A stretch of 64,000 nucleotides of DNA. Source: Psychrobacillus sp. FSL K6-2836 (GTDB lineage: Bacteria > Bacillota > Bacilli > Bacillales_A > Planococcaceae). The position numbers and the translations under genes are program-made. Under the pieces are notes generated by a model. It worked only from the letters and a program-made list of their open reading frames with translations. It made no database searches and was not told where the DNA came from. Position 1 is the stretch's first letter. Every line of letters begins with the position of its first letter. Shown piece after piece: positions 1 through 64,000 of the stretch. The DNA lies in contig NZ_JBBOOM010000001.1 in NCBI RefSeq assembly GCF_038003085.1, positions 744,001 through 808,000 of the forward strand. Reading direction: 5' to 3'.

Positions 1-71
1 TGAGGGATAAAAACAGTACAGAAGATAGGAAAATAAATTTTCTTGTATCTTTCGTTTAGGTCATCCTTTCA

Positions 72-1427
72 TTACTCTTCTAAAGAAATAACTCGGTCGA
101 TAAATTCTTCTCCACGTATCTCAAAGCTTTCGTATTGGTCCCAACTTGCACAAGCTGGGGATAATAATACGATATCCCCTTCCGAAGATGATTCTATTGC
201 CGTTTCAAATGCTTCTCCTAATGTTTGGACACTAACTACTGAAGATATTCCTTGCACTTCCCCAAACTTTTGCAGTCGATCCCTAGTTGCCCCGTAGTGG
301 ACCAATGCTTTCACACGGTATAAGTATGGTATTAGTTCATCAAATGAATGTCCCCGATCCACACCGCCTGCTATTAAAATAACTGGCTCCGTAAATCCCT
401 CCAAAGCACTTTTAGTGGCAAGTGCATTTGTAGCCTTTGAATCATTATAAAACTTACGCCCCTTCCATTCCCTGATGAACTGAGTACGATGCTTAACTCC
501 GTGGAATGTCGATAACACATTAATAATAGCTTCAACTGAACAATTCATCATTAATGCAGTAGCCGTAGCAGCCAGTACATTTTCTAAATTATGTTTACCT
601 CGTAGGGCAATAATCGATCGTTTAAATAATATTTCGCCATTCCAGTAAACGTATTGATCATCCGCACTAATACCTTCCTTTGTTTTACTGCTTACATAGA
701 AAGGTATTTTGGATGCCATACTCTTTTGGGCATAGTCTTTAACAATTTGCTGCTCCCCATTAAAAACAAGCCAATCGGAAGCATCTTGTTTTTCAGTAAT
801 TTTAAATTTAGCATTTGTGTATTCTTGAAAATCCTTATGATAATCTAAATGCGCTTCATACAGATTGAGTAATACGGAAACTTTAGGCTTTAACTCTTCG
901 GTACCCATGAGCTGGAACGAAGATAATTCGGTTACGATAATATTGTCTGCTGTCGCTTCTTTTGCAACACTAGTTGCCACCGTCCCAATATTCCCAGCTA
1001 TTTTTGGCTTTTGATTTGCTGCGGTAAGCATTTCAAATATTAATGTAGTAGTTGTAGTCTTTCCGTTTGAGCCTGTAATTCCTATCATTGGGGCATCGCT
1101 AATACGATAAGCAAGCTCTACTTCCGTCCAAACAGGAATACCTCTTTTCTTTGCCTCCGCAATGACTGGGTTCGTATAAGGTATCCCAGGATTCTTCACA
1201 ATAAGGCTAAATCCTTCGTCCAAAAGATCCTCCGGATGACTTCCACATATAACAGTTAGCCCTTTGGATAACAAATATTGAGCATTTTCATTTTGCTCGA
1301 ATGGCTTTGAATCATTTACAGTAACGAAAGCTCCTAAATCATGAAGTATTTCTGCAGCTGCAGTACCACTTTTTGCTAATCCCAAAACGAGTATTTTTTT
1401 ATGAAATACAATTGGTAATTTCTTCAT
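72..1427 (-). CDS. murD: UDP-N-acetylmuramoylalanine--D-glutamate ligase
   Basis: Cytoplasmic ATP-dependent ligase that adds D-glutamate to UDP-MurNAc-L-Ala in peptidoglycan precursor synthesis. The 451-residue protein has the usual family length. Visible are an N-terminal nucleotide-fold segment (KILVLGLAKSGTAA), the Mur ligase P-loop GSNGKTTTTT near residue 120 and the NDSKATN motif in the C-terminal half. It is the last gene of the division cluster in the window, one base downstream of mraY, and so is almost certainly cotranscribed with it. The next gene of the cluster would lie to the left of base 1 and is not visible. Assignment is secure from motifs and synteny. Confidence 0.97.
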   Translation of the reverse strand: MKKLPIVFHKKILVLGLAKSGTAAAEILHDLGAFVTVNDSKPFEQNENAQYLLSKGLTVICGSHPEDLLDEGFSLIVKNPGIPYTNPVIAEAKKRGIPVWTEVELAYRISDAPMIGITGSNGKTTTTTLIFEMLTAANQKPKIAGNIGTVATSVAKEATADNIIVTELSSFQLMGTEELKPKVSVLLNLYEAHLDYHKDFQEYTNAKFKITEKQDASDWLVFNGEQQIVKDYAQKSMASKIPFYVSSKTKEGISADDQYVYWNGEILFKRSIIALRGKHNLENVLAATATALMMNCSVEAIINVLSTFHGVKHRTQFIREWKGRKFYNDSKATNALATKSALEGFTEPVILIAGGVDRGHSFDELIPYLYRVKALVHYGATRDRLQKFGEVQGISSVVSVQTLGEAFETAIESSSEGDIVLLSPACASWDQYESFEIRGEEFIDRVISLEE

Positions 1428-1428
1428 C

Positions 1429-2400
1429 TCACAAAACCTCCAAGCAGACTACAATCATTGCAGCTATAAAACCTATTGCCCAAAATACGGTAACTATTTT
1501 ACGCTCATTCCATCCTGATAATTCAAAATGATGGTGAATCGGGCTCATTTTGAATATACGTTTACCGGTTGTTTTAAAACTAATTACTTGCAATATTACC
1601 GACAGCGTTTCAATTACAAAAATAATCCCAACTAGTAGTAATAACAATTCATGTTTAACTAGAATGGATACCATGGCTAATGCCCCACCTAAGGCTAAAG
1701 AACCCGTATCTCCCATAAACACTTTTGCTGGATTTTTGTTGAACAATAAAAAACCTAAAAGCGCACCTGAAACACTAAATGTAAATATAGCTATATCTGT
1801 TTGTTCATATGCAAGTGCTAGAACACCGAATGTTGCAAAGGCAACCGTTGCAGTTCCTGCTACTAAACCATCTAAGCCATCTGTTAAGTTGACGGCATTT
1901 GAAAATCCAACTAGCCAGAATATTAGGAACGCAATATACAATTGACCTAAAGGCAGGTCCATTTGTGTAAACGGTATTTCAATTGTTGTATCAAATGGAC
2001 CTTGCTTTAGTAAGAAGTATGCGATGACTGCAATAAGAATTTGACCAATTAGCTTCTGAATAGATGTTAGACCTAGATTTCTTTTCAATACAACTTTTAT
2101 AAAATCGTCTAAAAATCCAATGACACCGAATCCTACCAAAATAACTAATAAAACAATGGATTGAGTCGTTAACTTATCAAAATAAAATGAAAGACCAAGT
2201 GTAGAAATAATAATGGAAGCTAAGAAGATTAGCCCTCCCATTGTAGGAGTACCCGCCTTTTTCTGGTGCGACTGAGGTCCTTCTTCTCTTATACTTTGAC
2301 CAAACTTCATTCTTCTTAAATATGGAATAACGATTGGAGCAAGAATAACAGAAAGTAAAAAACTAACAATAAGTGTAATTACCGTTGTAGATAATGTCAT
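1429..2400 (-). CDS. mraY: phospho-N-acetylmuramoyl-pentapeptide transferase
   Basis: Polytopic membrane enzyme that transfers phospho-MurNAc-pentapeptide to undecaprenyl phosphate, giving lipid I. The 323-residue protein shows about ten hydrophobic segments and the family signatures [21 protein letters not shown] and PIHHHFE. Its start at 2400 is followed closely upstream by spoVD (stop at 2445). In B. subtilis murE lies between these two genes; here only 44 bases separate them, so murE is absent from this position. Confidence 0.97.
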
Positions 2401-2444
2401 GAAAAAATCTCCTTAAATACGATCAACTATTAATGAATGTACTA

Positions 2445-4352
2445 TTATTTATTTGTGTAAACATGTATCGTTCCATCTAATGGGATGAGCCCATTTTCTT
2501 TTGGTAGCTGGGATATTATTTCGTCTCCCTCACCATGCCAAACAATAGTGAAAGGATACATATAGGACGTGATTTCTTTTCTTTTCGTTCCCACTAGGTT
2601 TGGTGTACGGACTTGTTCCACATCTCCCCATCTATATTCTTTTTCCAGTTGGGTACCACTACCTTTTGTCTTCAGGGAGTCTTCCAAAATTTGGCCTACA
2701 ATTGGTGCTGCTATGACTCCTCCAAATTGACTGCTATGCTTTGGGTTATCAATTGCCACGTATACAATAAGTTCTGGATCATCTGCAGGTGCAAAACCGA
2801 TAAAGGAAACGATGTATTCCCCTTCCATATAACGGCCATCTTGAACCTTTTGCGCTGTACCTGTTTTTCCGCCAATCCGAAGCTGGTCACGATATGCATT
2901 TCTACCTGATCCTTCCGCAACTACGTGTTCCAAAGCATCTCGTACGATAGCTGACGTTTCCTCACTAATAACTTGACGCTTCATCTCCGGCTCGCTACTT
3001 GACAATATTTCGTTTGTTTCACCGTCGATTGTATTTTTTACAATATATGGCTTATATAGATAACCACCATTAACCGCTGCAGCTACAGCTTGCACTTGTT
3101 GAATAGGGGTAACAGATATTCCTTGGCCGAAGGATGTTGTAGCATGTTCAACTGGTCCAAAGTTTTCTTTACTAAATAGAATACCCGTGGATTCCCCAGC
3201 CATCCCTGACCCTGTTGATTCTCCAAAGCCAAAGCTACGTATGTATTCTGATAGCTTTTCTGCACCAACTCTATTTCCTAGTTCAATAAAACCCGGGTTA
3301 CAAGAATTTTCAACAACCTCTAAGAATGTTTGATCTCCATGACCTTCACGTTTCCAACAACGGAGCCTAGACCCTTCAACCATGGTATACCCAATATCAT
3401 GAAAGTGATCCTCCTCCAAGTCTACTACTTTCTCTTCTAATGCCGCACTTAATGTAATAATCTTAAAAGTTGAACCTGGTTCAAAGGTCATCCAAACTGG
3501 TAAGTTTCGGTTATAAATAGTTGAATCCACCTCTTGGTAATTAGATGGGTCAAAATTGGGAGCAGAAGCAAGAGCTAAAATTTCACCGTTTTTAGGGTTC
3601 ATAACGATTGCAATCGCTTGGGTTGCCTCATACTTTTGCATAGCCTGAGTAAGCTCACGTTCAACTACTTTTTGAATATCTAAATCTACTGTAAGTTGAA
3701 CATGATTACCTTTTACCCCATTTTTCCAGCCGTCGTCCACATGAGGAAGCGGTACTCCTTTTGCGTCAGTAAACATTCGAACAGCGGAGGACTTTCCTTT
3801 TAAAATTGAATCGTATTGATACTCGATTCCAGCAAGTCCTTGTGCATCATATCCTGTGAATCCTACTAATCTAGATAACATATTACCATAAGGATAGTCT
3901 CTTATATAATCTACTCCAGCATACAATCCTTTAATATTCTTATCTTGTATGTCCATTGCTAGTTCACTAGAAATATTTTTTCCTTTTGGTGCGATTTTTA
4001 CCAAGTAACTTCTCTTGTTTATTTGCTCCAAAAGCTCACCTTTGTCCATACCAATTAAAGGTCCAATTTCATTTGCTACCTGCTCAGGATCCTCATTTTG
4101 AGATGGCATATAAAATAAGGTAGGTGCAAGCTGATTTCCAACGATTACTTCTCCATTACGATCCAAGATGTTTCCTCGAAGTGATGCATAAGGTAGCTCT
4201 CTATCCCAGCTTTCTTTCGCTTTCGTCGTAAGCTCATCAAATTGAAAGAATTGAAGTTGAACTAATTTGAAAAGTACCAACAAGAATAATAAAATAATCA
4301 TAATCCAAATCATTCGTAGACGCATAATTTGTTTTATTTTAGAAATTGCCAA
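2445..4352 (-). CDS. spoVD: sporulation penicillin-binding protein SpoVD
   Basis: Class B penicillin-binding protein (transpeptidase), in B. subtilis required for spore cortex synthesis together with SpoVE. Order seen: one N-terminal membrane anchor (about residues 13-35), a dimerisation domain, a transpeptidase domain with EPGSTFKIIT (catalytic Ser), an SCN triad and GGKTGTAQ, then one C-terminal PASTA-like domain. A single PASTA domain, second position after pbpB and a sigma-E-like promoter just upstream favour SpoVD over a second division PBP. The listed start is TTG with AAAGGGG only a few bases upstream, so the spacing is short; ATG at 4325 is an alternative without a visible ribosome binding site. 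Confidence 0.92.
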   Translation of the reverse strand: MAISKIKQIMRLRMIWIMIILLFLLVLFKLVQLQFFQFDELTTKAKESWDRELPYASLRGNILDRNGEVIVGNQLAPTLFYMPSQNEDPEQVANEIGPLIGMDKGELLEQINKRSYLVKIAPKGKNISSELAMDIQDKNIKGLYAGVDYIRDYPYGNMLSRLVGFTGYDAQGLAGIEYQYDSILKGKSSAVRMFTDAKGVPLPHVDDGWKNGVKGNHVQLTVDLDIQKVVERELTQAMQKYEATQAIAIVMNPKNGEILALASAPNFDPSNYQEVDSTIYNRNLPVWMTFEPGSTFKIITLSAALEEKVVDLEEDHFHDIGYTMVEGSRLRCWKREGHGDQTFLEVVENSCNPGFIELGNRVGAEKLSEYIRSFGFGESTGSGMAGESTGILFSKENFGPVEHATTSFGQGISVTPIQQVQAVAAAVNGGYLYKPYIVKNTIDGETNEILSSSEPEMKRQVISEETSAIVRDALEHVVAEGSGRNAYRDQLRIGGKTGTAQKVQDGRYMEGEYIVSFIGFAPADDPELIVYVAIDNPKHSSQFGGVIAAPIVGQILEDSLKTKGSGTQLEKEYRWGDVEQVRTPNLVGTKRKEITSYMYPFTIVWHGEGDEIISQLPKENGLIPLDGTIHVYTNK

Positions 4353-4374
4353 ATCCCCTTTAGTCCGTTTTAGA

Positions 4375-4402
4375 TAACTTATGAGAAAAAGACTCTAACT
4401 AT
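4375..4402 (-). promoter_or_regulatory. putative sigma-E-type promoter for spoVD
   Basis: On the minus strand, ATA (4402-4400) is followed after 16 bases by CATAAGTTA (4383-4375). This fits the ATA-N16-CATAnnnT pattern of mother-cell sigma-E promoters and would start transcription about 16 bases before the spoVD start codon. B. subtilis spoVD is sigma-E controlled, which supports the reading. It is a pattern match only. Confidence 0.5.
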
Positions 4403-4414
4403 TCTCTCCCTCTT

Positions 4415-6619
4415 TTAATCCTGAGGTAGATCTGTTTTTATTTCTTCTGTGTTTGTCTCCATATTCGTAACTTCCTCTGGAGTTGCAAATTGGACGACGA
4501 TTGGAGTATCAGCCGTTACAATCGATCCGCCAGTCAAGCTCTGGTCTGTTACAAATCCTTCTCCAACAATATCAATCTGTAAATTGGATAATGATTTATA
4601 GATCATGACATTTCTTTTTGACCACCCCTTAAAATTAGGCAACCTGCTATCTCCCTGTCCCTTTATAAAGACTGTGCCATTAGAAATAGTTGATGTATTA
4701 GCATCTGGATACTGCTCTACTACCTTGTCGCCCTGACCAATAACTACAGTTTTCAACCCAAGTGCTTCCAGTTTGCTTTGACTTTCTATCATATTTTCTC
4801 CGATTACATTAGGCATTTCAATTGGATTTGCAAGTTCCAAATTCTCAGGCTCGATGTTCAAATATTTTAAACTTCTCTCCGTCACTGTATTGAAAATTTC
4901 AGATGTCGTATCAGAACCAAATTCTGTTAATTCCAGATTAGGTCGATGAACCATGATATACACGATTAACTGTGGATCCTCTACCGGAGCCATCCCTAAG
5001 AATGAGTATAGGAAGTCATTTTTCCCCCAATAGTAACCACCACCGGGTTTAGCTATTTGGGCAGTTCCAGTTTTACCAGCTGATGTATATCCATTTAACT
5101 TAAACTTCTTGGCAGTACCTTTTTCTGATGTTACGGTACTCGCCAGGATTTCTTTTACCTGTTGTGCAGTTGCTTCAGAAATAGGAGATTCTTTTTCAGT
5201 CGGTTTATGATTTTGTACTACTTCATTTGTATTTGGATCGACAATTTCATCTATAATATAGGGTTGCATCATCTTGCCTTCATTTGCTATAGCAGTCATA
5301 GCTTGCACCATTTGTATAGGTGTAACAGTTGTCCCCTGACCATATGTTGTAGTAATACGTTCAACTGGACCAGAATCCGCTATAATTCCAGTTGCTTCAT
5401 GTGGAAGGTCGATTCCAGTCTTTTGTCCAAATCCAAAAAGTTTAATGTACTCATTGAATGTTTTCTCTCCAATTTGGTTGAGTAAGTAAGCCATAGATAC
5501 GTTAGATGAACGTTGAAAACCTTCTAAATACGTTATATTCCCCCACCCTACAACGTTATGATCACGAATTGTTGTATCATATATTGTATAGGAACCAGAT
5601 TTAAACGTAGCATTAGGTGCCCATACTCCCTCTTCAATTGCAGAGGCTAGCGTGAATATCTTAAAGGTAGATCCTGGCTCAATCGTCTGCTCTGTCACTT
5701 CATTTAGCCAGTTGGTAGATAATCCATCTCTTGTATTCGGTTCAAAGGTAGGCCGCTGGGACATAGCCAATATCTCACCCGTTTTCGGATCTGCTACAAT
5801 AGCAGTCATTCGTTCTGGCTCATATTTTTCTTGAGCATTATTCATCGCATCTTCTAGAAAATTTTGAATGGTTTTGTCTAGTGTGAGATGGATATCCAAG
5901 CCGTCCTGTGCCTCTGTCACCATTTTTTCAGCATTCGGAAGTAAAAAACCTTTTGTATCACTCTTGAATTCTACTTTTCCTGGCGTACCTGTCAGCTCTT
6001 CATCATAAATATATTCAAGCCCCATTTTTCCAACTGCTTCAGCTGTCCCATCTTCCTTTTCTTCTTTAAGAGCAAAACCTATTAAATGAGAAGCAAACTG
6101 CCCATTTGGGTATAATCTTTTCAAATCCTCTATAAAAATAATTCCTGGCAGCTTGTTACTTTTAATCTCTTCCATTACCTGGTTACTTATATCTCTACCC
6201 GCTTTTCCAAATTCCACTTGGTATTTCTCTGCTTTTATATTCTTATCTAGTAAATCCTTAATCTCTTGTTCTGTCATATCTATATAATTCGATAATACTT
6301 TAGCAGTTTTTGCTGTATCACTAACATGTCTTTGTATACTACTATTACTAGTGGCACTTGGACTAATCACAGCAATCATTTTGTAGCTAAGTGTATCTTG
6401 CGCAATAACTTCACCATTACGATCAATTATTTTGCCTCTACTCGCTTGAAGAGTTTGTTCTCTACTATATTTGTTCTCTGCTTTCGTTGATAATTCCTGT
6501 CCTTCTGCAGTACCTGTATACTGTATAAACACAAAGCGACTAAGTAATAAAAAAAAGAGCCCTCCATATAGTAAAAACATTAGAAAGGCTCCCCATTGAA
6601 AACGAAATTTCTTATTCAT
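4415..6619 (-). CDS. pbpB: penicillin-binding protein 2B, septal transpeptidase
   Basis: Essential class B penicillin-binding protein that crosslinks septal peptidoglycan and partners FtsW, FtsL and DivIB. The 734-residue protein has a short cytoplasmic N-terminus, one transmembrane helix (about residues 12-32), a dimerisation domain, and the transpeptidase motifs EPGSTFKIFT, SSN (in FQRSSNVSMAY) and KTGTAQ. Two PASTA-type segments follow (beginning near IEMPNVIGENM and RLPNFKGWSKR), which is the PBP2B arrangement. Its ATG overlaps the ftsL stop by four bases, indicating translational coupling. Confidence 0.95.
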   Translation of the reverse strand: MNKKFRFQWGAFLMFLLYGGLFFLLLSRFVFIQYTGTAEGQELSTKAENKYSREQTLQASRGKIIDRNGEVIAQDTLSYKMIAVISPSATSNSSIQRHVSDTAKTAKVLSNYIDMTEQEIKDLLDKNIKAEKYQVEFGKAGRDISNQVMEEIKSNKLPGIIFIEDLKRLYPNGQFASHLIGFALKEEKEDGTAEAVGKMGLEYIYDEELTGTPGKVEFKSDTKGFLLPNAEKMVTEAQDGLDIHLTLDKTIQNFLEDAMNNAQEKYEPERMTAIVADPKTGEILAMSQRPTFEPNTRDGLSTNWLNEVTEQTIEPGSTFKIFTLASAIEEGVWAPNATFKSGSYTIYDTTIRDHNVVGWGNITYLEGFQRSSNVSMAYLLNQIGEKTFNEYIKLFGFGQKTGIDLPHEATGIIADSGPVERITTTYGQGTTVTPIQMVQAMTAIANEGKMMQPYIIDEIVDPNTNEVVQNHKPTEKESPISEATAQQVKEILASTVTSEKGTAKKFKLNGYTSAGKTGTAQIAKPGGGYYWGKNDFLYSFLGMAPVEDPQLIVYIMVHRPNLELTEFGSDTTSEIFNTVTERSLKYLNIEPENLELANPIEMPNVIGENMIESQSKLEALGLKTVVIGQGDKVVEQYPDANTSTISNGTVFIKGQGDSRLPNFKGWSKRNVMIYKSLSNLQIDIVGEGFVTDQSLTGGSIVTADTPIVVQFATPEEVTNMETNTEEIKTDLPQD

Positions 6620-6984
6620 TGTCCTGGCACTACCTTTACGTTTTGCTCATTCAGTTTCAAACCGAGCTCTTCCGCCTTTTTCCAAATGCGATCATAGGTA
6701 GATAATTCATTTACTTGTAAAGTTAAGTCAGTATTCTTTTTCACTGTTGAGTCAATTTCCTTTTCTAGCAGAGAAATCTCGGTAGTTGTAGCCCGTACAG
6801 CGGTTTGAGTTTGAATAATCATTAAAGACAGAATGGTAACTACAGCTAATAATCCAACAAAAAGGATTTTTTCTCCTCGAGAAATCAGCTTATTACGTTG
6901 TTTTGCCGCCTTTTCTATATGTGGTTGTTCAGGGTAAGAAGGCCGCGTTATGTATGTTTGTGATTGCTGTTTGCGTATAGCCAT
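6616..6984 (-). CDS. ftsL: cell division protein FtsL
   Basis: Small bitopic membrane protein of the divisome that forms a complex with DivIC and DivIB. The 122-residue sequence has a basic cytoplasmic N-terminus (about 35 residues), one transmembrane helix (about 40-62) and an extracytoplasmic segment with heptad-like leucines (ISLLEKEIDSTVKKNTDL) that fits the expected coiled coil. Primary sequence of FtsL is poorly conserved, so the call rests on size, topology and its fixed place between rsmH and pbpB. It abuts the rsmH stop codon with no spacer. Confidence 0.9.
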   Translation of the reverse strand: MAIRKQQSQTYITRPSYPEQPHIEKAAKQRNKLISRGEKILFVGLLAVVTILSLMIIQTQTAVRATTTEISLLEKEIDSTVKKNTDLTLQVNELSTYDRIWKKAEELGLKLNEQNVKVVPGQ

Positions 6985-7935
6985 TTAGATACTCCCCTTT
7001 TCGATTAATTTTTCCACAATGCGTAACTTAGCTGAACGGGAACGATTATTTACCGCTAATTCTTCCTCCGACGGGACAATCGGTTTCCTAGTAACTAGTT
7101 TTAACATTGGCTCCATTCCTGCTGGAATCATTGGTAGATTTGGTGGTAAATCAGGTATAGAGGATGCTTCTTTAAAAATTGTTTTAGTTAGTCTATCTTC
7201 TAAAGAATGGAAGGTAATAACACTTACTCTTCCTCCTACTTTTATAAGCTTAATCGCATCTTCTAGAGAGTCTTCTGCTGCTCCTAATTCATCATTTACA
7301 GCAATTCGGATTGCCTGGAAAATTCGTTTCGCAGGATGTCCACCAGTTCTTCTAGCTGCTGCTGGAATACCTTCTTTTATTAGTTCAACGAGTTGGAAAG
7401 TCGTAGCAATTGGTTCTATTTCTCTCGCCTTTTCAATTTTGCGTGCTATTTGTTTAGAAAACTTCTCTTCTCCATAACGGAAAAATATTTTGAGTAGTTT
7501 TTCATATGACCATTCATTGACTACATGGTAAGCAGTTAACTCACTGGTTTGATCCATCCTCATATCTAGCGGGGCATCATAGTTGTAACTAAATCCACGC
7601 TCTGGTGTATCTAATTGTGGAGAAGATACACCTAAGTCATACAAAATCCCATCGACTTTTTCGATACCAATTTGGTAAAGCTCGTCTTTTAAATAACGAA
7701 AGTTAGCATGTACAAATGTGACTTTATCTAAAAAGGGTGCTAGTTTTAACTTTGCATTTTCAATAGCCGTCATATCTTGATCGAAGCAAATAAGTCTACC
7801 ATTTTCATTTAATTGTTGTACTAAATATTCACTGTGTCCTGCTCCGCCTAGCGTGCAATCCACATAGACCCCATCAGGACGAATAGCTAGTCCATCTACT
7901 GTCTCTTTTAGTAATACGGTTGTGTGATGAAACAA
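6985..7935 (-). CDS. rsmH: 16S rRNA (cytosine(1402)-N4)-methyltransferase
   Basis: SAM-dependent methyltransferase acting on C1402 of 16S rRNA, historically MraW. The 316-residue protein starts [16 protein letters not shown] and has the SAM-binding segment [11 protein letters not shown], followed by [10 protein letters not shown] and the family segment [16 protein letters not shown]-terminal motifs [10 protein letters not shown] and [10 protein letters not shown] are typical. It lies between mraZ and ftsL as in most Firmicutes. Confidence 0.97.
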
Positions 7936-8073
7936 GCTGTCTCCTCCTCTTAATCAAATTCGCCTTGACGTAAATGCGTTCACATTTTACCGAGTTTGCT
8001 CAGTAAAAATCTGTGACATCCGCCAGAGGCTTCAACTATATTTAGCGGGCGATGAAAGCCCGGCTGAGTTTAG

Positions 8074-8505
8074 TTATATATCAAAGCCAATCATATTTTC
8101 TGCAATATCATTGAAAGAATCCTCAGATTCCACAAAATAATTTTCCCAAGCATCTTTAGCCCAAATTTCAAGCCGATTCGATACTCCAAGTACGATGCAT
8201 TCCTTGTCCATTTTTGCATAGCTCCGTAGATTATTCGGGATGTTGATACGCCCTTGTTTGTCTATTTCTACTTCGGTTGCACCGGAGAAGAAAAAACGAG
8301 TAAATGCACGAGCGTCTTTCTTCGTAACAGGGAGTTCTTTTAGTTTTTCTTCGAGTTTTCGCCATTCATTCATAGGATAACCAAATAAGCAATTATCAAG
8401 ACCACGTGTTAGAACAAAACTGTCTTCTAAGTGCTCTCGGAATTTGGAAGGAATTATTAACCGTCCCTTTGCATCAACGTTATGTTGATATTCGCCCATG
8501 AACAT
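8074..8505 (-). CDS. mraZ: transcriptional regulator MraZ
   Basis: First gene of the division and cell-wall cluster. MraZ is an AbrB-like double-domain DNA-binding protein that binds repeats in front of its own operon. I place the start at the ATG at 8505 ([17 protein letters not shown]), eight bases after GGGG, giving 143 residues, the family length; a GTG at 8514 would add three residues but overlaps the ribosome binding site. The two repeated halves ([14 protein letters not shown] and [13 protein letters not shown]) are visible. Confidence 0.95.
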
Positions 8506-8516
8506 GCTACTCACCC

Positions 8517-8560
8517 CACTTTATGTCATTAACATACCACATCGCCCCACTTTCCTCCAC
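8517..8560 (-). promoter_or_regulatory. phased GTGG boxes, putative MraZ operator
   Basis: Read on the minus strand, GTGG occurs at 8560-8557, 8550-8547 and 8540-8537, exactly 10 bases apart (GTGGAGGAAA, GTGGGGCGAT, GTGGTATGTT). A further GTGG at 8520-8517 is in the same 10-base register with one register empty. MraZ proteins are known to bind direct repeats of a TGGGN core spaced by about 10 bases in front of mraZ, so this is very likely the autoregulatory operator. The last box lies between the others and the start codon. Confidence 0.7.
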
Positions 8561-8869
8561 CGTTTTTTTGAAAACGGGACAATATTTCTTTAAAATGCGT
8601 AAATAGTACTTGTTGAGACGTTTTTTCTAGCAAATTCAACAAAGTAATCATAGAACTTTTAGCCGTGTAAAAGCTGGAATATTGGTGGGTTGTTATATAT
8701 TTATTGCAACTTTTCAAAAATTACAGAAAAGATTTTAGTAAGTGGGGTTAAGTATTTATTAAATAGGCACCAGAGGATAAATGAAGGACTTAGTTGGAAA
8801 AGGGTGATTACTATACACAAATTGTAAAAAACCTAAGTTCATCTTGTATACTTCCATAAGAAAATCGCA

Positions 8870-9055
8870 AGCACCCTTTTAGAAATCGTTTTCGGAGTAC
8901 TGCGGCTGACATTGCTACATCATTACCATGGGATATCGAGATGCTGGTAATCTTGTGGTGTATGCATGTCCATCCCCCCTACAACTGTTGGAAAATTAAG
9001 TACTTTTTGAATAACTAGAGAAAAAGATGCTTTCTTATTCAATTGAGAAGTACCC
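8870..9055. repeat. degenerate copy of the 11-bp-ITR hairpin repeat
   Basis: This stretch aligns by eye with the copy at 59631-59886: a left part ending in CATCATTACC, a G+C-richer middle, then CCCCCTACAACTG and a right part around AATAACTAGAG. The terminal ACCTGTTTCTA sequence and the central hairpin are largely lost, so this looks like a decayed member. No gene is seen in 8561-9563 apart from repeats; short open frames here have no ribosome binding site. Confidence 0.5.
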
Positions 9056-9267
9056 GAAGTACAAGTTCGGGCGCCCGACATTAAAATCCACTGAACACTA
9101 GTTAGCTGGCTATATTATATACTGTAAAAAAGGCAAAAAAATCAACCAAAACCTGGAAAATCAATATCACCACAAATTTAATAACAATTACAGAATGGTT
9201 TTATCACTCAATAACTTAATACCCTATCGACTAAGTGATAGGTTGTGCCTAATCTTATTGTTGAACA

Positions 9268-9402
9268 CTAATCACTTAATTGATTGCAGCGAAAGGTGGC
9301 GACACCGGTAGGATTAGGGAGGCTGATGAACCATCACATGCGAACGTGCACGTGGCGATGATGGTTCATCGATCATCCTGCGGGACGCATCCACCTGTTT
9401 TT
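9268..9402. repeat. partial composite repeat, right-arm type
   Basis: Related to the right arms at 13017-13208 and 35551-35745. It starts near TGATTGCAGCGAAAGGTGGCG, carries an 11-bp perfect inverted repeat GATGAACCATC (9325-9335) and GATGGTTCATC (9360-9370), and ends CATCCACCTG. The CGGAAATCA end present in other copies is missing. Confidence 0.65.
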
Positions 9403-9481
9403 TGCATCGCTACGCTAGCTTCGAAACATGTAAGTGCGTTGTAACGGAGATCACAAATAATATTTATTCTTTTAAATACCA

Positions 9482-9522
9482 TAAGCCCTGTTATCAAGGG
9501 ATATTTTTATATACTTTTTTAC
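9482..9522. repeat. hairpin plus TTTTTATATACTT block before a terminator
   Basis: CCCTG-TTATC-AAGGG-type small hairpin followed by TTTTTATATACTTTTTT, directly beside the bshC terminator. Equivalent blocks adjoin terminators at 13225, 22454, 35762, 42375 and 60286. Confidence 0.5.
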
Positions 9523-9527
9523 TCCAT

Positions 9528-9556
9528 AAAAAAACCCCACTTTTTAATAGTGGGGA
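9528..9556 (-). terminator. bshC terminator
   Basis: On the minus strand CCCCAC (from 9555) pairs with GTGGGG and is followed by a run of seven T residues. It lies eight bases after the bshC stop codon. Confidence 0.85.
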
Positions 9557-9563
9557 CGGAGGA

Positions 9564-11180
9564 CTATATATAAATCACATGATGTTTACCATTAAATTCA
9601 TAAGGAACCTCTAATAATTTTTGGATTAGAGTTGGACCATATTCATTCAATAATTGAATCGGTGTATATGTTCGTTCTTGTAGCCCACTGTTTGGTACAA
9701 GGCTCATACTAATACGATCATAGCGATTAATAGTTGCATCCAACTTACTTAGGAATGTATCTTCAATTGCATTATGAATAAATTTCAGCTGTTTTTCATG
9801 GTTTTGCAAATTCTTTTGTACTAAAGGAGAGAGCTTCATACCATTCGTCATTAAAATTTTCTCCAGCTTGTCATACTTTTCTATAAGATCCTCTTTAATT
9901 TCTTCAATCAAATGAGGAATTTCTTCGTTACGATTATTATTAATATAATTCAATTTAGCTTCTTGTAACGTTCCATCCCATACATCTTCAATTGTAAAGG
10001 ATAACTTTTCTAATAATGATTGCGTTTTTGCATTGACAATCGAAATACTAATTCGAGGCATGAGAACAGGCATTTTCATATCAAAAATCTCAAATGCTGT
10101 TTTTAGTGTACCCCAATAGGCAATTTCACCAGGTCCAGCTATGAAGCTTAACACCGGAAAGACCATTTCCTGCATTATCGGTCTAGTCACAACATTATTA
10201 CTCAGCTTTTCAGGATGTTCTCTTGCAATTTCCATCATTTCATCCAATGTAAATGAGAGTCCCTTTGCCTCATGGATAAATTGGTCGTTCACTCTTTCCA
10301 ATAAGAAGCGTTCGCCCTCTTCGATGTAAAATAAGTGAGCTGCTGATTCTTTTGCTTGGATGGGAGTGCCAAACCCTTCTTGTTCCATTTTGCCCTCATG
10401 CTCCAATACAACCTTCGCTATTTCTGACGCATGTAATATTTGTAATTGGAAATAATCACTTTCCAGTTTTCTTAATGGCTCATATGCAGCGTCTAATAAC
10501 AGCAACCCTTCCTCTTGAAAAAGTTCATTCATCAAGGCCGTAAAAAAGCTTGTATACGTTAAGTTATTTTCTAAAAGCTCCATAACCTTGGATTTAAGGT
10601 TTTTCGTGTATAAGGTTTCTGGTAAGCTTTTGAAAATTTCATCCAAATAGCCATCCATTAACTGCTGTTCAAAAGAGGATTCGGAAGCAATTTTTTTAGT
10701 TCTAGATTTTTCTGGATAAACAAGCTTTTGAAGTGTTCGGCTTCTTTCTATGTATACATGATTAATTTCATCAATATCATGATCCTCTCCAGCAATCCAA
10801 AAAACAGGTATAACGGGTTTTCCGAGTATTTCTCTTTGTTGTTTTGCCAAGGCAATAACAGAAATTGCTTTATGGATTGAATACAAAGGTCCAGAAAGAA
10901 TCCCCGCCTGCTGCCCCCCAATAACTACAATTCCATTTTCTCTAAGTTCATCTATATGCTGGCTACTCTTTGCTGATATACCATATTTGCTCATATACGA
11001 AGTTATGACTTCAGCAAGTTCAGTTCTTTTATGTTTGCTAAAATCAGCTTCCTGAACTCTTTTGTTTAGTGCCTTTTGATTCCATTCATAATGAAAGAAA
11101 GAAGATAAGTCAGTTATATCTTCTAAATATTTCTTGTAAAATGAGGAAGCGAATGGTTGTGTGTACTGCTCTAATCGCAC
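9564..11180 (-). CDS. bshC: putative cysteine ligase BshC, bacillithiol synthesis
   Basis: Enzyme of the last step of bacillithiol biosynthesis, adding cysteine to glucosaminyl-malate. The 538-residue protein has the Rossmann-like N-terminal core with GGQQAGILSGPLYSIHKAIS and PVFWIAGEDHDIDEINH, both hallmark segments of the family, then a long helical region with a coiled-coil character (about residues 420-490) before a conserved C-terminus (SLVPNSGLQERTYTP). Its place upstream of mraZ matches yllA of B. subtilis. Start is ATG in a clean context. Presence implies the cell makes bacillithiol. Confidence 0.95.
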   Translation of the reverse strand: MRLEQYTQPFASSFYKKYLEDITDLSSFFHYEWNQKALNKRVQEADFSKHKRTELAEVITSYMSKYGISAKSSQHIDELRENGIVVIGGQQAGILSGPLYSIHKAISVIALAKQQREILGKPVIPVFWIAGEDHDIDEINHVYIERSRTLQKLVYPEKSRTKKIASESSFEQQLMDGYLDEIFKSLPETLYTKNLKSKVMELLENNLTYTSFFTALMNELFQEEGLLLLDAAYEPLRKLESDYFQLQILHASEIAKVVLEHEGKMEQEGFGTPIQAKESAAHLFYIEEGERFLLERVNDQFIHEAKGLSFTLDEMMEIAREHPEKLSNNVVTRPIMQEMVFPVLSFIAGPGEIAYWGTLKTAFEIFDMKMPVLMPRISISIVNAKTQSLLEKLSFTIEDVWDGTLQEAKLNYINNNRNEEIPHLIEEIKEDLIEKYDKLEKILMTNGMKLSPLVQKNLQNHEKQLKFIHNAIEDTFLSKLDATINRYDRISMSLVPNSGLQERTYTPIQLLNEYGPTLIQKLLEVPYEFNGKHHVIYI

Positions 11181-11287
11181 GTGTTTTCCACCTCTATTAT
11201 TTTTAAATTAATTTGGTGAAAATTCACCAAAGCTATCATTTTAAATACTTTAAGAGTATATCACTTACTATTTATGTGTGAAAATTA

Positions 11288-11665
11288 TCAGCTTATATAT
11301 GATAAAACATATCGGATAACTCCGAATAGCCACAAAAACGCATATAGACAACATAATAGTAGAAATAATAATCTCCAAATTTTCCTTAATAACGGGATTA
11401 CTTCTATCTCTTTTTTAGATCGCCATTCTAGATACGTCATAATTGTCGCTAAAATTATGGAAAAAATAACAAGATACCAACCAATCTCTTTTATGAAAAT
11501 GAAAGAAAACATATTAGTAATGGAAAAATATAAAAAGAAAGTCGATACATCAGATGCTATTCCAATTGAATTTTTTCTTTTTTGTAAGATAAATATACAA
11601 AATAGAAAAACAACTAAAAAAACGACTATTGGATATATGACAAAAACGGAAAGAACATTAACCAT
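11288..11665 (-). CDS. DUF3397 family membrane protein
   Basis: A 125-residue protein with four hydrophobic segments, separated by short basic loops such as EWRSKKE. I chose ATG at 11665, eight bases after AGAGGG; it overlaps the end of panE by eight bases, suggesting coupled translation. The size, four-helix layout and position between panE and bshC match the DUF3397 family of Bacillales. No function is known to me, and the sequence shows no catalytic motif. Confidence 0.75.
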   Translation of the reverse strand: MVNVLSVFVIYPIVVFLVVFLFCIFILQKRKNSIGIASDVSTFFLYFSITNMFSFIFIKEIGWYLVIFSIILATIMTYLEWRSKKEIEVIPLLRKIWRLLFLLLCCLYAFLWLFGVIRYVLSYIS

Positions 11666-12548
11666 AATAATCACCCTCTTTATTTATTTCACTTAATAAT
11701 AAATAAAATGTTTGTAAGATCGGCAATGTTTGCTTTCTTTGTTTGGCTCTTTCTAATATAGCCCCCACTATTGTATCTAACTCCATCATTCGACCATTCT
11801 CAAAGTCCTTAAGCATGGAAGAACGATTTAATCTAGTATTCTCACACAATGCAACAACTTCATCCCAAGGAAGTCTTTCTTTCCATTCCTCAAATGCTTC
11901 CATCATTTCGTCGTACATACTTCTCAATATAGATTTGTATGAATGCTTTTCAATTAGTTCACCATTGGTTACACAAGCAATAGTAGTCAATGGATTGATC
12001 AAACAATTTAGCATCGCTTTTTTAACAAGCATTTGCTCAATATCCGGTGTTAAAATTAATGGAAATAGATCATTAATATTTTCCGCAAAATTATGAATGG
12101 AATTCCATTCACCTTTATAAAACCCAATATAAGTTGGACCTATCCCTAAGTGCTGAACTGTGGAGTTATTTTTTTTTGCAGCACCATGTAACACTGAACC
12201 GATTATAATAGTTTCTTGTTTTAAATGCTTTAGAAAAGCTATATGTGATAATCCGTTTTGTATAAATAGAAGAGGGATATGCAGCGGTAAAGAATTTAAC
12301 TGGCCTTCTATTTGTGTAAGATGATGGTACTTTACGGCAATAATAATTAGATCCATCTTTTTTAATTCAGCTATGTCTGAAACAATTTCACAAGGAATTT
12401 GTTTAGTTTTTTCAGTGTCATTTTCTATGTAGAATTGCTTGGTTATATTAGTTTCTCGGACTAAAAAAGTAATGCGATGACTAGACTCCGATAAATAAGC
12501 GCCAAATAGTAGTCCTACTGCTCCTGCACCAATTATACCAATATTCAT
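11658..12548 (-). CDS. panE: 2-dehydropantoate 2-reductase
   Basis: NADPH-dependent reduction of ketopantoate to pantoate in coenzyme A synthesis. The 296-residue protein begins with a Rossmann motif GIIGAGAVGLLFGAY and has the catalytic-region segment VKKAMLNCLINPLT and a C-terminal dimer domain containing NRSSMLKD. It fits the ApbA/PanE family, close to YlbQ of B. subtilis in position. Other PanE-like paralogs exist in bacilli, so the pantothenate role is likely but not proven. Confidence 0.85.
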   Translation of the reverse strand: MNIGIIGAGAVGLLFGAYLSESSHRITFLVRETNITKQFYIENDTEKTKQIPCEIVSDIAELKKMDLIIIAVKYHHLTQIEGQLNSLPLHIPLLFIQNGLSHIAFLKHLKQETIIIGSVLHGAAKKNNSTVQHLGIGPTYIGFYKGEWNSIHNFAENINDLFPLILTPDIEQMLVKKAMLNCLINPLTTIACVTNGELIEKHSYKSILRSMYDEMMEAFEEWKERLPWDEVVALCENTRLNRSSMLKDFENGRMMELDTIVGAILERAKQRKQTLPILQTFYLLLSEINKEGDYYG

Positions 12549-12649
12549 AAATTCACCCCGATTTCTTTAATATAGCGGATACTTTCTAATCTTTTAAGAA
12601 AAACCCGGTAAAAAGGCCCGGTCCTTTAAAAATAATAATATAGATATGC

Positions 12650-13208
12650 CGTTGATTTCCGCTGCGAGCGGACGCTTTCCGTGGGCACGGCTTCATCCGC
12701 TTCCCTCGCGCTGCTCAGTCCAGGGTCTTCAGCTCGTGCTATTCCCACTGGAGTCGCCGCTCTATGCTCCACTCAACTAGATCCACTTTAAATAATCGGA
12801 TATCTGGGTATAAAACCACCTAAATCTACGTGTTTTATCATAATATAAGTAATGGTGAAATGGTCTCAGATAAAAGAAAATCCACTTTCTTCTTTCATGA
12901 TTAAATAGTATACCTATCCAAGCAGACGGTTTTATCCATATAGTAAATTTAATTACTCTTAATATCTCAGCGATATGCTTTGCTTTATCTCAGAGTTGAG
13001 AACTACACTTTATATTGATTGGAGTGTAAGGTGGCGACTCCGGCGGGATGAGTGAGACAGATGAAACATCACAACGTACCCGTAGGGGCGGTGATGGTTC
13101 ATCGCTCACCCCGCGGAGGCCAACAGGATGTTGGTCACGAAGGCGTTGCCACATGAGGTGGCGCTTTTAGCCTTCGATCCTTTGTCCCCACCTGAAACGG
13201 AAATCAGT
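12650..13208. repeat. composite intergenic repeat with inverted ends, copy A
   Basis: Left arm at about 12650-12780 begins GTTGATTTCCGCTGCGAGCG and runs to GGAGTCGCCGCTC; right arm at about 13017-13208 begins GATTGGAGTGTAAGGTGGCG and ends CCTGAAACGGAAATCAG. The outer ends are inverted copies of each other (TGATTTCCG / CGGAAATCA). The right arm holds three hairpins: ATGAAACATCAC paired with GTGATGGTTCAT, CCAAC-AGGAT-GTTGG (13120-13134), and GCCAC-ATGAG-GTGGC (13148-13162) enclosed by AAGGC/GCCTT. No open reading frame or transposase is present in this 774-base gap. Confidence 0.75.
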
Positions 13209-13224
13209 AGTATTATTCTTTCTT

Positions 13225-13280
13225 AAAAGTTCTGTAAAACCAATGTTCACGTTACATTTTTATATACTTTCTTATGTTTT
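13225..13280. repeat. hairpin plus TTTTTATATACTTTC block
   Basis: Contains TTCACGTTACATTTTTATATACTTTC-type sequence immediately before the terminator of the carboxylase operon, and matches blocks at 22454, 35762 and 60286. Confidence 0.55.
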
Positions 13281-13311
13281 AAAAAAGGCCTACCTCTGAG
13301 GTAGACCTTAG
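13281..13311 (-). terminator. terminator of the acyl-CoA carboxylase operon
   Basis: Minus-strand stem AAGGTCTACCTC / GAGGTAGGCCTT with a two-base loop followed by six T residues, 12 bases after the carboxyltransferase stop. Confidence 0.85.
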
Positions 13312-13322
13312 CATGAACAATA

Positions 13323-14864
13323 TTATACAGGAAGCACTGGATGTTTTCGAGGTGCATTAACTATTTGTTTATCTTCATAAAAACGCAGACGATTTGCAAG
13401 CTCCAAGCGTAGATTACTTGGCGCAACAATCTCATCGATGATCATTTCAGAAGCAAGTTTATAAATGTCAATTTCCTCTTTATATTCCGCGTGCTTTTCT
13501 TGAACGAATTTCAAACGTTCTTTTGGATCTTCGATTGCTTCGATTTTGTTTGAATATACAGCATTAACCGCAGCTTCTGGACCCATTACAGCAATTTGAG
13601 CTGTAGGTAAAGCTATGCACACATCTGGTTCAAACGCCGGACCAGCCATTGCATATAAACCAGCTCCATATGCTTTACGTACAATAACAGAGATCTTTGG
13701 CACTGTTGCAGAGCTCATCGCTGCAATCAGCTTAGCTCCATGTCTAATAATACCAGCTCTCTCTACTTTCGTTCCTATCATAAATCCAGGAACGTCAGCT
13801 AGGAATATTAATGGAATAGAAAATGCATCACAAAGTGAGATGAATTTCGTCGCTTTATCGGCAGAATCCACAAAGAGCACTCCACCTTTAGCTTTCGGCT
13901 GATTGGCAATAATACCTACTGCTCTGCCATCAATTCGCGCTAATCCTGTAATTAGCTCTGGTGCGAATAGCTTCTTCACATCAAAGAAGGTCCCTTCATC
14001 GATAATCGCATCAATTGCTTCGTACATATCAAATGGTGCATTTTGATTTTCTGGAATGATTTCTTCCAGCGTTCTTCCTTCTTTAATTGCCTTTGGTTCG
14101 ACTTGTTTTGGTTTCTCTGTGTAGTTTGACGGGAAGAAGCTTAAGTAGCGTTTAGCCTCTAAAATCGCTTCTTCTTCTGTAGAAACAAGTACATCCCCTA
14201 CACCACTGACCGTACAATGCATACGGGCTCCACCCATTTCTTCCAGTGTCACCTTTTCTCCGATAACCTTCTCAGCCATTCGAGGCGAACCTAAATACAT
14301 AGAAGCATTACCCTCAACCATAAAGACAACATCACAAAACGCAGGGATATATGCTCCTCCAGCAGCAGAAGGACCAAATAATAAGCAAACCTGTGGTATA
14401 AAACCAGATAGTCTTACTTGGTTATGAAATATCCTTCCTGCTCCACGACGATTTGGAAACATGTCTAATTGGTCGGTAATACGCGCTCCAGCCGAGTCTA
14501 CTAGGTACAACATTGGCACTCTATTTTTTTCCGCTATTTCTTGAATACGAATAATTTTTTCAACAGTACGTGATCCCCAGGATCCGGCTTTCACAGTGGA
14601 ATCATTGGCCATAACACATACAGTTTGCCCATTTACTTTACCAGTTGCAGTTACAACCCCATCTGCCGGTAAATCCCCTGCTTCGACATTTGCAAAGCGA
14701 CCATCCTCGATATATTCCCCATTATCGAAAAGTAATGCTAAACGATCACGTACAAATAATTTATTTTGTTCTTTCATTTTTTCATGATACTTTTCATGTC
14801 CACCCGAATAAACGGATGCCAGCTTTTCTTCTAATCTATCATTATACCCTTTTGTTTCTCCCAC
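13323..14864 (-). CDS. acyl-CoA carboxylase carboxyltransferase subunit, YngE type
   Basis: Carboxyltransferase of a biotin-dependent acyl-CoA carboxylase; it moves the carboxyl group from carboxybiotin to an acyl-CoA. The 513-residue length and the two crotonase-like halves match the PccB/MccB/YngE family. The N-half segment PMLYLVDSAGARI with GPSAAGGAYIPAF and the C-half IPLIFLADVPGFMIGTKVE with RKAYGAGLYAMAGPAF are typical. Start is GTG with GGGGG nine bases upstream. It forms an operon with its carrier protein and biotin carboxylase. The acyl substrate (propionyl-CoA, methylcrotonyl-CoA or other) cannot be fixed from sequence alone. Confidence 0.88.
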   Translation of the reverse strand: MGETKGYNDRLEEKLASVYSGGHEKYHEKMKEQNKLFVRDRLALLFDNGEYIEDGRFANVEAGDLPADGVVTATGKVNGQTVCVMANDSTVKAGSWGSRTVEKIIRIQEIAEKNRVPMLYLVDSAGARITDQLDMFPNRRGAGRIFHNQVRLSGFIPQVCLLFGPSAAGGAYIPAFCDVVFMVEGNASMYLGSPRMAEKVIGEKVTLEEMGGARMHCTVSGVGDVLVSTEEEAILEAKRYLSFFPSNYTEKPKQVEPKAIKEGRTLEEIIPENQNAPFDMYEAIDAIIDEGTFFDVKKLFAPELITGLARIDGRAVGIIANQPKAKGGVLFVDSADKATKFISLCDAFSIPLIFLADVPGFMIGTKVERAGIIRHGAKLIAAMSSATVPKISVIVRKAYGAGLYAMAGPAFEPDVCIALPTAQIAVMGPEAAVNAVYSNKIEAIEDPKERLKFVQEKHAEYKEEIDIYKLASEMIIDEIVAPSNLRLELANRLRFYEDKQIVNAPRKHPVLPV

Positions 14865-14879
14865 GGTTTAAAGCCCCCT

Positions 14880-15092
14880 TTATTCAAACGTCACTAAAAC
14901 ATCGCCTTCATTTACAAAATCACCTTCACCTGCATTAATTGTTGCAACTTTACCTGCTGTTTCCGCTTCTATTGGAATCTCCATTTTCATCGATTCCAAT
15001 ACCATGACAACCTGTCCAGCTGACACTTCTTCTCCAACTGCTACATTTACTGTAAATACTGTTCCTGCCATAGTCGATTCTAAATTTTTCAT
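14880..15092 (-). CDS. biotin/lipoyl carrier protein, YngHB type
   Basis: Small biotin carrier for the acyl-CoA carboxylase encoded by its neighbours. I place the start at ATG 15092 (MKNLESTMAG), well spaced after GGGAGG, giving 70 residues; longer frames overlap the ribosome binding site. The biotinylation motif ESMKM places the acceptor lysine at residue 36. Its ATG overlaps the stop codon of the biotin carboxylase gene as ATGA, so translation is coupled. Confidence 0.92.
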   Translation of the reverse strand: MKNLESTMAGTVFTVNVAVGEEVSAGQVVMVLESMKMEIPIEAETAGKVATINAGEGDFVNEGDVLVTFE

Positions 15093-16450
15093 TTTGAAAT
15101 TTCCTCCCTTTGTTTGTTCATCCATTCCCCTAAAACAGATGTTGAATACTCACCACTTGTAAAACTCTCATCTTCCAGAAACTGATGGAATAGTGGAATA
15201 TTTGTTTTCACACCTTCTATTTTAGCAGAAGAAAACACTTTTTGTGCAGACTCTATTGCTAATTTTCTATTTTCAGCATGAACAATTACTTTAGAAATCA
15301 TTGGATCATAGAACGGCGTGACTTTATCACCTTCCGCGTAACCTGCATCTATTCTAATCTTTTCTTCTGTTTCAAAACTTTGTGAAGTAATAATTCCAGG
15401 TGATGGGAAAAATGTTTTTGGATCTTCCGCATATATTCTAAATTCTATAGCATGTCCATTAGATTTTATCGAAGATTGATCTTTCACTGGTAGTTCTTCC
15501 CCAGCGGCAACTTTTAACTGCCATTCCACTAAATCGAACCCCGTGATAGCTTCCGTAATTGGATGTTCCACTTGTAATCTAGTATTCATCTCTAAGAAAT
15601 AAAACTGATGATTATGATCCACGATAAATTCCACAGTTCCCGCATTTATATAATTTACAGCTTTCGCTGCATTAACAGCTGCCTCCCATAATTTTTCCCT
15701 AGCTTCCTGAGGGAAATTTGGGGAAGGTGCCTCTTCCATAACTTTTTGATTTCTCCGCTGAACAGAACAATTTCGTTCGAATAAATGAACGATATTCCCA
15801 TAGGTGTCCCCAAAAATTTGTACTTCTATATGTCTAGAAAAATCAATGAATTTCTCTAAAAAAACTACATCGCTACCAAAATAGGATTTCGCTCGTGTTT
15901 TAATCGATTCAAAATTTTTAAGAAGCGTTGCCTCATCATCACAACGAATCATTCCTATACCACCACCGCCAGCACTCGCTTTAAGCATGATCGGATATCC
16001 AATCGAAGAAGCAGCTACTATTGCATCTTCTACAGAAGCAAGTCCTTCTTCTGTTCCTGGAACAACTGGAACGTTTGCATTTATCATCGTAAGTCTTGAG
16101 CCAATTTTATCCCCCATTTTTTCAATTGTTTCTGGCTTTGGACCTATAAAGATAATACCTGCAGCCTCTGCCTTTCGAGCAAATTCAGCATTCTCTGATA
16201 AAAATCCATATCCCGGATGGATCGCATCAACTTTTTCCCTTTTCGCAAGTGCAATAATATCGTCTACTTTTAAGTAGGATTGTTGAACTTGATTAGGTCC
16301 TATTAAAAAAGCATAATCAGCCTCTTTTGCATAAGGTAGATCTTTGTCTGCTTCTGAATAGATTGCTACTGTTTCAATATTTAATCTCTTACATGTTTTA
16401 ATAATACGTCTTGCTATTTCTCCCCTATTTGCGATTAAAACTTTCTTCAT
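15089..16450 (-). CDS. biotin carboxylase subunit of acyl-CoA carboxylase, YngH type
   Basis: ATP- and bicarbonate-dependent carboxylation of carrier-bound biotin. The 453-residue protein starts MKKVLIANRGEIARRI and shows the ATP-grasp segments KASAGGGGIGM, FLEKFIDFSRHIEVQ, ERNCSVQRRNQKV and EMNTRLQVEHPITE. It resembles AccC, but pairing with YngHB- and YngE-type partners argues for a catabolic acyl-CoA carboxylase rather than acetyl-CoA carboxylase. The first gene of a three-gene operon with a cre-controlled promoter upstream. Confidence 0.92.
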   Translation of the reverse strand: MKKVLIANRGEIARRIIKTCKRLNIETVAIYSEADKDLPYAKEADYAFLIGPNQVQQSYLKVDDIIALAKREKVDAIHPGYGFLSENAEFARKAEAAGIIFIGPKPETIEKMGDKIGSRLTMINANVPVVPGTEEGLASVEDAIVAASSIGYPIMLKASAGGGGIGMIRCDDEATLLKNFESIKTRAKSYFGSDVVFLEKFIDFSRHIEVQIFGDTYGNIVHLFERNCSVQRRNQKVMEEAPSPNFPQEAREKLWEAAVNAAKAVNYINAGTVEFIVDHNHQFYFLEMNTRLQVEHPITEAITGFDLVEWQLKVAAGEELPVKDQSSIKSNGHAIEFRIYAEDPKTFFPSPGIITSQSFETEEKIRIDAGYAEGDKVTPFYDPMISKVIVHAENRKLAIESAQKVFSSAKIEGVKTNIPLFHQFLEDESFTSGEYSTSVLGEWMNKQREEISK

Positions 16451-16493
16451 ATTACTTCCCCCTCGATTTGAACATTTACCCCATCTATATTAG

Positions 16494-16521
16494 TCTATAC
16501 GAATCATGAAAGCGATTTCAA
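16494..16521 (-). promoter_or_regulatory. sigma-A-type promoter of the carboxylase operon
   Basis: Minus strand TTGAAA (16521-16516), 16-base spacer, TATAGA (16499-16494), about 45 bases before the start codon of the biotin carboxylase gene. Overlapped by a cre site. Confidence 0.6.
16506..16520. promoter_or_regulatory. CcpA cre site overlapping the -35 box
   Basis: ATGAAAGCGATTTCA matches the catabolite-responsive element consensus WTGNAANCGNWNNCA at every fixed position. It covers the -35 hexamer and spacer of the carboxylase operon promoter, a position typical for repression by CcpA when preferred sugars are present. Confidence 0.75.
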
Positions 16522-16551
16522 CTAAATTCTAGTTTACAATATGTTAAACAA

Positions 16552-16582
16552 CAAAAAAAAAGCCCTAAATAAGGCTTTTTTA
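16552..16582. terminator. short terminator after rsfA
   Basis: AGCC/GGCT stem with A and T runs on both sides, next to the rsfA stop codon; it could act in both directions. The stem is only about four to six pairs. Confidence 0.55.
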
Positions 16583-16978
16583 CTTGCGCTCGATATGAGT
16601 AATACCTTGTTTAACCCAGTTTAATAGCTGTTCATAATCATTTTTCAATAAATTATATGCGCTTGAAATTTCGTCATAAGAGTGCCTCATCTCATCATAA
16701 CTTTCCATTGCCAATTGCAAATGGTTTTGAAGAGAGGAAGAATCCGCTAATTCTTTCGTAGAATAAGAGGTTGGTTTATGTTCCTTTTTCATAATTTGAG
16801 GGCGTAGATTTTTGTTCCATCGGAATGCACATGCCTGTTTGGATCGTCCTAGCAGTACACTCGCTTCTTGAAAACCTGAAATCTGCGTGTGACCTTCATT
16901 AATTTTATTCAAAATTATTTCTTTTAGAAGATTATCTTCTTCCTCAGTCCAACTATCTTTTCTCAATTTTACATTCAT
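16580..16978 (-). CDS. rsfA: RsfA/YlbO-family sporulation transcription factor
   Basis: In B. subtilis RsfA is a prespore-specific regulator that adjusts sigma-F-dependent transcription. I start the protein at ATG 16978 (MNVKLRKDSW), with AAGGGTG upstream, giving 132 residues. A Myb/SANT-like N-terminal DNA-binding region is visible (SWTEEEDNLL through SKQACAFRWNKNLRP), followed by a helical C-terminus (about residues 80-125) likely to be a coiled coil. Its position next to the ylb genes supports orthology. Confidence 0.82.
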   Translation of the reverse strand: MNVKLRKDSWTEEEDNLLKEIILNKINEGHTQISGFQEASVLLGRSKQACAFRWNKNLRPQIMKKEHKPTSYSTKELADSSSLQNHLQLAMESYDEMRHSYDEISSAYNLLKNDYEQLLNWVKQGITHIERK

Positions 16979-17038
16979 CTGGATCACCCTTTGCTTTTTT
17001 ATTAATATATGCAAAGTGGGTACAAATAGACTCTCATA

Positions 17039-17800
17039 TTATTTCTTTTTAGATAAAAATGAATCGACCGCTTGATGATGCGTTTCTTGCTCCCATAGAA
17101 CGGAACAAGTTCTAACTTCTTCTATAATTCGTTCGAATAATTTCGTCTGTTGCCATTTTCGAATTAATTGCATTTTGTATGCTTTTAACACAGTCTCATG
17201 TGGCATAATCATTTTTTGTATAAATTCCTCTAGAGCAATGTATTTATTTCCTTCAAAAACTTCTGTTGCCCAGCCAATAGCTTGGAGTTTGTCAGATGAA
17301 TAGGGAACCGCTTCTGTTAACATTTGGAGCGTATGATCTTGTCGCATCCCTTTTTCCCACAAATAGGTTCCTCCACCCCATCCAGAAGTAATTGCCAATT
17401 GACCTTGAATGAAACCACATCTTGCCTCTTTCTTTACTAATCGATAATCGCATAAAGTTGCAATCTCACAGCCTCCGCCTACTGCGGTGCCGTTAACTAA
17501 TGCTATAGTCGGAATGGTTAGTGTAGCAACATCATATAAAATAGTTGCTGTGTCACTTAACATTTCATACGATTCTTTCTCTGTTTTCAACTTATGTAGA
17601 ACAGATAAATCACCGCCTGAGCAAAAAGACTTATCTCCTGCTCCTGTAATTACTGCTAGTTTAATAGAATTATCATTTTTTACTGTATGTACTAACTCTT
17701 TAAATCCCTCTAAGACTTCCATGTTTATTGCATTATGTATTGCAGGTCTATCTATTTCCAATATGATTAATTGTTCTCTTTTTGCTAACGTATAAGCCAT
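17039..17800 (-). CDS. enoyl-CoA hydratase/isomerase family protein
   Basis: Crotonase-fold protein, likely acting on an acyl-CoA. Segments ITGAGDKSFCSGGDL and NGTAVGGGCEIATLCDYRL supply the two oxyanion-hole loops of the family. The C-terminal half, with GWGGGTYLWEKGM, resembles the 3-hydroxyisobutyryl-CoA hydrolase or ethylmalonyl-CoA decarboxylase-like branch as much as classical hydratases, so the reaction is open. Start ATG at 17800 has GGGG nine bases upstream; an ATG six bases earlier is poorly spaced. It lies between rsfA and rpmF, where B. subtilis has no such gene. Confidence 0.8.
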   Translation of the reverse strand: MAYTLAKREQLIILEIDRPAIHNAINMEVLEGFKELVHTVKNDNSIKLAVITGAGDKSFCSGGDLSVLHKLKTEKESYEMLSDTATILYDVATLTIPTIALVNGTAVGGGCEIATLCDYRLVKKEARCGFIQGQLAITSGWGGGTYLWEKGMRQDHTLQMLTEAVPYSSDKLQAIGWATEVFEGNKYIALEEFIQKMIMPHETVLKAYKMQLIRKWQQTKLFERIIEEVRTCSVLWEQETHHQAVDSFLSKKK

Positions 17801-17833
17801 TTCCATGCACCCCTTTTAGAAAATGTATATAGA

Positions 17834-17878
17834 GAAAAAGACTACCGAAGAGCCATGGTCTCTTTGGTAGTCTTTTAA
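17834..17878 (-). terminator. rpmF terminator
   Basis: Long stem AAAAGACTACCAAAGAG / CTCTTCGGTAGTCTTTT with CATGG-containing loop, ending in a T run on the minus strand, 15 bases after the rpmF stop. Confidence 0.85.
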
Positions 17879-17893
17879 GGAACAAATACTGAA

Positions 17894-18067
17894 TTATTTG
17901 CTCAATACTTCTTTCCCTTTGTATTGACCGCAAGATTTACAAATACGGTGAGCCAATTTCATTTCACCACAATTTGAACAAGCAACCATACCAGGTACGG
18001 ATAATTTAAAATGTGTACGACGCTTTCTTTTTACAGTTTTAGAAGTTCTTCTAGCTGGTACTGCCAT
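17894..18067 (-). CDS. rpmF: 50S ribosomal protein L32
   Basis: Structural protein of the large ribosomal subunit. The 57-residue protein [17 protein letters not shown] has a basic N-terminus and a zinc ribbon with CSNC and CKSC pairs, so this is the zinc-binding form of L32. Start ATG at 18067 follows AGGAGG by eight bases; a GTG further upstream overlaps that site. It is downstream of yceD as in many bacteria. Confidence 0.97.
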
Positions 18068-18091
18068 AGGTGGCACCTCCTTACAGATCTA

Positions 18092-18631
18092 TTATTCGTC
18101 TGTTTGATCAAAATACTTAGCTAAATCAGCAAGTCTTGGATCTACTTTTGGTTGTTCATCTTCCTGCATTTCTTTAAGTTCTTCATCTGTTGTATAACTC
18201 CAACCATTTCCACCCTCATGTCTAAATTGGTCTGCACCTTCTTTATACACTTGCATTGGAATTTCTAAAAGAATTAACTCCTCTAGAACAGGGTCTACGT
18301 TTATAACATCACCTTCTACAACATGAAAATTATCATATGCTCTTGCAGAAGAGAGTGCTGTTTCAGACCAGTTGAAGATTTCATCAGATTCAATCTCAAA
18401 TGGAAATTCTACATCTTCCCACGTGCGAGCACATGGTAAAATAAGAGTTCCTGAAAGCTGAAAGTGACAAGTCATTTGCGCTGCACCAAATGTACAGTGC
18501 CCTTTTACGTGAACGGGTGAAATCCTTCGAACGTCCTGGTTCCGCTTCTTCACGTTTTCGAGTTCCACGAATTCATCTAAAGTTAGTCCGTTCTCACGAT
18601 ATTTAGATAGCTGATGAATTGCCCATTTCAT
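18092..18631 (-). CDS. YceD/DUF177 family protein (YlbN)
   Basis: A 179-residue member of the DUF177 family, linked by conserved position to rpmF and proposed to help 23S rRNA maturation. The central segment HCTFGAAQMTCHFQLSGTLILPC (seen around residues 45-68, two cysteines) and the acidic C-terminus fit the family. Good ribosome binding site GAGGTGATAATCGT before ATG 18631. It is transcribed just ahead of rpmF. Confidence 0.9.
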   Translation of the reverse strand: MKWAIHQLSKYRENGLTLDEFVELENVKKRNQDVRRISPVHVKGHCTFGAAQMTCHFQLSGTLILPCARTWEDVEFPFEIESDEIFNWSETALSSARAYDNFHVVEGDVINVDPVLEELILLEIPMQVYKEGADQFRHEGGNGWSYTTDEELKEMQEDEQPKVDPRLADLAKYFDQTDE

Positions 18632-18755
18632 ACGATTATCACCTCAAGACAACAAAGTTGATTATATAATGACTGATTTTAGATGTCAAGATATTTTCTT
18701 GTCACTCCATTATTTTAACATTATACTTGCATTAAGGAAAGGATTTGATTTAAAG

Positions 18756-19973
18756 ATGAAAGCAACTGGAATTGTTGTAGAATATAATCCATTTCATAAC
18801 GGTCATTTGCATCACTTACAGCAAACTCGTTTAAAAACGAATAGCGATATTGTCATTGCCGTCATGTCTGGTAACTTTCTTCAGCGAGGGGAACCAGCCC
18901 TTGTTGATAAATGGACTCGCTCAAAAATGGCCATTGCTGCGGGTGTTGACTTAGTAATTGAACTTCCTTATGCATTTGCTACAGCCCAAGCGAGTGATTT
19001 TGCAAAAGGCGCTATTTTCCTATTAGATGCTTTAAAATGCCATTCCTTTTGTTTCGGAAGTGAAGAAGGATCATTAGAAGCATTTCAACAAACCTATAAT
19101 CTATTATCAACCAAAAAAGACGAATATAATACAGCCATTGCAAATTATATGAAAAAAGGCATCAGTTATCCTAAAGCATTAAACGAAGCGTACAATGAAA
19201 TTTCTAAAGCAACTACTGTGCCATTAGTAAATCTTTCCAAACCAAATAATATATTAGGATACCATTACATCCAGGCAGCAAACCTTTTAAACAGTAATAT
19301 TAAACCAGAAACAATTCAACGTGTCATTGCGAATTATCATGATGACGCTAGCAATACCGAAACTATAGCAAGTGCAACCGGTATTCGAAAATTACTATTT
19401 GAAGGTCATAAGCTCACAGAAGTAAAGACTTACATGCCTAATACGAGCTTAAAAGGGCTAAAGGAATGGGAAAGTACTAACTTTTCTTTTGGTAGCTGGG
19501 AGCAGTTTTATCCAACATTAAGATTGCTTATACTTCGCTCATCTAAGGAAAACTTAGGTCAAATTGCTGAAATTACAGAGGGGATGGAAAATGCCATTTG
19601 GAAAGCAGCAAAAACACATACGAACTTTGATTCATTTATGCACCAAATAAAATCAAAGCGCTTTACTTGGACAAGGATCCAACGAATGTTAACACATATT
19701 TATACAGATTTTACATGGGACCAATTACGCGAGAACGATCTTCCTGCGTATATTAGACCTTTAGCAATGAACAAGAAGGGACAAGCTTATTTACAGAGCA
19801 TGAAAAAAGACTTGCAGCTCCCACTTATTAGTAGAGTTGCCGCAAGTAAACATGATAAACAGTTGCAATTAGATATTAAAGCTGCCGACCTATATTACTT
19901 AGGGTTGCAGTCTTCGTATGGTCAAAGCATGGTTGGCAGTGATTTTCGTATTGCTCCTATTATTCAGGGATAG
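18756..19973 (+). CDS. tmcAL: tRNA(Met) cytidine acetate ligase
   Basis: Uses ATP and acetate to form N4-acetylcytidine at the wobble position of elongator tRNA-Met; formerly YlbM. The start at 18756 gives MKATGIVVEYNPFHNGHLHHL, the family N-terminus with the HxGH nucleotidyltransferase motif (HNGH); a longer frame upstream lacks any such match. The signature VIAVMSGNFLQRGEPAL follows. The 405-residue length is as expected. It ends one base before the convergent ylbL stop, without a terminator between them. Confidence 0.93.
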   Translation: MKATGIVVEYNPFHNGHLHHLQQTRLKTNSDIVIAVMSGNFLQRGEPALVDKWTRSKMAIAAGVDLVIELPYAFATAQASDFAKGAIFLLDALKCHSFCFGSEEGSLEAFQQTYNLLSTKKDEYNTAIANYMKKGISYPKALNEAYNEISKATTVPLVNLSKPNNILGYHYIQAANLLNSNIKPETIQRVIANYHDDASNTETIASATGIRKLLFEGHKLTEVKTYMPNTSLKGLKEWESTNFSFGSWEQFYPTLRLLILRSSKENLGQIAEITEGMENAIWKAAKTHTNFDSFMHQIKSKRFTWTRIQRMLTHIYTDFTWDQLRENDLPAYIRPLAMNKKGQAYLQSMKKDLQLPLISRVAASKHDKQLQLDIKAADLYYLGLQSSYGQSMVGSDFRIAPIIQG

Positions 19974-19974
19974 A

Positions 19975-21024
19975 CTATTTGGGCTCTAATTGATCTAAAT
20001 AAGCAAGAGCATCATCAATCGTTTTCACAGGTACGATTTTCATCTTCGTACCTATTTTTCTTGCAGATTTTAAGGCTTCTTCATAATTAGATGTTAGTCC
20101 AGGATTATTGGCCAAAACAGTAGGATCAATATCATCGTCAGGAGCAAACATTATTTCCATGTCTTTATTGTCCGCAGCTATTACTTTTAAATCTATCCCA
20201 CCAATTCTACCAACTGTTCCATCTGGTCCCATTTCACCAGTTCCTGCTATTTGATAGCCCTTGGTTATATCTTCTGGTAATAACTGATTCAAAATTTCTA
20301 AAGTGAACATAAGACCCGCAGACGGTCCGCCAATATCTTCGGAGTTTATATGCACTTCTGGAGTCGTTTCAACTTTTTTATCCGCAGTATAGCTAATACC
20401 GATTCCTGGCTTTTCAAGCACTCCAGGGATTGTTTTAAGGGAAACTTCTTTATCCATCTGTTCCCCATCACGCTCAACCTTTAAGCGAATAACATCCCCT
20501 TCTACTTTGTCAGCTAGATAGGCTCTAATAGACTCTTCAGTTAAATCATCAATATCATCCATTTGTAAAATTTTATCTCCAGCATCTAATATCCCATCAG
20601 CTGCACTTCCATCCACCACATTAAAAATAAAAATTCCGTTATTTGATATAGTGTAAGGCATTTTCGCTCGGTTAAATGCAACTGAAATAGCATTAAATTG
20701 AGAATTAGACATAAGCTTTAATTGACGAACATTATATTCCTTTTCATCTTCATCTTCCTGACGAATTTCATTTGCTTTGTAAATTTTTTGACTATCCGTA
20801 ATTTTGGCATAAGCATATGTAAGCGGCGTAGCTTTTGCTAGGGCAATCGTTAGGAGACTCAATGTACCTTCGTCATCCTGATCCCCACCATCGACTTCTA
20901 CAAAAGGATCCAGCTCGTAAGCACCACCTGGTTTCGAAATATAAGATTCCATTGGATAGAAACCTAATGCTAAAACTATCACTACTATGAAAAGAAGGAT
21001 TATAGGATTTCTCTTCTTCATCAA
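19975..21024 (-). CDS. PDZ and Lon-protease domain protein YlbL
   Basis: Membrane-anchored secreted-side protease. The 349-residue protein has one N-terminal transmembrane helix (about residues 6-25), a PDZ-like domain (about 115-205) and a C-terminal S16 Lon-type proteolytic domain with the catalytic serine in EDIGGPSAGLMF and the catalytic lysine in GGIDLKVIAA. In B. subtilis YlbL acts with CtpA to degrade the SOS cell-division inhibitor YneA. Convergent to tmcAL and divergent from the ylbJ gene. Confidence 0.92.
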   Translation of the reverse strand: MMKKRNPIILLFIVVIVLALGFYPMESYISKPGGAYELDPFVEVDGGDQDDEGTLSLLTIALAKATPLTYAYAKITDSQKIYKANEIRQEDEDEKEYNVRQLKLMSNSQFNAISVAFNRAKMPYTISNNGIFIFNVVDGSAADGILDAGDKILQMDDIDDLTEESIRAYLADKVEGDVIRLKVERDGEQMDKEVSLKTIPGVLEKPGIGISYTADKKVETTPEVHINSEDIGGPSAGLMFTLEILNQLLPEDITKGYQIAGTGEMGPDGTVGRIGGIDLKVIAADNKDMEIMFAPDDDIDPTVLANNPGLTSNYEEALKSARKIGTKMKIVPVKTIDDALAYLDQLEPK

Positions 21025-21117
21025 ACTATCCCTCTCTTTCTAAAACACATTTGAATATTAGTTTATCACTTCCCTTTTTTTCTGACAAAATATATGTGAA
21101 CAAAGGATGAATTTTAC

Positions 21118-21996
21118 TTGCATAGACTGATAACGATTGGAAGTTGGGCACTTATTATCCTTTTATTTTTACAGCCCGGTATTGCACATAAAGGTGCAGT
21201 TGAAGGAATGAGGATTTTCACAACTGCTCTACTACCTTATTTACTACCCTATTTAGTAATAACACAGCTGTTTATACGTTCTCAAAACTCATTTTTAAAT
21301 ACGACAAATAAATTTAAAATGTATTTTAATGTCTATGTATTAAGTGCTATAGGTGGGTTTCCTAGTGGTGCTGCAGTTATAACGTCTTTAAAGGATATGG
21401 GTACTTTAAATAAGCGTAATGCAAGTTGGCTGCTTGCAATATGCCATGCCCCTAGTCCAATGTTTGTTATAGGGTTTGTAGGGATTGAGATCTTTCACGC
21501 TGAAATTGCGGGTATTAAACTTTTACTTATTATTCATGCGGTGAATTTAATATTTTTATTAGTATTTATCATTTTATCTCCAGCTATCCAGGAAAATATG
21601 CATGTTCAAAAGGCTTCGGATTCACCGTTCCAGGAAAGTATTAAAGAGACCTATCAAATATTATTGCTAATTGGTACTACTGTCATATTTTTTACAACCG
21701 TAAGTTTTATCGTGTTTGAATCCGTCAAAGAAATTCTACCTAATATTTCACCTATCCTACTTGTTTTTGTAGCGTCTCTTTTTGAAATGACTGGCGGGAT
21801 TAGTTTAGCCGGGGAAATGTTATCAGGCTCCACGTTTTTACCCTTTGTAGTTGCTATTATTATTGCTTTTAGCGGCATAAGTATTCATATGCAAATAATC
21901 GTACTTGCTCAGAAATCAAATATTCCCATTCGCAAATATATTCTTTTCCGCATTCTTCACATTCTTATCATTCCGATATTGTTTTTTTGGTTATGA
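21118..21996 (+). CDS. YlbJ-like sporulation integral membrane protein, short form
   Basis: Polytopic membrane protein with about eight hydrophobic segments and the motif GGFPSGAAVITSLKDMG, typical of the nucleoside-recognition/YlbJ group. B. subtilis YlbJ, needed for proper spore formation, is about 400 residues by memory; this one is 292, so it is shortened, mainly in the middle and at the N-terminus. Start is TTG with AAAGGATG upstream. Position between ylbL and coaD supports orthology. Whether it is functional cannot be told from sequence. Confidence 0.75.
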   Translation: MHRLITIGSWALIILLFLQPGIAHKGAVEGMRIFTTALLPYLLPYLVITQLFIRSQNSFLNTTNKFKMYFNVYVLSAIGGFPSGAAVITSLKDMGTLNKRNASWLLAICHAPSPMFVIGFVGIEIFHAEIAGIKLLLIIHAVNLIFLLVFIILSPAIQENMHVQKASDSPFQESIKETYQILLLIGTTVIFFTTVSFIVFESVKEILPNISPILLVFVASLFEMTGGISLAGEMLSGSTFLPFVVAIIIAFSGISIHMQIIVLAQKSNIPIRKYILFRILHILIIPILFFWL

Positions 21997-22058
21997 TACT
22001 TCCATAGCTAAAGAATAAAAAAAACTTACAAATAGACGACCAATGCTTTAAGGTCAAA

Positions 22059-22324
22059 ACCTGTTTCTATAGTTTTCAAAGTGCTTTGGAAAGCTATTTC
22101 GCTATAAGATTTTCGAATGAATTTTTAGTGAGTATTGGTTGTGTCAGTCGTCACAACCAATACTCACTATTTCCGGTAATATTATGGCTGTTGGCTGTCC
22201 GTCGCCCTCCTACAACGTTTAGAAACAGGTTAGTGCGTATTTGATAACTAGAGAATAGATAACTTCCCTATTCATAGAGGGAGCTCACAAAGATACAATT
22301 TCGTTCGCTATTCCGCTTCTTTAT
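22059..22324. repeat. 11-bp-ITR hairpin repeat, copy 2
   Basis: ACCTGTTTCTA (22059-22069) and its exact inverse TAGAAACAGGT (22220-22230) bound 172 bases. Inside is a 16-bp perfect inverted repeat, GTGAGTATTGGTTGTG (22128-22143) and CACAACCAATACTCAC (22152-22167). A conserved right extension reaches ATTCCGCTTCTTTA at 22324. It lies between the convergent ends of ylbJ and coaD. No coding sequence is seen in this 550-base gap. Confidence 0.85.
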
Positions 22325-22453
22325 CAGGCAAACACTTCCTACTTTTCCTTTATTTCCACTAGTAAAAGAAAATTGTCTGCATTCCTCTATATGGAATAAT
22401 AGTATTCCTACTTCATCAGCGATTAAAATCAATCATAGGATTATTCATTCTAT

Positions 22454-22506
22454 TAAGTCCTATGAACACAGTATTCATGAGACTTCTTTATACTTTCTTA
22501 ATTTTT
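22454..22506. repeat. hairpin plus TTTATACTTTC block
   Basis: GTCCTATGAAC-ACAGT-ATTCATGAGAC hairpin followed by TTCTTTATACTTTCTTA, directly next to the coaD terminator; same design as the blocks at 13225, 35762 and 60286. Confidence 0.6.
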
Positions 22507-22540
22507 AAAAAAAGAACCTTGCGTATATGGCAAGGTTCTC
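22507..22540 (-). terminator. coaD terminator
   Basis: Minus-strand stem AGAACCTTGC / GCAAGGTTCT followed by a T-rich run, nine bases after the coaD stop. Confidence 0.85.
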
Positions 22541-22548
22541 TGGTTTGA

Positions 22549-23602
<1,054 letters not shown>

Positions 23603-23617
23603 TTCTACACTCCAATC

Positions 23618-25036
23618 CTAAAATAGTGCGGATTGTGTAATATTAATACGTTTGTCTTGTTTTTCAATATTCAATAAAAACAAACGTATCATCCACGCTT
23701 CTTCAATATATAATTGTGATCCAATAACCTCAAATGGTTCTGATAATGCATCATATCTTTTTTTATTCAATACATAGAACGGTTCTTGAATCGGAAAACG
23801 AAATGCTCTCGTTGCATTTTGAACATATAAGCCCTTGTCAGTGTCATTAAGAGTATATCCTAAAGTAGTTAATAATGGTGCAGCCGCATATAAAACTTTA
23901 CCATCCTTGAATAGAACTTTCATCTCTTCATACTGGAGCTCATTAATATAAACAGTTCTAAAATCTTCAAATAATAATGGAAAGTTTTCTGCTCCTGCTT
24001 GTACATTTAACACAAAGAAGGATGTTTTTAAATCGATAATATCTGTCAATATCTCATCAAATTTCGCTGCGGTTATTTGTTTATTGTTTATTAAAGCATT
24101 TTGAAACTCTACTCGTTGTTCGGATGTTAAATAATTATTTACCGTTTCATACATCCAAATGGACTTCGCTGAACCGACAGGTATTTCTAGCAAAAAGCTA
24201 CTTAAAACCTCTGCAATAAGCTGATCTTCTTGAGATAACCCATACCTTGCTTGTATATTCTTGATGATTAGCTCCTGTTGTATAGAAGCGATATCCTCAT
24301 TTTGTATAAATACGATACGAGAAGTATCAATATTATTCCTATTCCCCTCAAAAAGTACAGCTAAATGTTCGTTATTAGTAAAATCTAACTCATCAAGTAA
24401 GTTAGTGACTTCATCTGGTAAAGTGTTAGAAGCGTATATAGTGAAGTAATCATCTTCATATTGAATTGGTAATACCTCTTGCTGCCAATATAATTCTTGA
24501 ACATCTCCGGCACCAAGAGAAAGTGAATAATCAATTAACTCAAGTGAAGTTTTACCGATTACAGGTAATCCAGATACCCACATACCTCCTCTTTTCATTT
24601 CATCCGTAATATGAAGTGAAGTTAGCGAGACACCTCCTGTTTCTAGTTTAGCTAAGAAGTTTTGGATTAATTGACCATCTATTAAACCATCTACTAAAGG
24701 TATTTCATAGGAAATACTCTGCTTAGAATTCTCTCCTGCTTTAAACGTCGTCATATCTTCAGTTAGGCGGTTGCAGCTTTCACTAGTATCCAAATCACAG
24801 CTTCTATTCTCACTTACAATCGGCCATGATACAGTAACATCTTCCTTTGGCATATCGTAAAAATGTTGTTTAATAACAATCTTATCCTTCTTTACTTTCA
24901 TTTCCACTTCTTGTTCATAAAAGAATACTTGTCCATCCTCTTCTAATCCAGAAGAGTAAGCATCATATTGAAACAAAAGTAGTACACTATTAGCCACAAC
25001 AAGGAATAGGCATAAAAAACTTAAAACAAATTTCAT
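23618..25036 (-). CDS. unrecognised membrane-anchored exported protein with stalk-like C-terminus
   Basis: I do not recognise this 472-residue protein. Start ATG 25036 has TTGGAGG upstream. One N-terminal transmembrane or signal segment (about residues 3-21) is followed by a large extracytoplasmic part with no cysteine-rich or catalytic motif I can name. The last 110 residues (DGKVLYAAAPLLTTLGYTL onward, ending in an EEAWMIRLF segment) resemble the repeat-like stalk domain also called copper amine oxidase N-terminal domain. A Cys pair near residue 85 may form a disulfide. It sits between rsmD and the divergent gene at 25090, where B. subtilis has none. Confidence 0.6.
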   Translation of the reverse strand: MKFVLSFLCLFLVVANSVLLLFQYDAYSSGLEEDGQVFFYEQEVEMKVKKDKIVIKQHFYDMPKEDVTVSWPIVSENRSCDLDTSESCNRLTEDMTTFKAGENSKQSISYEIPLVDGLIDGQLIQNFLAKLETGGVSLTSLHITDEMKRGGMWVSGLPVIGKTSLELIDYSLSLGAGDVQELYWQQEVLPIQYEDDYFTIYASNTLPDEVTNLLDELDFTNNEHLAVLFEGNRNNIDTSRIVFIQNEDIASIQQELIIKNIQARYGLSQEDQLIAEVLSSFLLEIPVGSAKSIWMYETVNNYLTSEQRVEFQNALINNKQITAAKFDEILTDIIDLKTSFFVLNVQAGAENFPLLFEDFRTVYINELQYEEMKVLFKDGKVLYAAAPLLTTLGYTLNDTDKGLYVQNATRAFRFPIQEPFYVLNKKRYDALSEPFEVIGSQLYIEEAWMIRLFLLNIEKQDKRINITQSALF

Positions 25037-25089
25037 AGAATTGTCCTCCAACAAAGTGGTAAGATATATGAGAAAGGAAGTGTTTTCAA

Positions 25090-25476
25090 TTGATCCAACG
25101 TTTTATAGAACTAGGCGAAGGTTATGGAGATATTTACGAACTTTGTGAACTTGCAAGGGTAAACAGAGAACGTATACACCAAGCATTTATTTTTTCTTCA
25201 ACTAAAGACAATATAACCTATTTTTCCATCGCAATCGCACTTAAACCAGTAAATACTGCAAATTTTTTTCCCATATATATATGCCGAGAGGGTATAGTCG
25301 AAACTGGGCATGAATCAAAAAGACTCACAATATTTAAAGAAGCATTAGACGAGTTAGCAATCCAACCCATTAAAGTCGACATAAAACATTCTTCCGTCTA
25401 TGTGGATGTAAATTTATATTATCAGTATATAATTGGTATATTACGTTTAAACCATTTAATACCACCGTTACAATAG
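25090..25476 (+). CDS. conserved Bacillales hypothetical protein
   Basis: A 128-residue soluble protein of unknown function. Start TTG at 25090 has AGAAAGGAAG about nine bases upstream. It begins IQRFIELGEGYGDIYELCELAR, and no domain with a known activity can be seen; the alternating pattern of strands (YFSIAIALKP, VDIKHSSVYVDVNL) suggests an alpha/beta fold. It may belong to the DUF7147 group found near ylbF in bacilli, but I hold that only weakly. Convergent with ylbG, six bases apart. Confidence 0.6.
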   Translation: MIQRFIELGEGYGDIYELCELARVNRERIHQAFIFSSTKDNITYFSIAIALKPVNTANFFPIYICREGIVETGHESKRLTIFKEALDELAIQPIKVDIKHSSVYVDVNLYYQYIIGILRLNHLIPPLQ

Positions 25477-25482
25477 GCTTAG

Positions 25483-25755
25483 TTATAGTCCAATTTTATA
25501 ATCGTATTCTTTTGCTTTATCTGGCTTACTATTTTCAAATTCAGTTTTCAAAAATGGTCTATAGGACTCTAAAATTTCCTTGACATAAGGCAATTTGTTC
25601 ATCTTTTGCTTGGCAGCGTCGATTTGATCTTGATCACAATATAATACGACATATTTTTGTCTTTTAGAAATATAATGAACGTGACCAAACTTCCTCAAAG
25701 ATTTAGCTTGTTTTAAATGATGCACATAGACAATTAGTCCTTGTCTTTCTGTCAT
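25483..25755 (-). CDS. UPF0298 protein YlbG
   Basis: A 90-residue protein of unknown biochemical role conserved in Bacillales. I start at ATG 25755 ([20 protein letters not shown]), with GGGGAAAAG upstream, matching the family N-terminus; a longer frame adds 12 residues without support. The C-terminal segment [23 protein letters not shown], seen at residues 64-87, is the family hallmark. It precedes rsmD in the ylb block as in B. subtilis. Confidence 0.9.
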
Positions 25756-25954
25756 ACTTTTCCCCTCATTTCTTACTCTCAAGAATACCATATGGGGGAA
25801 TTTGATAGCAACAACAACTAGCTGACAGTTTTGTGTAGTTTAGATATAATAAGAAAATACCTTTTGCGAATGAAATTCATACTGGATAACTAATAGAAAA
25901 TAAGTAATATATTTTTAATATAATACATTCACTCTAAAAAGGAGGAATTGATTG

Positions 25955-26857
25955 ATGGGTAAAAAATCAAATGTTGCTTTCGCATTTGCAGCCGCAGCAG
26001 GTGCGGCATGGGCTAGTACTAAAGCACTTTCCAAACCGCAAAGTCGACCGACTAAAAAAGCATTGGAATACGAACAGCCTATTATATTGGCTCATCGCGG
26101 AGGATCAGCACTTGCTCCAGAATGTTCTCCTTCTGCGTTCGAACAGGCTGCCAAACTTGGAGTACATGGTTTTGAAATCGATATAAGACTAACAAAAGAT
26201 GAAGAGATAATAGTATTTCATGATGAAGAACTAAACAGAGTTACTAACTTTACTGGTAAGGTATCCGATTATACATTATCGGAATTAAAAGAAGCAGACC
26301 TTGGACATCATTTTTTGGATATAGATGGAGCTCCAACTTATAAAAACTGTGGTGAAAAGATTATTACTTTAGGGGAATTACTAAATTCATATCCACAGAT
26401 GCTCATCAACATGGATATGAAGGATGCACCTCAAACTTATGAAGGTAGTTTAATGCCTTCCAAACTTTGGAGACTTTTAGAGGAGCATCAAGCGTTTGAT
26501 CGTGTAGTGGTTGCTAGTTTTTATGATGATCAAATCGATCGTTTTAACTTATATGCACAAAACTCTGTTGCATTAGGTGCAAGTGAAAAGGAAGTTAGAA
26601 AAGCGTATGCAGCATATACAAGTCAATTTAAACATCTATATCATCCAAAGGCAGATGTTTTTCAGATTCCTGTAAGATCAAATGTATTCCCACTTGATAA
26701 TCCAGGTTTTATAAAATTTTTAAATTCATTAAATATTCCTGTTCACTATTGGACAATTAATGATCCAGAAGTGATGAAAAAACTTATCAGCAATGGCGCT
26801 AAAGGAATAATTACCGACAGACCCGACTTAGCAATGGAAGTTTTGAAATTAGATTAG
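25955..26857 (+). CDS. glycerophosphodiester phosphodiesterase family protein
   Basis: GDPD-fold (TIM-barrel) phosphodiesterase. The 300-residue protein has a hydrophobic alanine-rich N-terminus (VAFAFAAAAGAAWAS), probably a membrane anchor, then the catalytic signature LAHRGGSALAPE with EIDIRLTKDEEIIVFHDEEL, supplying the two histidines and acidic metal ligands. The C-terminus has the typical VHYWTINDPEVMKKL. ATG 25955 lies nine bases after GGAGG; TTG 25952 is possible. Substrate could be glycerophosphodiesters from lipid turnover or lysolipids. A second GDPD gene is at 57022. Confidence 0.87.
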   Translation: MGKKSNVAFAFAAAAGAAWASTKALSKPQSRPTKKALEYEQPIILAHRGGSALAPECSPSAFEQAAKLGVHGFEIDIRLTKDEEIIVFHDEELNRVTNFTGKVSDYTLSELKEADLGHHFLDIDGAPTYKNCGEKIITLGELLNSYPQMLINMDMKDAPQTYEGSLMPSKLWRLLEEHQAFDRVVVASFYDDQIDRFNLYAQNSVALGASEKEVRKAYAAYTSQFKHLYHPKADVFQIPVRSNVFPLDNPGFIKFLNSLNIPVHYWTINDPEVMKKLISNGAKGIITDRPDLAMEVLKLD

Positions 26858-26931
26858 TGTCTAATTAAGAAGAAGCAAAGTACAGCTATATAAGTCAATT
26901 AATAAACCGAATAGCAATAGTATCCAAACAA

Positions 26932-27338
26932 CGTTGATTTCCGCTCCGAGCAGACCCTTTCCGTGGGCACGGCTTCAGCCGCTTCCTTCGCTTACGCTCT
27001 GTCCAGGGTCTTCAGCTCGCGCTGTTCCCACCGGAGTCGCTGCTCTGCGCTAAACTAGGGATGAAATGGACTCCGATAAAAGAGAATTTATTTACTTTCT
27101 TCTTCCATAATAAATTATTTACCTAATCATGCAGACAGTTTATCCCCATAATAATTTGAATTACTATTATTGTCTCGGCTATTTACTTTGCTTTATCTCA
27201 GAGTTGAGAACTACCTTTTATATTGATTGGAGTGGAGGGTGGCGACTCCAGCGGGATAAGCGTTAGGCGAAGACCCGCAACGAAGTGAGGAGGCTGAGGC
27301 AACGCCCGCGGAAAGCGTCCACCTGAAACGGAAATCAG
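26932..27338. repeat. composite intergenic repeat with inverted ends, copy B
   Basis: Left arm 26932-27050 begins GTTGATTTCCGCTCCGAGCA; right arm about 27224-27338 begins GATTGGAGTGGAGGGTGGCG and ends CACCTGAAACGGAAATCA. Here the right-arm core is the Bacillaceae-type GCGAAGACCCGCAACGAAG... CGCCCGCGGAAAGCG rather than the CCAACAGGATGTTGG core of copies A and C. It lies between convergent gene ends (GDPD and ricF). Confidence 0.75.
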
Positions 27339-27365
27339 TAGCATTATTCAATAAAAGTTCTGTAA

Positions 27366-27400
27366 AAAAAAGATGTATGCATTTTATGCACACATCTAAT
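27366..27400 (-). terminator. ricF terminator
   Basis: Minus-strand AGATGTGTGCAT / ATGCATACATCT stem followed by eight T residues, about 15 bases after the ricF stop. Confidence 0.8.
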
Positions 27401-27412
27401 CTTTTTGAAACT

Positions 27413-27862
27413 TTAGGCAGAACATGAACAAGAACCACCGGTACCGCATCCACTTCCACAGCTAGAACCAGCAGAAGCAAAAAATGGGTTACTAACTGGA
27501 ACTTTAACACCTTCTGAAACAGATTTACCAATTAACAAACTCACTTCGTCTAGTAAGTCCTGCAAGTCGTTCTCAGCAACCTTTAAGTGCGCCACTGCAT
27601 CTACCATATCCAATTTTCGTTTAGTTACTCGGATGTCTTTCATAACCTTCGAATAATCAGGATGGTATTTCCCGAAACGTTGAACTTCTTCGTATTGATC
27701 CTTTAGCCTAGTGAAGCTATTAACCTCACCTACTAAAGTTGTATCTGTATATACAGCACGATGTGCATCTAAGTATTGGTAAAATTGTTCAGAGGAAAGA
27801 ATCATAGTACATAATATATCCGATTGATCCATTATATCGACCCATTCGTTTGTCATAATCAT
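27413..27862 (-). CDS. ricF: RicF (YlbF), subunit of the RicAFT complex
   Basis: In B. subtilis RicF, RicA (YmcA) and RicT (YaaT) form an iron-sulfur complex that supports RNase Y-dependent mRNA processing and competence, sporulation and biofilm development. Start at ATG 27862, eight bases after GGAGG, gives 149 residues (MIMTNEWVDIMDQ). The body is helical (DUF964/YlbF fold). The C-terminal tail SSCGSGCGTGGSCSCSA is cysteine-rich, with four cysteines in the last 15 residues, consistent with cluster binding. Confidence 0.92.
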   Translation of the reverse strand: MIMTNEWVDIMDQSDILCTMILSSEQFYQYLDAHRAVYTDTTLVGEVNSFTRLKDQYEEVQRFGKYHPDYSKVMKDIRVTKRKLDMVDAVAHLKVAENDLQDLLDEVSLLIGKSVSEGVKVPVSNPFFASAGSSCGSGCGTGGSCSCSA

Positions 27863-27945
27863 TTGATTAACCTCCAATCTGAGTTAATCATACCAGAAAA
27901 GTAAAAATAAATGCCAAACTATTAACTTTTTGTTAGGAGAAAATA

Positions 27946-28443
27946 ATGAACAAACTACAAAATTTATTTGAAAAAGTAGCAGAACAGTCATCTGAACAAG
28001 AACTAGACTTAATAAATGATTTTCTAAATGCGATTCAACAAAAGCAACAAAACCAGTCACCTACATACTTAAATGCCGTATTTCAAATGGATACTCAGTA
28101 TGAGCAAGATCAATGTATCGTCACAATGCCAATAACTCCAATCTCATATAATAGTTTTAATATGCCTCATGGCGGTATTATCGCTACACTTTCTGATAAT
28201 GCAATGGGATTTTTAATTAACAAGGATTTACACCCGGAAGGAAAGGGTGCAGTTACAACGAATATGACAATTCACTATGTTAAATCTTCAACGGAAAAAA
28301 CGTTGATTGCAACTGCTAAATATTTACATAAAGGTCGTCAAACAATAGTAATGGAATGCACAGTAACACAACCTGACGGAAGAAAAATAGCTTATGCTAC
28401 GGGATCATTCTTTGTGATTAATCCCCTCTCTTCTTCAAAATAA
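27946..28443 (+). CDS. PaaI-family hotdog thioesterase
   Basis: A 165-residue hotdog-fold acyl-CoA thioesterase-like protein. The motif NMPHGGIIATLSDNAMGF carries the HGG and the downstream acidic residue used by the PaaI/YdiI group; the last strand (GRKIAYATGSFFVI) is typical. The extra helical N-terminus of about 45 residues is longer than usual. Good ribosome binding site TTAGGAGAAAATA. Its last 52 bases overlap, tail to tail, the 3' end of the murE gene on the other strand. Substrate unknown. Confidence 0.8.
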   Translation: MNKLQNLFEKVAEQSSEQELDLINDFLNAIQQKQQNQSPTYLNAVFQMDTQYEQDQCIVTMPITPISYNSFNMPHGGIIATLSDNAMGFLINKDLHPEGKGAVTTNMTIHYVKSSTEKTLIATAKYLHKGRQTIVMECTVTQPDGRKIAYATGSFFVINPLSSSK

Positions 28444-29852
28444 GCATTGACTACATCACGATCAGAAAAAGGGACTACAGAGTCATGTAAAATTTGCTCT
28501 TGCTCATGTCCCTTTCCTGCTATTAATACAATATCCCCCGCTTCTGCCATTTGTAGTGCATACGTAATGGCCTGTTTACGATCGGGTTCTATTCGAAACT
28601 TCTTGTTATCCAGTCCTCTTATAATCTCTTTAATAATATCTGATGGGTTCTCATTTCGTGGATTATCGGAGGTGATTATAGCTTGTGTTGCAAAAGCTGT
28701 AGCTACCTTTCCCATCTCGTTTCGTTTTTTCTTATCTCTATTTCCTCCACAACCAAATACAACGTATATATTATTTTTTGCAAAGGATTTAATAGTTGAA
28801 AGGCAGGCTTCCAGAGCATCTGGCGTATGTGCGTAGTCGATTAGCACCTTAATCCCTTTATTATTATCCACATGTTGAAATCTTCCAGTTGGAAGGGTAA
28901 GAGGTTTTATGTTTTGAAGTGGGATATTCAAGGCCCATAAAGAAGCAAGTGCAGCAGCAAGATTCATCCCATTATAAAATCCACTGTTCCTCATTTGCAC
29001 TTCTATTTCTTCATTCTTTACTTTAAATTTATACATTATTTCATCTTCTTTGTCGTTTTTCTGTTGAAACACAACCGTATTACGAGCATCCAAACCGAAG
29101 CTTATAATAGGTAAAAAAGAATTTTCAGCCACTGTTCTACACCATTCATCATCCGCATTTACTACTATTTTGGTACATAGTGGAACTAGTAATTCCTTTG
29201 ATTTTTTGTATGGGACCATCCCACCATGAAACTCAAGATGATCTTTTCCAATATTCAAAAACACTCCAATATCTATCGGATAGTTACCCAAGCGATTGTC
29301 CAATAATCCTTGCGAAGATGCCTCCAAAATGATGAACTCAATAGAATGCTCATAACAATAATGTACTATTTGTATAAAATCATAGAATGGTAATGTCGTA
29401 TTATTGCGGAAATTTTGTTCCAATTGCTTTCCGTTGATAAACACGCCTAATGTCCCTATTACACAAACCGACTTCCTTTGTTGCATAAGTAATTGACCTA
29501 TGAAAAAAGCAACTGTTGTTTTGCCATTTGTACCAGTTATCGCAACTGTTTTCACTTTTTTTCCATATAATTCATAGGTTTTTTTACCAATCCTCTCCTT
29601 TAATCGTTCCATTTCGGAAGGAATAATAACTTGGGGAACGCTACAATCAGCTATAAAAACTTCTGATATTACCGCAATTGCCCCTAGATGAATAGCTTCA
29701 TCTATAATGGAACGATTATTTTTCTCGGAGATAAATATATCCCCTTCTTTAATCTGTTTTGAAAAATTTACGATTCTGCTCATACGACATAGTGAAAAGT
29801 TGCCAATTACACTATATGTTAATCCTTTTAAAAGTTCATTTAACGGATAAAT
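28392..29852 (-). CDS. murE: divergent MurE: UDP-MurNAc-tripeptide ligase, probably meso-DAP-specific
   Basis: ATP-dependent Mur ligase adding the third amino acid to UDP-MurNAc-L-Ala-D-Glu. From the start chosen here the protein has 486 residues, normal for MurE: N-terminal domain (1-100), P-loop GTNGKTT (107-113), and the C-terminal domain with SDNPRNENP (395-403) and GKGHE (446-450). DNPR is the signature of enzymes that add meso-diaminopimelate. The usual EVSSH segment reads EASSQG (178-183), so a normally conserved His is replaced; this is a divergent paralog. No ATG, GTG or TTG fits the start: ATT at 29852 is nine bases after AGGGAG and gives MYPLNELLKG, matching MurE N-termini. Alternatives are ATG 29783 (no ribosome binding site, truncated) or an upstream ATG reaching into the neighbouring kinase gene. 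Confidence 0.85.
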   Translation of the reverse strand: MYPLNELLKGLTYSVIGNFSLCRMSRIVNFSKQIKEGDIFISEKNNRSIIDEAIHLGAIAVISEVFIADCSVPQVIIPSEMERLKERIGKKTYELYGKKVKTVAITGTNGKTTVAFFIGQLLMQQRKSVCVIGTLGVFINGKQLEQNFRNNTTLPFYDFIQIVHYCYEHSIEFIILEASSQGLLDNRLGNYPIDIGVFLNIGKDHLEFHGGMVPYKKSKELLVPLCTKIVVNADDEWCRTVAENSFLPIISFGLDARNTVVFQQKNDKEDEIMYKFKVKNEEIEVQMRNSGFYNGMNLAAALASLWALNIPLQNIKPLTLPTGRFQHVDNNKGIKVLIDYAHTPDALEACLSTIKSFAKNNIYVVFGCGGNRDKKKRNEMGKVATAFATQAIITSDNPRNENPSDIIKEIIRGLDNKKFRIEPDRKQAITYALQMAEAGDIVLIAGKGHEQEQILHDSVVPFSDRDVVNAYFEEERGLITKNDPVA

Positions 29853-29869
29853 AGTACCACACTCCCTAC

Positions 29870-29896
29870 ACCATTCTTGTAAAATCGCATACAGTA
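29870..29896 (+). promoter_or_regulatory. putative sigma-K-like promoter for the aspartokinase gene
   Basis: AC (29870-29871), 16-base spacer, CATACAGTA (29888-29896). This fits the AC-N16-CATAnnnTA pattern of sigma-K; the -10 box also fits sigma-E (CATACAnT) but the -35 does not. Transcription would start about 60 bases before the kinase ATG. Confidence 0.5.
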
Positions 29897-29910
29897 AAAT
29901 GAATTCCCTG

Positions 29911-29938
29911 TATCGTATGAACGGAGTGTTTGAAATGT
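29911..29938 (-). promoter_or_regulatory. putative sigma-K-like promoter for murE
   Basis: Minus strand AC (29938-29937), 17-base spacer, CATACGATA (29919-29911). Transcription would start near 29904, about 50 bases before the ATT start codon at 29852, which itself argues against the longer murE frame. It faces the similar box of the kinase gene 14 bases away. Confidence 0.5.
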
Positions 29939-29964
29939 CACGAATAGAGTGGTTGAGATTATGA
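29935..29964 (+). CDS. nine-codon leader ORF coupled to the aspartokinase gene
   Basis: ATG at 29935 has GGAG about eight bases upstream and encodes MSRIEWLRL followed by TGA. The TGA overlaps the kinase ATG as ATGA (29961-29964). The kinase ATG itself has only a weak ribosome binding site, so this tiny ORF could deliver ribosomes to it. Its peptide shows no Lys run or other attenuator signature. It may equally be chance. Confidence 0.35.
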   Translation: MSRIEWLRL

Positions 29965-30692
29965 TTGTTCAGAAATTTGGCGGAATCGCCATGCAAAATC
30001 ATCAGAACAGGCAACTAGTAATGAAACGAATTCAGCAAGCTATTAAAACCCATCAAAAAGTGCTTGTCGTTGTTTCCGCAATGGGAAGAAGGGGTAAACC
30101 CTATGCAACTGATACGTTATTAGATTTACTTCCTTTCACCGACAATAGCACTGAAACCGATTTGCTCTCTGCATGTGGAGAGTTAATCTCAAGTTCTGTA
30201 TTAACAACAGAACTAAAGAATGAAGGAGTATCTACTACTCTTCTTTATGGCAAAAACGCCGGCATTATTACAAATGATACGTATGGAAATGCCCTTATTA
30301 AAAAAGTAGATCCTAGTGCTATATACCAAGCATTTGAAAATTTCCAATGCGTCATCGTTCCAGGTTTTCAAGGTGTCTCAGAAAGTACACACAATTTTAC
30401 TACATTAGGGAGAGGTGGCAGTGATTTAACCGCCGTAGTCTATGGCTATTATTTAAATGCTGAAGTAGTTGAGTTTTACAAAGATGTACCTGGTATCATG
30501 ACTTCTGATCCTTTTACTAACAAGCATGTAAAGCTCATTCCTTTTATGACTTATGAAGAACTCCAAGAAAAGATTGAGGAGCCTGTCGAAGTCATACAAA
30601 AAAGAGCAGCCACATTTGCTGCTCTTCATCAAGTCCCTTTGCATATTCGCTCTTTGTATCATGAAAGTGAGGGCACCTATGTGTCCAACTAA
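29961..30692 (+). CDS. aspartokinase-like protein lacking ACT domains
   Basis: Amino-acid-kinase fold protein of 243 residues that closely follows the catalytic domain of aspartokinases: MIVQKFGGIAM at the N-terminus, TTLGRGGSDLTAV and FYKDVPGIMTSDP, and the domain end VIQKRAATFAALHQVPLHIRS. It stops after EGTYVSN, where normal aspartokinases continue with two ACT domains that bind lysine, threonine or DAP. It is therefore likely an aspartokinase without feedback control, though another carboxylate kinase role is possible. Start ATG 29961 is preferred; GTG 29949 is an alternative. It is divergent from murE and ends exactly where the convergent ylbC gene ends, with no spacer. Confidence 0.78.
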   Translation: MIVQKFGGIAMQNHQNRQLVMKRIQQAIKTHQKVLVVVSAMGRRGKPYATDTLLDLLPFTDNSTETDLLSACGELISSSVLTTELKNEGVSTTLLYGKNAGIITNDTYGNALIKKVDPSAIYQAFENFQCVIVPGFQGVSESTHNFTTLGRGGSDLTAVVYGYYLNAEVVEFYKDVPGIMTSDPFTNKHVKLIPFMTYEELQEKIEEPVEVIQKRAATFAALHQVPLHIRSLYHESEGTYVSN

Positions 30693-31781
30693 TTATTGTG
30701 GAATATCTTTGGGAGTATTTATAGCTTTTCGATCGATAAAATTTTGCGTATAATAGCTACCATATACTCCAATACCAGTATGTGTATAATCTTTACCTAA
30801 TAAGATCTCTCGATGATCTTTAGAATTCAACCAACCATTTACAGCTTCCCCAGCATCGAAATAAAAAGCGGCTGTATTTCCAGCTGCACTTGAAAATTCA
30901 ATTGAGGACTCTTTTAATTGATCACTAAACTTTGAAACTTCAAATTTTTCATTGACAACAATATTATTTTTGGCCATTTCTTCACTATTATCCATCGCGA
31001 TATTTTGCAATTCATTATCAGACATAAGTAAACGAAGGTTGTTACGATAACGATATACATTCGTGAGTTCAAATATCTGTCTCTCGTTGGCACGGTCTAT
31101 TGCAGACTGAAAAAGAGAATCTGGTGTCTTAGGTTCTACCATAATACCGTTATATAAAATGTCATAAGGTTTATGCAATAAAATAGTCTTAGGATCTGTA
31201 AACCTAACTGCCTCCAGCTGTCGACTTTCTGAATCTATATATAACATTGCAAATAAATTATCAAACTGAACTAATATTCTATTGTCTATATCTTCATCCG
31301 TAAGAGAAAAGGTATAAGTATTTGAATCTATAGAAAATGTAATTTCAGATTGCACTATCGTAAATCGATAAATTTCATCTACGTCCTGTCCAATTTTATA
31401 AGGAGTGACCTCTACGTTTGCTCCTGCAGCAAAGACCTGTGTAACTTTATCTCCTACTACTCCAACTAGCAAATAAGTCGTGAGAGATTGATTGTAGACC
31501 CACCACTCATATCCAAATGCCGATGGTTCGATCCGAGAGGGCTTCCCTAACAACCCAATAACTTCTTGGGTCGAACCTCCTACTAATGTTGAGATTCCTA
31601 CCTTAGGGCGTGTAAATACCGTCTCAACTTCCACAACTTCTGAAGAAGTATCTGGAATTACCTGTCCTGTATTATTTGAACCAGTAATAAGTTCATTTTC
31701 ATGTACAGGATTATCAAAATATATTAAAATCACTAGTACTATAGCTATAGCAATAACAATTCGGATTATATTATTCATCAT
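30693..31781 (-). CDS. CAP/SCP-domain exported protein YlbC
   Basis: Exported protein of 362 residues with one N-terminal transmembrane segment (about residues 5-22), a CAP-associated middle domain and a C-terminal CAP (SCP/PR1-like) domain, visible as LTNVYRYRNNLRLL, IAMDNSEEMAKNN and GWLNSKDHREILL. Function of bacterial CAP proteins is poorly defined. Good ribosome binding site AAGGAGATAAAGCT. In B. subtilis ylbC is followed by ylbD, ylbE and ylbF; here murE, the kinase and the thioesterase occupy that interval. Confidence 0.88.
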   Translation of the reverse strand: MMNNIIRIVIAIAIVLVILIYFDNPVHENELITGSNNTGQVIPDTSSEVVEVETVFTRPKVGISTLVGGSTQEVIGLLGKPSRIEPSAFGYEWWVYNQSLTTYLLVGVVGDKVTQVFAAGANVEVTPYKIGQDVDEIYRFTIVQSEITFSIDSNTYTFSLTDEDIDNRILVQFDNLFAMLYIDSESRQLEAVRFTDPKTILLHKPYDILYNGIMVEPKTPDSLFQSAIDRANERQIFELTNVYRYRNNLRLLMSDNELQNIAMDNSEEMAKNNIVVNEKFEVSKFSDQLKESSIEFSSAAGNTAAFYFDAGEAVNGWLNSKDHREILLGKDYTHTGIGVYGSYYTQNFIDRKAINTPKDIPQ

Positions 31782-31932
31782 AGCTTTATCTCCTTATTCT
31801 TCCACCATTTATCCTAGTATACCAAGGTTAGCTAGAAAGACACAATGTTACCATTGCAACATTATCAAATTTGAATTAATATTAATAGGAACAGATTCTA
31901 TTTGGGATATGAACGTGAAGGAGGACAATTCA

Positions 31933-32298
31933 ATGTATTTCGAAAACACTGGTATAGAAAACACTGTCATTGATCTAAATATATTAGATGATCTTATGAA
32001 AAAACAAGGTTTAGTTCGTGCAGGTCAATGGGATTATGAACGCGTAACTTATGATAAGAAGTATGTGATAAAAGAAGGTACATTTTATCTTCGTGTATTT
32101 GGCTTTACAAAAGATGGTGATGTAGGTGCACACGATGCAAACATTACTCTTTTAAAACCGGTTATAGGGAAACACTATTACCCACATGGTGTTGAATATG
32201 GTGAAAATGAAGTTTTCCCAAAACATCTTCTAAAATCAAGTGAACAAACATTAGCTGCTGTAAAAGCTGATTTAGCTGCTTTTGAAATTCACGCATAA
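31933..32298 (+). CDS. YugN-like family protein
   Basis: A 121-residue soluble protein of unknown function. The start ATG 31933 (MYFENTGIENTVIDLNILD) is well placed after GAAGGAGG; a longer frame begins 24 bases upstream without support. The segment GVEYGENEVFPKHLL near the C-terminus is typical of the YugN-like family in Bacillales. Ends in a rho-independent terminator. Confidence 0.8.
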   Translation: MYFENTGIENTVIDLNILDDLMKKQGLVRAGQWDYERVTYDKKYVIKEGTFYLRVFGFTKDGDVGAHDANITLLKPVIGKHYYPHGVEYGENEVFPKHLLKSSEQTLAAVKADLAAFEIHA

Positions 32299-32309
32299 TA
32301 GGAATATCC

Positions 32310-32346
32310 TAAAACGCAGGAGTTTCTTTCTCTTGCGTTTTTTTCT
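32310..32346 (+). terminator. terminator of the yugN-like gene
   Basis: ACGCAGGAG / CTCTTGCGT stem followed by seven T residues, 12 bases after the stop codon. Confidence 0.8.
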
Positions 32347-32403
32347 GTTCAAAAATTACAAACTTGTCTATACTATTAATAAGCGTGAAGAAAGGAGCAT
32401 ACA

Positions 32404-33468
32404 ATGGTCTTAAATTTTTTTAAAAAGGAATATATAAAATATTTTGTTCTAGCCGTTATGCTCTTATTATTAGCTATCTTCATACTTCCAGTATCTATTC
32501 CTATTATACTCGCACTACTTACAGCAATTATTATGGAGCCAGTCGTCAAGTTCACTCAAAAAACGTTTAAATGGAAGCGTAAACCTGCTGTCATAACTAA
32601 CTTTGTTCTTTTTCTTAGCGTCATTTCCGGACTATTATACCTAGTGATTACAAAACTTTTTAGCCAACTCATTTATATATCACAGACCATTCCCACATAT
32701 ATAAATAGCTGGACCGGGTTATGGATCGATATGCAAAATAGTTTGTTTAAATACACGGAAGGTCTCCCTAAAGAAGTAGTCGAATCGATTCAAAATAAAT
32801 TTGATGCCACTTTAGAAAGTATGAGAGATGCCCTCTTAGATATACTTAGTTACAATAATATTTCTGCACTTTTGACGAATATACCGAACTTTTTAGTTAG
32901 TTTTATAGTATTTATTATTGCTCTTTTTTTATTTATGTTAGACTTGCAGAATTTACAAGTGAAATTTTTTCATTATCTGTCTGATAATACTGCGGGTAAG
33001 GTACGTTTTATGTTTGCTAGTATAAAAAAAGTGGCTATTGGATTTATGAAAGCTCAGATTATTGCAAGTTTCATTATTTTGGGTGCATCATTCATCGGTC
33101 TTTTGCTAATTATCACGCCAAAATACGCTTTAATAATGGCTATTGTCATTTGGATTATCGATATTATTCCAATATTGGGTTCTATTGCTGTTTTAGCACC
33201 TTGGGCTGTTTATCATTATTTAACAGGTGATATGGTAATGGGAACCAAGTTAACTATATTAGCAGTAATATTATTAGTAATACGTAGAGCTGTAGAACCT
33301 AAGTTGATGGGTTCTCAAATGGGGGTATCTCCCCTAGCAATCTTAATAGCCATGTTTATCGGAGCAAAGCTTTTCGGTTTCATCGGATTTATGATAGGCC
33401 CTCTTGTAGTGATTATTTTTATAACTGCTAAAGAATCGGGAATGTTAAAACTTAACTTTAAGATTTAA
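32404..33468 (+). CDS. AI-2E transporter family permease
   Basis: Integral membrane protein of 354 residues with about eight hydrophobic segments in the AI-2E/PerM arrangement: N-terminal pair, a soluble helical region (about residues 105-150), and the C-terminal signature WIIDIIPILGSIAVLAPWA and VEPKLMGSQMGVSPLAIL. Members transport various solutes, including the sodium/proton antiporters and the sporulation protein YtvI; substrate is not predictable here. Ribosome binding site GAAAGGAG. Confidence 0.85.
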   Translation: MVLNFFKKEYIKYFVLAVMLLLLAIFILPVSIPIILALLTAIIMEPVVKFTQKTFKWKRKPAVITNFVLFLSVISGLLYLVITKLFSQLIYISQTIPTYINSWTGLWIDMQNSLFKYTEGLPKEVVESIQNKFDATLESMRDALLDILSYNNISALLTNIPNFLVSFIVFIIALFLFMLDLQNLQVKFFHYLSDNTAGKVRFMFASIKKVAIGFMKAQIIASFIILGASFIGLLLIITPKYALIMAIVIWIIDIIPILGSIAVLAPWAVYHYLTGDMVMGTKLTILAVILLVIRRAVEPKLMGSQMGVSPLAILIAMFIGAKLFGFIGFMIGPLVVIIFITAKESGMLKLNFKI

Positions 33469-33493
33469 CCATGTTCTATATGAGAAACACAAC

Positions 33494-33541
33494 AAAAAGC
33501 CAATCCTCTTTTGGAATAAGTTCCTTTAGAGTATTGGCTTT
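33494..33541. terminator. bidirectional terminator between permease and DUF420 genes
   Basis: AAAAGCCAATCCTC and GAGTATTGGCTTTT pair around a loop; A and T runs on either side serve both convergent genes. Confidence 0.75.
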
Positions 33542-33550
33542 TGATTTGTT

Positions 33551-34012
33551 TTATCCACCTATTATTGCTTTTATTACAGATGTGGTTTCTCCACCTGTAT
33601 AAAATACATATAACAGTAAATAGACTGCAACACCTGTTATTGCTACAAAAAACCATATAACACTTGTAATTGGTCCAATTTTACGATGCTTTTGAATATT
33701 ATTTTTATATCCTAAATACAGAGTTACCAATCCAAAAATAGCACCAGTCGTTGCTAATGTAATATGGAATATTAAAAAGACTGTATAGTAAACTTTAATA
33801 TCTGCTGGTCCACCAAAAGCTGTATTCCCGATAAAAATAGTTCGCGATGCATAGATGATGAAAAATATTAAAGCCGATATTGCAGCTGCAGTCATTGTTT
33901 TTTTATGGGCTTCAATTTTCTTTTGTTTTATGAGTGCCCAACCAATCGCTACTAAAACAGCACTTAATACGATAAAAAATGTACTTATAGTTGGTAGAAC
34001 GGGTAAATTCAT
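33551..34012 (-). CDS. DUF420 membrane protein (CtaM/YozB-like)
   Basis: A 153-residue protein with four transmembrane segments and conserved histidines (in RTIFIGNTAFGG, VFLIFHITLATTG and QKHRKIGPITSV). DUF420 proteins such as CtaM are needed for assembly of heme-A-containing oxidases. Start ATG 34012 lies eight bases after GAGGAG. It is directly downstream of ctaG, which supports a role in oxidase maturation. Confidence 0.85.
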   Translation of the reverse strand: MNLPVLPTISTFFIVLSAVLVAIGWALIKQKKIEAHKKTMTAAAISALIFFIIYASRTIFIGNTAFGGPADIKVYYTVFLIFHITLATTGAIFGLVTLYLGYKNNIQKHRKIGPITSVIWFFVAITGVAVYLLLYVFYTGGETTSVIKAIIGG

Positions 34013-34043
34013 CAATCATTCTCCTCGAATTACTTTATTAAGT

Positions 34044-34964
34044 TTAAAGATTAGCTTGTACTTTTAAATCATCTAGAGCTTTTTGTGTAATTTCTTCCGC
34101 GTTGTCCTGCTCATTTTTATACCATTTGAAGAAAATTGACATTAGGAATACTGCATATATAATCTCTTGTACAATTTTCATCAGTATCCCACCTAGTTGC
34201 TGATCTGCGAGAGGTGTCATATTAGAAAATAATTCAGGTCCACTTAATGATAGTCCAGCTAGTGTACTTGCTGGAACACATAGCTCCATCGCTTTTAGCC
34301 ATGTATCTGAATTTGTGTACGTATCATACAAAGGTGTTCCAGTGAAGATAATTAGCGCACATGCTGGTGTTATTAAAACTGCACTTCCAATAATGAAGCC
34401 GATCTTTTTTAACCCATGCAAACGTTGACTAACTCCCTCTATATCAACTATAGACCACCACATGAAAAGCGCAGACAGGAATAAAACAAACGTGTACGTT
34501 CCATGTAATCCTTCATCCAATTTGATATAATCGAAAAATAAAGGGATATGATAAAAGGAAAACAATCCTGAGAAGACAATTAGAGAAAGTAATGGCTTTG
34601 TTAGTACTGGAAAAACCTTACGAACAGCTGGTAATTCTAATACAGCTTTCCATACCCACCACGGTATGCCCTTCATTAGTAGCGGCGGAACTAATAACAA
34701 TAAAAGAGCCATCTGGACCATGTGAAATGAAAACATAATATGTGCCATTAAATCCACAGGGGAACCCTTTACAATATATAAAAGAACTATGCTGACTAGA
34801 AAGTAAGCTACCTCTTTCTTTTTCAGTGGCTCCGATACTTTAAAGTCATTTCGCCATTTGACTGTTATTAAAAAATATAAAATAGTTAAAAACACTAATA
34901 CTCCAATCATAACAGGGCTCCATAATGCTTGGAATCCAAATATACTTATAGGCATAAGTATCAT
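34044..34964 (-). CDS. ctaG: cytochrome c oxidase assembly factor CtaG
   Basis: Polytopic membrane protein of 306 residues with seven to eight hydrophobic segments, required in B. subtilis for active caa3 oxidase (CuB delivery). The segments HIMFSFHMVQMALLLLLVPP and GTPLYDTY followed by DQQLGGILMKI are family features, with histidines in the first. ATG at 34955 is an alternative start nine bases later. A long repeat-filled gap separates it from ctaF, so it may have its own promoter. Confidence 0.9.
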   Translation of the reverse strand: MILMPISIFGFQALWSPVMIGVLVFLTILYFLITVKWRNDFKVSEPLKKKEVAYFLVSIVLLYIVKGSPVDLMAHIMFSFHMVQMALLLLLVPPLLMKGIPWWVWKAVLELPAVRKVFPVLTKPLLSLIVFSGLFSFYHIPLFFDYIKLDEGLHGTYTFVLFLSALFMWWSIVDIEGVSQRLHGLKKIGFIIGSAVLITPACALIIFTGTPLYDTYTNSDTWLKAMELCVPASTLAGLSLSGPELFSNMTPLADQQLGGILMKIVQEIIYAVFLMSIFFKWYKNEQDNAEEITQKALDDLKVQANL

Positions 34965-35162
34965 CGCTCCTTTTTGGTAACTTTCTTTATTATATAGGTC
35001 GAGCCCAATAACTTCAATGAACGAACTATGACAATTAAGTATTTCGAGAATTCCTCTTCTAAATGATTCTTTCTAACATTTTAAAAGCATAAACTTACTT
35101 TTCTTTAAAGAAAAACTGACCAAAAAGACGCCTGATCCTTCTGAACAGAAACATAGATATGC

Positions 35163-35745
35163 CGTTGATTTCCGCTCCGGTCAGACGCTTTCCGCCGGCA
35201 TGGCTTCAGACGATTCTCTCGCTAGGTTCAGTCCATGGTCTTCAGCTCATGCATCTGCCGCTTCGCTTTCGGTGCAGAAAAACATTTGCGCCCTAAGCCC
35301 CAATCAACAATGTCCACTTATAGTAAACAGATATTGAATACAATATCACCTATATTCATAGTAATTATGGAAATAAGTAGTGTTGAAAAGGACCCTAGCA
35401 TAAAAAAATTATTGTCTTCATCTATCTTTGAATAATAGCATTTCTAATTCATAAGCGATTATTAACGATTTTATCACTTTCTAAAATATGATCAATCTTA
35501 TCTTCTAAGCGATATACTTTGTCAAAACCTTTATTGTAGTACTAAGCTATAATTGATTGTAGTGCAATGTGGCGACTCCGGCAGGATCAGTGAGATAGAA
35601 GACAGATGAACCATACATCGACGCTTAAGCATCGGTGATGGTTCATAGCTCCCCCTGCTGTGGCCAACAGGATGTTGGTCACGAAGGCGTTTCCACACGA
35701 GGTGGCAATCTTAGCCTTTGTTCCTTTGTGCGAAACGGAAATCAT
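35163..35745. repeat. composite intergenic repeat with inverted ends, copy C
   Basis: Left arm 35163-35310 begins GTTGATTTCCGCTCCGGTCA; right arm about 35551-35745 begins GATTGTAGTGCAATGTGGCG and ends GCGAAACGGAAATCA. The right arm repeats the hairpins of copy A: GATGAACCAT paired with ATGGTTCAT, CCAAC-AGGAT-GTTGG (35664-35678) and CCAC-ACGAG-GTGG. It fills the 893-base gap between ctaG and ctaF, which contains no credible gene. Confidence 0.75.
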
Positions 35746-35761
35746 AGGATTATTCGTTCTT

Positions 35762-35813
35762 TAAAGCCCCATGAATCCAGTGATCACGAGACAATTTTAT
35801 ATACTTTCTAAAA
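35762..35813. repeat. hairpin plus TTTTATATACTTTC block
   Basis: CCCCATGAATCCAGTGATCACGAG-type imperfect hairpin followed by ACAATTTTATATACTTTC, immediately beside the ctaF terminator. Confidence 0.6.
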
Positions 35814-35851
35814 AAAGCCGAGACAAAGTGATTAACTTTGTCTCGGCTTTA
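35814..35851 (-). terminator. terminator of the cta operon
   Basis: Sixteen-bp perfect stem AAAGCCGAGACAAAGT / ACTTTGTCTCGGCTTT with T run on the minus strand, just after the ctaF stop. Confidence 0.9.
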
Positions 35852-35857
35852 AGTTGT

Positions 35858-36193
35858 TTAACCCCACCAAATAATTGTAAGGAAAGTTAAGATGAAAGTA
35901 AAAGCTATCAAACAAGCGCTGTATAAGAAAAATGCAGCTACCTGATGATTTTTTTCACTCATATGCATGAAGTAGTAAAGCTGTAATACTACTTGAACTC
36001 CAGCAAGCAATAAAATAACTGGAACTATTAAATATACGGAAAAATCAGCAGCTACAGCAGTAAAAGCAATTAATGTTAAGAATATCATAATCGCAAAAGT
36101 TGTAACCTGGTGACGCATATCTTTTTTACGTTTTTGCTTAATATATTCAAATTCTGTTTGTGATCTCACATAAACTTGAGCGTCGTGTGACAT
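35858..36193 (-). CDS. ctaF: cytochrome caa3 oxidase subunit IV
   Basis: Small accessory subunit of the caa3-type oxidase. From ATG 36193 (MSHDAQVYVRSQTEF) the protein has 111 residues with a charged N-terminus and three transmembrane helices; YYFMHMSEKNHQ lies between helices two and three as in the COX4-pro family. TTG codons at 36202 and 36205 are alternative starts overlapping ctaE. Last gene of the ctaCDEF operon. Confidence 0.92.
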   Translation of the reverse strand: MSHDAQVYVRSQTEFEYIKQKRKKDMRHQVTTFAIMIFLTLIAFTAVAADFSVYLIVPVILLLAGVQVVLQLYYFMHMSEKNHQVAAFFLYSACLIAFTFILTFLTIIWWG

Positions 36194-36194
36194 A

Positions 36195-36821
36195 TTAACC
36201 AACAACTCCCATCAAGTATACTACTGTAAAGATGAATACCCACACTACATCAATAAAATGCCAGTATAGAGAAGCAGTATAATATTTTGGTGCATTATAC
36301 AAACTAAATCCACGTTTTGCATTACGTAACATTAATAGAATAATCCATCCTAGTCCAATTACTACGTGCAATCCATGAGTACCTACAAGCGTAAAGAATG
36401 CAGATGAGAAAGCACTTTGTCCATAAGTAAAACCTAAATGTACATAATGATTAAACTCATAAATTTCTAAACCTAAGAAAGCTAATCCTAAAAGAACTGT
36501 TATAGCTAACCAAGTTTGCATACCTCTGAAATTGTGATTTTTCATGTGATACATTGCGTAGACACTTGTTAATGAAGAAGTTAATAATAGCATCGTCATA
36601 ACAAATACTAACGGTAATTCAAAAAGTGTATCAGTTGAGAACGTCATACCACTTGGACCTTTGTTTTTTAATGCTAAATACGTAGCAAACAAACTTGCAA
36701 ATAGTACAGTTTCTCCACCTAGAAATAACCAAAAACCTAAAAATTTATTCTTACCTTCTAAAGTAACTTGCTCAGGATGATCTGGCCACGTTTGTGGGGA
36801 GTACTTTTTATTAAAGTCCAT
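36195..36821 (-). CDS. ctaE: cytochrome caa3 oxidase subunit III
   Basis: Five-helix subunit III of the heme-copper oxidase, 208 residues. The segments FLGFWLFLGGETVLFASLFATY, seen near residue 30, and GTHGLHVVIGLGW with YWHFIDVVWVFIF near the end are characteristic. Good ribosome binding site GGGGGTAAATAATT. Two bases downstream of ctaD. Confidence 0.96.
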   Translation of the reverse strand: MDFNKKYSPQTWPDHPEQVTLEGKNKFLGFWLFLGGETVLFASLFATYLALKNKGPSGMTFSTDTLFELPLVFVMTMLLLTSSLTSVYAMYHMKNHNFRGMQTWLAITVLLGLAFLGLEIYEFNHYVHLGFTYGQSAFSSAFFTLVGTHGLHVVIGLGWIILLMLRNAKRGFSLYNAPKYYTASLYWHFIDVVWVFIFTVVYLMGVVG

Positions 36822-36823
36822 AA

Positions 36824-38686
36824 TTATTTACCCCCTTCATCATTCATTAAATCTTCTTTGTGAATATGAAATCCATGATCGTCTTTAATCGAACGTACAG
36901 CCATAGACCCAACTGTAATTGCTAAACCTAAAACAATGACTGGAACTGCCCAATCTTTTTCACCATTGTATAGTGCTCCAAAGGCTGCGATAAACAAACC
37001 AATTGTCATAACAAAAGGAATGAAAGAATTGTTTGGCATATGGATATCAGAAAGTGGTTCTGCATATGTCATACCTTCTTTGTTACCTTCTTGTTTTTCA
37101 ATCCAGAAAGTATCTAAACCACGAACAAGTGGCGTTTGTTTAAAATTATAGAACGGAATCGGTTGTGGAATAGCCCACTCCAATGTACGTCCATCTTCCC
37201 AAGGGTCATTTCCAACTTTTTCGTTCTTAACGGCTGTAATTATGATGTTAATTACTAGTATTATTACACCAATTGCCATCAATGCAGCACCTACAGAACT
37301 GATTAAGTTGAAAGTATCCCAACCTTGGTCTGCTCCGAAAGTAAATACGCGACGAGGCATACCCATAAGTCCTAAGAAATGCTGTATAAAGAACGTACAG
37401 TGGAAACCAATAAAGAAGAACCAGAACGTCCATTTACCTAATGTTTCATTTAACATTTGATTGAACATTAACGGCCAATATAAGTGTACTCCTGCTAAAA
37501 TTGCTAGCACTACCCCTCCAACGATTACATAGTGGAAATGGGCAACGATAAAGTACGAATCATGTAATTGGTAATCAAGCGGAGCTGCTGCTTGCATAAT
37601 ACCAGTTACCCCACCAGCTACGAATGAAGGGATGAAACCTAACGCGTATAGCATTGGGGTCGTAACTTTAATACTTCCTCCCCAAATTGTAAGCAGCCAG
37701 TTAAAGATTTTCATACCCGTTGGAACTGCGATTGCCATAGTAGCAACTGCGAAAATTGCATTAGCTGTTGGTCCTAAACCAACTGTAAACATATGGTGAG
37801 CCCAAACCATGAATCCTAAGAAACCGATTAATACAGTTGCAAAGACCATAGACGAGTATCCAAATAAACGTTTACGTGAGAATAAGGCGAATATTTCAGA
37901 GAATATACCAAAAGCAGGTAATATTAATATATATACTTCAGGATGCCCGAAAATCCAGAATAAATGCTCCCAAATAATCGTATTACCACCCATTGTATGG
38001 TCAAAGAAGTTACCACCGAACATACGGTCAAAGATTAAGAAGAATAATCCAATAGTAAGTGGTGGGAATGCAAATAAAATCAATGCACTAGCTACAAATG
38101 TAGTCCAGGTAAACAATGGCATACGCATATACGTCATACCTGGAGCGCGCATATTAATAATTGTTACAAGGAAGTTAATACCTCCTATATAAGTACCAGC
38201 ACCGGCTATCTGTAGCCCAAGAGCATAAAAGTCAATACCATGACCAGGTGATGCTAATGATAATGATGCATAAGAAGTCCATCCTGCATCAGGTGCTCCT
38301 CCCATAAACCAAGATAGGTTAAGGAAAATACCACCAAACAAGAATAACCAAAAACCAAGCGCATTCAGAAATGGGAATGCTACGTCACGTGCTCCAATTT
38401 GAAGTGGCATAACAGCATTCATAAATCCAAATAATATAGGCATGGCTGCAAGGAATATCATAGTTGTACCATGCATTGTAATAATTTCGTTAAATAGACC
38501 CGCACTAACAAAATCATTATCTGGTTTTGCTAATTGAATTCGAATAAGCATTGCTTCGATACCACCGATTACGAAGAACAAACCGCCGGCAGCAAGGTAC
38601 ATGACTGCAATTTTTTTATGGTCTACTGTTGTTAAATAGTCCCATAGAGTTGCGCCAAAGCCTTTTTTCTTTGCGATAGAACTCAC
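36824..38686 (-). CDS. ctaD: cytochrome caa3 oxidase subunit I
   Basis: Catalytic subunit with heme a and the heme a3-CuB centre, coupling oxygen reduction to proton pumping. Start GTG 38686 lies eight bases after AGGGAGG; the longer frame would include that site. The 620-residue protein shows [10 protein letters not shown] (heme a ligand His), the [14 protein letters not shown] stretch (CuB His and cross-linked Tyr), and [11 protein letters not shown] (heme ligands). A C-terminal extension of two further helices is typical of caa3 enzymes. Confidence 0.97.
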
Positions 38687-38720
38687 AACTTTAACCTCCC
38701 TCATAATTTATCTGTGGAAC

Positions 38721-39803
38721 TTATTTTTCTACAGATAGTCCCATTAGATATGCTGCAAGAGCATCTAATTGATCTTCACTGAACTCTTTGCCGTCGTTAA
38801 TAGTTTTTGGCTGAGGCATTAAGTTACCTGGTTTGTATTTTTGAGGATCACTGATCCAATTTTTCAAGCTTTCTTCATCATGAGACATAAATCCAGCAAC
38901 ACGATTGCGATCTCCAAAAGTTGCTAAGTTTGGTCCCATTCCGCCAGTTGAACCAGCACCTGAAGTTGCGTGACAAGCGATACAGCTAGTATTGAAAATT
39001 TCTTCACCTTGAGATGCAAGTTCACCTTCAGCTACATGCTCTTTAGTTTTCATTGTTTCAACCCAAGCGTTAAAATCTTCACGTTCTAAGGTTTTTACTT
39101 TGAAATCCATAAGCGCATGTGACGGTCCACATAGTTCAGCACATTTACCATAGAATACACCTTGCTCTAAACTAGCAGATGCATCATCGAATTCTAAATA
39201 GAATTGGTTAACGTTTTCTACGTTTGTATCCATTTTACCGCCAGCTGTAGGAATCCAGAAGGAGTGTTTCACATCAGCAGCTTTTAAATTGAAATAAACT
39301 TTTTCATCCGTAGGCACTACTAACTCTTGAGCAGTAACAATTCCTAAATCCGGATATTCAAATTCCCACCAATAAAGACTTGCTTTAACATTTACAGTTA
39401 CATTTGTTTTGTTTCCATCTTCATCGACTTGATCCATTGCAGCTACATCCGCATGTTTATATGTATAGTAAACAGTTGGAACAGCAAGAACGATTAATAG
39501 TAAAATTGGAATAACTGTCCATATTATCTCAAGCGTATGACTTCCTTCTACTTGTTTAGGAATAACATCTTCCCCAACTTTTTTACGACGGAATTTCACT
39601 AGAGCAACAACATAAATAATTACTACTACAATAATAACTAAAGCCATAATAGCAGAAGATAGTAATAACAAGTTAAATTGATCTCTTCCGACTTGTCCTG
39701 CAGGTGTAAGCGTCGATAAGTATTCTTCGCCACAACCCGATAAGAAAATCGTTAGAGCTGCTAACAGTGAAAAAAGTCGCCATTTTTTAAGCCCTCTCAT
39801 CAT
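38721..39803 (-). CDS. ctaC: cytochrome caa3 oxidase subunit II with fused cytochrome c domain
   Basis: Electron entry subunit. A lipoprotein signal (FSLLAALTIFLSGC) is followed by two transmembrane helices, a CuA domain with GKCAELCGPSHALM ligands, and a C-terminal cytochrome c domain with the heme motif CIACH and a Met ligand near LMPQPK. The fused cytochrome defines the caa3 type. I favour ATG at 39803 (MMRGLKKWRLF), the normal N-terminus; an ATG at 39839 would add 12 residues. The ribosome binding site AGAGGGG is about 12 bases away, rather far. Confidence 0.95.
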   Translation of the reverse strand: MMRGLKKWRLFSLLAALTIFLSGCGEEYLSTLTPAGQVGRDQFNLLLLSSAIMALVIIVVVIIYVVALVKFRRKKVGEDVIPKQVEGSHTLEIIWTVIPILLLIVLAVPTVYYTYKHADVAAMDQVDEDGNKTNVTVNVKASLYWWEFEYPDLGIVTAQELVVPTDEKVYFNLKAADVKHSFWIPTAGGKMDTNVENVNQFYLEFDDASASLEQGVFYGKCAELCGPSHALMDFKVKTLEREDFNAWVETMKTKEHVAEGELASQGEEIFNTSCIACHATSGAGSTGGMGPNLATFGDRNRVAGFMSHDEESLKNWISDPQKYKPGNLMPQPKTINDGKEFSEDQLDALAAYLMGLSVEK

Positions 39804-39902
39804 AGCTAAATCAAACCCCTCTTTCATAGTTGTTTTCATGTTTCTTTGGACTGTGGTTCTGTTTATATGAATTCTTGTTGACTAAAGAAAGAATTCCAGC
39901 AA

Positions 39903-40826
39903 TTAGATAAAGATAGAAAAAATAATTATAGCTACGAATAATATCGTCATATAGTTTAAGGAATATATGAACATTCCTGTTGCCCATTTGATATCATCCT
40001 TCACACGGAAACCTTTAATGGAAAAGTATAACCATCCCAGATTAAGTACCGTTGCCAAAACAACAAATATTACGCCCAATTCCATTAGTAAAAATGGTAA
40101 TGGGAATAATAGTAGAATCCATAAGAGTATGGACACTTTTGTACGTTTAAAACCTTTTACAACTGGTAGCATTGGAATATTTGCAGCACGATATTCTTCC
40201 GTACGCTTCATCGCCAATGCATAAAAATGTGGAGGCTGCCATGCAAACATGATCAAGAATAAAGCAAGTGCTCCAATACCTAAACTTGGTTCAACAGCTG
40301 CCCATCCAATCACGGGCGGTATTGCACCGGATATACTACCAACTATTGTGTTACTCACATGTTTTCGTTTTGACCACATCGAGTATAACACAACGTAACT
40401 GATGATTCCTGCTAGTCCCCAAACTCCTGCTGAAGTAGAGGCCAAAAATAATAATATTTCACCTACAATCATTAGTGAAAAAGAAGTTATAAGCACGGCT
40501 GATGGACTAAACCGTCCAGTAACTGTTGGTCTTCCTTTTTTGCTCTTCATGACAGGATCTATATCACGATCGATAAAATTATTCATAGCTGCAGAACCCG
40601 CGATAATCAATCCAGACCCTATAAGCGTATAGAATAATATGTCTAACTCTCTAAGAAAGTTTCGATCAGTAAATTGAAATGCTAGCCACATACCAGCAAA
40701 TGTTGTAAATAAGTTAGAATTGACTATACCTATTTTAATGAGTGAAAGAAAATCTTGAAAAAATGTAGTGTTTACCTGTTCAGTTTCAGTCTCATTAGTT
40801 GCGGTTATTGAATGACCATTTGACAT
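39903..40826 (-). CDS. ctaB: protoheme IX farnesyltransferase (heme O synthase)
   Basis: Membrane prenyltransferase converting heme B to heme O for the aa3/caa3 oxidases. The 307-residue protein has eight to nine hydrophobic segments and the prenyl-diphosphate binding motif AAMNNFIDRDIDPVMKSKKG (around residues 80-100), plus RTEEYRAANIPMLPV. Ribosome binding site GGAGGGG. Divergent from ctaA and first gene of the cta cluster on this strand. Confidence 0.96.
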   Translation of the reverse strand: MSNGHSITATNETETEQVNTTFFQDFLSLIKIGIVNSNLFTTFAGMWLAFQFTDRNFLRELDILFYTLIGSGLIIAGSAAMNNFIDRDIDPVMKSKKGRPTVTGRFSPSAVLITSFSLMIVGEILLFLASTSAGVWGLAGIISYVVLYSMWSKRKHVSNTIVGSISGAIPPVIGWAAVEPSLGIGALALFLIMFAWQPPHFYALAMKRTEEYRAANIPMLPVVKGFKRTKVSILLWILLLFPLPFLLMELGVIFVVLATVLNLGWLYFSIKGFRVKDDIKWATGMFIYSLNYMTILFVAIIIFSIFI

Positions 40827-40985
40827 GCTGCCCCTCCTTTCAAAGTTGTAAGCATATTCCGCTACCTTTTACTATAACGAAAATCTTTAGTAATTTCTAC
40901 AGTTAATGATAATTTTCGCATAAATAGTTAAGATACTCATTTATATACTTAGAACATATCAATAGTAAAGCATTTACGCAGATTG

Positions 40986-41027
40986 TTTGTGAATGTTCGA
41001 GTACGAATTTATGAACAATTTGTGAAA
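40986..41027. promoter_or_regulatory. two putative ResD boxes in the ctaB-ctaA intergenic region
   Basis: TTTGTGAAT (40986-40994) equals the ResD-binding consensus known from B. subtilis; TTTGTGAAA (41019-41027) matches eight of nine bases, 33 bases (about three helical turns) downstream. A TATACA -10 candidate for ctaA lies at 41058-41063 without a clear -35, as expected for an activator-dependent promoter. ctaA is a direct ResD target in B. subtilis. Nothing else is seen in this 321-base gap. Confidence 0.6.
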
Positions 41028-41147
41028 AACAATTACTCTACCTATTAGTTTAAAGGTTATACATTGTATTTTCCTTCGTGATTCGATATCATCAAAAAGC
41101 AGATACCGTCTTTTAAGACGAGCAAGATACATAAAGTAGGTGGCGTA

Positions 41148-42059
41148 TTGCATATTCATAAAAATTTAAAATGGTTAGCTGTTGCATCTACAGTTGGTAT
41201 GCTGCTCATTCTTTTAGGAGGAGCATTAGTTACTAAAACCGATAGTGGGATGGGATGCGGTAGACACTGGCCTGGCTGTAACGGACAACTTATACCCGAT
41301 GTAATAACAGCTGAAGTATTGATTGAATTCTCACACCGTTTAGTTACAGGGGCTGTTGGTATATTAATTGTCGCTCTAGCTGTTTGGGCATGGAAGGCTC
41401 TTGGACATGTTCGAGAAACAAAGTTCTTATCGGCAATGGCGGTATTTTTCTTAGTCGCTCAAGCATTGATAGGAGCGGCACAGGTAAAATGGGGACAAGG
41501 TGATTTTATATTGGCCCTGCATTTTGGGATATCTCTCATTTCCTTTGCGTCCGTTTTATTACTGACCTTATTAGTTTTTGAGATTGACCGAAAGTTTGAT
41601 ACAGATAAAATCAGAATCGGCAAAACATTAAAGTTCCATACCATAGGTGTAACACTTTATTCTTATATTGTCGTTTACACCGGCGCGTTAGTCCGACATA
41701 CAGAATCTAGTCTTATATGTAATGACTGGCCATTATGTAATAATAACCAGTTTGCTCTTCCCACTAATTTATATGAGTGGGTACAAATGGGGCATAGAGC
41801 TGCTGCTGGATTAATATTTATTTGGATTTTAATTATTGCAATTCATGTAATGCGAAATTATAAAGATCAACGGGCAATTTACTGGGGATGGATCATTTCC
41901 TTAATATTAGTATCCTGCCAAGTAATTACCGGAATGTTAGTCGTGTTGACTAAACTTAATCTTTACGTAGCTTTACTCCATTCCTTATTTATATCTCTAT
42001 TATTCGGTTTGTTATGTTATATGATTCTATTACTATCAAGAAGTAAGATGAACAATTAA
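41148..42059 (+). CDS. ctaA: heme A synthase
   Basis: Membrane enzyme oxidising heme O to heme A. The 303-residue protein has eight transmembrane helices in two similar halves; the four heme-ligand histidine regions are visible (LIEFSHRLVTG, FILALHFGISL, WVQMGHRAAAGL, VALLHSLFISL), and a Cys pair occurs in each half (MGCGRHWPGC; ICNDWPLC). Start is TTG with AGGTGG five bases upstream. Divergent from ctaB, as in B. subtilis. Confidence 0.96.
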   Translation: MHIHKNLKWLAVASTVGMLLILLGGALVTKTDSGMGCGRHWPGCNGQLIPDVITAEVLIEFSHRLVTGAVGILIVALAVWAWKALGHVRETKFLSAMAVFFLVAQALIGAAQVKWGQGDFILALHFGISLISFASVLLLTLLVFEIDRKFDTDKIRIGKTLKFHTIGVTLYSYIVVYTGALVRHTESSLICNDWPLCNNNQFALPTNLYEWVQMGHRAAAGLIFIWILIIAIHVMRNYKDQRAIYWGWIISLILVSCQVITGMLVVLTKLNLYVALLHSLFISLLFGLLCYMILLLSRSKMNN

Positions 42060-42104
42060 ATAAGAAAAACCTGGCAATAATACTTCCGTTACTTTAAGTT
42101 TATA

Positions 42105-42366
42105 ACCTGTTTCTATCATTTTTGGACGGGCTTTAGACAGACTTGATAGCTATATTATTTCCGATTGAATTTTTAGAGGCTGGTTGTGACGTCCTTCACA
42201 ACCAGCCTCTCTTTTTCGGTAATTTTATGGAGTTAGTCTATCCCTCACCCTCCTTCAACTCTTAGAAGCAGGTAAGTGCGTTTTTGCATAAGTATAGATA
42301 AGCTACTTTCTTATTCAATGAGTAAGCTCTCGTAGATGCAATTTCGTTCGCTATTTCGCTTCTTTA
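42105..42366. repeat. 11-bp-ITR hairpin repeat, copy 3
   Basis: ACCTGTTTCTA (42105-42115) and TAGAAGCAGGT (42263-42273, one change) bound 169 bases. The inner inverted repeat is AGAGGCTGGTTGTG / CACAACCAGCCTCT, 14 bp perfect. The conserved right extension runs to TTTCGCTTCTTTA at 42366. Located between the convergent ends of ctaA and pyc. Confidence 0.85.
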
Positions 42367-42374
42367 GTTGTACG

Positions 42375-42405
42375 CAGGACACTTTATTTGCTTTCTTAAT
42401 CTTCA
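42375..42405. repeat. diverged terminator-adjacent block
   Basis: GGACACTTTATTTGCTTTC, a weak version of the TTTTATATACTTTC block, ends where the pyc terminator begins; its hairpin half is missing. Confidence 0.4.
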
Positions 42406-42441
42406 AAAAAGGCTGTTAGATAAGAATATCTAACAGCCTTT
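42406..42441 (-). terminator. pyc terminator
   Basis: AAGGCTGTTAGATA / TATCTAACAGCCTT stem, T run on the minus strand, four bases after the pyc stop. Confidence 0.9.
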
Positions 42442-42444
42442 GGT

Positions 42445-45400
42445 TTATTCTTTTTCCATCTCGATCAATAAATCACCGGTTGCGATAGCTTCTCCTGCAA
42501 TTACATGAATTTCTTTAACAACTCCATTAAACGGTGCTTGTACAGTAGTTTCCATTTTCATGGCCTCCGTAATAAGGAGATGTTGACCTCTTTTTACTTT
42601 GCTACCTGTAGAGATTGCCACCTTTAGAACGGTACCTGGCATTGTTGCTCCAATATGACCTTCTTTCGTCAAATCAGCCTTCGGTTTAGATAGATGACTC
42701 ACTTCTACATTTATATCTTGAATAGAAATTTCACGTGGTTGACCGTTTAATTCGAAGTAAATAATACGGTTTCCATCATGAGTTGGCTCGCTTATAGATA
42801 CAAGCTTGATGATTAGCGTTTTTCCGACTTCGATTTCTACTTCAATTTCTTCCCCTAATCTCAATCCGTAAAGAAAAGTTGGTGTATCTAATACAGATAC
42901 ATCACCAAAGTTTTTATCCGTTTCACTATATTCTTCAAAAACCTTTGGATATAGAGTGTAAGCAAGAATCTCTTGACTAGTTACAGGTCGATCTAATTTA
43001 CGGAATAGCATTTCTTTAATTTCCTCGAAGTCCACAGGCTCCAATAATTCACCTGGACGAATTGTAATTGCTTGACGATCCTTTAGGATTACTTTTTGTA
43101 ATTCTTGTGGGAATCCTCCGTAAGGTTGTCCAATATATCCTTCAAAAAACTCTATAACAGAATCTGGAAAATCGATTGTTTTCCCTCTCGTAATGACAGA
43201 AACTTCATCTAGATTATTTTGTACCATGAATAAAGCCATATCCCCAACTACTTTAGATGAAGGTGTAACTTTCACCACATCACCGAACAATAGGTTTACA
43301 CGAGAATACATCTCTTTTACTTCTTCCCAACGTTCTCCAAGTCCAACCGCTTTTGATTGCTGCTGAAGATTACTGTATTGTCCACCAGGCATCTCATGAA
43401 CATAGATTTCAGTATGAGGACTCATCATGCCACTTTCAAAGTCTTGATAATATTTACGAACATCTTCCCAATAATAAGAGATTTTTTCGAATGCCTCGAT
43501 ATTTCCAATAACCTCTCTATTTGAACCTTTTAGTGCATAACTTAAACTACTTGCGCTTGGTTGCGAAGTTAAGCCCGCCATCGCACCTAATGCAGTATCC
43601 ACAATATCTACTCCTGCTTCAATTGCTTTTGCATACGTAAATACACCGTTACCACTAGTATCATGTGTATGAAGATGAATTGGGATATCAACCGTACTTT
43701 TCAACTCGCTTACTAAACGATAAGCTGCTTCTGGTTTTAATAGCCCAGCCATATCCTTAATCGCTAAAATATGCGCCCCAGCGCTTTCTAATTCTTTTGC
43801 CATTTCTTTGTAGTACTGTACCGTGTATTTGTCTCTAGAGTCATCTAAAATGTCTCCAGTGTAACATAGAGCCGCTTCTGCGATTTTACCGGATTGTCTA
43901 GTTGCATCTATTGCAACTTCCATTCCTTTTATCCAATTTAGGCTATCAAAAATTCGGAATACATCAATACCAGCTTCAGCAGACTTTTGTATAAACTCTT
44001 TTATAACATTGTCCGGATAATTTTTGTATCCTACTGCATTGGCACCACGGAATAACATTTGGAATAATACGTTTGGAATCATTTGTCTCATTTTCAACAA
44101 ACGATCCCACGGGTTTTCTTTTAAGAAACGGTATGCAACGTCAAAAGTTGCCCCACCCCACATTTCATAAGAGAACAAATCATGCATACCTTGCGCAGAT
44201 TCTTTCGCAATTCCAAACATATCGTAAGAACGGACCCTTGTTGCTAATAATGATTGGTGAGCGTCTCGGAAAGTTGTGTCAGTAAGCAAGACACCTTGTT
44301 GTTCTTTCACCCATTTAACCACGCCATCGGCACCTTGCTCATCTAGAATTTGCTTTGTACCTGCTGGAGGTACAACACTCAGATCAAATTTAGGTGTTCT
44401 AGTTGCGCCAAAAATAGGTTTAGACTTTTTCTCAATACCTGGGAAACCATTAACTGTAACATTTCCTATATAATTTAATAGTTTAGTACCTCGGTCTTTA
44501 CGATTTGGGAACAAAAATAATTCAGGAGTTGTATCGATGAAGCTCGTATTGAATTGACCAGAGATAAAGCTTTGATGTTTTACAACATTTTCTAAAAACG
44601 GGATGTTCGTTTTAATCCCTCTGATTCGGAATTCCTGTAAGTTTCTGTCCATTTTAGCAGCAGCTTCTTTAAAAGACATACCCCAAGTAGAAACCTTCAC
44701 CAATAAAGAATCATAGTAAGGTGTAATGATAGCCCCTTGGAAACCGTTACCTGCATCTAAGCGTACGCCGAATCCACCACCAGAGCGATAAACCATCAAT
44801 TTACCTGTGTCAGGCATAAAGTTATTCAATGGATCCTCCGTTGTTACACGGGATTGAATCGCAAAGCCAAATAACGGTATGTTATCCTGACTTGGAATTC
44901 CCATTTCTTCGCTATTAAGTGCTATACCATCAGCTATTTTAATCTGTGCATGTACGATATCTACACCGGTGATCATCTCTGTAATCGTATGCTCCACTTG
45001 AATACGTGGATTTACTTCAATAAAAAAGAATTCATCATCTGTCACTAAAAATTCTACTGTTCCAGCATTTATGTAGGATACATTTTTCATTAATTGGACA
45101 GCTGCTCCACATATTTTGTCGCGCAATTCTGAATTTAGAGAATTGGAAGGTGCTATCTCCACAACCTTTTGATGTCTTCTTTGAATAGAACAATCACGTT
45201 CATATAAATGGATTAAATTCCCTTGCGTATCTCCAAGGATTTGAACTTCAATATGTTTAGGTTTGAAAATACAACGCTCAACATATACTTCATCTGAACC
45301 AAAAGCAGCTTTCGCCTCTGATTTAGCACGTTCATATGCACTTTCAAGCTCATCTTCAGATTGAACGACGCGCATTCCACGACCGCCACCGCCTAAGGAA

Positions 45401-45885
45401 GCTTTAATCATTAAAGGATACCCGTGAGCTTTCCCAAATGCACGTACCTCTTCAACAGTATCTAATGGACCATCACTCCCCGGAATAACGGGTATACCTG
45501 CAAGTACTGCTTGTTCACGAGCTTTCACTTTATCACCAAACATGTCTAAATGCACAGAGGTAGGACCGATGAAGATAATTCCTTCCTCTTCACATCTTTT
45601 CGCAAAATCTACATTTTCCGAAAGAAAACCATACCCAGGATGGATTGCATCGGCTTTGCTTTCTTTTGCAATTCGAATAATATCCTCAATATCTAAGTAA
45701 GCATCAATTGGTTTCTTACCTTCTCCAACTAAATAGGACTCGTCGGATTTAAATCGGTGAAACGAACCACTATCCTCTCTAGAGTATATCGCTACTGTTC
45801 GAAGGTTTAACTCTGTACATGCTCGAAAAATTCGTATTGCTATTTCCCCTCTGTTCGCAACTACTATCTTTTTAATCTTTCTCAT
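42445..45885 (-). CDS. pyc: pyruvate carboxylase
   Basis: Biotin enzyme carboxylating pyruvate to oxaloacetate to refill the TCA cycle. The roughly 1,146-residue protein has a biotin carboxylase domain (KIVVANRGEIA, KASLGGGGRGM, EVNPRIQVEHTITE), a central carboxyltransferase barrel beginning near LLTDTTFRDAHQSLLATR, an allosteric/tetramerisation linker, and a C-terminal biotin domain with ITEAMKMET. Start ATG 45885 is eight bases after GGGG; an ATG nine bases earlier is badly spaced. It follows ftsW closely (12 bases), as in B. subtilis. Confidence 0.97.
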   Translation of the reverse strand: MRKIKKIVVANRGEIAIRIFRACTELNLRTVAIYSREDSGSFHRFKSDESYLVGEGKKPIDAYLDIEDIIRIAKESKADAIHPGYGFLSENVDFAKRCEEEGIIFIGPTSVHLDMFGDKVKAREQAVLAGIPVIPGSDGPLDTVEEVRAFGKAHGYPLMIKASLGGGGRGMRVVQSEDELESAYERAKSEAKAAFGSDEVYVERCIFKPKHIEVQILGDTQGNLIHLYERDCSIQRRHQKVVEIAPSNSLNSELRDKICGAAVQLMKNVSYINAGTVEFLVTDDEFFFIEVNPRIQVEHTITEMITGVDIVHAQIKIADGIALNSEEMGIPSQDNIPLFGFAIQSRVTTEDPLNNFMPDTGKLMVYRSGGGFGVRLDAGNGFQGAIITPYYDSLLVKVSTWGMSFKEAAAKMDRNLQEFRIRGIKTNIPFLENVVKHQSFISGQFNTSFIDTTPELFLFPNRKDRGTKLLNYIGNVTVNGFPGIEKKSKPIFGATRTPKFDLSVVPPAGTKQILDEQGADGVVKWVKEQQGVLLTDTTFRDAHQSLLATRVRSYDMFGIAKESAQGMHDLFSYEMWGGATFDVAYRFLKENPWDRLLKMRQMIPNVLFQMLFRGANAVGYKNYPDNVIKEFIQKSAEAGIDVFRIFDSLNWIKGMEVAIDATRQSGKIAEAALCYTGDILDDSRDKYTVQYYKEMAKELESAGAHILAIKDMAGLLKPEAAYRLVSELKSTVDIPIHLHTHDTSGNGVFTYAKAIEAGVDIVDTALGAMAGLTSQPSASSLSYALKGSNREVIGNIEAFEKISYYWEDVRKYYQDFESGMMSPHTEIYVHEMPGGQYSNLQQQSKAVGLGERWEEVKEMYSRVNLLFGDVVKVTPSSKVVGDMALFMVQNNLDEVSVITRGKTIDFPDSVIEFFEGYIGQPYGGFPQELQKVILKDRQAITIRPGELLEPVDFEEIKEMLFRKLDRPVTSQEILAYTLYPKVFEEYSETDKNFGDVSVLDTPTFLYGLRLGEEIEVEIEVGKTLIIKLVSISEPTHDGNRIIYFELNGQPREISIQDINVEVSHLSKPKADLTKEGHIGATMPGTVLKVAISTGSKVKRGQHLLITEAMKMETTVQAPFNGVVKEIHVIAGEAIATGDLLIEMEKE

Positions 45886-45897
45886 CTCATGCACCCC

Positions 45898-47061
45898 TTA
45901 TTGTCTATTTTTTTCATGCTTCACGAACATAGAAACGTTCATCAATATCCCAATGGCTGCCGATAAAATAATAATAGAAGTACCCCCGTAGCTTATAAAT
46001 GGAAGTGGTACCCCGGTCAGCGGGATAATTCCAAGCATTCCTCCTAAGTTTATAAATGTTTGAAACCCTATAATACTACCAATACCCGCAGCAATCATAC
46101 GGGCTTGGGGATCCTTTGTAGATAAAGCAATATTAATAGCCTTAAATACTATAAAGAACAATCCACATAAAACAATTAATACACCGATAAGACCTAGTTC
46201 TTCTGCTATGATAGCCATTATGAAATCAGTATGTGGTTCGGGCAAATATCCATATTTCTGATTGGAATTCCCTAAACCTAAGCCTGTTAAACCACCTGAT
46301 CCAATAGCAATATAACCATTTACAATTTGATATCCATATCCTTGTTCGTAATCAAAAGGATTGAAAAATGCTTCTAATCTTCCTCTTCGATGGGGAGTCA
46401 ATAATGCATCTTTCATCATATAGATAGCAAATAGTCCCGCAATTATAACTATACCAATTAATCCGATTATTTTGGAAAATGATTTAAATTTAATTCCGCT
46501 AGCTGCAATTACTGAAATAGCTACGAAACTAATAATCATTGTATTCCCAACATCTGTTTCCATCATGATTGATACGAAAACAAAAAATAGTACGAGTAAA
46601 GGTGGACCAACGGATTCATTTAATTTATCTAATGTACCATTTTCAGATTTTTTTGCAAATATTCCGGCGAAATATAAAACTATTACTAGTTTTGCAACTT
46701 CCGATGGTTGTAAGTTAAAACCTAAGTCGATCCAACTTTGGGAACCACTTTCTCCACCGACTCCGATAATATGTACTAAAAACAAAAGTGTAAACATAAC
46801 AAGAAGCATCAGTTGCATCATTGCTTTATTTTTATAATGCTTATAAGGAAAAAAGGCGGTTACGAAGAATACTGGAATACAAAGTAATAAATTTGATTTT
46901 TGCTTGTTGAAAAAATGATCTGGCTCCCATCCGTAATTCATTACTGCCCAGCCCATACTTGCGCTATAAATCATTACCAAACCAAAAAAGCATAAAGCTA
47001 AGTAGACAAAAAATAATGGGTAGTCAAAGTTTCTTGCATAACGTTTTAAATATGAAATCAT
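45898..47061 (-). CDS. ftsW: SEDS-family peptidoglycan polymerase FtsW
   Basis: Membrane glycosyltransferase that polymerises lipid II at the septum, partner of PBP2B. The 387-residue protein has ten hydrophobic segments and SEDS motifs: FNLQPSEVAKLVIVLY, ETDVGNTMI, the catalytic-loop region QKYGYLPEPHTDFIMAIIAEELG and GVPLPFISYGGTSI (each seen in order; the third lies near residue 270). Position between ylaN and pyc matches YlaO/FtsW of B. subtilis rather than SpoVE or RodA. Confidence 0.94.
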   Translation of the reverse strand: MISYLKRYARNFDYPLFFVYLALCFFGLVMIYSASMGWAVMNYGWEPDHFFNKQKSNLLLCIPVFFVTAFFPYKHYKNKAMMQLMLLVMFTLLFLVHIIGVGGESGSQSWIDLGFNLQPSEVAKLVIVLYFAGIFAKKSENGTLDKLNESVGPPLLVLFFVFVSIMMETDVGNTMIISFVAISVIAASGIKFKSFSKIIGLIGIVIIAGLFAIYMMKDALLTPHRRGRLEAFFNPFDYEQGYGYQIVNGYIAIGSGGLTGLGLGNSNQKYGYLPEPHTDFIMAIIAEELGLIGVLIVLCGLFFIVFKAINIALSTKDPQARMIAAGIGSIIGFQTFINLGGMLGIIPLTGVPLPFISYGGTSIIILSAAIGILMNVSMFVKHEKNRQ

Positions 47062-47087
47062 GTATTTTACCTCTGTTTCTTTATATA

Positions 47088-47124
47088 GAAAAAAAACTCA
47101 AACAGATAGTTTGTTTGAGTTTTA
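47088..47124 (-). terminator. ylaN terminator
   Basis: AAAACTCAAAC / GTTTGAGTTTT stem with T run on the minus strand, directly after the ylaN stop and before ftsW. Confidence 0.75.
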
Positions 47125-47127
47125 TAA

Positions 47128-47409
47128 TTATTTTTCTGTATGAATCTCATGTAAAACGGATAATTCTTTTTCAAGAGAAGCGATAATCTCTTTTCCTTCA
47201 CTTTTCTCTAAAAGACCAAGTTTAACCGCAAAATCTATTTCACGTGATAATCCAAACATTTGTGTGTCTAAAACCTCTTCATAAAGAGGGCATTGAGGCA
47301 TCGTTAAGTTATCCATCTGCACTTTTATAAGCTGCGCAATCTTTTCTGCATCTTTTTTCAAAAGCTCTAATGCCTTTTCTTGATACGAAATTTGTATATT
47401 AGTATCCAT
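47128..47409 (-). CDS. UPF0358 protein YlaN
   Basis: Helical protein of 93 residues, the exact family length. YlaN is required for growth of bacilli and staphylococci under iron limitation and has been linked to Fur control. The sequence shows [23 protein letters not shown] and [12 protein letters not shown], typical of the family. Located just upstream of ftsW. Confidence 0.93.
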
Positions 47410-47586
47410 GAGGACGCCCCCATTTTTATTATTTCTAATTATTTATCTCCCTAAAGTGTATCTTTTGAACAGGAAAATTGCAAGTGTTCTCTCATTTAAC
47501 TTATGGAAATAGTTAAATATTCTTTAGAACTTATCAATTTAAAGGTATACTTATTAAGATTAGATAGTTTAGAGGAGGCAATTTTG

Positions 47587-48084
47587 TTGGAACTTATCAT
47601 ACCAGTTAAAGGTGCAGTTAAATTTAATATTACGTTAGACCCTACCGTTTGGATTTTCGATGATCGTAAAATCGATTTGGATGAGTTTTTTTCTGGTGAA
47701 TATGAGTACAAAGATGAGCTAGAAGAGTATACAAAAGTCACATCAGCTCATTGGTCACGTGAAATCATTGAAGGATCTACAAATCCACCAACTTTACAAA
47801 CAGAAAAAAAATATGAACGAACAAAAGCACTTACAAGTACTTTCGGAATTGACATGAAACCATTTATCCTAAATTCTGAGCCTCTGCCAAACGCAACAAG
47901 AGTAGTGGTTGAAACAACAGAGGGTGAACATATATTTTCTTTAGAAGATTTAGAAACACTATTATTGAAGTTTAGTCATAAAGGTAAACCACTCCGCGCA
48001 GATGGTCCTGTACATGTATTGAAAAAAGATGGATCAAATATTAATACTCCGGTAAAATTTGTCACAGCGTTCCGTGTAGAATAG
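47587..48084 (+). CDS. conserved hypothetical protein in the ylaL position
   Basis: A 165-residue soluble protein I cannot assign by function. Start TTG 47587 (MELIIPVKGAVKFNITLDP) lies eight bases after AGAGGAGG; the longer frame from ATG 47503 has no ribosome binding site. WIFDDRKIDLDEFF and a C-terminal segment GPVHVLKKDGSNINTPVKF are notable. It is annotated as peptidyl-prolyl isomerase in some bacilli as I recall, but no isomerase motif is visible. It precedes ylaI by 11 bases. Confidence 0.7.
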   Translation: MELIIPVKGAVKFNITLDPTVWIFDDRKIDLDEFFSGEYEYKDELEEYTKVTSAHWSREIIEGSTNPPTLQTEKKYERTKALTSTFGIDMKPFILNSEPLPNATRVVVETTEGEHIFSLEDLETLLLKFSHKGKPLRADGPVHVLKKDGSNINTPVKFVTAFRVE

Positions 48085-48095
48085 GAGATGTATAG

Positions 48096-48299
48096 ATGAA
48101 AGTACAATGTGCTATTTGTGATAGAATTGATGAACTCCCAGATGATCTCCCACTGGCTAAGAAGCTCAGAAATCGCCCAATTCACACGTATATGTGCCCA
48201 GAGTGTCACGATCGTATTGAAGAAAGAACCAATAGCCGACTTGCAACCGGGAAGTTCATTTTTTATAAGAGTTCACGATTGATTGAAAACGAATTTTAG
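48096..48299 (+). CDS. YlaI-like DUF2197 zinc-ribbon protein
   Basis: A 67-residue protein with CAIC at residues 5-8 and CPEC in the middle, forming a four-cysteine zinc ribbon. RPIHTYMCPECHDRI and the C-terminal TGKFIFYKSS are family features of DUF2197. Ribosome binding site TAGGAGATG. Function unknown; it may bind nucleic acid or act as a small regulator. Confidence 0.85.
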   Translation: MKVQCAICDRIDELPDDLPLAKKLRNRPIHTYMCPECHDRIEERTNSRLATGKFIFYKSSRLIENEF

Positions 48300-48413
48300 T
48301 ATGTAGCTTTTTTAGGAGAAAAAGTGAACTTTAAACAGTGGGGATTTTCTTTATCCCCCACTAATTGAAAATGGAATTTAGGCAAACTTTTCAGCAAATT
48401 GATGTTTTATACA

Positions 48414-48449
48414 CAAAAAACCTCCACGATTCGTGAGGTTTTTTTATTT
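48414..48449. terminator. bidirectional terminator between ylaI and the DUF2935 gene
   Basis: AAAAAACCTCCACGA / TCGTGAGGTTTTTTT hairpin with A and T runs on either side, between convergent genes. Confidence 0.85.
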
Positions 48450-48461
48450 TTATATGTTTTT

Positions 48462-49223
48462 TTAAGACACTAGCTCTATCTTTCTTAAATAGTATGTTTC
48501 TTCCCTAGTCATGTGGTCAGCCATAAGCGGTGTAAAGGTTCCTAATACTTCTTTTTTGAGCTTCATTTCTTCCAGTTCCCTTAGGAACTCTTTAAAAATA
48601 GTCATTTCTAATTCTATATCATCATGGAATTTGTCTAATGCCGGGAATTTATCAACATTTGCTCTTAAAAAGCCTGCTAATTCTACTGCTTTTAAATAAA
48701 AGTCCTCCCACTCTTTCATAAATTGCTGCCCTTTTTCTTTCAGTTGCTTCTCGACTCTGTCCAGGTCTGCATCAATTGCACCAGCATGGCCTGCAGCATC
48801 AATTAGCCATAGTAAATCATGATGCAAAGGATGTACATCTGGAATGTCTTGACCTTTCTCTAAATAAGAGAACACCCTGATGGCTTCCTCTACTTCATTT
48901 ACCATATGATTGATGAACGAAGGTGGCAGGGAAATCTTTATTTCCCCAACTAAATGGTCTTTTATTATCCATAATTTAAAAGCTCGAATCTTTTCACTAG
49001 CTACTTTGGATTTTTGGACTAACGTAATAATATCCTCATTAGTTAAATTGTTTTTTGAAATTTTTAGCAATTGGTCAAACCGTTTAATAAAAGAACTTGC
49101 TGCCTCAATTTTCTCTCTCTCACTTGGAGCCAATGAATCATGGATAAATCTAGCGTGGTCTCCCAATATTTGTAACCAAAAATGAAGTTCGTACAATGCG
49201 GATTCTTGGAACGTTTTCGCCAG
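48462..49223 (-). CDS. DUF2935 domain-containing protein
   Basis: Helical-bundle protein of about 253 residues with repeated HxxFI-like elements (LGDHARFIHDSL; HDLLWLIDAAGHAGAI; MADHMTREETYYLRK), consistent with a metal-binding bundle of the DUF2935 family. The N-terminus of the family (ESALYE-FWLQILGDHARFI) begins before the TTG at 49196. The only in-frame room is from CTG 49223, which directly follows a TAA and lies seven bases after GGGGG, so CTG is the likely start. Function unknown. Confidence 0.8.
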   Translation of the reverse strand: MAKTFQESALYELHFWLQILGDHARFIHDSLAPSEREKIEAASSFIKRFDQLLKISKNNLTNEDIITLVQKSKVASEKIRAFKLWIIKDHLVGEIKISLPPSFINHMVNEVEEAIRVFSYLEKGQDIPDVHPLHHDLLWLIDAAGHAGAIDADLDRVEKQLKEKGQQFMKEWEDFYLKAVELAGFLRANVDKFPALDKFHDDIELEMTIFKEFLRELEEMKLKKEVLGTFTPLMADHMTREETYYLRKIELVS

Positions 49224-49278
49224 TTAAAATCCCCCTTTTTACATTATTAAAGTATATGCAAGGTACAAAGGATTATAT

Positions 49279-49315
49279 GTAAAAAGCCCGACTACATTTA
49301 AGTAGTCGAGCTTTG
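49279..49315 (-). terminator. ylaH terminator overlapping its stop codon
   Basis: AGCTCGACTAC / GTAGTCGGGCT stem on the minus strand followed by TTTTT. The first arm is the last codons of ylaH and the TAA lies in the loop. Confidence 0.8.
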
Positions 49316-49624
49316 TCTTTTCTCAAGTCGTAAGCGTATTTTGTAAATAATTAAAATCAATGCTGCCACGATTAACCCTTCCACAACAGGAAGGAAAAAT
49401 GCGAGGAACGTCAACATCAAACAACCTAATAACAAAAATACGTAAATAACAACATTTTGACTAAAACGCAATTTCTTTGCAAATCCAAGCTTGTACACAA
49501 GCACAGAAAGCAAGAAAATTAAAACAAATAGCACATAACCAGCTATATCGAAATTTGGCATAACCTCATAAATATATCTCGCTATACTAGACATTCTACC
49601 AAATACGAATTGCTTTTCCTCCAA
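49298..49624 (-). CDS. YlaH-like membrane protein
   Basis: A 108-residue protein with three hydrophobic segments (about residues 25-45, 57-77 and 80-97). Start TTG 49624 is preceded by AAAGGGTG at good spacing. Position downstream of typA matches ylaH of B. subtilis. No function known. The coding end forms half of its terminator stem. Confidence 0.8.
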
Positions 49625-49645
49625 GGTTATTCACCCTTTCAGTTT

Positions 49646-51493
49646 CTATTCAAGTTCTGCATTTTTCTTTTTCTTCGTAACACGTTCACGTTCATTCTTC
49701 TCTAGAATTTGTTTACGTAAACGAATAGACTCAGGTGTAATTTCTAGATACTCATCATCACCTAAATACTCAATAGCTTCCTCAAGTGTCAAAATACGAG
49801 GTCTTTTAATAACATTAGTTTGGTCTTTATTAGCTGAACGGATGTTAGTTTTTTGTTTCATTTTCGTTATATTAACAGTGATATCAGCATCACGAGTATT
49901 TTCCCCAACGATCATACCTTCGTAAATCTCAGTACCTGGTTCAAGGAATAATGTCCCGCGATCTTCCACTTGCATCATACCATAAGTTGTTGCTTTACCA
50001 GTTTCCATTGATACAAGAACACCTTGGTGACGTCCTCCAACACGACCGGAAACTACTGGTTGATAGCTATCAAACGTATGGTTAATGATACCGAAACCTT
50101 TAGTTAAGGACATGAATTCTGTAGTATATCCAATCAATCCACGAGCTGGCACCATGAAAATTAGACGAACCTGGCCATTACCATTGTTGACCATGTCAAT
50201 CATTTCACCTTTACGTGTACCCATTGATTCAATAATAGAGCCTACAGCGTCTTCTGGCACGTCAATTTGCACTCTTTCGATTGGCTCGCATTTTTTACCA
50301 TCAATTTCACGGATAATAACTTTTGGTTTAGAAACCTGTAACTCGTAACCTTCACGACGCATGTTTTCGATTAAAATCGACAAATGAAGCTCTCCACGAC
50401 CAGAAACAGTCCATGCATCTGGAGATTCTGTATCTTCAACACGTAGTGAAACATCCGTTTCTAGTTGAGAACGTAGGCGCTCTTCAATTTTACGTGAAGT
50501 AACCCATTTACCTTCGCGTCCAGCAAAAGGAGAATTATTCACTAAGAATGTCATTTGTAGAGTTGGCTCATCAATACGTAACGGAGTTAACGCATCAGGG
50601 TGATCTGTAGGACATACTGTTTCACCAACGTTGATTTGTTCCATACCTGACACCGCGATCAAATCTCCAGCTTTAGCCGATTGAATTTCTTCGCGTTTTA
50701 AACCGAAGAAACCGAATAATTTTGTAACACGATAGTTCTTAACAGAACCGTCTAATTTCATTAATGAAATTTGTTGCCCAACTTCGATTGTCCCACGGAA
50801 TACACGACCAATACCGATACGCCCAACATAGTCATTGTAATCTAGTAGTGCTACTTGGAATTGTAATGGCTCATCAGAGTTATCAATTGGTGCTGGAATC
50901 GCTGAGATAATCATTTCGAATAGACATTTCATATCTTCTTCTTGTTTAGAAGGATCATCATTTAAAGAAGCAGTCCCATTTACACCTGAAGCATAAACAA
51001 CTGGGAATTCTAGCTGGTCTTCATCTGCACCTAATTCAATAAACAATTCTAGAACTTCATCTACTACCTCTAATGGACGAGCTGAATCTTTATCTACTTT
51101 GTTTACTACTACGATTGGTGTTAATTTTTGTTCTAACGCTTTTTTCAATACAAAACGTGTTTGTGGCATACACCCTTCATAGGCATCGACAACAAGTAAA
51201 ACGCCATCTACCATTTTTAAAATACGTTCTACTTCTCCACCGAAGTCAGCATGTCCAGGCGTATCAAGGATGTTAATACGTGTCCCATTATAATTGACTG
51301 CAGTGTTTTTTGCTAAAATTGTAATACCGCGTTCACGCTCTATATCATTCGAGTCCATGGCTCTCTCATCAACATGTTCATTAGTACGAAAAGTACCTGA
51401 CTGTTTTAATAATTGGTCGACTAATGTCGTTTTCCCATGGTCAACGTGTGCTATAATTGCAATGTTTCTTAAATCTTGACGTATATTTGTCAT
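49646..51493 (-). CDS. typA: translational GTPase TypA/BipA
   Basis: Ribosome-associated GTPase of the EF-G family, involved in ribosome assembly and growth at low temperature. The 615-residue protein shows [11 protein letters not shown] (P-loop), [15 protein letters not shown] and [10 protein letters not shown], then domains II, III and V and the BipA-specific C-terminus ending in a lysine-rich tail. All expected segments are intact. Confidence 0.97.
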
Positions 51494-51598
51494 ATTTCCA
51501 CTCCATATTCTTTTTTCGAGTCCATAACTGTGTTATTATATCACAAGTGAAACTAAAGTAATATTATTTTTTATCATTTATTTTTGGAGGTAATCATT

Positions 51599-51784
51599 TT
51601 GGCTAATATTAAATGGATTTTCGCACTATATTCCCTAGGTGCGATTTTATCAATGGCACTTATCGGAATTGCTATTGCACTGCGGAATATTCCACTTATT
51701 TTTGTATTCCTTATTTTATTGTTCGTTATTATGGGATTTGGTTTCAAAACAAAGAAAAAAATGCGTGACGCAGGTTTGCTATAA
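51599..51784 (+). CDS. DUF5325/YlaF-like small membrane protein
   Basis: A 61-residue protein of two transmembrane helices ending in a basic tail (KTKKKMRDAGLL). Start TTG 51599 lies eight bases after GGAGG; earlier in-frame codons contain that site. Its divergent location next to typA corresponds to ylaF. Function unknown. Confidence 0.75.
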   Translation: MANIKWIFALYSLGAILSMALIGIAIALRNIPLIFVFLILLFVIMGFGFKTKKKMRDAGLL

Positions 51785-51794
51785 ATACCTAATC

Positions 51795-51830
51795 CTCTCC
51801 AGCAAAGTTTATTTTGCTGGAGTTTGTTTT
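51795..51830. terminator. terminator after ylaF, shared with the IMPase gene end
   Basis: CTCCAGCAAA / TTTGCTGGAG stem followed by TTTGTTTT on the plus strand; it overlaps the last codons of the convergent IMPase gene. Confidence 0.75.
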
Positions 51831-52615
51831 AATTGAATATAATCTGTCAATAATTGTTCATGTAATCCTGGTTTAGAAACGATAAAGCTATCAGCATCTA
51901 GTAAATCTAGATGTTCAAATGCTAAATTCGTAACAATTGCCCCGACCTCTTTTGCTAATACCATTCCACCAGCTACATCCCAGGGTGATAACCGCATAGA
52001 AATATAGGCATCTAACCTTCCAGTGACTACATACGATATTTCGATTGCTGCTGACCCAAGTGATCTAGTACCTCTGACGGTTTTAAGTAATTTCACCATC
52101 CCTTCATCCTGTACATATCTATTTGGCACTACCCATCTTGCATTTATGCCAACGACTGCCTCCTCAACTGAGGAAGCGTGTAACTTCGGCAAACGCTTAT
52201 CATTAAGGTAAGCACCACCATTTAAGGAACCACTTAGCAGAGTATCCTCCATCACATTATATATATACCCTAGGATACCAACCCCATCCTTATATATTCC
52301 CAATGATATAGCAAAATTTTGTTTTTGGTGAATGAAATTTGTTGTACCATCTATCGGATCAAGTAACCATACATAGCCGTCTAAATCCTTTATGTCATCA
52401 CCAAATCCTTCTTCTCCAAATATTCGGTGCCCTGCAAAATCTGCTTTTATATGCTTGATAAAAAATTGTTCCGTCTCTTTATCAATATTAGTAACTAGGT
52501 CATTTGCCTCTGACTTCGATTCAATAATGAGTTCAGAAGACAATGAAGTTTTTATGTTATATGCCGCTTCCTTTATTAACGACTTTGCGTATGTATCAAG
52601 TTTGTGTATATCCAA
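51809..52615 (-). CDS. inositol monophosphatase family protein (YktC-like)
   Basis: Magnesium-dependent phosphatase of the IMPase fold; substrates in bacilli may include inositol phosphate or NADP. Metal-binding motifs are GEEGFG, WLLDPIDGTTNF and SPWDVAGG. About 268 residues from TTG 52615 (DIHKLDTYAKS), eight bases after GGGG; GTG 52624 is an alternative. Its location in the ykt block matches yktC. Confidence 0.92.
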   Translation of the reverse strand: MDIHKLDTYAKSLIKEAAYNIKTSLSSELIIESKSEANDLVTNIDKETEQFFIKHIKADFAGHRIFGEEGFGDDIKDLDGYVWLLDPIDGTTNFIHQKQNFAISLGIYKDGVGILGYIYNVMEDTLLSGSLNGGAYLNDKRLPKLHASSVEEAVVGINARWVVPNRYVQDEGMVKLLKTVRGTRSLGSAAIEISYVVTGRLDAYISMRLSPWDVAGGMVLAKEVGAIVTNLAFEHLDLLDADSFIVSKPGLHEQLLTDYIQLKQTPAK

Positions 52616-52656
52616 TCGTCCCACCCCTTCTTAACAACTATGCTTTTAGTATAAAG

Positions 52657-52698
52657 AAAAAAACACCGGCTGTCTTATCATTAGCAGGTGTTTTTTAA
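52657..52698 (-). terminator. terminator of the ykzI-like gene
   Basis: ACACC-GGCT and AGC-AGGTGT pair around a loop, T run on the minus strand, before the IMPase gene. Confidence 0.65.
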
Positions 52699-52719
52699 GG
52701 TACTCCTATAATTGGAACA

Positions 52720-52917
52720 TTAATCGAGAGCATTGAGTTCCTCCAAAAGCTGGTGAATTTCAGCTAACCGGGTTTTAGAAGCACTTATTTCTTTTTCATT
52801 TTTACTCGTCATTGCGTCAAATAAAGTTGCCAACTCATAATCTAACTCCATTTTTAATGTTTGAATTTTTCCTTTTTCCAAGTCTTCTTTACGAATAATA
52901 TGCACTACCTGTCTCAT
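52720..52917 (-). CDS. small helical protein, YkzI-like position
   Basis: A 65-residue protein from ATG 52917 (MRQVVHIIRKEDLEKGK), almost entirely alpha-helical with heptad-like spacing, probably a coiled-coil dimer. GGGGTGG lies upstream. Located between yktB and the IMPase gene as ykzI of B. subtilis. Function unknown. Confidence 0.65.
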   Translation of the reverse strand: MRQVVHIIRKEDLEKGKIQTLKMELDYELATLFDAMTSKNEKEISASKTRLAEIHQLLEELNALD

Positions 52918-53074
52918 CACTACCACCCCTTCTTTTTTTATATCGTAATATTCAGAAGATTCTTTATAATAAAATATGCTACCATATAAATAATGTCTAC
53001 TGAAAAATACTACTTACAAGATTTTTACCCAAAATTCCTATAAAATAAACATAGAAGTTGAAAGGAGTTTACAT

Positions 53075-53704
53075 ATGAGCAAAACATTTTGGACTGAAGA
53101 AGATTTTAATGTCTTTCAAATAGATGGACTTGAAAACAGAATGGCTGGATTGATCGAAAAAGTTAGACCTAAATTCGAGGAGCTAGGCAATCATTATAGT
53201 CAGTATTTTTCTACACTACTTGGACAAGAATATTATCCCCATGTAGCAAAGCATGCAAGACGGTCGGTTAATCCCCCAAAGGATAGCTGGGTCGCATTTG
53301 CACCTTATAAGAGGGGATACAAAGCCCTACCTCACTTCCAAATAGGATTATGGGGTAGCCATGCTTTTATCATATTAGCGGTTATTTATGAGGCACCCGA
53401 TAAAGTAGCCATTGCTGAGCGATTATTAAAGAAAAAAGCATTATTTAACAAATTACCTGCCGACTTTATCATTTCTGGAGATCATATGAAGCCAGAAGCC
53501 TCGCTGTTAAAAAAGGAAAAGAAAGTAGGTCTTGAGCACTTACTCGTGCGTTTAAAAGATGTAAAAAAAGCAGAATTTTTAGTAGGTCGTCATATTAACA
53601 AAGAAGAAGCTGTACAGCTTTCCGAGGAAGAGTTCTTAAAACTTGTAGAAGAGACATTTGATAATTTATTGCCAATATATAAAACAATGATCAAAATGAA
53701 ATAA
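53075..53704 (+). CDS. UPF0637/DUF1054 protein YktB
   Basis: A 209-residue soluble protein of the DUF1054 family, unknown function. Recognisable segments are WTEEDFNVFQIDGLENRM at the N-terminus, HARRSVNPPKDSWVAF and FQIGLWGSHAFIILAVIYE. Ribosome binding site GAAAGGAG before ATG 53075. In the ykt block it is normally next to yktA, as here. Confidence 0.92.
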   Translation: MSKTFWTEEDFNVFQIDGLENRMAGLIEKVRPKFEELGNHYSQYFSTLLGQEYYPHVAKHARRSVNPPKDSWVAFAPYKRGYKALPHFQIGLWGSHAFIILAVIYEAPDKVAIAERLLKKKALFNKLPADFIISGDHMKPEASLLKKEKKVGLEHLLVRLKDVKKAEFLVGRHINKEEAVQLSEEEFLKLVEETFDNLLPIYKTMIKMK

Positions 53705-53705
53705 A

Positions 53706-53748
53706 ATTTTTTCCTCCTATACACATTATGGTATAGGAGGTATTTTTT
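53706..53748. terminator. bidirectional terminator between yktB and yktA
   Basis: CCTCCTATAC / GTATAGGAGG stem with T-rich and A-rich flanks; serves both convergent genes. Confidence 0.85.
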
Positions 53749-54016
53749 AACCCTTGATAATGGCACTATCCGATTGTTCTTTCATCTTTTTAATAATAGG
53801 GAAACTTACATAACCACTTTCTTTTTCAAATTCACGAAAATAAGATTTTTCTTCTGCAATAGAAGGTACTATTTCTTTAAATCTCCGGTATCTTTTCATT
53901 AGTTCTTCTCGTTTGATACCATTTTCATATGCTTTTTCTATCGCTTCAAAAAATTGCACTACATCCACTATTTCTTCTGTCGACCAATCCAATGAAAAAG
54001 GGTATGTGTATTCCAT
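53747..54016 (-). CDS. UPF0223 protein YktA
   Basis: An 89-residue helical protein with the family pattern YPFSLDWSTEEIVDVVQFF and YRRFKEIVPSIAEEKS. Function unknown. Sixteen bases downstream of the flavoprotein gene at 54033 and probably cotranscribed with it. Confidence 0.9.
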   Translation of the reverse strand: MEYTYPFSLDWSTEEIVDVVQFFEAIEKAYENGIKREELMKRYRRFKEIVPSIAEEKSYFREFEKESGYVSFPIIKKMKEQSDSAIIKG

Positions 54017-54032
54017 CTGATACTGCCTCCTT

Positions 54033-54989
54033 TTATTTCCACTTATTTCGTATGTCTATTGCTTCCATTTCCATGCGATCGAATAATTCTTGTACGGTAG
54101 GTATATCCTTTATGAACCCTACTGACTGACCTGCCCAACCAAATCCCTTTTCTTCGTTACCTTCGTAAATGAACTGCTTATTCGCTTCACCACTAATATA
54201 GTCCTTAAGAGCATCATATGTTGGATTATCACTTTCAATACTTAAAATTGAATCTGTCCAACTATTTTTTATAGCTCTTGCAGGAGCACCAATAGTTTTC
54301 TTTATAATTACAGTGTCCATTTCTCCGCTATTTATTAATGAAGTTTTATAAGCAGGTGAAGCATGCACACATTCTTTTGTAGCGATGAATCTTGTACCCA
54401 TTTCAACCCCTTCTGCTCCAAGTGCATGAGCAGCCATCCATCCCCGTCCATCTGCGATACCACCAGAAGCAATGACAGGTATAGACACAGCATCCACTAC
54501 TTGAGGGATTAAAACGATAGATCCGACATCATCTCTTCCAAGATGCCCTCCACCTTCATGTCCCACTACCATAACTGCATCAGCTCCAAGCTGCTCTGCC
54601 TTTTGAGCTTGTCGTTTAGCAGCAACAAGCACTAGCTTTTTAATCGAGGTATTAGCGAGTTTTTCTAATATAGGAGCTGGATTTCCTCCAGTCATTGATA
54701 TTACCGGAACCTCTTCTTCTATAGCCACTTGTAACATATGTTCATAAGGTCTCCCAGTCTGACCAATTGCAAAATTTACACCAAAAGGTTTGTCCGTTAA
54801 CTTTCTTACTTTATATATTTCTTGCCGTAATTCTTCTGGTGTCTTTAAACTCATGGCAGTTACCTGTCCTAAACCTCCTGCGTTTGAAACAGCTGCACAT
54901 AAATCAGAATAAGCTAAATAAGCAAGCCCTCCTTGAACAATTGGAAGCTTCGTCCCTAATAATTCTGTAACCCTTGTATGAAAAGACAT
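54033..54989 (-). CDS. nitronate monooxygenase-like flavoprotein
   Basis: FMN-dependent TIM-barrel protein of 318 residues. N-terminal LGTKLPIVQGGLAYL, central VMVVGHEGGGHLG and IPVIASGGIADGRG bind FMN in the nitronate monooxygenase/FabK-like family. Nitronate oxidation is the usual annotation, but the enoyl-ACP reductase FabK belongs to the same family, so the substrate is uncertain. Divergent from speA. Confidence 0.83.
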   Translation of the reverse strand: MSFHTRVTELLGTKLPIVQGGLAYLAYSDLCAAVSNAGGLGQVTAMSLKTPEELRQEIYKVRKLTDKPFGVNFAIGQTGRPYEHMLQVAIEEEVPVISMTGGNPAPILEKLANTSIKKLVLVAAKRQAQKAEQLGADAVMVVGHEGGGHLGRDDVGSIVLIPQVVDAVSIPVIASGGIADGRGWMAAHALGAEGVEMGTRFIATKECVHASPAYKTSLINSGEMDTVIIKKTIGAPARAIKNSWTDSILSIESDNPTYDALKDYISGEANKQFIYEGNEEKGFGWAGQSVGFIKDIPTVQELFDRMEMEAIDIRNKWK

Positions 54990-55126
54990 TCTTTCCCCCT
55001 CCTTTTATAATAGTTTAATGATTTTAATCTAATGATACAAATTACAATGATTTTGATAGTATTACGGCTATTGAAGTGCTATAATTTCTTTTGTTTTATA
55101 AATTTTAACTAGAGGTGGTATGAACG

Positions 55127-56596
55127 TTGTCACAATTAGAAACTCCATTATTCGATGCATTATTAAAGCATCGAAATCGTCATCCAATCCAGTTTCACAT
55201 TCCTGGACATAAAAAAGGGAAAGGGATGGACCCTGCATTTCGAGAGTTCGTTGGAGATAATGTACTTTCTATAGACTTGATCAATATTGCTCCTTTAGAT
55301 GATTTACATTCACCTAAAGGTGTTATTAAACAAGCACAGCAATTGGCAGCTGAAGCATTTGGTGCTGATGAAACATTTTTCTCTGTACAAGGGACAAGTG
55401 GTGCAATAATGACTATGATACTTACTATTTGTGGACCTGGAGATAAGATTCTTGTTCCACGAAATGTTCATAAATCGATAATGTCTGCAATTGTGTTTGC
55501 TGGCGCGATTCCAGTTTTTATCCATCCAGAGGTAGATAAAGAATTAGGAATCTCTCACGGTATATCTGTAGAATCTGTAGAAAAGGCTTTAGAGGCACAT
55601 CCAGATGCAAAAGGATTACTAGTTATTAATCCGACCTATTTTGGTTTAGCAGCGGATCTTAAAAGAATCGTAGAGCTTTCGCATAAGAAAGGGATTCCTG
55701 TTGTTGTAGACGAGGCACACGGAGTTCATATTCATTTTCACGATTCACTTCCCGTTTCTGCAATGCAAGCTGGGGCTGATATGGCTGCAACATCTGTTCA
55801 TAAATTAGGTGGATCCATGACTCAAAGTTCTATTCTTAATGTAAAAGAGGGCCTAGTTTCTACTAAGCGTGTGCAGTCTATTTTGTCCATGTTAACAACA
55901 ACTTCCACTTCCTATCCATTGCTAGCATCATTAGATACTGCAAGACGACAACTAGCTATTCATGGCGAGGATTTAATAGGGGATGCTATCCGACTTGCAA
56001 AAGACACACGTAAACGTATTAATGCAATTCCCCATATTCGTTGTGTAGGGGAAGAAATATTACAAACATCTGCTACGTATGATATGGACCCAACAAAACT
56101 ATTAATAAGTGTTAAAGACTTAGGTATGACAGGGTATGATGCGGAAATCTGGTTAAGAGAAAAAGCAAATATAGAAGTAGAGCTTTCAGACTTATATAAT
56201 ATTCTATGTTTGATTACTCTTGGAGATACAAAAAAAGAAGTTAATTTACTTGTTAATGCTCTTTCACGAATGGTGGCTGCCCACGAATCTGATGCAGTCG
56301 TCGTAGAACCATCTGTTACTCTGCCAGATATACCAGGACTTGCTATGTCACCTAGAGATGCTTTTTACGCAGCTACAGAATCTATTCCTCTAAAAGACGC
56401 AAGTGGACGTATCTCTGCTGAGTTCGTAATGGTTTATCCACCAGGTATTCCAATTTTTATTCCCGGGGAAATAATTACCCAAGGTAATATAGATTATATA
56501 ACGATGAACATTGAAGCAGGGCTACCTGTCCAAGGTCCAGAAGACGACACCCTTGAGATGATTCACGTCATTAAAGAACATCAAGCGATATTTTAA
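55127..56596 (+). CDS. speA: arginine decarboxylase, aminotransferase-fold type
   Basis: PLP-dependent decarboxylase; in B. subtilis SpeA makes agmatine for polyamine synthesis. The 489-residue protein starts at TTG 55127 (MSQLETPLFDALLKH), with AGGTGG eight bases upstream. FHIPGHKKGKGMDP is the family N-terminal signature, VVDEAHGVHIHFHD holds the PLP aspartate, and TSVHKLGGSMTQSS the PLP lysine. Lysine or ornithine decarboxylation cannot be excluded from sequence. The place between pdhD and yktA agrees with speA. Confidence 0.92.
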   Translation: MSQLETPLFDALLKHRNRHPIQFHIPGHKKGKGMDPAFREFVGDNVLSIDLINIAPLDDLHSPKGVIKQAQQLAAEAFGADETFFSVQGTSGAIMTMILTICGPGDKILVPRNVHKSIMSAIVFAGAIPVFIHPEVDKELGISHGISVESVEKALEAHPDAKGLLVINPTYFGLAADLKRIVELSHKKGIPVVVDEAHGVHIHFHDSLPVSAMQAGADMAATSVHKLGGSMTQSSILNVKEGLVSTKRVQSILSMLTTTSTSYPLLASLDTARRQLAIHGEDLIGDAIRLAKDTRKRINAIPHIRCVGEEILQTSATYDMDPTKLLISVKDLGMTGYDAEIWLREKANIEVELSDLYNILCLITLGDTKKEVNLLVNALSRMVAAHESDAVVVEPSVTLPDIPGLAMSPRDAFYAATESIPLKDASGRISAEFVMVYPPGIPIFIPGEIITQGNIDYITMNIEAGLPVQGPEDDTLEMIHVIKEHQAIF

Positions 56597-56599
56597 AAA

Positions 56600-56672
56600 A
56601 GGTGAAACTTCAATCAGTGGAGGGCATCATCCCACCCTGAATGTTAGTTGAACCATTCAGGCATTTATGGGC
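56600..56672. repeat. hairpin-rich segment after speA
   Basis: Contains CTGAATG (56637-56643) and CATTCAG (56654-56660), a 7-bp stem around TTAGTTGAAC, preceded by GTGGAGGG/CCCACCC-like pairing. It looks like a structured intergenic repeat unit, single copy in this window. Confidence 0.4.
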
Positions 56673-56736
56673 GGTTGGTCTCCCCCTTATACTTTTGCTC
56701 TTTGGTCAATCGAAGAAGCGGCTAGGCCAGAACCCA

Positions 56737-56777
56737 AAACAGCATTTTTCTTTGTGAGAAAAATGCTGTTTTTTTGC
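56737..56777 (+). terminator. speA terminator
   Basis: ACAGCATTTTTCT / AGAAAAATGCTGT stem followed by seven T residues. Confidence 0.85.
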
Positions 56778-56788
56778 TGTGCACAAAG

Positions 56789-56890
56789 TTGATTTCCATT
56801 CCAGGGACGCTTTCCACGGGCGTGGTCTGAGCCTGTAGTCTCAGGCGTCACGCTATTCCCGTAGGAGTCGCCCCTCCATTCCAATCAATT
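56789..56890. repeat. single Bacillaceae-type intergenic repeat unit, copy F
   Basis: GTTGATTTCCATTCCAGGGA at the left, GGAGTCGCCCCTCCATTCCA at the right, ending in CAATCAA, so both ends carry the TTGATT/AATCAA inversion. It is one arm of the composite repeats without a partner arm. Confidence 0.65.
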
Positions 56891-57021
56891 TTATTAAATA
56901 TCCATTATTTAGTAAAGTTTCTCCTTTTCCAATAAAATTTCTACTTCTGTTCCGGCCTCTTTATAATTTCCATAAAATGTTACATTCTATTAGTGTATTT
57001 GTTTGTTAAACAAATGCAAAA

Positions 57022-57999
57022 TTATTCTTTTATAATGGGGGCTATTTTATCAATACGATTAGTCCATATGCCTCCTGAGTAATTTTTAGGAAGACGTTCT
57101 AAGTCTTGTTTTTTATCAAAGCCTTCTGACCAACCACCATCGCCTGCAACGAGGATTACTCTTGTGTTAACATCTTCCATTCTGTTTAGAAATTTGTTTG
57201 AAAATCCCCAAATATACGGAACATATTTTTCTGGAATATGCAATTGAGTGTGTTCGCACGTTGATGGAACATAACCTGTCCAACCAACTGCTATATAAGG
57301 AAGCAAACAACTTTTTAATGTATCCAAGGACATAACACGCATATTAGGTAGGTTTTCTTTCAAAGTAGCAATCGGCTTGTCTCCACCATAAACAGAAATT
57401 TTTTTTAGCCTACTATCTGGAAATTGGGAGAGATAATCAGACAAATACTCCCCATCATTCGAGTCATTACTTTTAATATGAATCAAAACATTTTGTTTTG
57501 GAAAATGCGATAATACTTCATCAAGTGTAGGCATAAGACCTAGTCCTTTACCACGAAAAGGATAGGTTTCTCCGTTATTTGCCGTATAGCCATAACCTAT
57601 ATCTAATTGTTTTAGTTCTTGCATTGTGTAATCCTTTATTTGTCCTTCGGCATCAGTTCTGCACTCGAGTCCCCAATCATGAAAAACAGCGAACTCTCCG
57701 TCTTTTGTAAGTTGAATATCAAATTCTACAATGTCAGCACCAGCCTCGAAGGCTGCTTCCATTGAAGATATAGTATTTTCCAAAAATGGATGATCTGGTT
57801 CATAAATCCTCTCTGCTGTACATGTTTCACCAGTAATTCCTTCCATATAAAAATTTTGTGACAATCCGCGATGAGCTAGTAATAAAGGTTCTCTATTCCT
57901 ATCTTGTGAGAATAATGATGTGTTATTTAAATACACGAAACCAACCAAAATAAATAAAAATATAAAAAACCTTTTAATATTTCGTTTAAATCTCTTCAT
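57022..57999 (-). CDS. glycerophosphodiester phosphodiesterase family protein, membrane anchored
   Basis: A 325-residue GDPD-like protein with a basic N-terminus and one transmembrane segment (about residues 10-25), so the catalytic domain is outside the membrane. LLAHRGLSQNF and EFDIQLTKDGEFAVFHDWGLE provide the catalytic histidines and metal ligands. An unusual cysteine-containing insert (GITGETCTAERIYEPDH) lies between them. Different subfamily from the protein at 25955. Ribosome binding site GGAGGAG. Followed by repeats and no clear terminator. Confidence 0.85.
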   Translation of the reverse strand: MKRFKRNIKRFFIFLFILVGFVYLNNTSLFSQDRNREPLLLAHRGLSQNFYMEGITGETCTAERIYEPDHPFLENTISSMEAAFEAGADIVEFDIQLTKDGEFAVFHDWGLECRTDAEGQIKDYTMQELKQLDIGYGYTANNGETYPFRGKGLGLMPTLDEVLSHFPKQNVLIHIKSNDSNDGEYLSDYLSQFPDSRLKKISVYGGDKPIATLKENLPNMRVMSLDTLKSCLLPYIAVGWTGYVPSTCEHTQLHIPEKYVPYIWGFSNKFLNRMEDVNTRVILVAGDGGWSEGFDKKQDLERLPKNYSGGIWTNRIDKIAPIIKE

Positions 58000-58439
58000 A
58001 CTTCTCCTCCAAATAAAAATTTAAACCGTTCGCTTCAATATCTTAGCAAAGAAACTCAACTTTTTAATTATCCTTTTTTCGGCTATTATGTATTAGATTA
58101 ACAACAATTCTCCACAATCTATATATGTATTTATACAATTACTTTTTCCCTTATTTTTTTATTTTAACATATATAATCACACTGTAATTAACGTAGCAAA
58201 AAGACCGTTGACAACATCTTTTATCATTATGACATTTTGATTGCGATATCATATGATATTTTATATGTTAAATCCCAACAACCTTTGTTTCATAAGGTTA
58301 AAAAGAGACCAAATCATATGTGATTTGGTCCCCTTATTAGTATGATATTTTGTATTTTTCTCCATAGAAACGGAGCTTCCAATATATGAGGTTCCTTTTT
58401 ATGTTTTGGCGCATAAGTTATACATTCCATGAAATGAAA
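58000..58439. other. 440-base AT-rich gap with one hairpin
   Basis: No credible coding sequence or repeat family is seen between the GDPD gene start and the lrgB stop, apart from the terminator at 58302-58330. The middle (58080-58200) is very AT-rich and may hold the GDPD promoter. Confidence 0.6.
58302..58330 (-). terminator. terminator downstream of lrgB
   Basis: GACCAAATCA / TGATTTGGTC stem with CTCTTTTT following on the minus strand, about 110 bases after the lrgB stop. Confidence 0.65.
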
Positions 58440-59114
58440 TTAAATTAATAGCGCAAACAATGGGCAAACAAAAGATCCAAATATTGCACTTAAAGTCATC
58501 GAGACGGAACCCATTGTTAAGGTTTCTTCCCCATACTCTCCAAGTTTGGAAAGGCCAATACCATGGGAAGCACTTCCCATTGATATACCTCGACTTATCG
58601 CTTTTTCGACACGACAAATCCTAAAGATAAAGGGTCCAAATATAGCTCCTATTATTCCCGCAAAAATAACGAAAGCTGCCGTTAATGTTGGAATACCCCC
58701 TATCGCCTCGCTAATGGGGATAGACACCGGTGAAGTAATCGATTTTGGTAATAATGATAATAGAATATGATCATCGAATGACAATAATTTAGATAATATA
58801 GTAATACTTATTAATCCCGAAAACAGAGCACTCAATACACTTAATAGAATTGGGACTTTATATTTGAAAATTTTCTCTCGGTGAATATATAGAGGATAGG
58901 CCATACTAACAACAGCTGGTCCTAATAGTTCATTTATCCACTTTCCACCAGACATATATGTGTCATAAGATATATTACTCATAACTAAAATAATCACAAG
59001 CAATACCGTTGTTGAGAAAATAGGAATTAATAACGGGTATGTAAATTTTTTATATACAGAAGTCATTACATAAAAAAGCATAATTGTTCCGATTATCATC
59101 ACAAATGCAATCAT
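58440..59114 (-). CDS. LrgB/CidB-family membrane protein
   Basis: A 224-residue protein with six or more hydrophobic segments and the signatures LLPKSITSPVSIPISEAIGG and RGISMGSASHGIGLSKLGEYG. LrgB works with LrgA; the pairs influence murein hydrolase activity in staphylococci, while a B. subtilis pair (PftAB, formerly YsbAB) moves pyruvate. Which role applies is open. Its ATG overlaps the lrgA stop by four bases. Confidence 0.88.
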   Translation of the reverse strand: MIAFVMIIGTIMLFYVMTSVYKKFTYPLLIPIFSTTVLLVIILVMSNISYDTYMSGGKWINELLGPAVVSMAYPLYIHREKIFKYKVPILLSVLSALFSGLISITILSKLLSFDDHILLSLLPKSITSPVSIPISEAIGGIPTLTAAFVIFAGIIGAIFGPFIFRICRVEKAISRGISMGSASHGIGLSKLGEYGEETLTMGSVSMTLSAIFGSFVCPLFALLI

Positions 59115-59506
59115 TCAATTTGCTCCTTTTCTTTTTCTAATAGTTTTCTCTCAAGGAACTCACAAAATTTCCCGGTTACAATAATAGTTATTAGCGTACT
59201 TATGAAAATTGATAAAATCATTCCTAAACCGGTCCAAGATAGGAGTTCTGGATAGTCCATAATTCCAACAGTTGCTGGTATAAAAAACAAGGCAAGAAAG
59301 GTCAATAAAAACCCAACTCCATCTTTAATAAGCTCGACAGGGATTATTTTAAAATATAAACAACCAAAAAGTAATAACAACCCAATAATACTTCCAGGAA
59401 ATTGAAGTGATAGACTTTGTACGATCCAAGATCCAATAAACGAGAAAATATATAAAATAATTACTTGGAAAACAATACGAATAATTTTAACCATTTTACG
59501 CTTCAA
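59111..59506 (-). CDS. LrgA/CidA-family holin-like protein
   Basis: A 131-residue protein with four transmembrane segments; LQFPGSIIGLLLLF is the conserved stretch after helix one and VGFLLTFLALFFIPATVGIMDY follows. Partner of the downstream lrgB gene. Start TTG 59506 has only a weak ribosome binding site; ATG codons further in are possible. No linked LytR-type regulator is in view. Confidence 0.85.
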   Translation of the reverse strand: MKRKMVKIIRIVFQVIILYIFSFIGSWIVQSLSLQFPGSIIGLLLLFGCLYFKIIPVELIKDGVGFLLTFLALFFIPATVGIMDYPELLSWTGLGMILSIFISTLITIIVTGKFCEFLERKLLEKEKEQIE

Positions 59507-59630
59507 AAGAAATTTCTTTTAAAGCTTACACCTCCTAATACTGATAGATATATAGGGAATAATTTTAAGGTGAATAAGATTCACTGTCTATATAAGAAAA
59601 ACCGGGCACGCCCGGTCCTTTAAGTTCAAA

Positions 59631-59886
59631 ACCTGTTTCTAGCGTTTCTGAAGTGCTTCAGACAGAATTGCTTCTATATCATTACCGAGTGATTTTTTAG
59701 TGATGCTGGTTGGTTGTGACGTCCGCCACAACCAACTAGCATCCCTTATGGCGTCTGTCTATCTGTCGCCCTCCTACAACTCTTAGAAACAGGTAAGTAC
59801 ATGTTTGGATAACTAAAGAAAAGATACTTGCCTATTTATAAAATAAGCGCCAGAAGATACAATTTCTCGCGCTATTCGCTTCTTTA
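59631..59886. repeat. 11-bp-ITR hairpin repeat, copy 4
   Basis: ACCTGTTTCTA (59631-59641) and TAGAAACAGGT (59784-59794) are exact inverses bounding 164 bases. The inner inverted repeat is GATGCTGGTTGGTTGTG (59702-59718) / CACAACCAACTAGCATC (59727-59743), 17 bp with one G-T type change. The right extension ends at 59886 (ATTCGCTTCTTTA). Confidence 0.85.
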
Positions 59887-60081
59887 TTGGGTAAAAACTT
59901 ACTATTTCTCTTTAATTTCACTAGTATAAAAAAAGTCTACTTCTTCCACCATCATAAAATAATAGCATTTCTGAATTAACAGCGATTTCAGGAAAGTTTT
60001 ATTCCTACATTAACTTATAATTATCGAATCGTCTTATCGGTAAGCTATGCTAAATCTTCTTGTTGAGTACTACACCCTATA

Positions 60082-60267
60082 TTAATTAGTGAAAAGTGGT
60101 GATTACATCAGGATGAGTGAGACAGATAAGACATCACAACCGAAAGCGCAAGCAGTGGTGATAGCTTACCGCTCACCCTGCGGAGGCCAACATGATATTG
60201 GTCACGAAGGCATTGCGATCGCGAAGTGAAGCACTTAGCCTTTGTACTCCACCTAAAACGGAAATCA
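60082..60267. repeat. partial composite repeat, right-arm type, copy D
   Basis: Same layout as the right arms of copies A and C, ending CTAAAACGGAAATCA. The hairpins are altered: CCAAC-ATGAT-ATTGG replaces CCAAC-AGGAT-GTTGG, and a GCGATCGC palindrome stands where GCCACATGAGGTGGC is found elsewhere. It directly follows the hairpin repeat copy 4. Confidence 0.65.
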
Positions 60268-60285
60268 GCTGTTTTATTCATTCGT

Positions 60286-60341
60286 TAAAGTCCCATGAAC
60301 CTAGTATTCACGGGACATTTTTATATACTTTCATATTCTTC
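60286..60341. repeat. hairpin plus TTTTTATATACTTTC block
   Basis: GTCCCATGAAC (60290-60300) and TATTCACGGGAC form an imperfect hairpin followed by ATTTTTATATACTTTC, ending at the deacetylase terminator. Confidence 0.65.
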
Positions 60342-60376
60342 AAAAACACCTTTGGATGATTGATCCAAAGGTGTAT
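60342..60376 (-). terminator. deacetylase terminator
   Basis: ACACCTTTGGAT / ATCCAAAGGTGT stem with minus-strand TTTTTG run, seven bases after the stop codon. Confidence 0.85.
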
Positions 60377-60382
60377 AGATTA

Positions 60383-61195
60383 TTATTGAATTCCTTTAAT
60401 CGTTTTTGGATCTATTAAATCATAACCTTTAGCACGCAGACCCTCTACAATACCTCGTAAAGCCTCAGCAGTCCATTCACGATCATGCATTAATAAATTT
60501 GCACCATTTGTCAAATACTCGGTGTTCACCATAATATCTGTCAAACTTTCAGCATCCCGATATTGTTTCTCCCAATCATATCCGTATGTCCAATTCATTA
60601 AAAGCATGCCTTCTTGTAGGACAAGAGACTTACTAAAATCTGTATTAACTCCAAAAGGTGCTCGGAAGAATTTAGGTTTTTCCCCAATTACTGCTTCTAC
60701 TGTTTCATTTACTTTTAAAATTTCTTCCATTTGCTGTTCTTCTGAGCTTTCCTTTAAATTAGCATGTGTTTGTGTGTGGTTACCAATAGAAAATCCCATA
60801 TCGTATATAGCTTTTAAGTTAGTCTTTTCTTCATCCGTATCTATAAAATGTCCATTGACGAAAAAGATAGCCGGTGCATTTAACTCTTTCAACGTTTTTG
60901 CCATTTCTACTGCATATTTTTCAGGAGCATCATCGATTGTAAGTAAAACTGCTTTTGGATTTGCATCTTCAATAGGTTGGAATGTCCAGTTTGCCTCGTT
61001 TAATTCGTATAGGGTTTCAGCTTCCCGAGTAGCAACTTCCTCAACTACCTCATCCACCTCCTCTACTACAGGCTCTTGAGATACCGGGGTCGTCTCTTCC
61101 GTTTCTTTTTCCACTTCAGGCTTCTCATCTGCAACGCCGCAAGCAGAAAGTCCGATTAACATGACTGCTGATATTGTCCAAGTTGTAAGTTTCAA
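60383..61195 (-). CDS. lipoprotein polysaccharide deacetylase (NodB/CE4 family)
   Basis: Surface-anchored carbohydrate esterase of the NodB family, likely acting on cell-wall or exopolysaccharide N-acetyl groups. Start TTG 61195 is eight bases after AAAGGG; the lipobox LSAC (MLIGLSACG) gives a lipidated cysteine. A glutamate- and valine-rich linker (about residues 25-60) follows. Catalytic motifs are LTIDDAP (metal Asp; usual form TFDDGP), NHTQTHANL (metal His), RAPFG and LLMHD. 270 residues. Confidence 0.88.
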   Translation of the reverse strand: MKLTTWTISAVMLIGLSACGVADEKPEVEKETEETTPVSQEPVVEEVDEVVEEVATREAETLYELNEANWTFQPIEDANPKAVLLTIDDAPEKYAVEMAKTLKELNAPAIFFVNGHFIDTDEEKTNLKAIYDMGFSIGNHTQTHANLKESSEEQQMEEILKVNETVEAVIGEKPKFFRAPFGVNTDFSKSLVLQEGMLLMNWTYGYDWEKQYRDAESLTDIMVNTEYLTNGANLLMHDREWTAEALRGIVEGLRAKGYDLIDPKTIKGIQ

Positions 61196-61369
61196 TCTAA
61201 TCACCCTTTCCTTCCTCTATATTTTAACAGGAGAAAGAGATGGATAGTAGGGTATATATTCTTACCGTTTTTATCTCCGTCTAACAAACTACTACTCTTA
61301 GTAAAGAGATACAATTTACTATCCTTGTCCTTGGGTGACCCAACTAAACTTTTCGACTCATGTTTATCG

Positions 61370-61504
61370 AATTCAAGTGATTTTCCTGTACATTCTAGTG
61401 ATTCTGTTGTGGATTCTAGTGATTCTTCGCCACATTCTAGTGATTCTGTTGTGGATTCTAGTGATTCTTCGCCAGATTCTAGTGATTCTGTTGTGGATTC
61501 TAGA
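61370..61504. repeat. 21-bp tandem repeat array
   Basis: Six and a half units of 21 bases: a degenerate first unit at 61370, then CATTCTAGTGATTCTGTTGTG and GATTCTAGTGATTCTTCGCCA alternating from 61391 to 61495, with a partial last unit. The alternation gives a 42-base higher-order period. Read forward it could encode a DSSDSxx heptapeptide repeat, but the frame has no ribosome binding site and no downstream domain. It lies in the 620-base gap between the deacetylase start and pdhD end. Confidence 0.8.
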
Positions 61505-61759
61505 AAATATCTCCCAAAAACTTCGGCTTCAGTAACACTAATGTTTTGCTATTACCAACAACAAAAATGTCATAGTAAATCACCCAAAAGAAAATAAGGT
61601 TTAATAAAATCCAATAAATCTTAGGCTATTTTCATCATGTCGCATAAATTAGATATAGATTCCTATAATTCCTCCCTGAACTAAGGCAGGTTAGTTTGAA
61701 ATATAGGCGTTATGAGGATTCCAGTACACAATTTCACTAGAAAAAATCCTGTACATCAA

Positions 61760-61800
61760 AAATAGACTTGTCGCAAAAAGCGAACAAGTCTATTTTTTAA
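61760..61800 (-). terminator. terminator of the pdh operon
   Basis: AATAGACTTGTTCGC / GCGACAAGTCTATT stem on the minus strand followed by a T run, 15 bases after the pdhD stop. Confidence 0.9.
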
Positions 61801-61814
61801 ACCCAAAAGGGAAA

Positions 61815-63227
61815 TTATTTAGAAAGAATATGAATCGGGTGACCCATAACTACTTCTGCAGCTTCCATAGCAATTTCACCTAATGTTGGATGAGCATGAA
61901 TAGTCATTGCAATATCTTCTACAGTCATACCTGCTTCGATAGCTAAACCAAGTTCAGCGATCATATCTGAAGCACCTTGACCAACGATTTGAGCTCCAAG
62001 TAATAAACCATCTTCTTTACGAGAAACAAGTTTAACAAAACCATCTGTAGCATTTAGAGCAAGTGCACGACCGTTAGCTCCGAATGGGAATTTCCCAGCA
62101 GCAACATCATACCCTTGTTCTTTTGCTTGCGCTTCGTTAAGACCAACTGTAGCCATTTCTGGATCAGTAAAGCAAACAGCAGGAATTGCTAAGTAATCCA
62201 CAACAGATGTTTGACCAGCTATTGCTTCTGCAGCTACTTTTCCTTCATAAGATGCTTTATGAGCAAGTTGAGGACCAGCAACAATATCACCAATTGCATA
62301 AATATTAGAAACGTTTGTACGACACTGTTTGTCAACTTCTAATAATCCGCGCTCAGCAAATTTAAGACCAATTTCTTCTAGACCCATTTCATCCGTATTT
62401 GGACGACGACCTACAGTAACTAAAACGTAATCAGCTTCGACTTTTTTCTCTTCTCCGCCAACTTCATAAGTTACTACTACGCCAGTATCTGACTCTTCCA
62501 CACCTTTTGCAGATGCTTTAACTGCTATTTCAACGCCTTTTTTCTTCAAGCCTTTTTTAACAATTGTTGTCATTTGTTTTTCGAAGCCAGCTAGAATATC
62601 ATCGCCACCTTCAACAATAGTAACTTTTGAGCCTAAGTTAGCAAATGCTGAACCAAGTTCCGTACCAATATATCCTCCACCAATTACAACTAAGTTCTCT
62701 GGAATTTCAGGTAGGCTTAGTGCACCAGTCGAGTTTAAAACGCGTTTAGTATATTTAAAAGTTGGGATTTCTACAGGACGAGATCCTGTTGCAATAATTG
62801 CGTTTTTAAATGTATATGTTTGCGCAGATTTTTCATCCATTACACGAACAGTATTAGCATCAACGAAATAAGCTTCGCCCATAACTACTTCCACATTGTT
62901 TCCTTTTAACAATCCAGAAACTCCGCTAGTTAGTTTTTTAACTACACTGTCTTTAAAAGCTTGTGATTTAGAAAAATCGATTTTTACATCTGTAGCTGTA
63001 ATTCCCATATCATCAGCGTGTTTTGCTTGTTCAAAACGGTGACCAACAGAGATTAATGCTTTGGAAGGAATACATCCTACGTTTAAGCAAACTCCTCCGA
63101 TATGTTCTTTTTCCACAACTACCACTTTTTGTCCTGTTTGTGCTGCGCGAATAGCTGCAACATATCCTCCAGGGCCTGAACCTATTACAAGTGTATCTGT
63201 TTCGATTGGGAAATCTCCTACTACCAT
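61815..63227 (-). CDS. pdhD: dihydrolipoyl dehydrogenase, E3 of pyruvate dehydrogenase
   Basis: FAD enzyme that reoxidises dihydrolipoamide with NAD+. The 470-residue protein has the FAD-binding [17 protein letters not shown], redox-active [15 protein letters not shown] (Cys pair), NAD-binding [17 protein letters not shown] and C-terminal HAHPTLGE (catalytic His-Glu). Ribosome binding site GGAGGCG. Three bases downstream of pdhC, so part of the pdh operon. Confidence 0.97.
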
Positions 63228-63230
63228 TTT

Positions 63231-64000
63231 TTACGCCTCCATTAATAATAATTCTGGACTGCTTAACAAACGTTTCATATGATTCAACGCATGTTGTGCA
63301 GTCGCACCATCGATCATTCGATGATCAAAGCTCAATGATAATGCTAACACAGGTGCAGCCACAATTTCACTATTTTTTATTACAGGTTTCTCTGAAATTC
63401 GACCAATACCTAAAATAGCAACTTCTGGATGATTGATAACTGGAGTGAACCATTGTCCGCCCGCTGATCCAATATTGGTGATAGAACAAGAAGCGCCTTT
63501 CATCTCAGAAGCAGCAAGTTTACCATCACGTGCTTTTCCAGCAAGTGCATTAATTTCATCTGATATTGCAAAAACAGATTTACGATCCGCATTTTTGATA
63601 ACTGGAACTAATAAACCTTTATCAGTATCTGCTGCGATACCAATATTGAAGTAATGTTTTTGGATTACTTCGTTTGTTTCATCATCATAAGATGTATTTA
63701 ACGCAGGGAATTCTCTAAGTGTACTTACTAAAGCTTTTACTACATAAGGTAAGTAAGTTAACTTGATATTTTTTTCAGCTGCAATTTCTTTGAATTTTTT
63801 ACGGTGTGCAACAAGTTCTGTTACATCCACTTCATCCATTAATGTTACATGTGGAGCAGTATGTTTGGAATGTACCATCGCTTTTGCAATTGCTTTACGC
63901 ATCGGTGAAAGTTTTTCTCTCGTTTCAGGGAATTCGCCTTCAAAAGTTACAGGTGCTGAAGTTTTAGCTGATTCCTTAACTTCTGCATTTGTAGTTTCTA
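63231..64000 (-). CDS. pdhC: dihydrolipoamide acetyltransferase, E2 of pyruvate dehydrogenase (5' end outside window)
   Basis: Core subunit of the pyruvate dehydrogenase complex. Only the C-terminal 255 or so residues are visible; the frame stays open to the last base, so the lipoyl and subunit-binding domains lie beyond 64000. [28 protein letters not shown] begins the catalytic domain, seen from 63902, and [13 protein letters not shown] near the end carries the catalytic His. The part just before 63902 (acid- and Ala/Pro-containing) is the flexible linker. Confidence 0.95.

Follow-up and report, generated by a model that had tools for sequence, protein, structure and literature searches.

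A murE gene that stands outside the division cluster of a Psychrobacillus genome is best explained as a dedicated sporulation MurE, with a truncated aspartokinase facing it as an accessory supply step. This was the best-supported explanation of a gene pair found in a window of 64,000 nucleotides (the whole stretch of DNA that was analysed). Gene content, motifs, co-occurrence, conservation of the promoter matches and of the start codon, and purifying selection were established by computation. The cortex of this organism probably contains DAP.

The window comes from Psychrobacillus, a soil bacterium adapted to cold. The MurE ORF and the aspartokinase ORF were located by ORF listing and family scans, with the following neighbours and gene limits:

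28392-30014, minus strand: MurE ORF as called mechanically, 540 aa from a TTG start, crossing the promoter region and the kinase start
28392..29852, minus strand: putative sporulation MurE (meso-DAP type), likely protein of 486 aa from an ATT start (TIGR01085, DNPR and GKGHE, 17 Psychrobacillus genomes compared)
29949-30692, plus strand: aspartokinase ORF as called in the ORF listing
29961..30692, plus strand: DapG-like aspartokinase, catalytic domain only, 243 aa (NF006068, 3ab4 alignment, AlphaFold model)
27946..28443, plus strand: hotdog thioesterase gene (PF03061), neighbour only
27413..27877, minus strand: ylbF (ricF), Com_YlbF protein (PF06133), flanking marker
30693..31781, minus strand: ylbC, CAP_assoc_N protein (PF14504 and PF00188), flanking marker
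1429..4352, minus strand: spoVD and mraY of the division cluster, adjacent with no murE between them

An earlier note on this DNA had described MurE and an aspartokinase of 243 residues lying head-to-head between ricF (ylbF) and ylbC, and a division cluster without murE. Both descriptions were borne out. The order in the division cluster is spoVD, mraY, murD, and murE is absent from the 44-base gap between spoVD and mraY. The hotdog thioesterase gene between ylbF and MurE had been overlooked. In B. subtilis the corresponding place is presumably occupied by ylbD and ylbE. MurE was also read between ylbC and ylbF in 12 further genera, so its placement at the ylb locus is not due to chance. A search for the MurE returned 53 loci, of which 11 were orthologs with 60-89% identity (10 Psychrobacillus records and one Bacillus sp. 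FJAT-22090) and 42 were distant MurEs with 24-34% identity.

The window MurE matched TIGR01085 over its full length with 390 bits in the family scan (cut-off 257.3) and is a member of the MurE family. Its DNPR and GKGHE motifs, the pair found in meso-DAP MurEs and already seen by the earlier note, align with those of E. coli MurE 1E8C. Three MurE-class ORFs exceed the TIGR01085 cut-off in the source genome. The window copy has the highest score and is the only one with the DNPR/GKGHE signature. The suggested check for a second murE and its DNPR-equivalent motif therefore yielded two others. One (L002, rnz type) lies between polY and rnz, scores 369 bits and carries DDLN. The other stands alone:

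2317573-2319114 of the source genome: L003-type MurE, over the TIGR01085 cut-off, with no recognisable motif at the DNPR site

The AlphaFold model of the L003-type MurE is of middling confidence (pLDDT 71.6). Judging from its motifs the window MurE probably adds meso-DAP. Work on S. aureus MurE mutants indicates that the DNPR letters alone are not decisive for DAP use (PMC3829189).

In a tree built from 61 MurE-class rows (27 of 30 genomes) a branch set off each of five groups: the window (ylb) type (18 rows), a DDPR type (17), the rnz type (13), the L003 type (10) and one more group (3). DNPR was present in 15 of the 18 window-type rows, with DNAR in L135 and L142 and DNSR in L140. GKGHE was present in the window-type rows except for the divergent L163 (GKGNE). 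The rnz type, found in several genera, has DDLN or DDRN at the DNPR site. DDPR-type rows carry GKGHE, and prfC adjoins in the three loci checked. According to PMC9434261, DDPR is the motif of the lysine-adding MurE of T. maritima. A DDPR-type MurE was inferred from score in 130 of 151 family genomes (weakest best E 1.9e-139), and the top match was of this type in all 17 such genomes that were read. The 21 genomes without a DDPR-type score are those with the L003 type, namely 17/17 Psychrobacillus and four of genus g2. Of nine Psychrobacillus genomes examined, three (G041, G057 and G141) gave no rnz-type match at E<=1e-40, which makes the L003 type the strongest candidate for the vegetative enzyme. 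Ornithine has been reported in the wall of P. psychrotolerans and P. psychrodurans, according to the title of a reference in PMC11376405, and by inference from this the L003 type is ornithine-adding. The earlier note had argued by analogy with a lysine-walled species. For Psychrobacillus the amino acid reported is ornithine rather than lysine.

Window-type MurE was present in 114/114 genomes with spoIVA and in 0/37 others among the 151 family genomes (Fisher p 4e-36 with relatedness ignored; 113/114 if G020 is not accepted). The co-occurrence is drawn from related genomes with few independent losses. Profile A2 detected the window type at E<=1e-125 in 108 of the 151 genomes. Five genomes of genus g3 were missed at this limit because the match was split in two. 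They were considered as exceptions to the co-occurrence and dismissed, as scores of 548-620 bits with the ylb profile, DNPR and GKGHE, and a position beside ylbF and the kinase confirmed MurE in each. In G020 the ylb locus holds a divergent copy next to the kinase, on a long branch inside the ylb group of the tree; it gave no profile A2 match at E<=1e-90 and was positive by locus and kinase neighbour only. spoIVA was over the cut-off in 113 genomes and was a contig-end fragment in G099. Of the 37 other genomes 35 were without spoIVA, those beyond the 20 listed being assigned by elimination, and two (G038 and G054) had a remnant with a stop. A spoIVA match was wholly absent in 6 of 19 genera, and in the mixed genus g2 MurE followed spoIVA. 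With G020 counted by locus, the window-type MurE is thus present with the spoIVA marker and absent without it, as expected of a sporulation gene.

No match to MurE or the kinase was found at the ylb region of five spoIVA-less genomes from five genera (G006, G008, G012, G016 and G118, the last taken as spoIVA-less by elimination). ylbC and ylbF were kept in all five, and three still had the hotdog gene between the two. An order-level search with profile A2 (E<=1e-90) gave matches from the same family only. The co-occurrence with spoIVA, the absence from the locus in five spoIVA-less relatives and the mother-cell-type promoter matches described next support the proposal, also made by the earlier note, of a MurE dedicated to sporulation.

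The gap between the start codons of MurE and the kinase is 108 bp. Across the genus its conservation is good, whereas MurE identity drops to 60%. The SigK consensus is AC-N16/17-CATANNNTA. Two facing SigK-type promoter matches were found in the gap:

29911..29919, minus strand: -10 element CATACGATA of the MurE SigK-type promoter match, 17/17 Psychrobacillus genomes
29937..29938, minus strand: -35 element AC of the MurE SigK-type promoter match, N17 spacing also in five further genera
29888..29896, plus strand: -10 element CATACAGTA of the kinase SigK-type promoter match, 17/17 Psychrobacillus genomes
29870..29871, plus strand: -35 element AC of the kinase SigK-type promoter match, N16 spacing

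In 17/17 Psychrobacillus genomes both strands carry exact SigK-type matches. The MurE strand reads AC-N17-CATACGATA, with CATAAAATA as the -10 in two genomes; the kinase strand reads AC-N16-CATA(C/A)A(G/T)TA. The -10 letters that vary within the genus are only N positions of the consensus. This is a match to the consensus of a mother-cell sigma factor and no proof of use. Transcription of MurE and of the kinase would start near 29903/29904, as estimated from the -10 elements, at sites only about 1 base from each other, and the two promoters would therefore overlap. PMC517825 gives a gap of 14-16 bases between a five-base -35 and a ten-base -10, which is compatible with the SigK consensus. The 64 kb hold seven SigK-type matches in all, including the two of this gap. 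In five further kinase-bearing genera the MurE strand carries CATANNNT(A/G), preceded at N17 by AC (three) or TC (two), and the kinase strand carries AC-N16-AATANNNT(A/G); these sites are one or two letters off the SigK consensus. Genus g2 has the kinase-strand match only.

A promoter scan, with starts placed by profile, covered 47 window-type rows (41 distinct proteins). A full SigK-type match preceded 19/47 of these rows (17/41 distinct) compared to 0/42 other MurE and 13/883 other ORFs. The SigK-type -10 alone preceded 34/47 (29/41 distinct), 1/42 and 74/883, respectively. The 19 rows with a full match belong to four genera, most of them to g14, and several genera (g13, g19) had none among the window-type rows scanned. 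No SigK-type match was found in the 340 bases before the dpa operon of the source genome.

MurE was predicted to start with a rare codon:

29850..29852, minus strand: ATT (AUU) start codon of MurE, 17/17 Psychrobacillus genomes
29862..29867, minus strand: likely ribosome-binding site AGGGAG of MurE, AGGAAG in one (G057) of the 17 genomes compared

The conserved N-terminus of MurE is reached at ATT in 17/17 genomes, in the window 9 bases after AGGGAG. In five of the 17 (G096, G104, G111, G129 and G147) an in-frame TGA lies 2-3 codons upstream of ATT, and the stretch between the two is free of ATG, GTG and TTG. In 11 of the other 12 none of these three start codons occurs less than 39 codons upstream, that is, before the promoter match has been passed. 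The 540-aa ORF was rejected as the real protein, with an extra N-terminus that overlies the promoter matches and in-frame stops in 5/17 genomes. Two successive ATT codons were found at the start in G123, G141 and G147, a GTG two codons upstream of ATT in G041, and an ATG at codon 8 in G129. Streptomyces sigR offers a precedent for a rare start codon restrained by IF3 (PMC5472188).

The kinase has a catalytic amino-acid kinase domain with aspartokinase motifs. Its best model was NF006068 (PRK08210), which we take to be the DapG-type aspartokinase, with 268 bits compared to 198 bits for the next model. The LysC of the same genome favours other models (603 vs 370 bits). The match covers only 3-246 of 405 positions, without the ACT region and below the whole-model cut-off of 474 bits, and agrees with the claim in the earlier note that the protein ends at its catalytic domain. 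The kinase may work like an aspartokinase, yet it is not a full member of the DapG type. Its alignment with 3ab4 spans the catalytic part of the latter (3-242), and its AlphaFold model (pLDDT 86.7) has aspartokinases as first PDB matches. Eleven aligned copies are 242-256 aa in length with invariant catalytic motifs. The kinase is under purifying selection, with a dN/dS of 0.08-0.13 and synonymous sites near saturation in four distant pairs. Its truncated form suggests that it would be free of feedback. NF006068 was over its cut-off in 0/16 family genomes and 1/14 control genomes.

The dipicolinate operon of the source genome is dpaA-dpaB-asd-dapA. In B. subtilis dapG is presumably a member of this operon. 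No kinase homolog was found in any of 12 dpaA regions of approximately 13 kb. The spore_dpaA family was below its cut-off in all 12 genomes where it was looked for; dpaA was identified by the adjacent DpaB in the source genome and by the weak spore_dpaA match alone in the other 11. The missing aspartokinase speaks in favour of the proposed role of the kinase in supply. The kinase was present in 58/151 genomes, all MurE-positive, and missing from the other 56 sporulating genomes. As it is present in only 58 of 114 sporulating genomes it is accessory and not required. The survey of the pair across the family upheld MurE with spoIVA but not the kinase as an obligate partner. The 56 kinase-less sporulating genomes belong to six genera. 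Those that represent them in the MurE tree group together in a single clade (support 100/99), which suggests one loss of the kinase.

The canonical motif of the window MurE and its top score among the three with the general MurE model would also fit a housekeeping or mixed-use ligase, with the other MurE-class genes serving otherwise. This is highly improbable, given that the 37 family genomes lacking an intact spoIVA have other MurEs but not this one, that within the genus the gene is less conserved (60-89% identity) than the L003 type (82-97%), and that a SigK-type promoter match lies upstream. It is very unlikely too that the vegetative ligase is the rnz-linked DDLN gene in place of the L003 type. 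That gene is over the MurE cut-off at 369 bits and its type occurs in several genera, but the lack of a match in three of nine Psychrobacillus genomes stands against the presence of the L003 type in 17/17.

The role proposed for the pair would be the same if its promoters were read by SigE, at an earlier mother-cell stage, rather than by SigK. The SigE -10 consensus is CATACAMT, to which CATACGAT is near, and the cortex precursor genes of B. subtilis are largely SigE-dependent. SigE-like -10s (CATACNNT) are also enriched before window-type genes (12/47 vs 49/883). Against this, the -35 AC at 17 bp together with CATANNNTA fits SigK, the -10 variants of the genus differ at N positions of the SigK consensus alone, and full SigE patterns, as formulated here and with starts placed by profile, preceded 0/47 window-type rows (1 and 2 of 883 in the background). 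SigE is a possibility to be kept in mind, and the consensus matches point to SigK as the probable regulator of the pair. The kinase for its part could be an amino-acid kinase of other specificity, or a remnant, rather than an aspartokinase for DAP. It is missing in 56/114 sporulating genomes and has no ACT domain, a domain that usually takes part in dimer formation. We consider this unlikely in view of the invariant catalytic motifs and similar length in 11 aligned rows, a dN/dS of about 0.1 and a top score with the DapG-type aspartokinase model.

The joint explanation, of a sporulation DAP MurE, an L003-type vegetative MurE, SigK-type promoters and supply by a feedback-free aspartokinase, is held with good confidence. 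The window MurE, dedicated to sporulation, would put meso-DAP on the cortex precursor in the mother cell, and the L003-type MurE would make the ornithine-containing vegetative precursor. The two facing SigK-type promoters of the 108-bp gap would transcribe MurE and the kinase, so that both genes would be on late in the mother cell. The ACT-less DapG-like aspartokinase would drive aspartate into the DAP/dipicolinate branch without feedback, and would substitute for the dapG that is missing from the dpaA-dpaB-asd-dapA operon. The spore wall would thereby have a different amino acid than the wall of the growing cell. A more elaborate version is put forward only tentatively. It proposes a wall-chemistry switch with two locks, in which overlapping SigK promoters control the DAP ligase and the feedback-free aspartokinase, translation of MurE is lowered through AUU and IF3, and the vegetative ornithine-adding MurE is of a new motif class. 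IF3 discrimination at AUU would keep MurE translation low and so keep DAP out of the ornithine wall.

The window MurE shares TIGR01085 membership and DNPR and GKGHE with the meso-DAP ligases of E. coli (1E8C) and B. subtilis. It differs from them in lying outside the division cluster, in its sporulation-type promoter match, in its ATT start in Psychrobacillus and in being confined to sporulating members of a family that has other MurEs. Lysine MurEs are represented by those of T. maritima and S. aureus. The DDPR motif of the T. maritima enzyme occurs in the MurE inferred for the other 130 genomes, while Psychrobacillus is without the DDPR type and has the L003 type instead. The kinase has its best-matching aspartokinase model and its sporulation link in common with B. 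subtilis DapG (aspartokinase I, dipicolinate operon), but it has no ACT region, and its gene lies head-to-head with murE at the ylb locus, outside the dpa operon. A full-text literature search with partial coverage, including few subscription papers, found no paper on a sporulation-dedicated murE, which is weak evidence.

Biochemical work of the 1970s on Bacillus (Lysinibacillus) sphaericus reportedly showed L-Lys in the vegetative wall and meso-DAP in the spore cortex, with DAP-adding activity in the mother cell during sporulation. The likeness lies in a DAP ligase (a candidate here) in the sporulation of a bacterium with a non-DAP vegetative wall. In B. sphaericus it is an activity that is not known to have been linked to a gene; here it is a gene with a locus, a promoter match and a distribution, in an ornithine-walled genus. 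For the switch from a vegetative wall without DAP to a cortex that contains it, said to have been demonstrated biochemically at that time, a gene, a promoter and a family-wide distribution are now proposed, and a candidate ornithine-adding MurE alongside them. The kinase offers a natural aspartokinase without a regulatory domain, and the window-type MurE may mark those members of the family that can sporulate.

Two MurE-class genes were found in the own genome outside the window:
2317573-2319114, L003, candidate ornithine-adding MurE
4150032-4151330, L002, third MurE-class gene, flanked by polY and rnz

The candidate ornithine-adding MurE (L003, L181) contains no DNPR-like motif. Its C-terminal part (residues 190-485) also matched pMurE, the pseudomurein ligase model, with 145 bits. 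The L003-type MurE was present in 21 of the 151 genomes of the family set. L002 has the motif DDLN, and no match to this rnz-type MurE was found in three of the nine Psychrobacillus genomes examined. An additional MurE-like group (L138, L146 and L151), spread over three genera, has the motif DHPG and, at the GKGHE site, SG(C/N)ING.

Besides those in the MurE/kinase gap, the window contained these SigK-type consensus matches:
28415, minus strand
52996, minus strand
54758, minus strand
58232, plus strand
60068, minus strand

No ORF of at least 80 aa was found on the plus strand within 58000-59300, by the match at 58232.

DpaA matches in the 12 family genomes scanned were far under the curated cut-off of 319.65 bits, the best match per genome scoring 40-88 bits. 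One of the low-scoring loci was:
L194, 6798-7598, DpaA

In contrast to DpaA, the DpaB score of the own genome was normal.

L163, the divergent ylb-type MurE of G020 (genus g2), had a branch length of 3.1, and no MurE-strand promoter match was found for it. Only one of four g2 genomes had an intact spoIVA, and this was G020, the carrier of L163.
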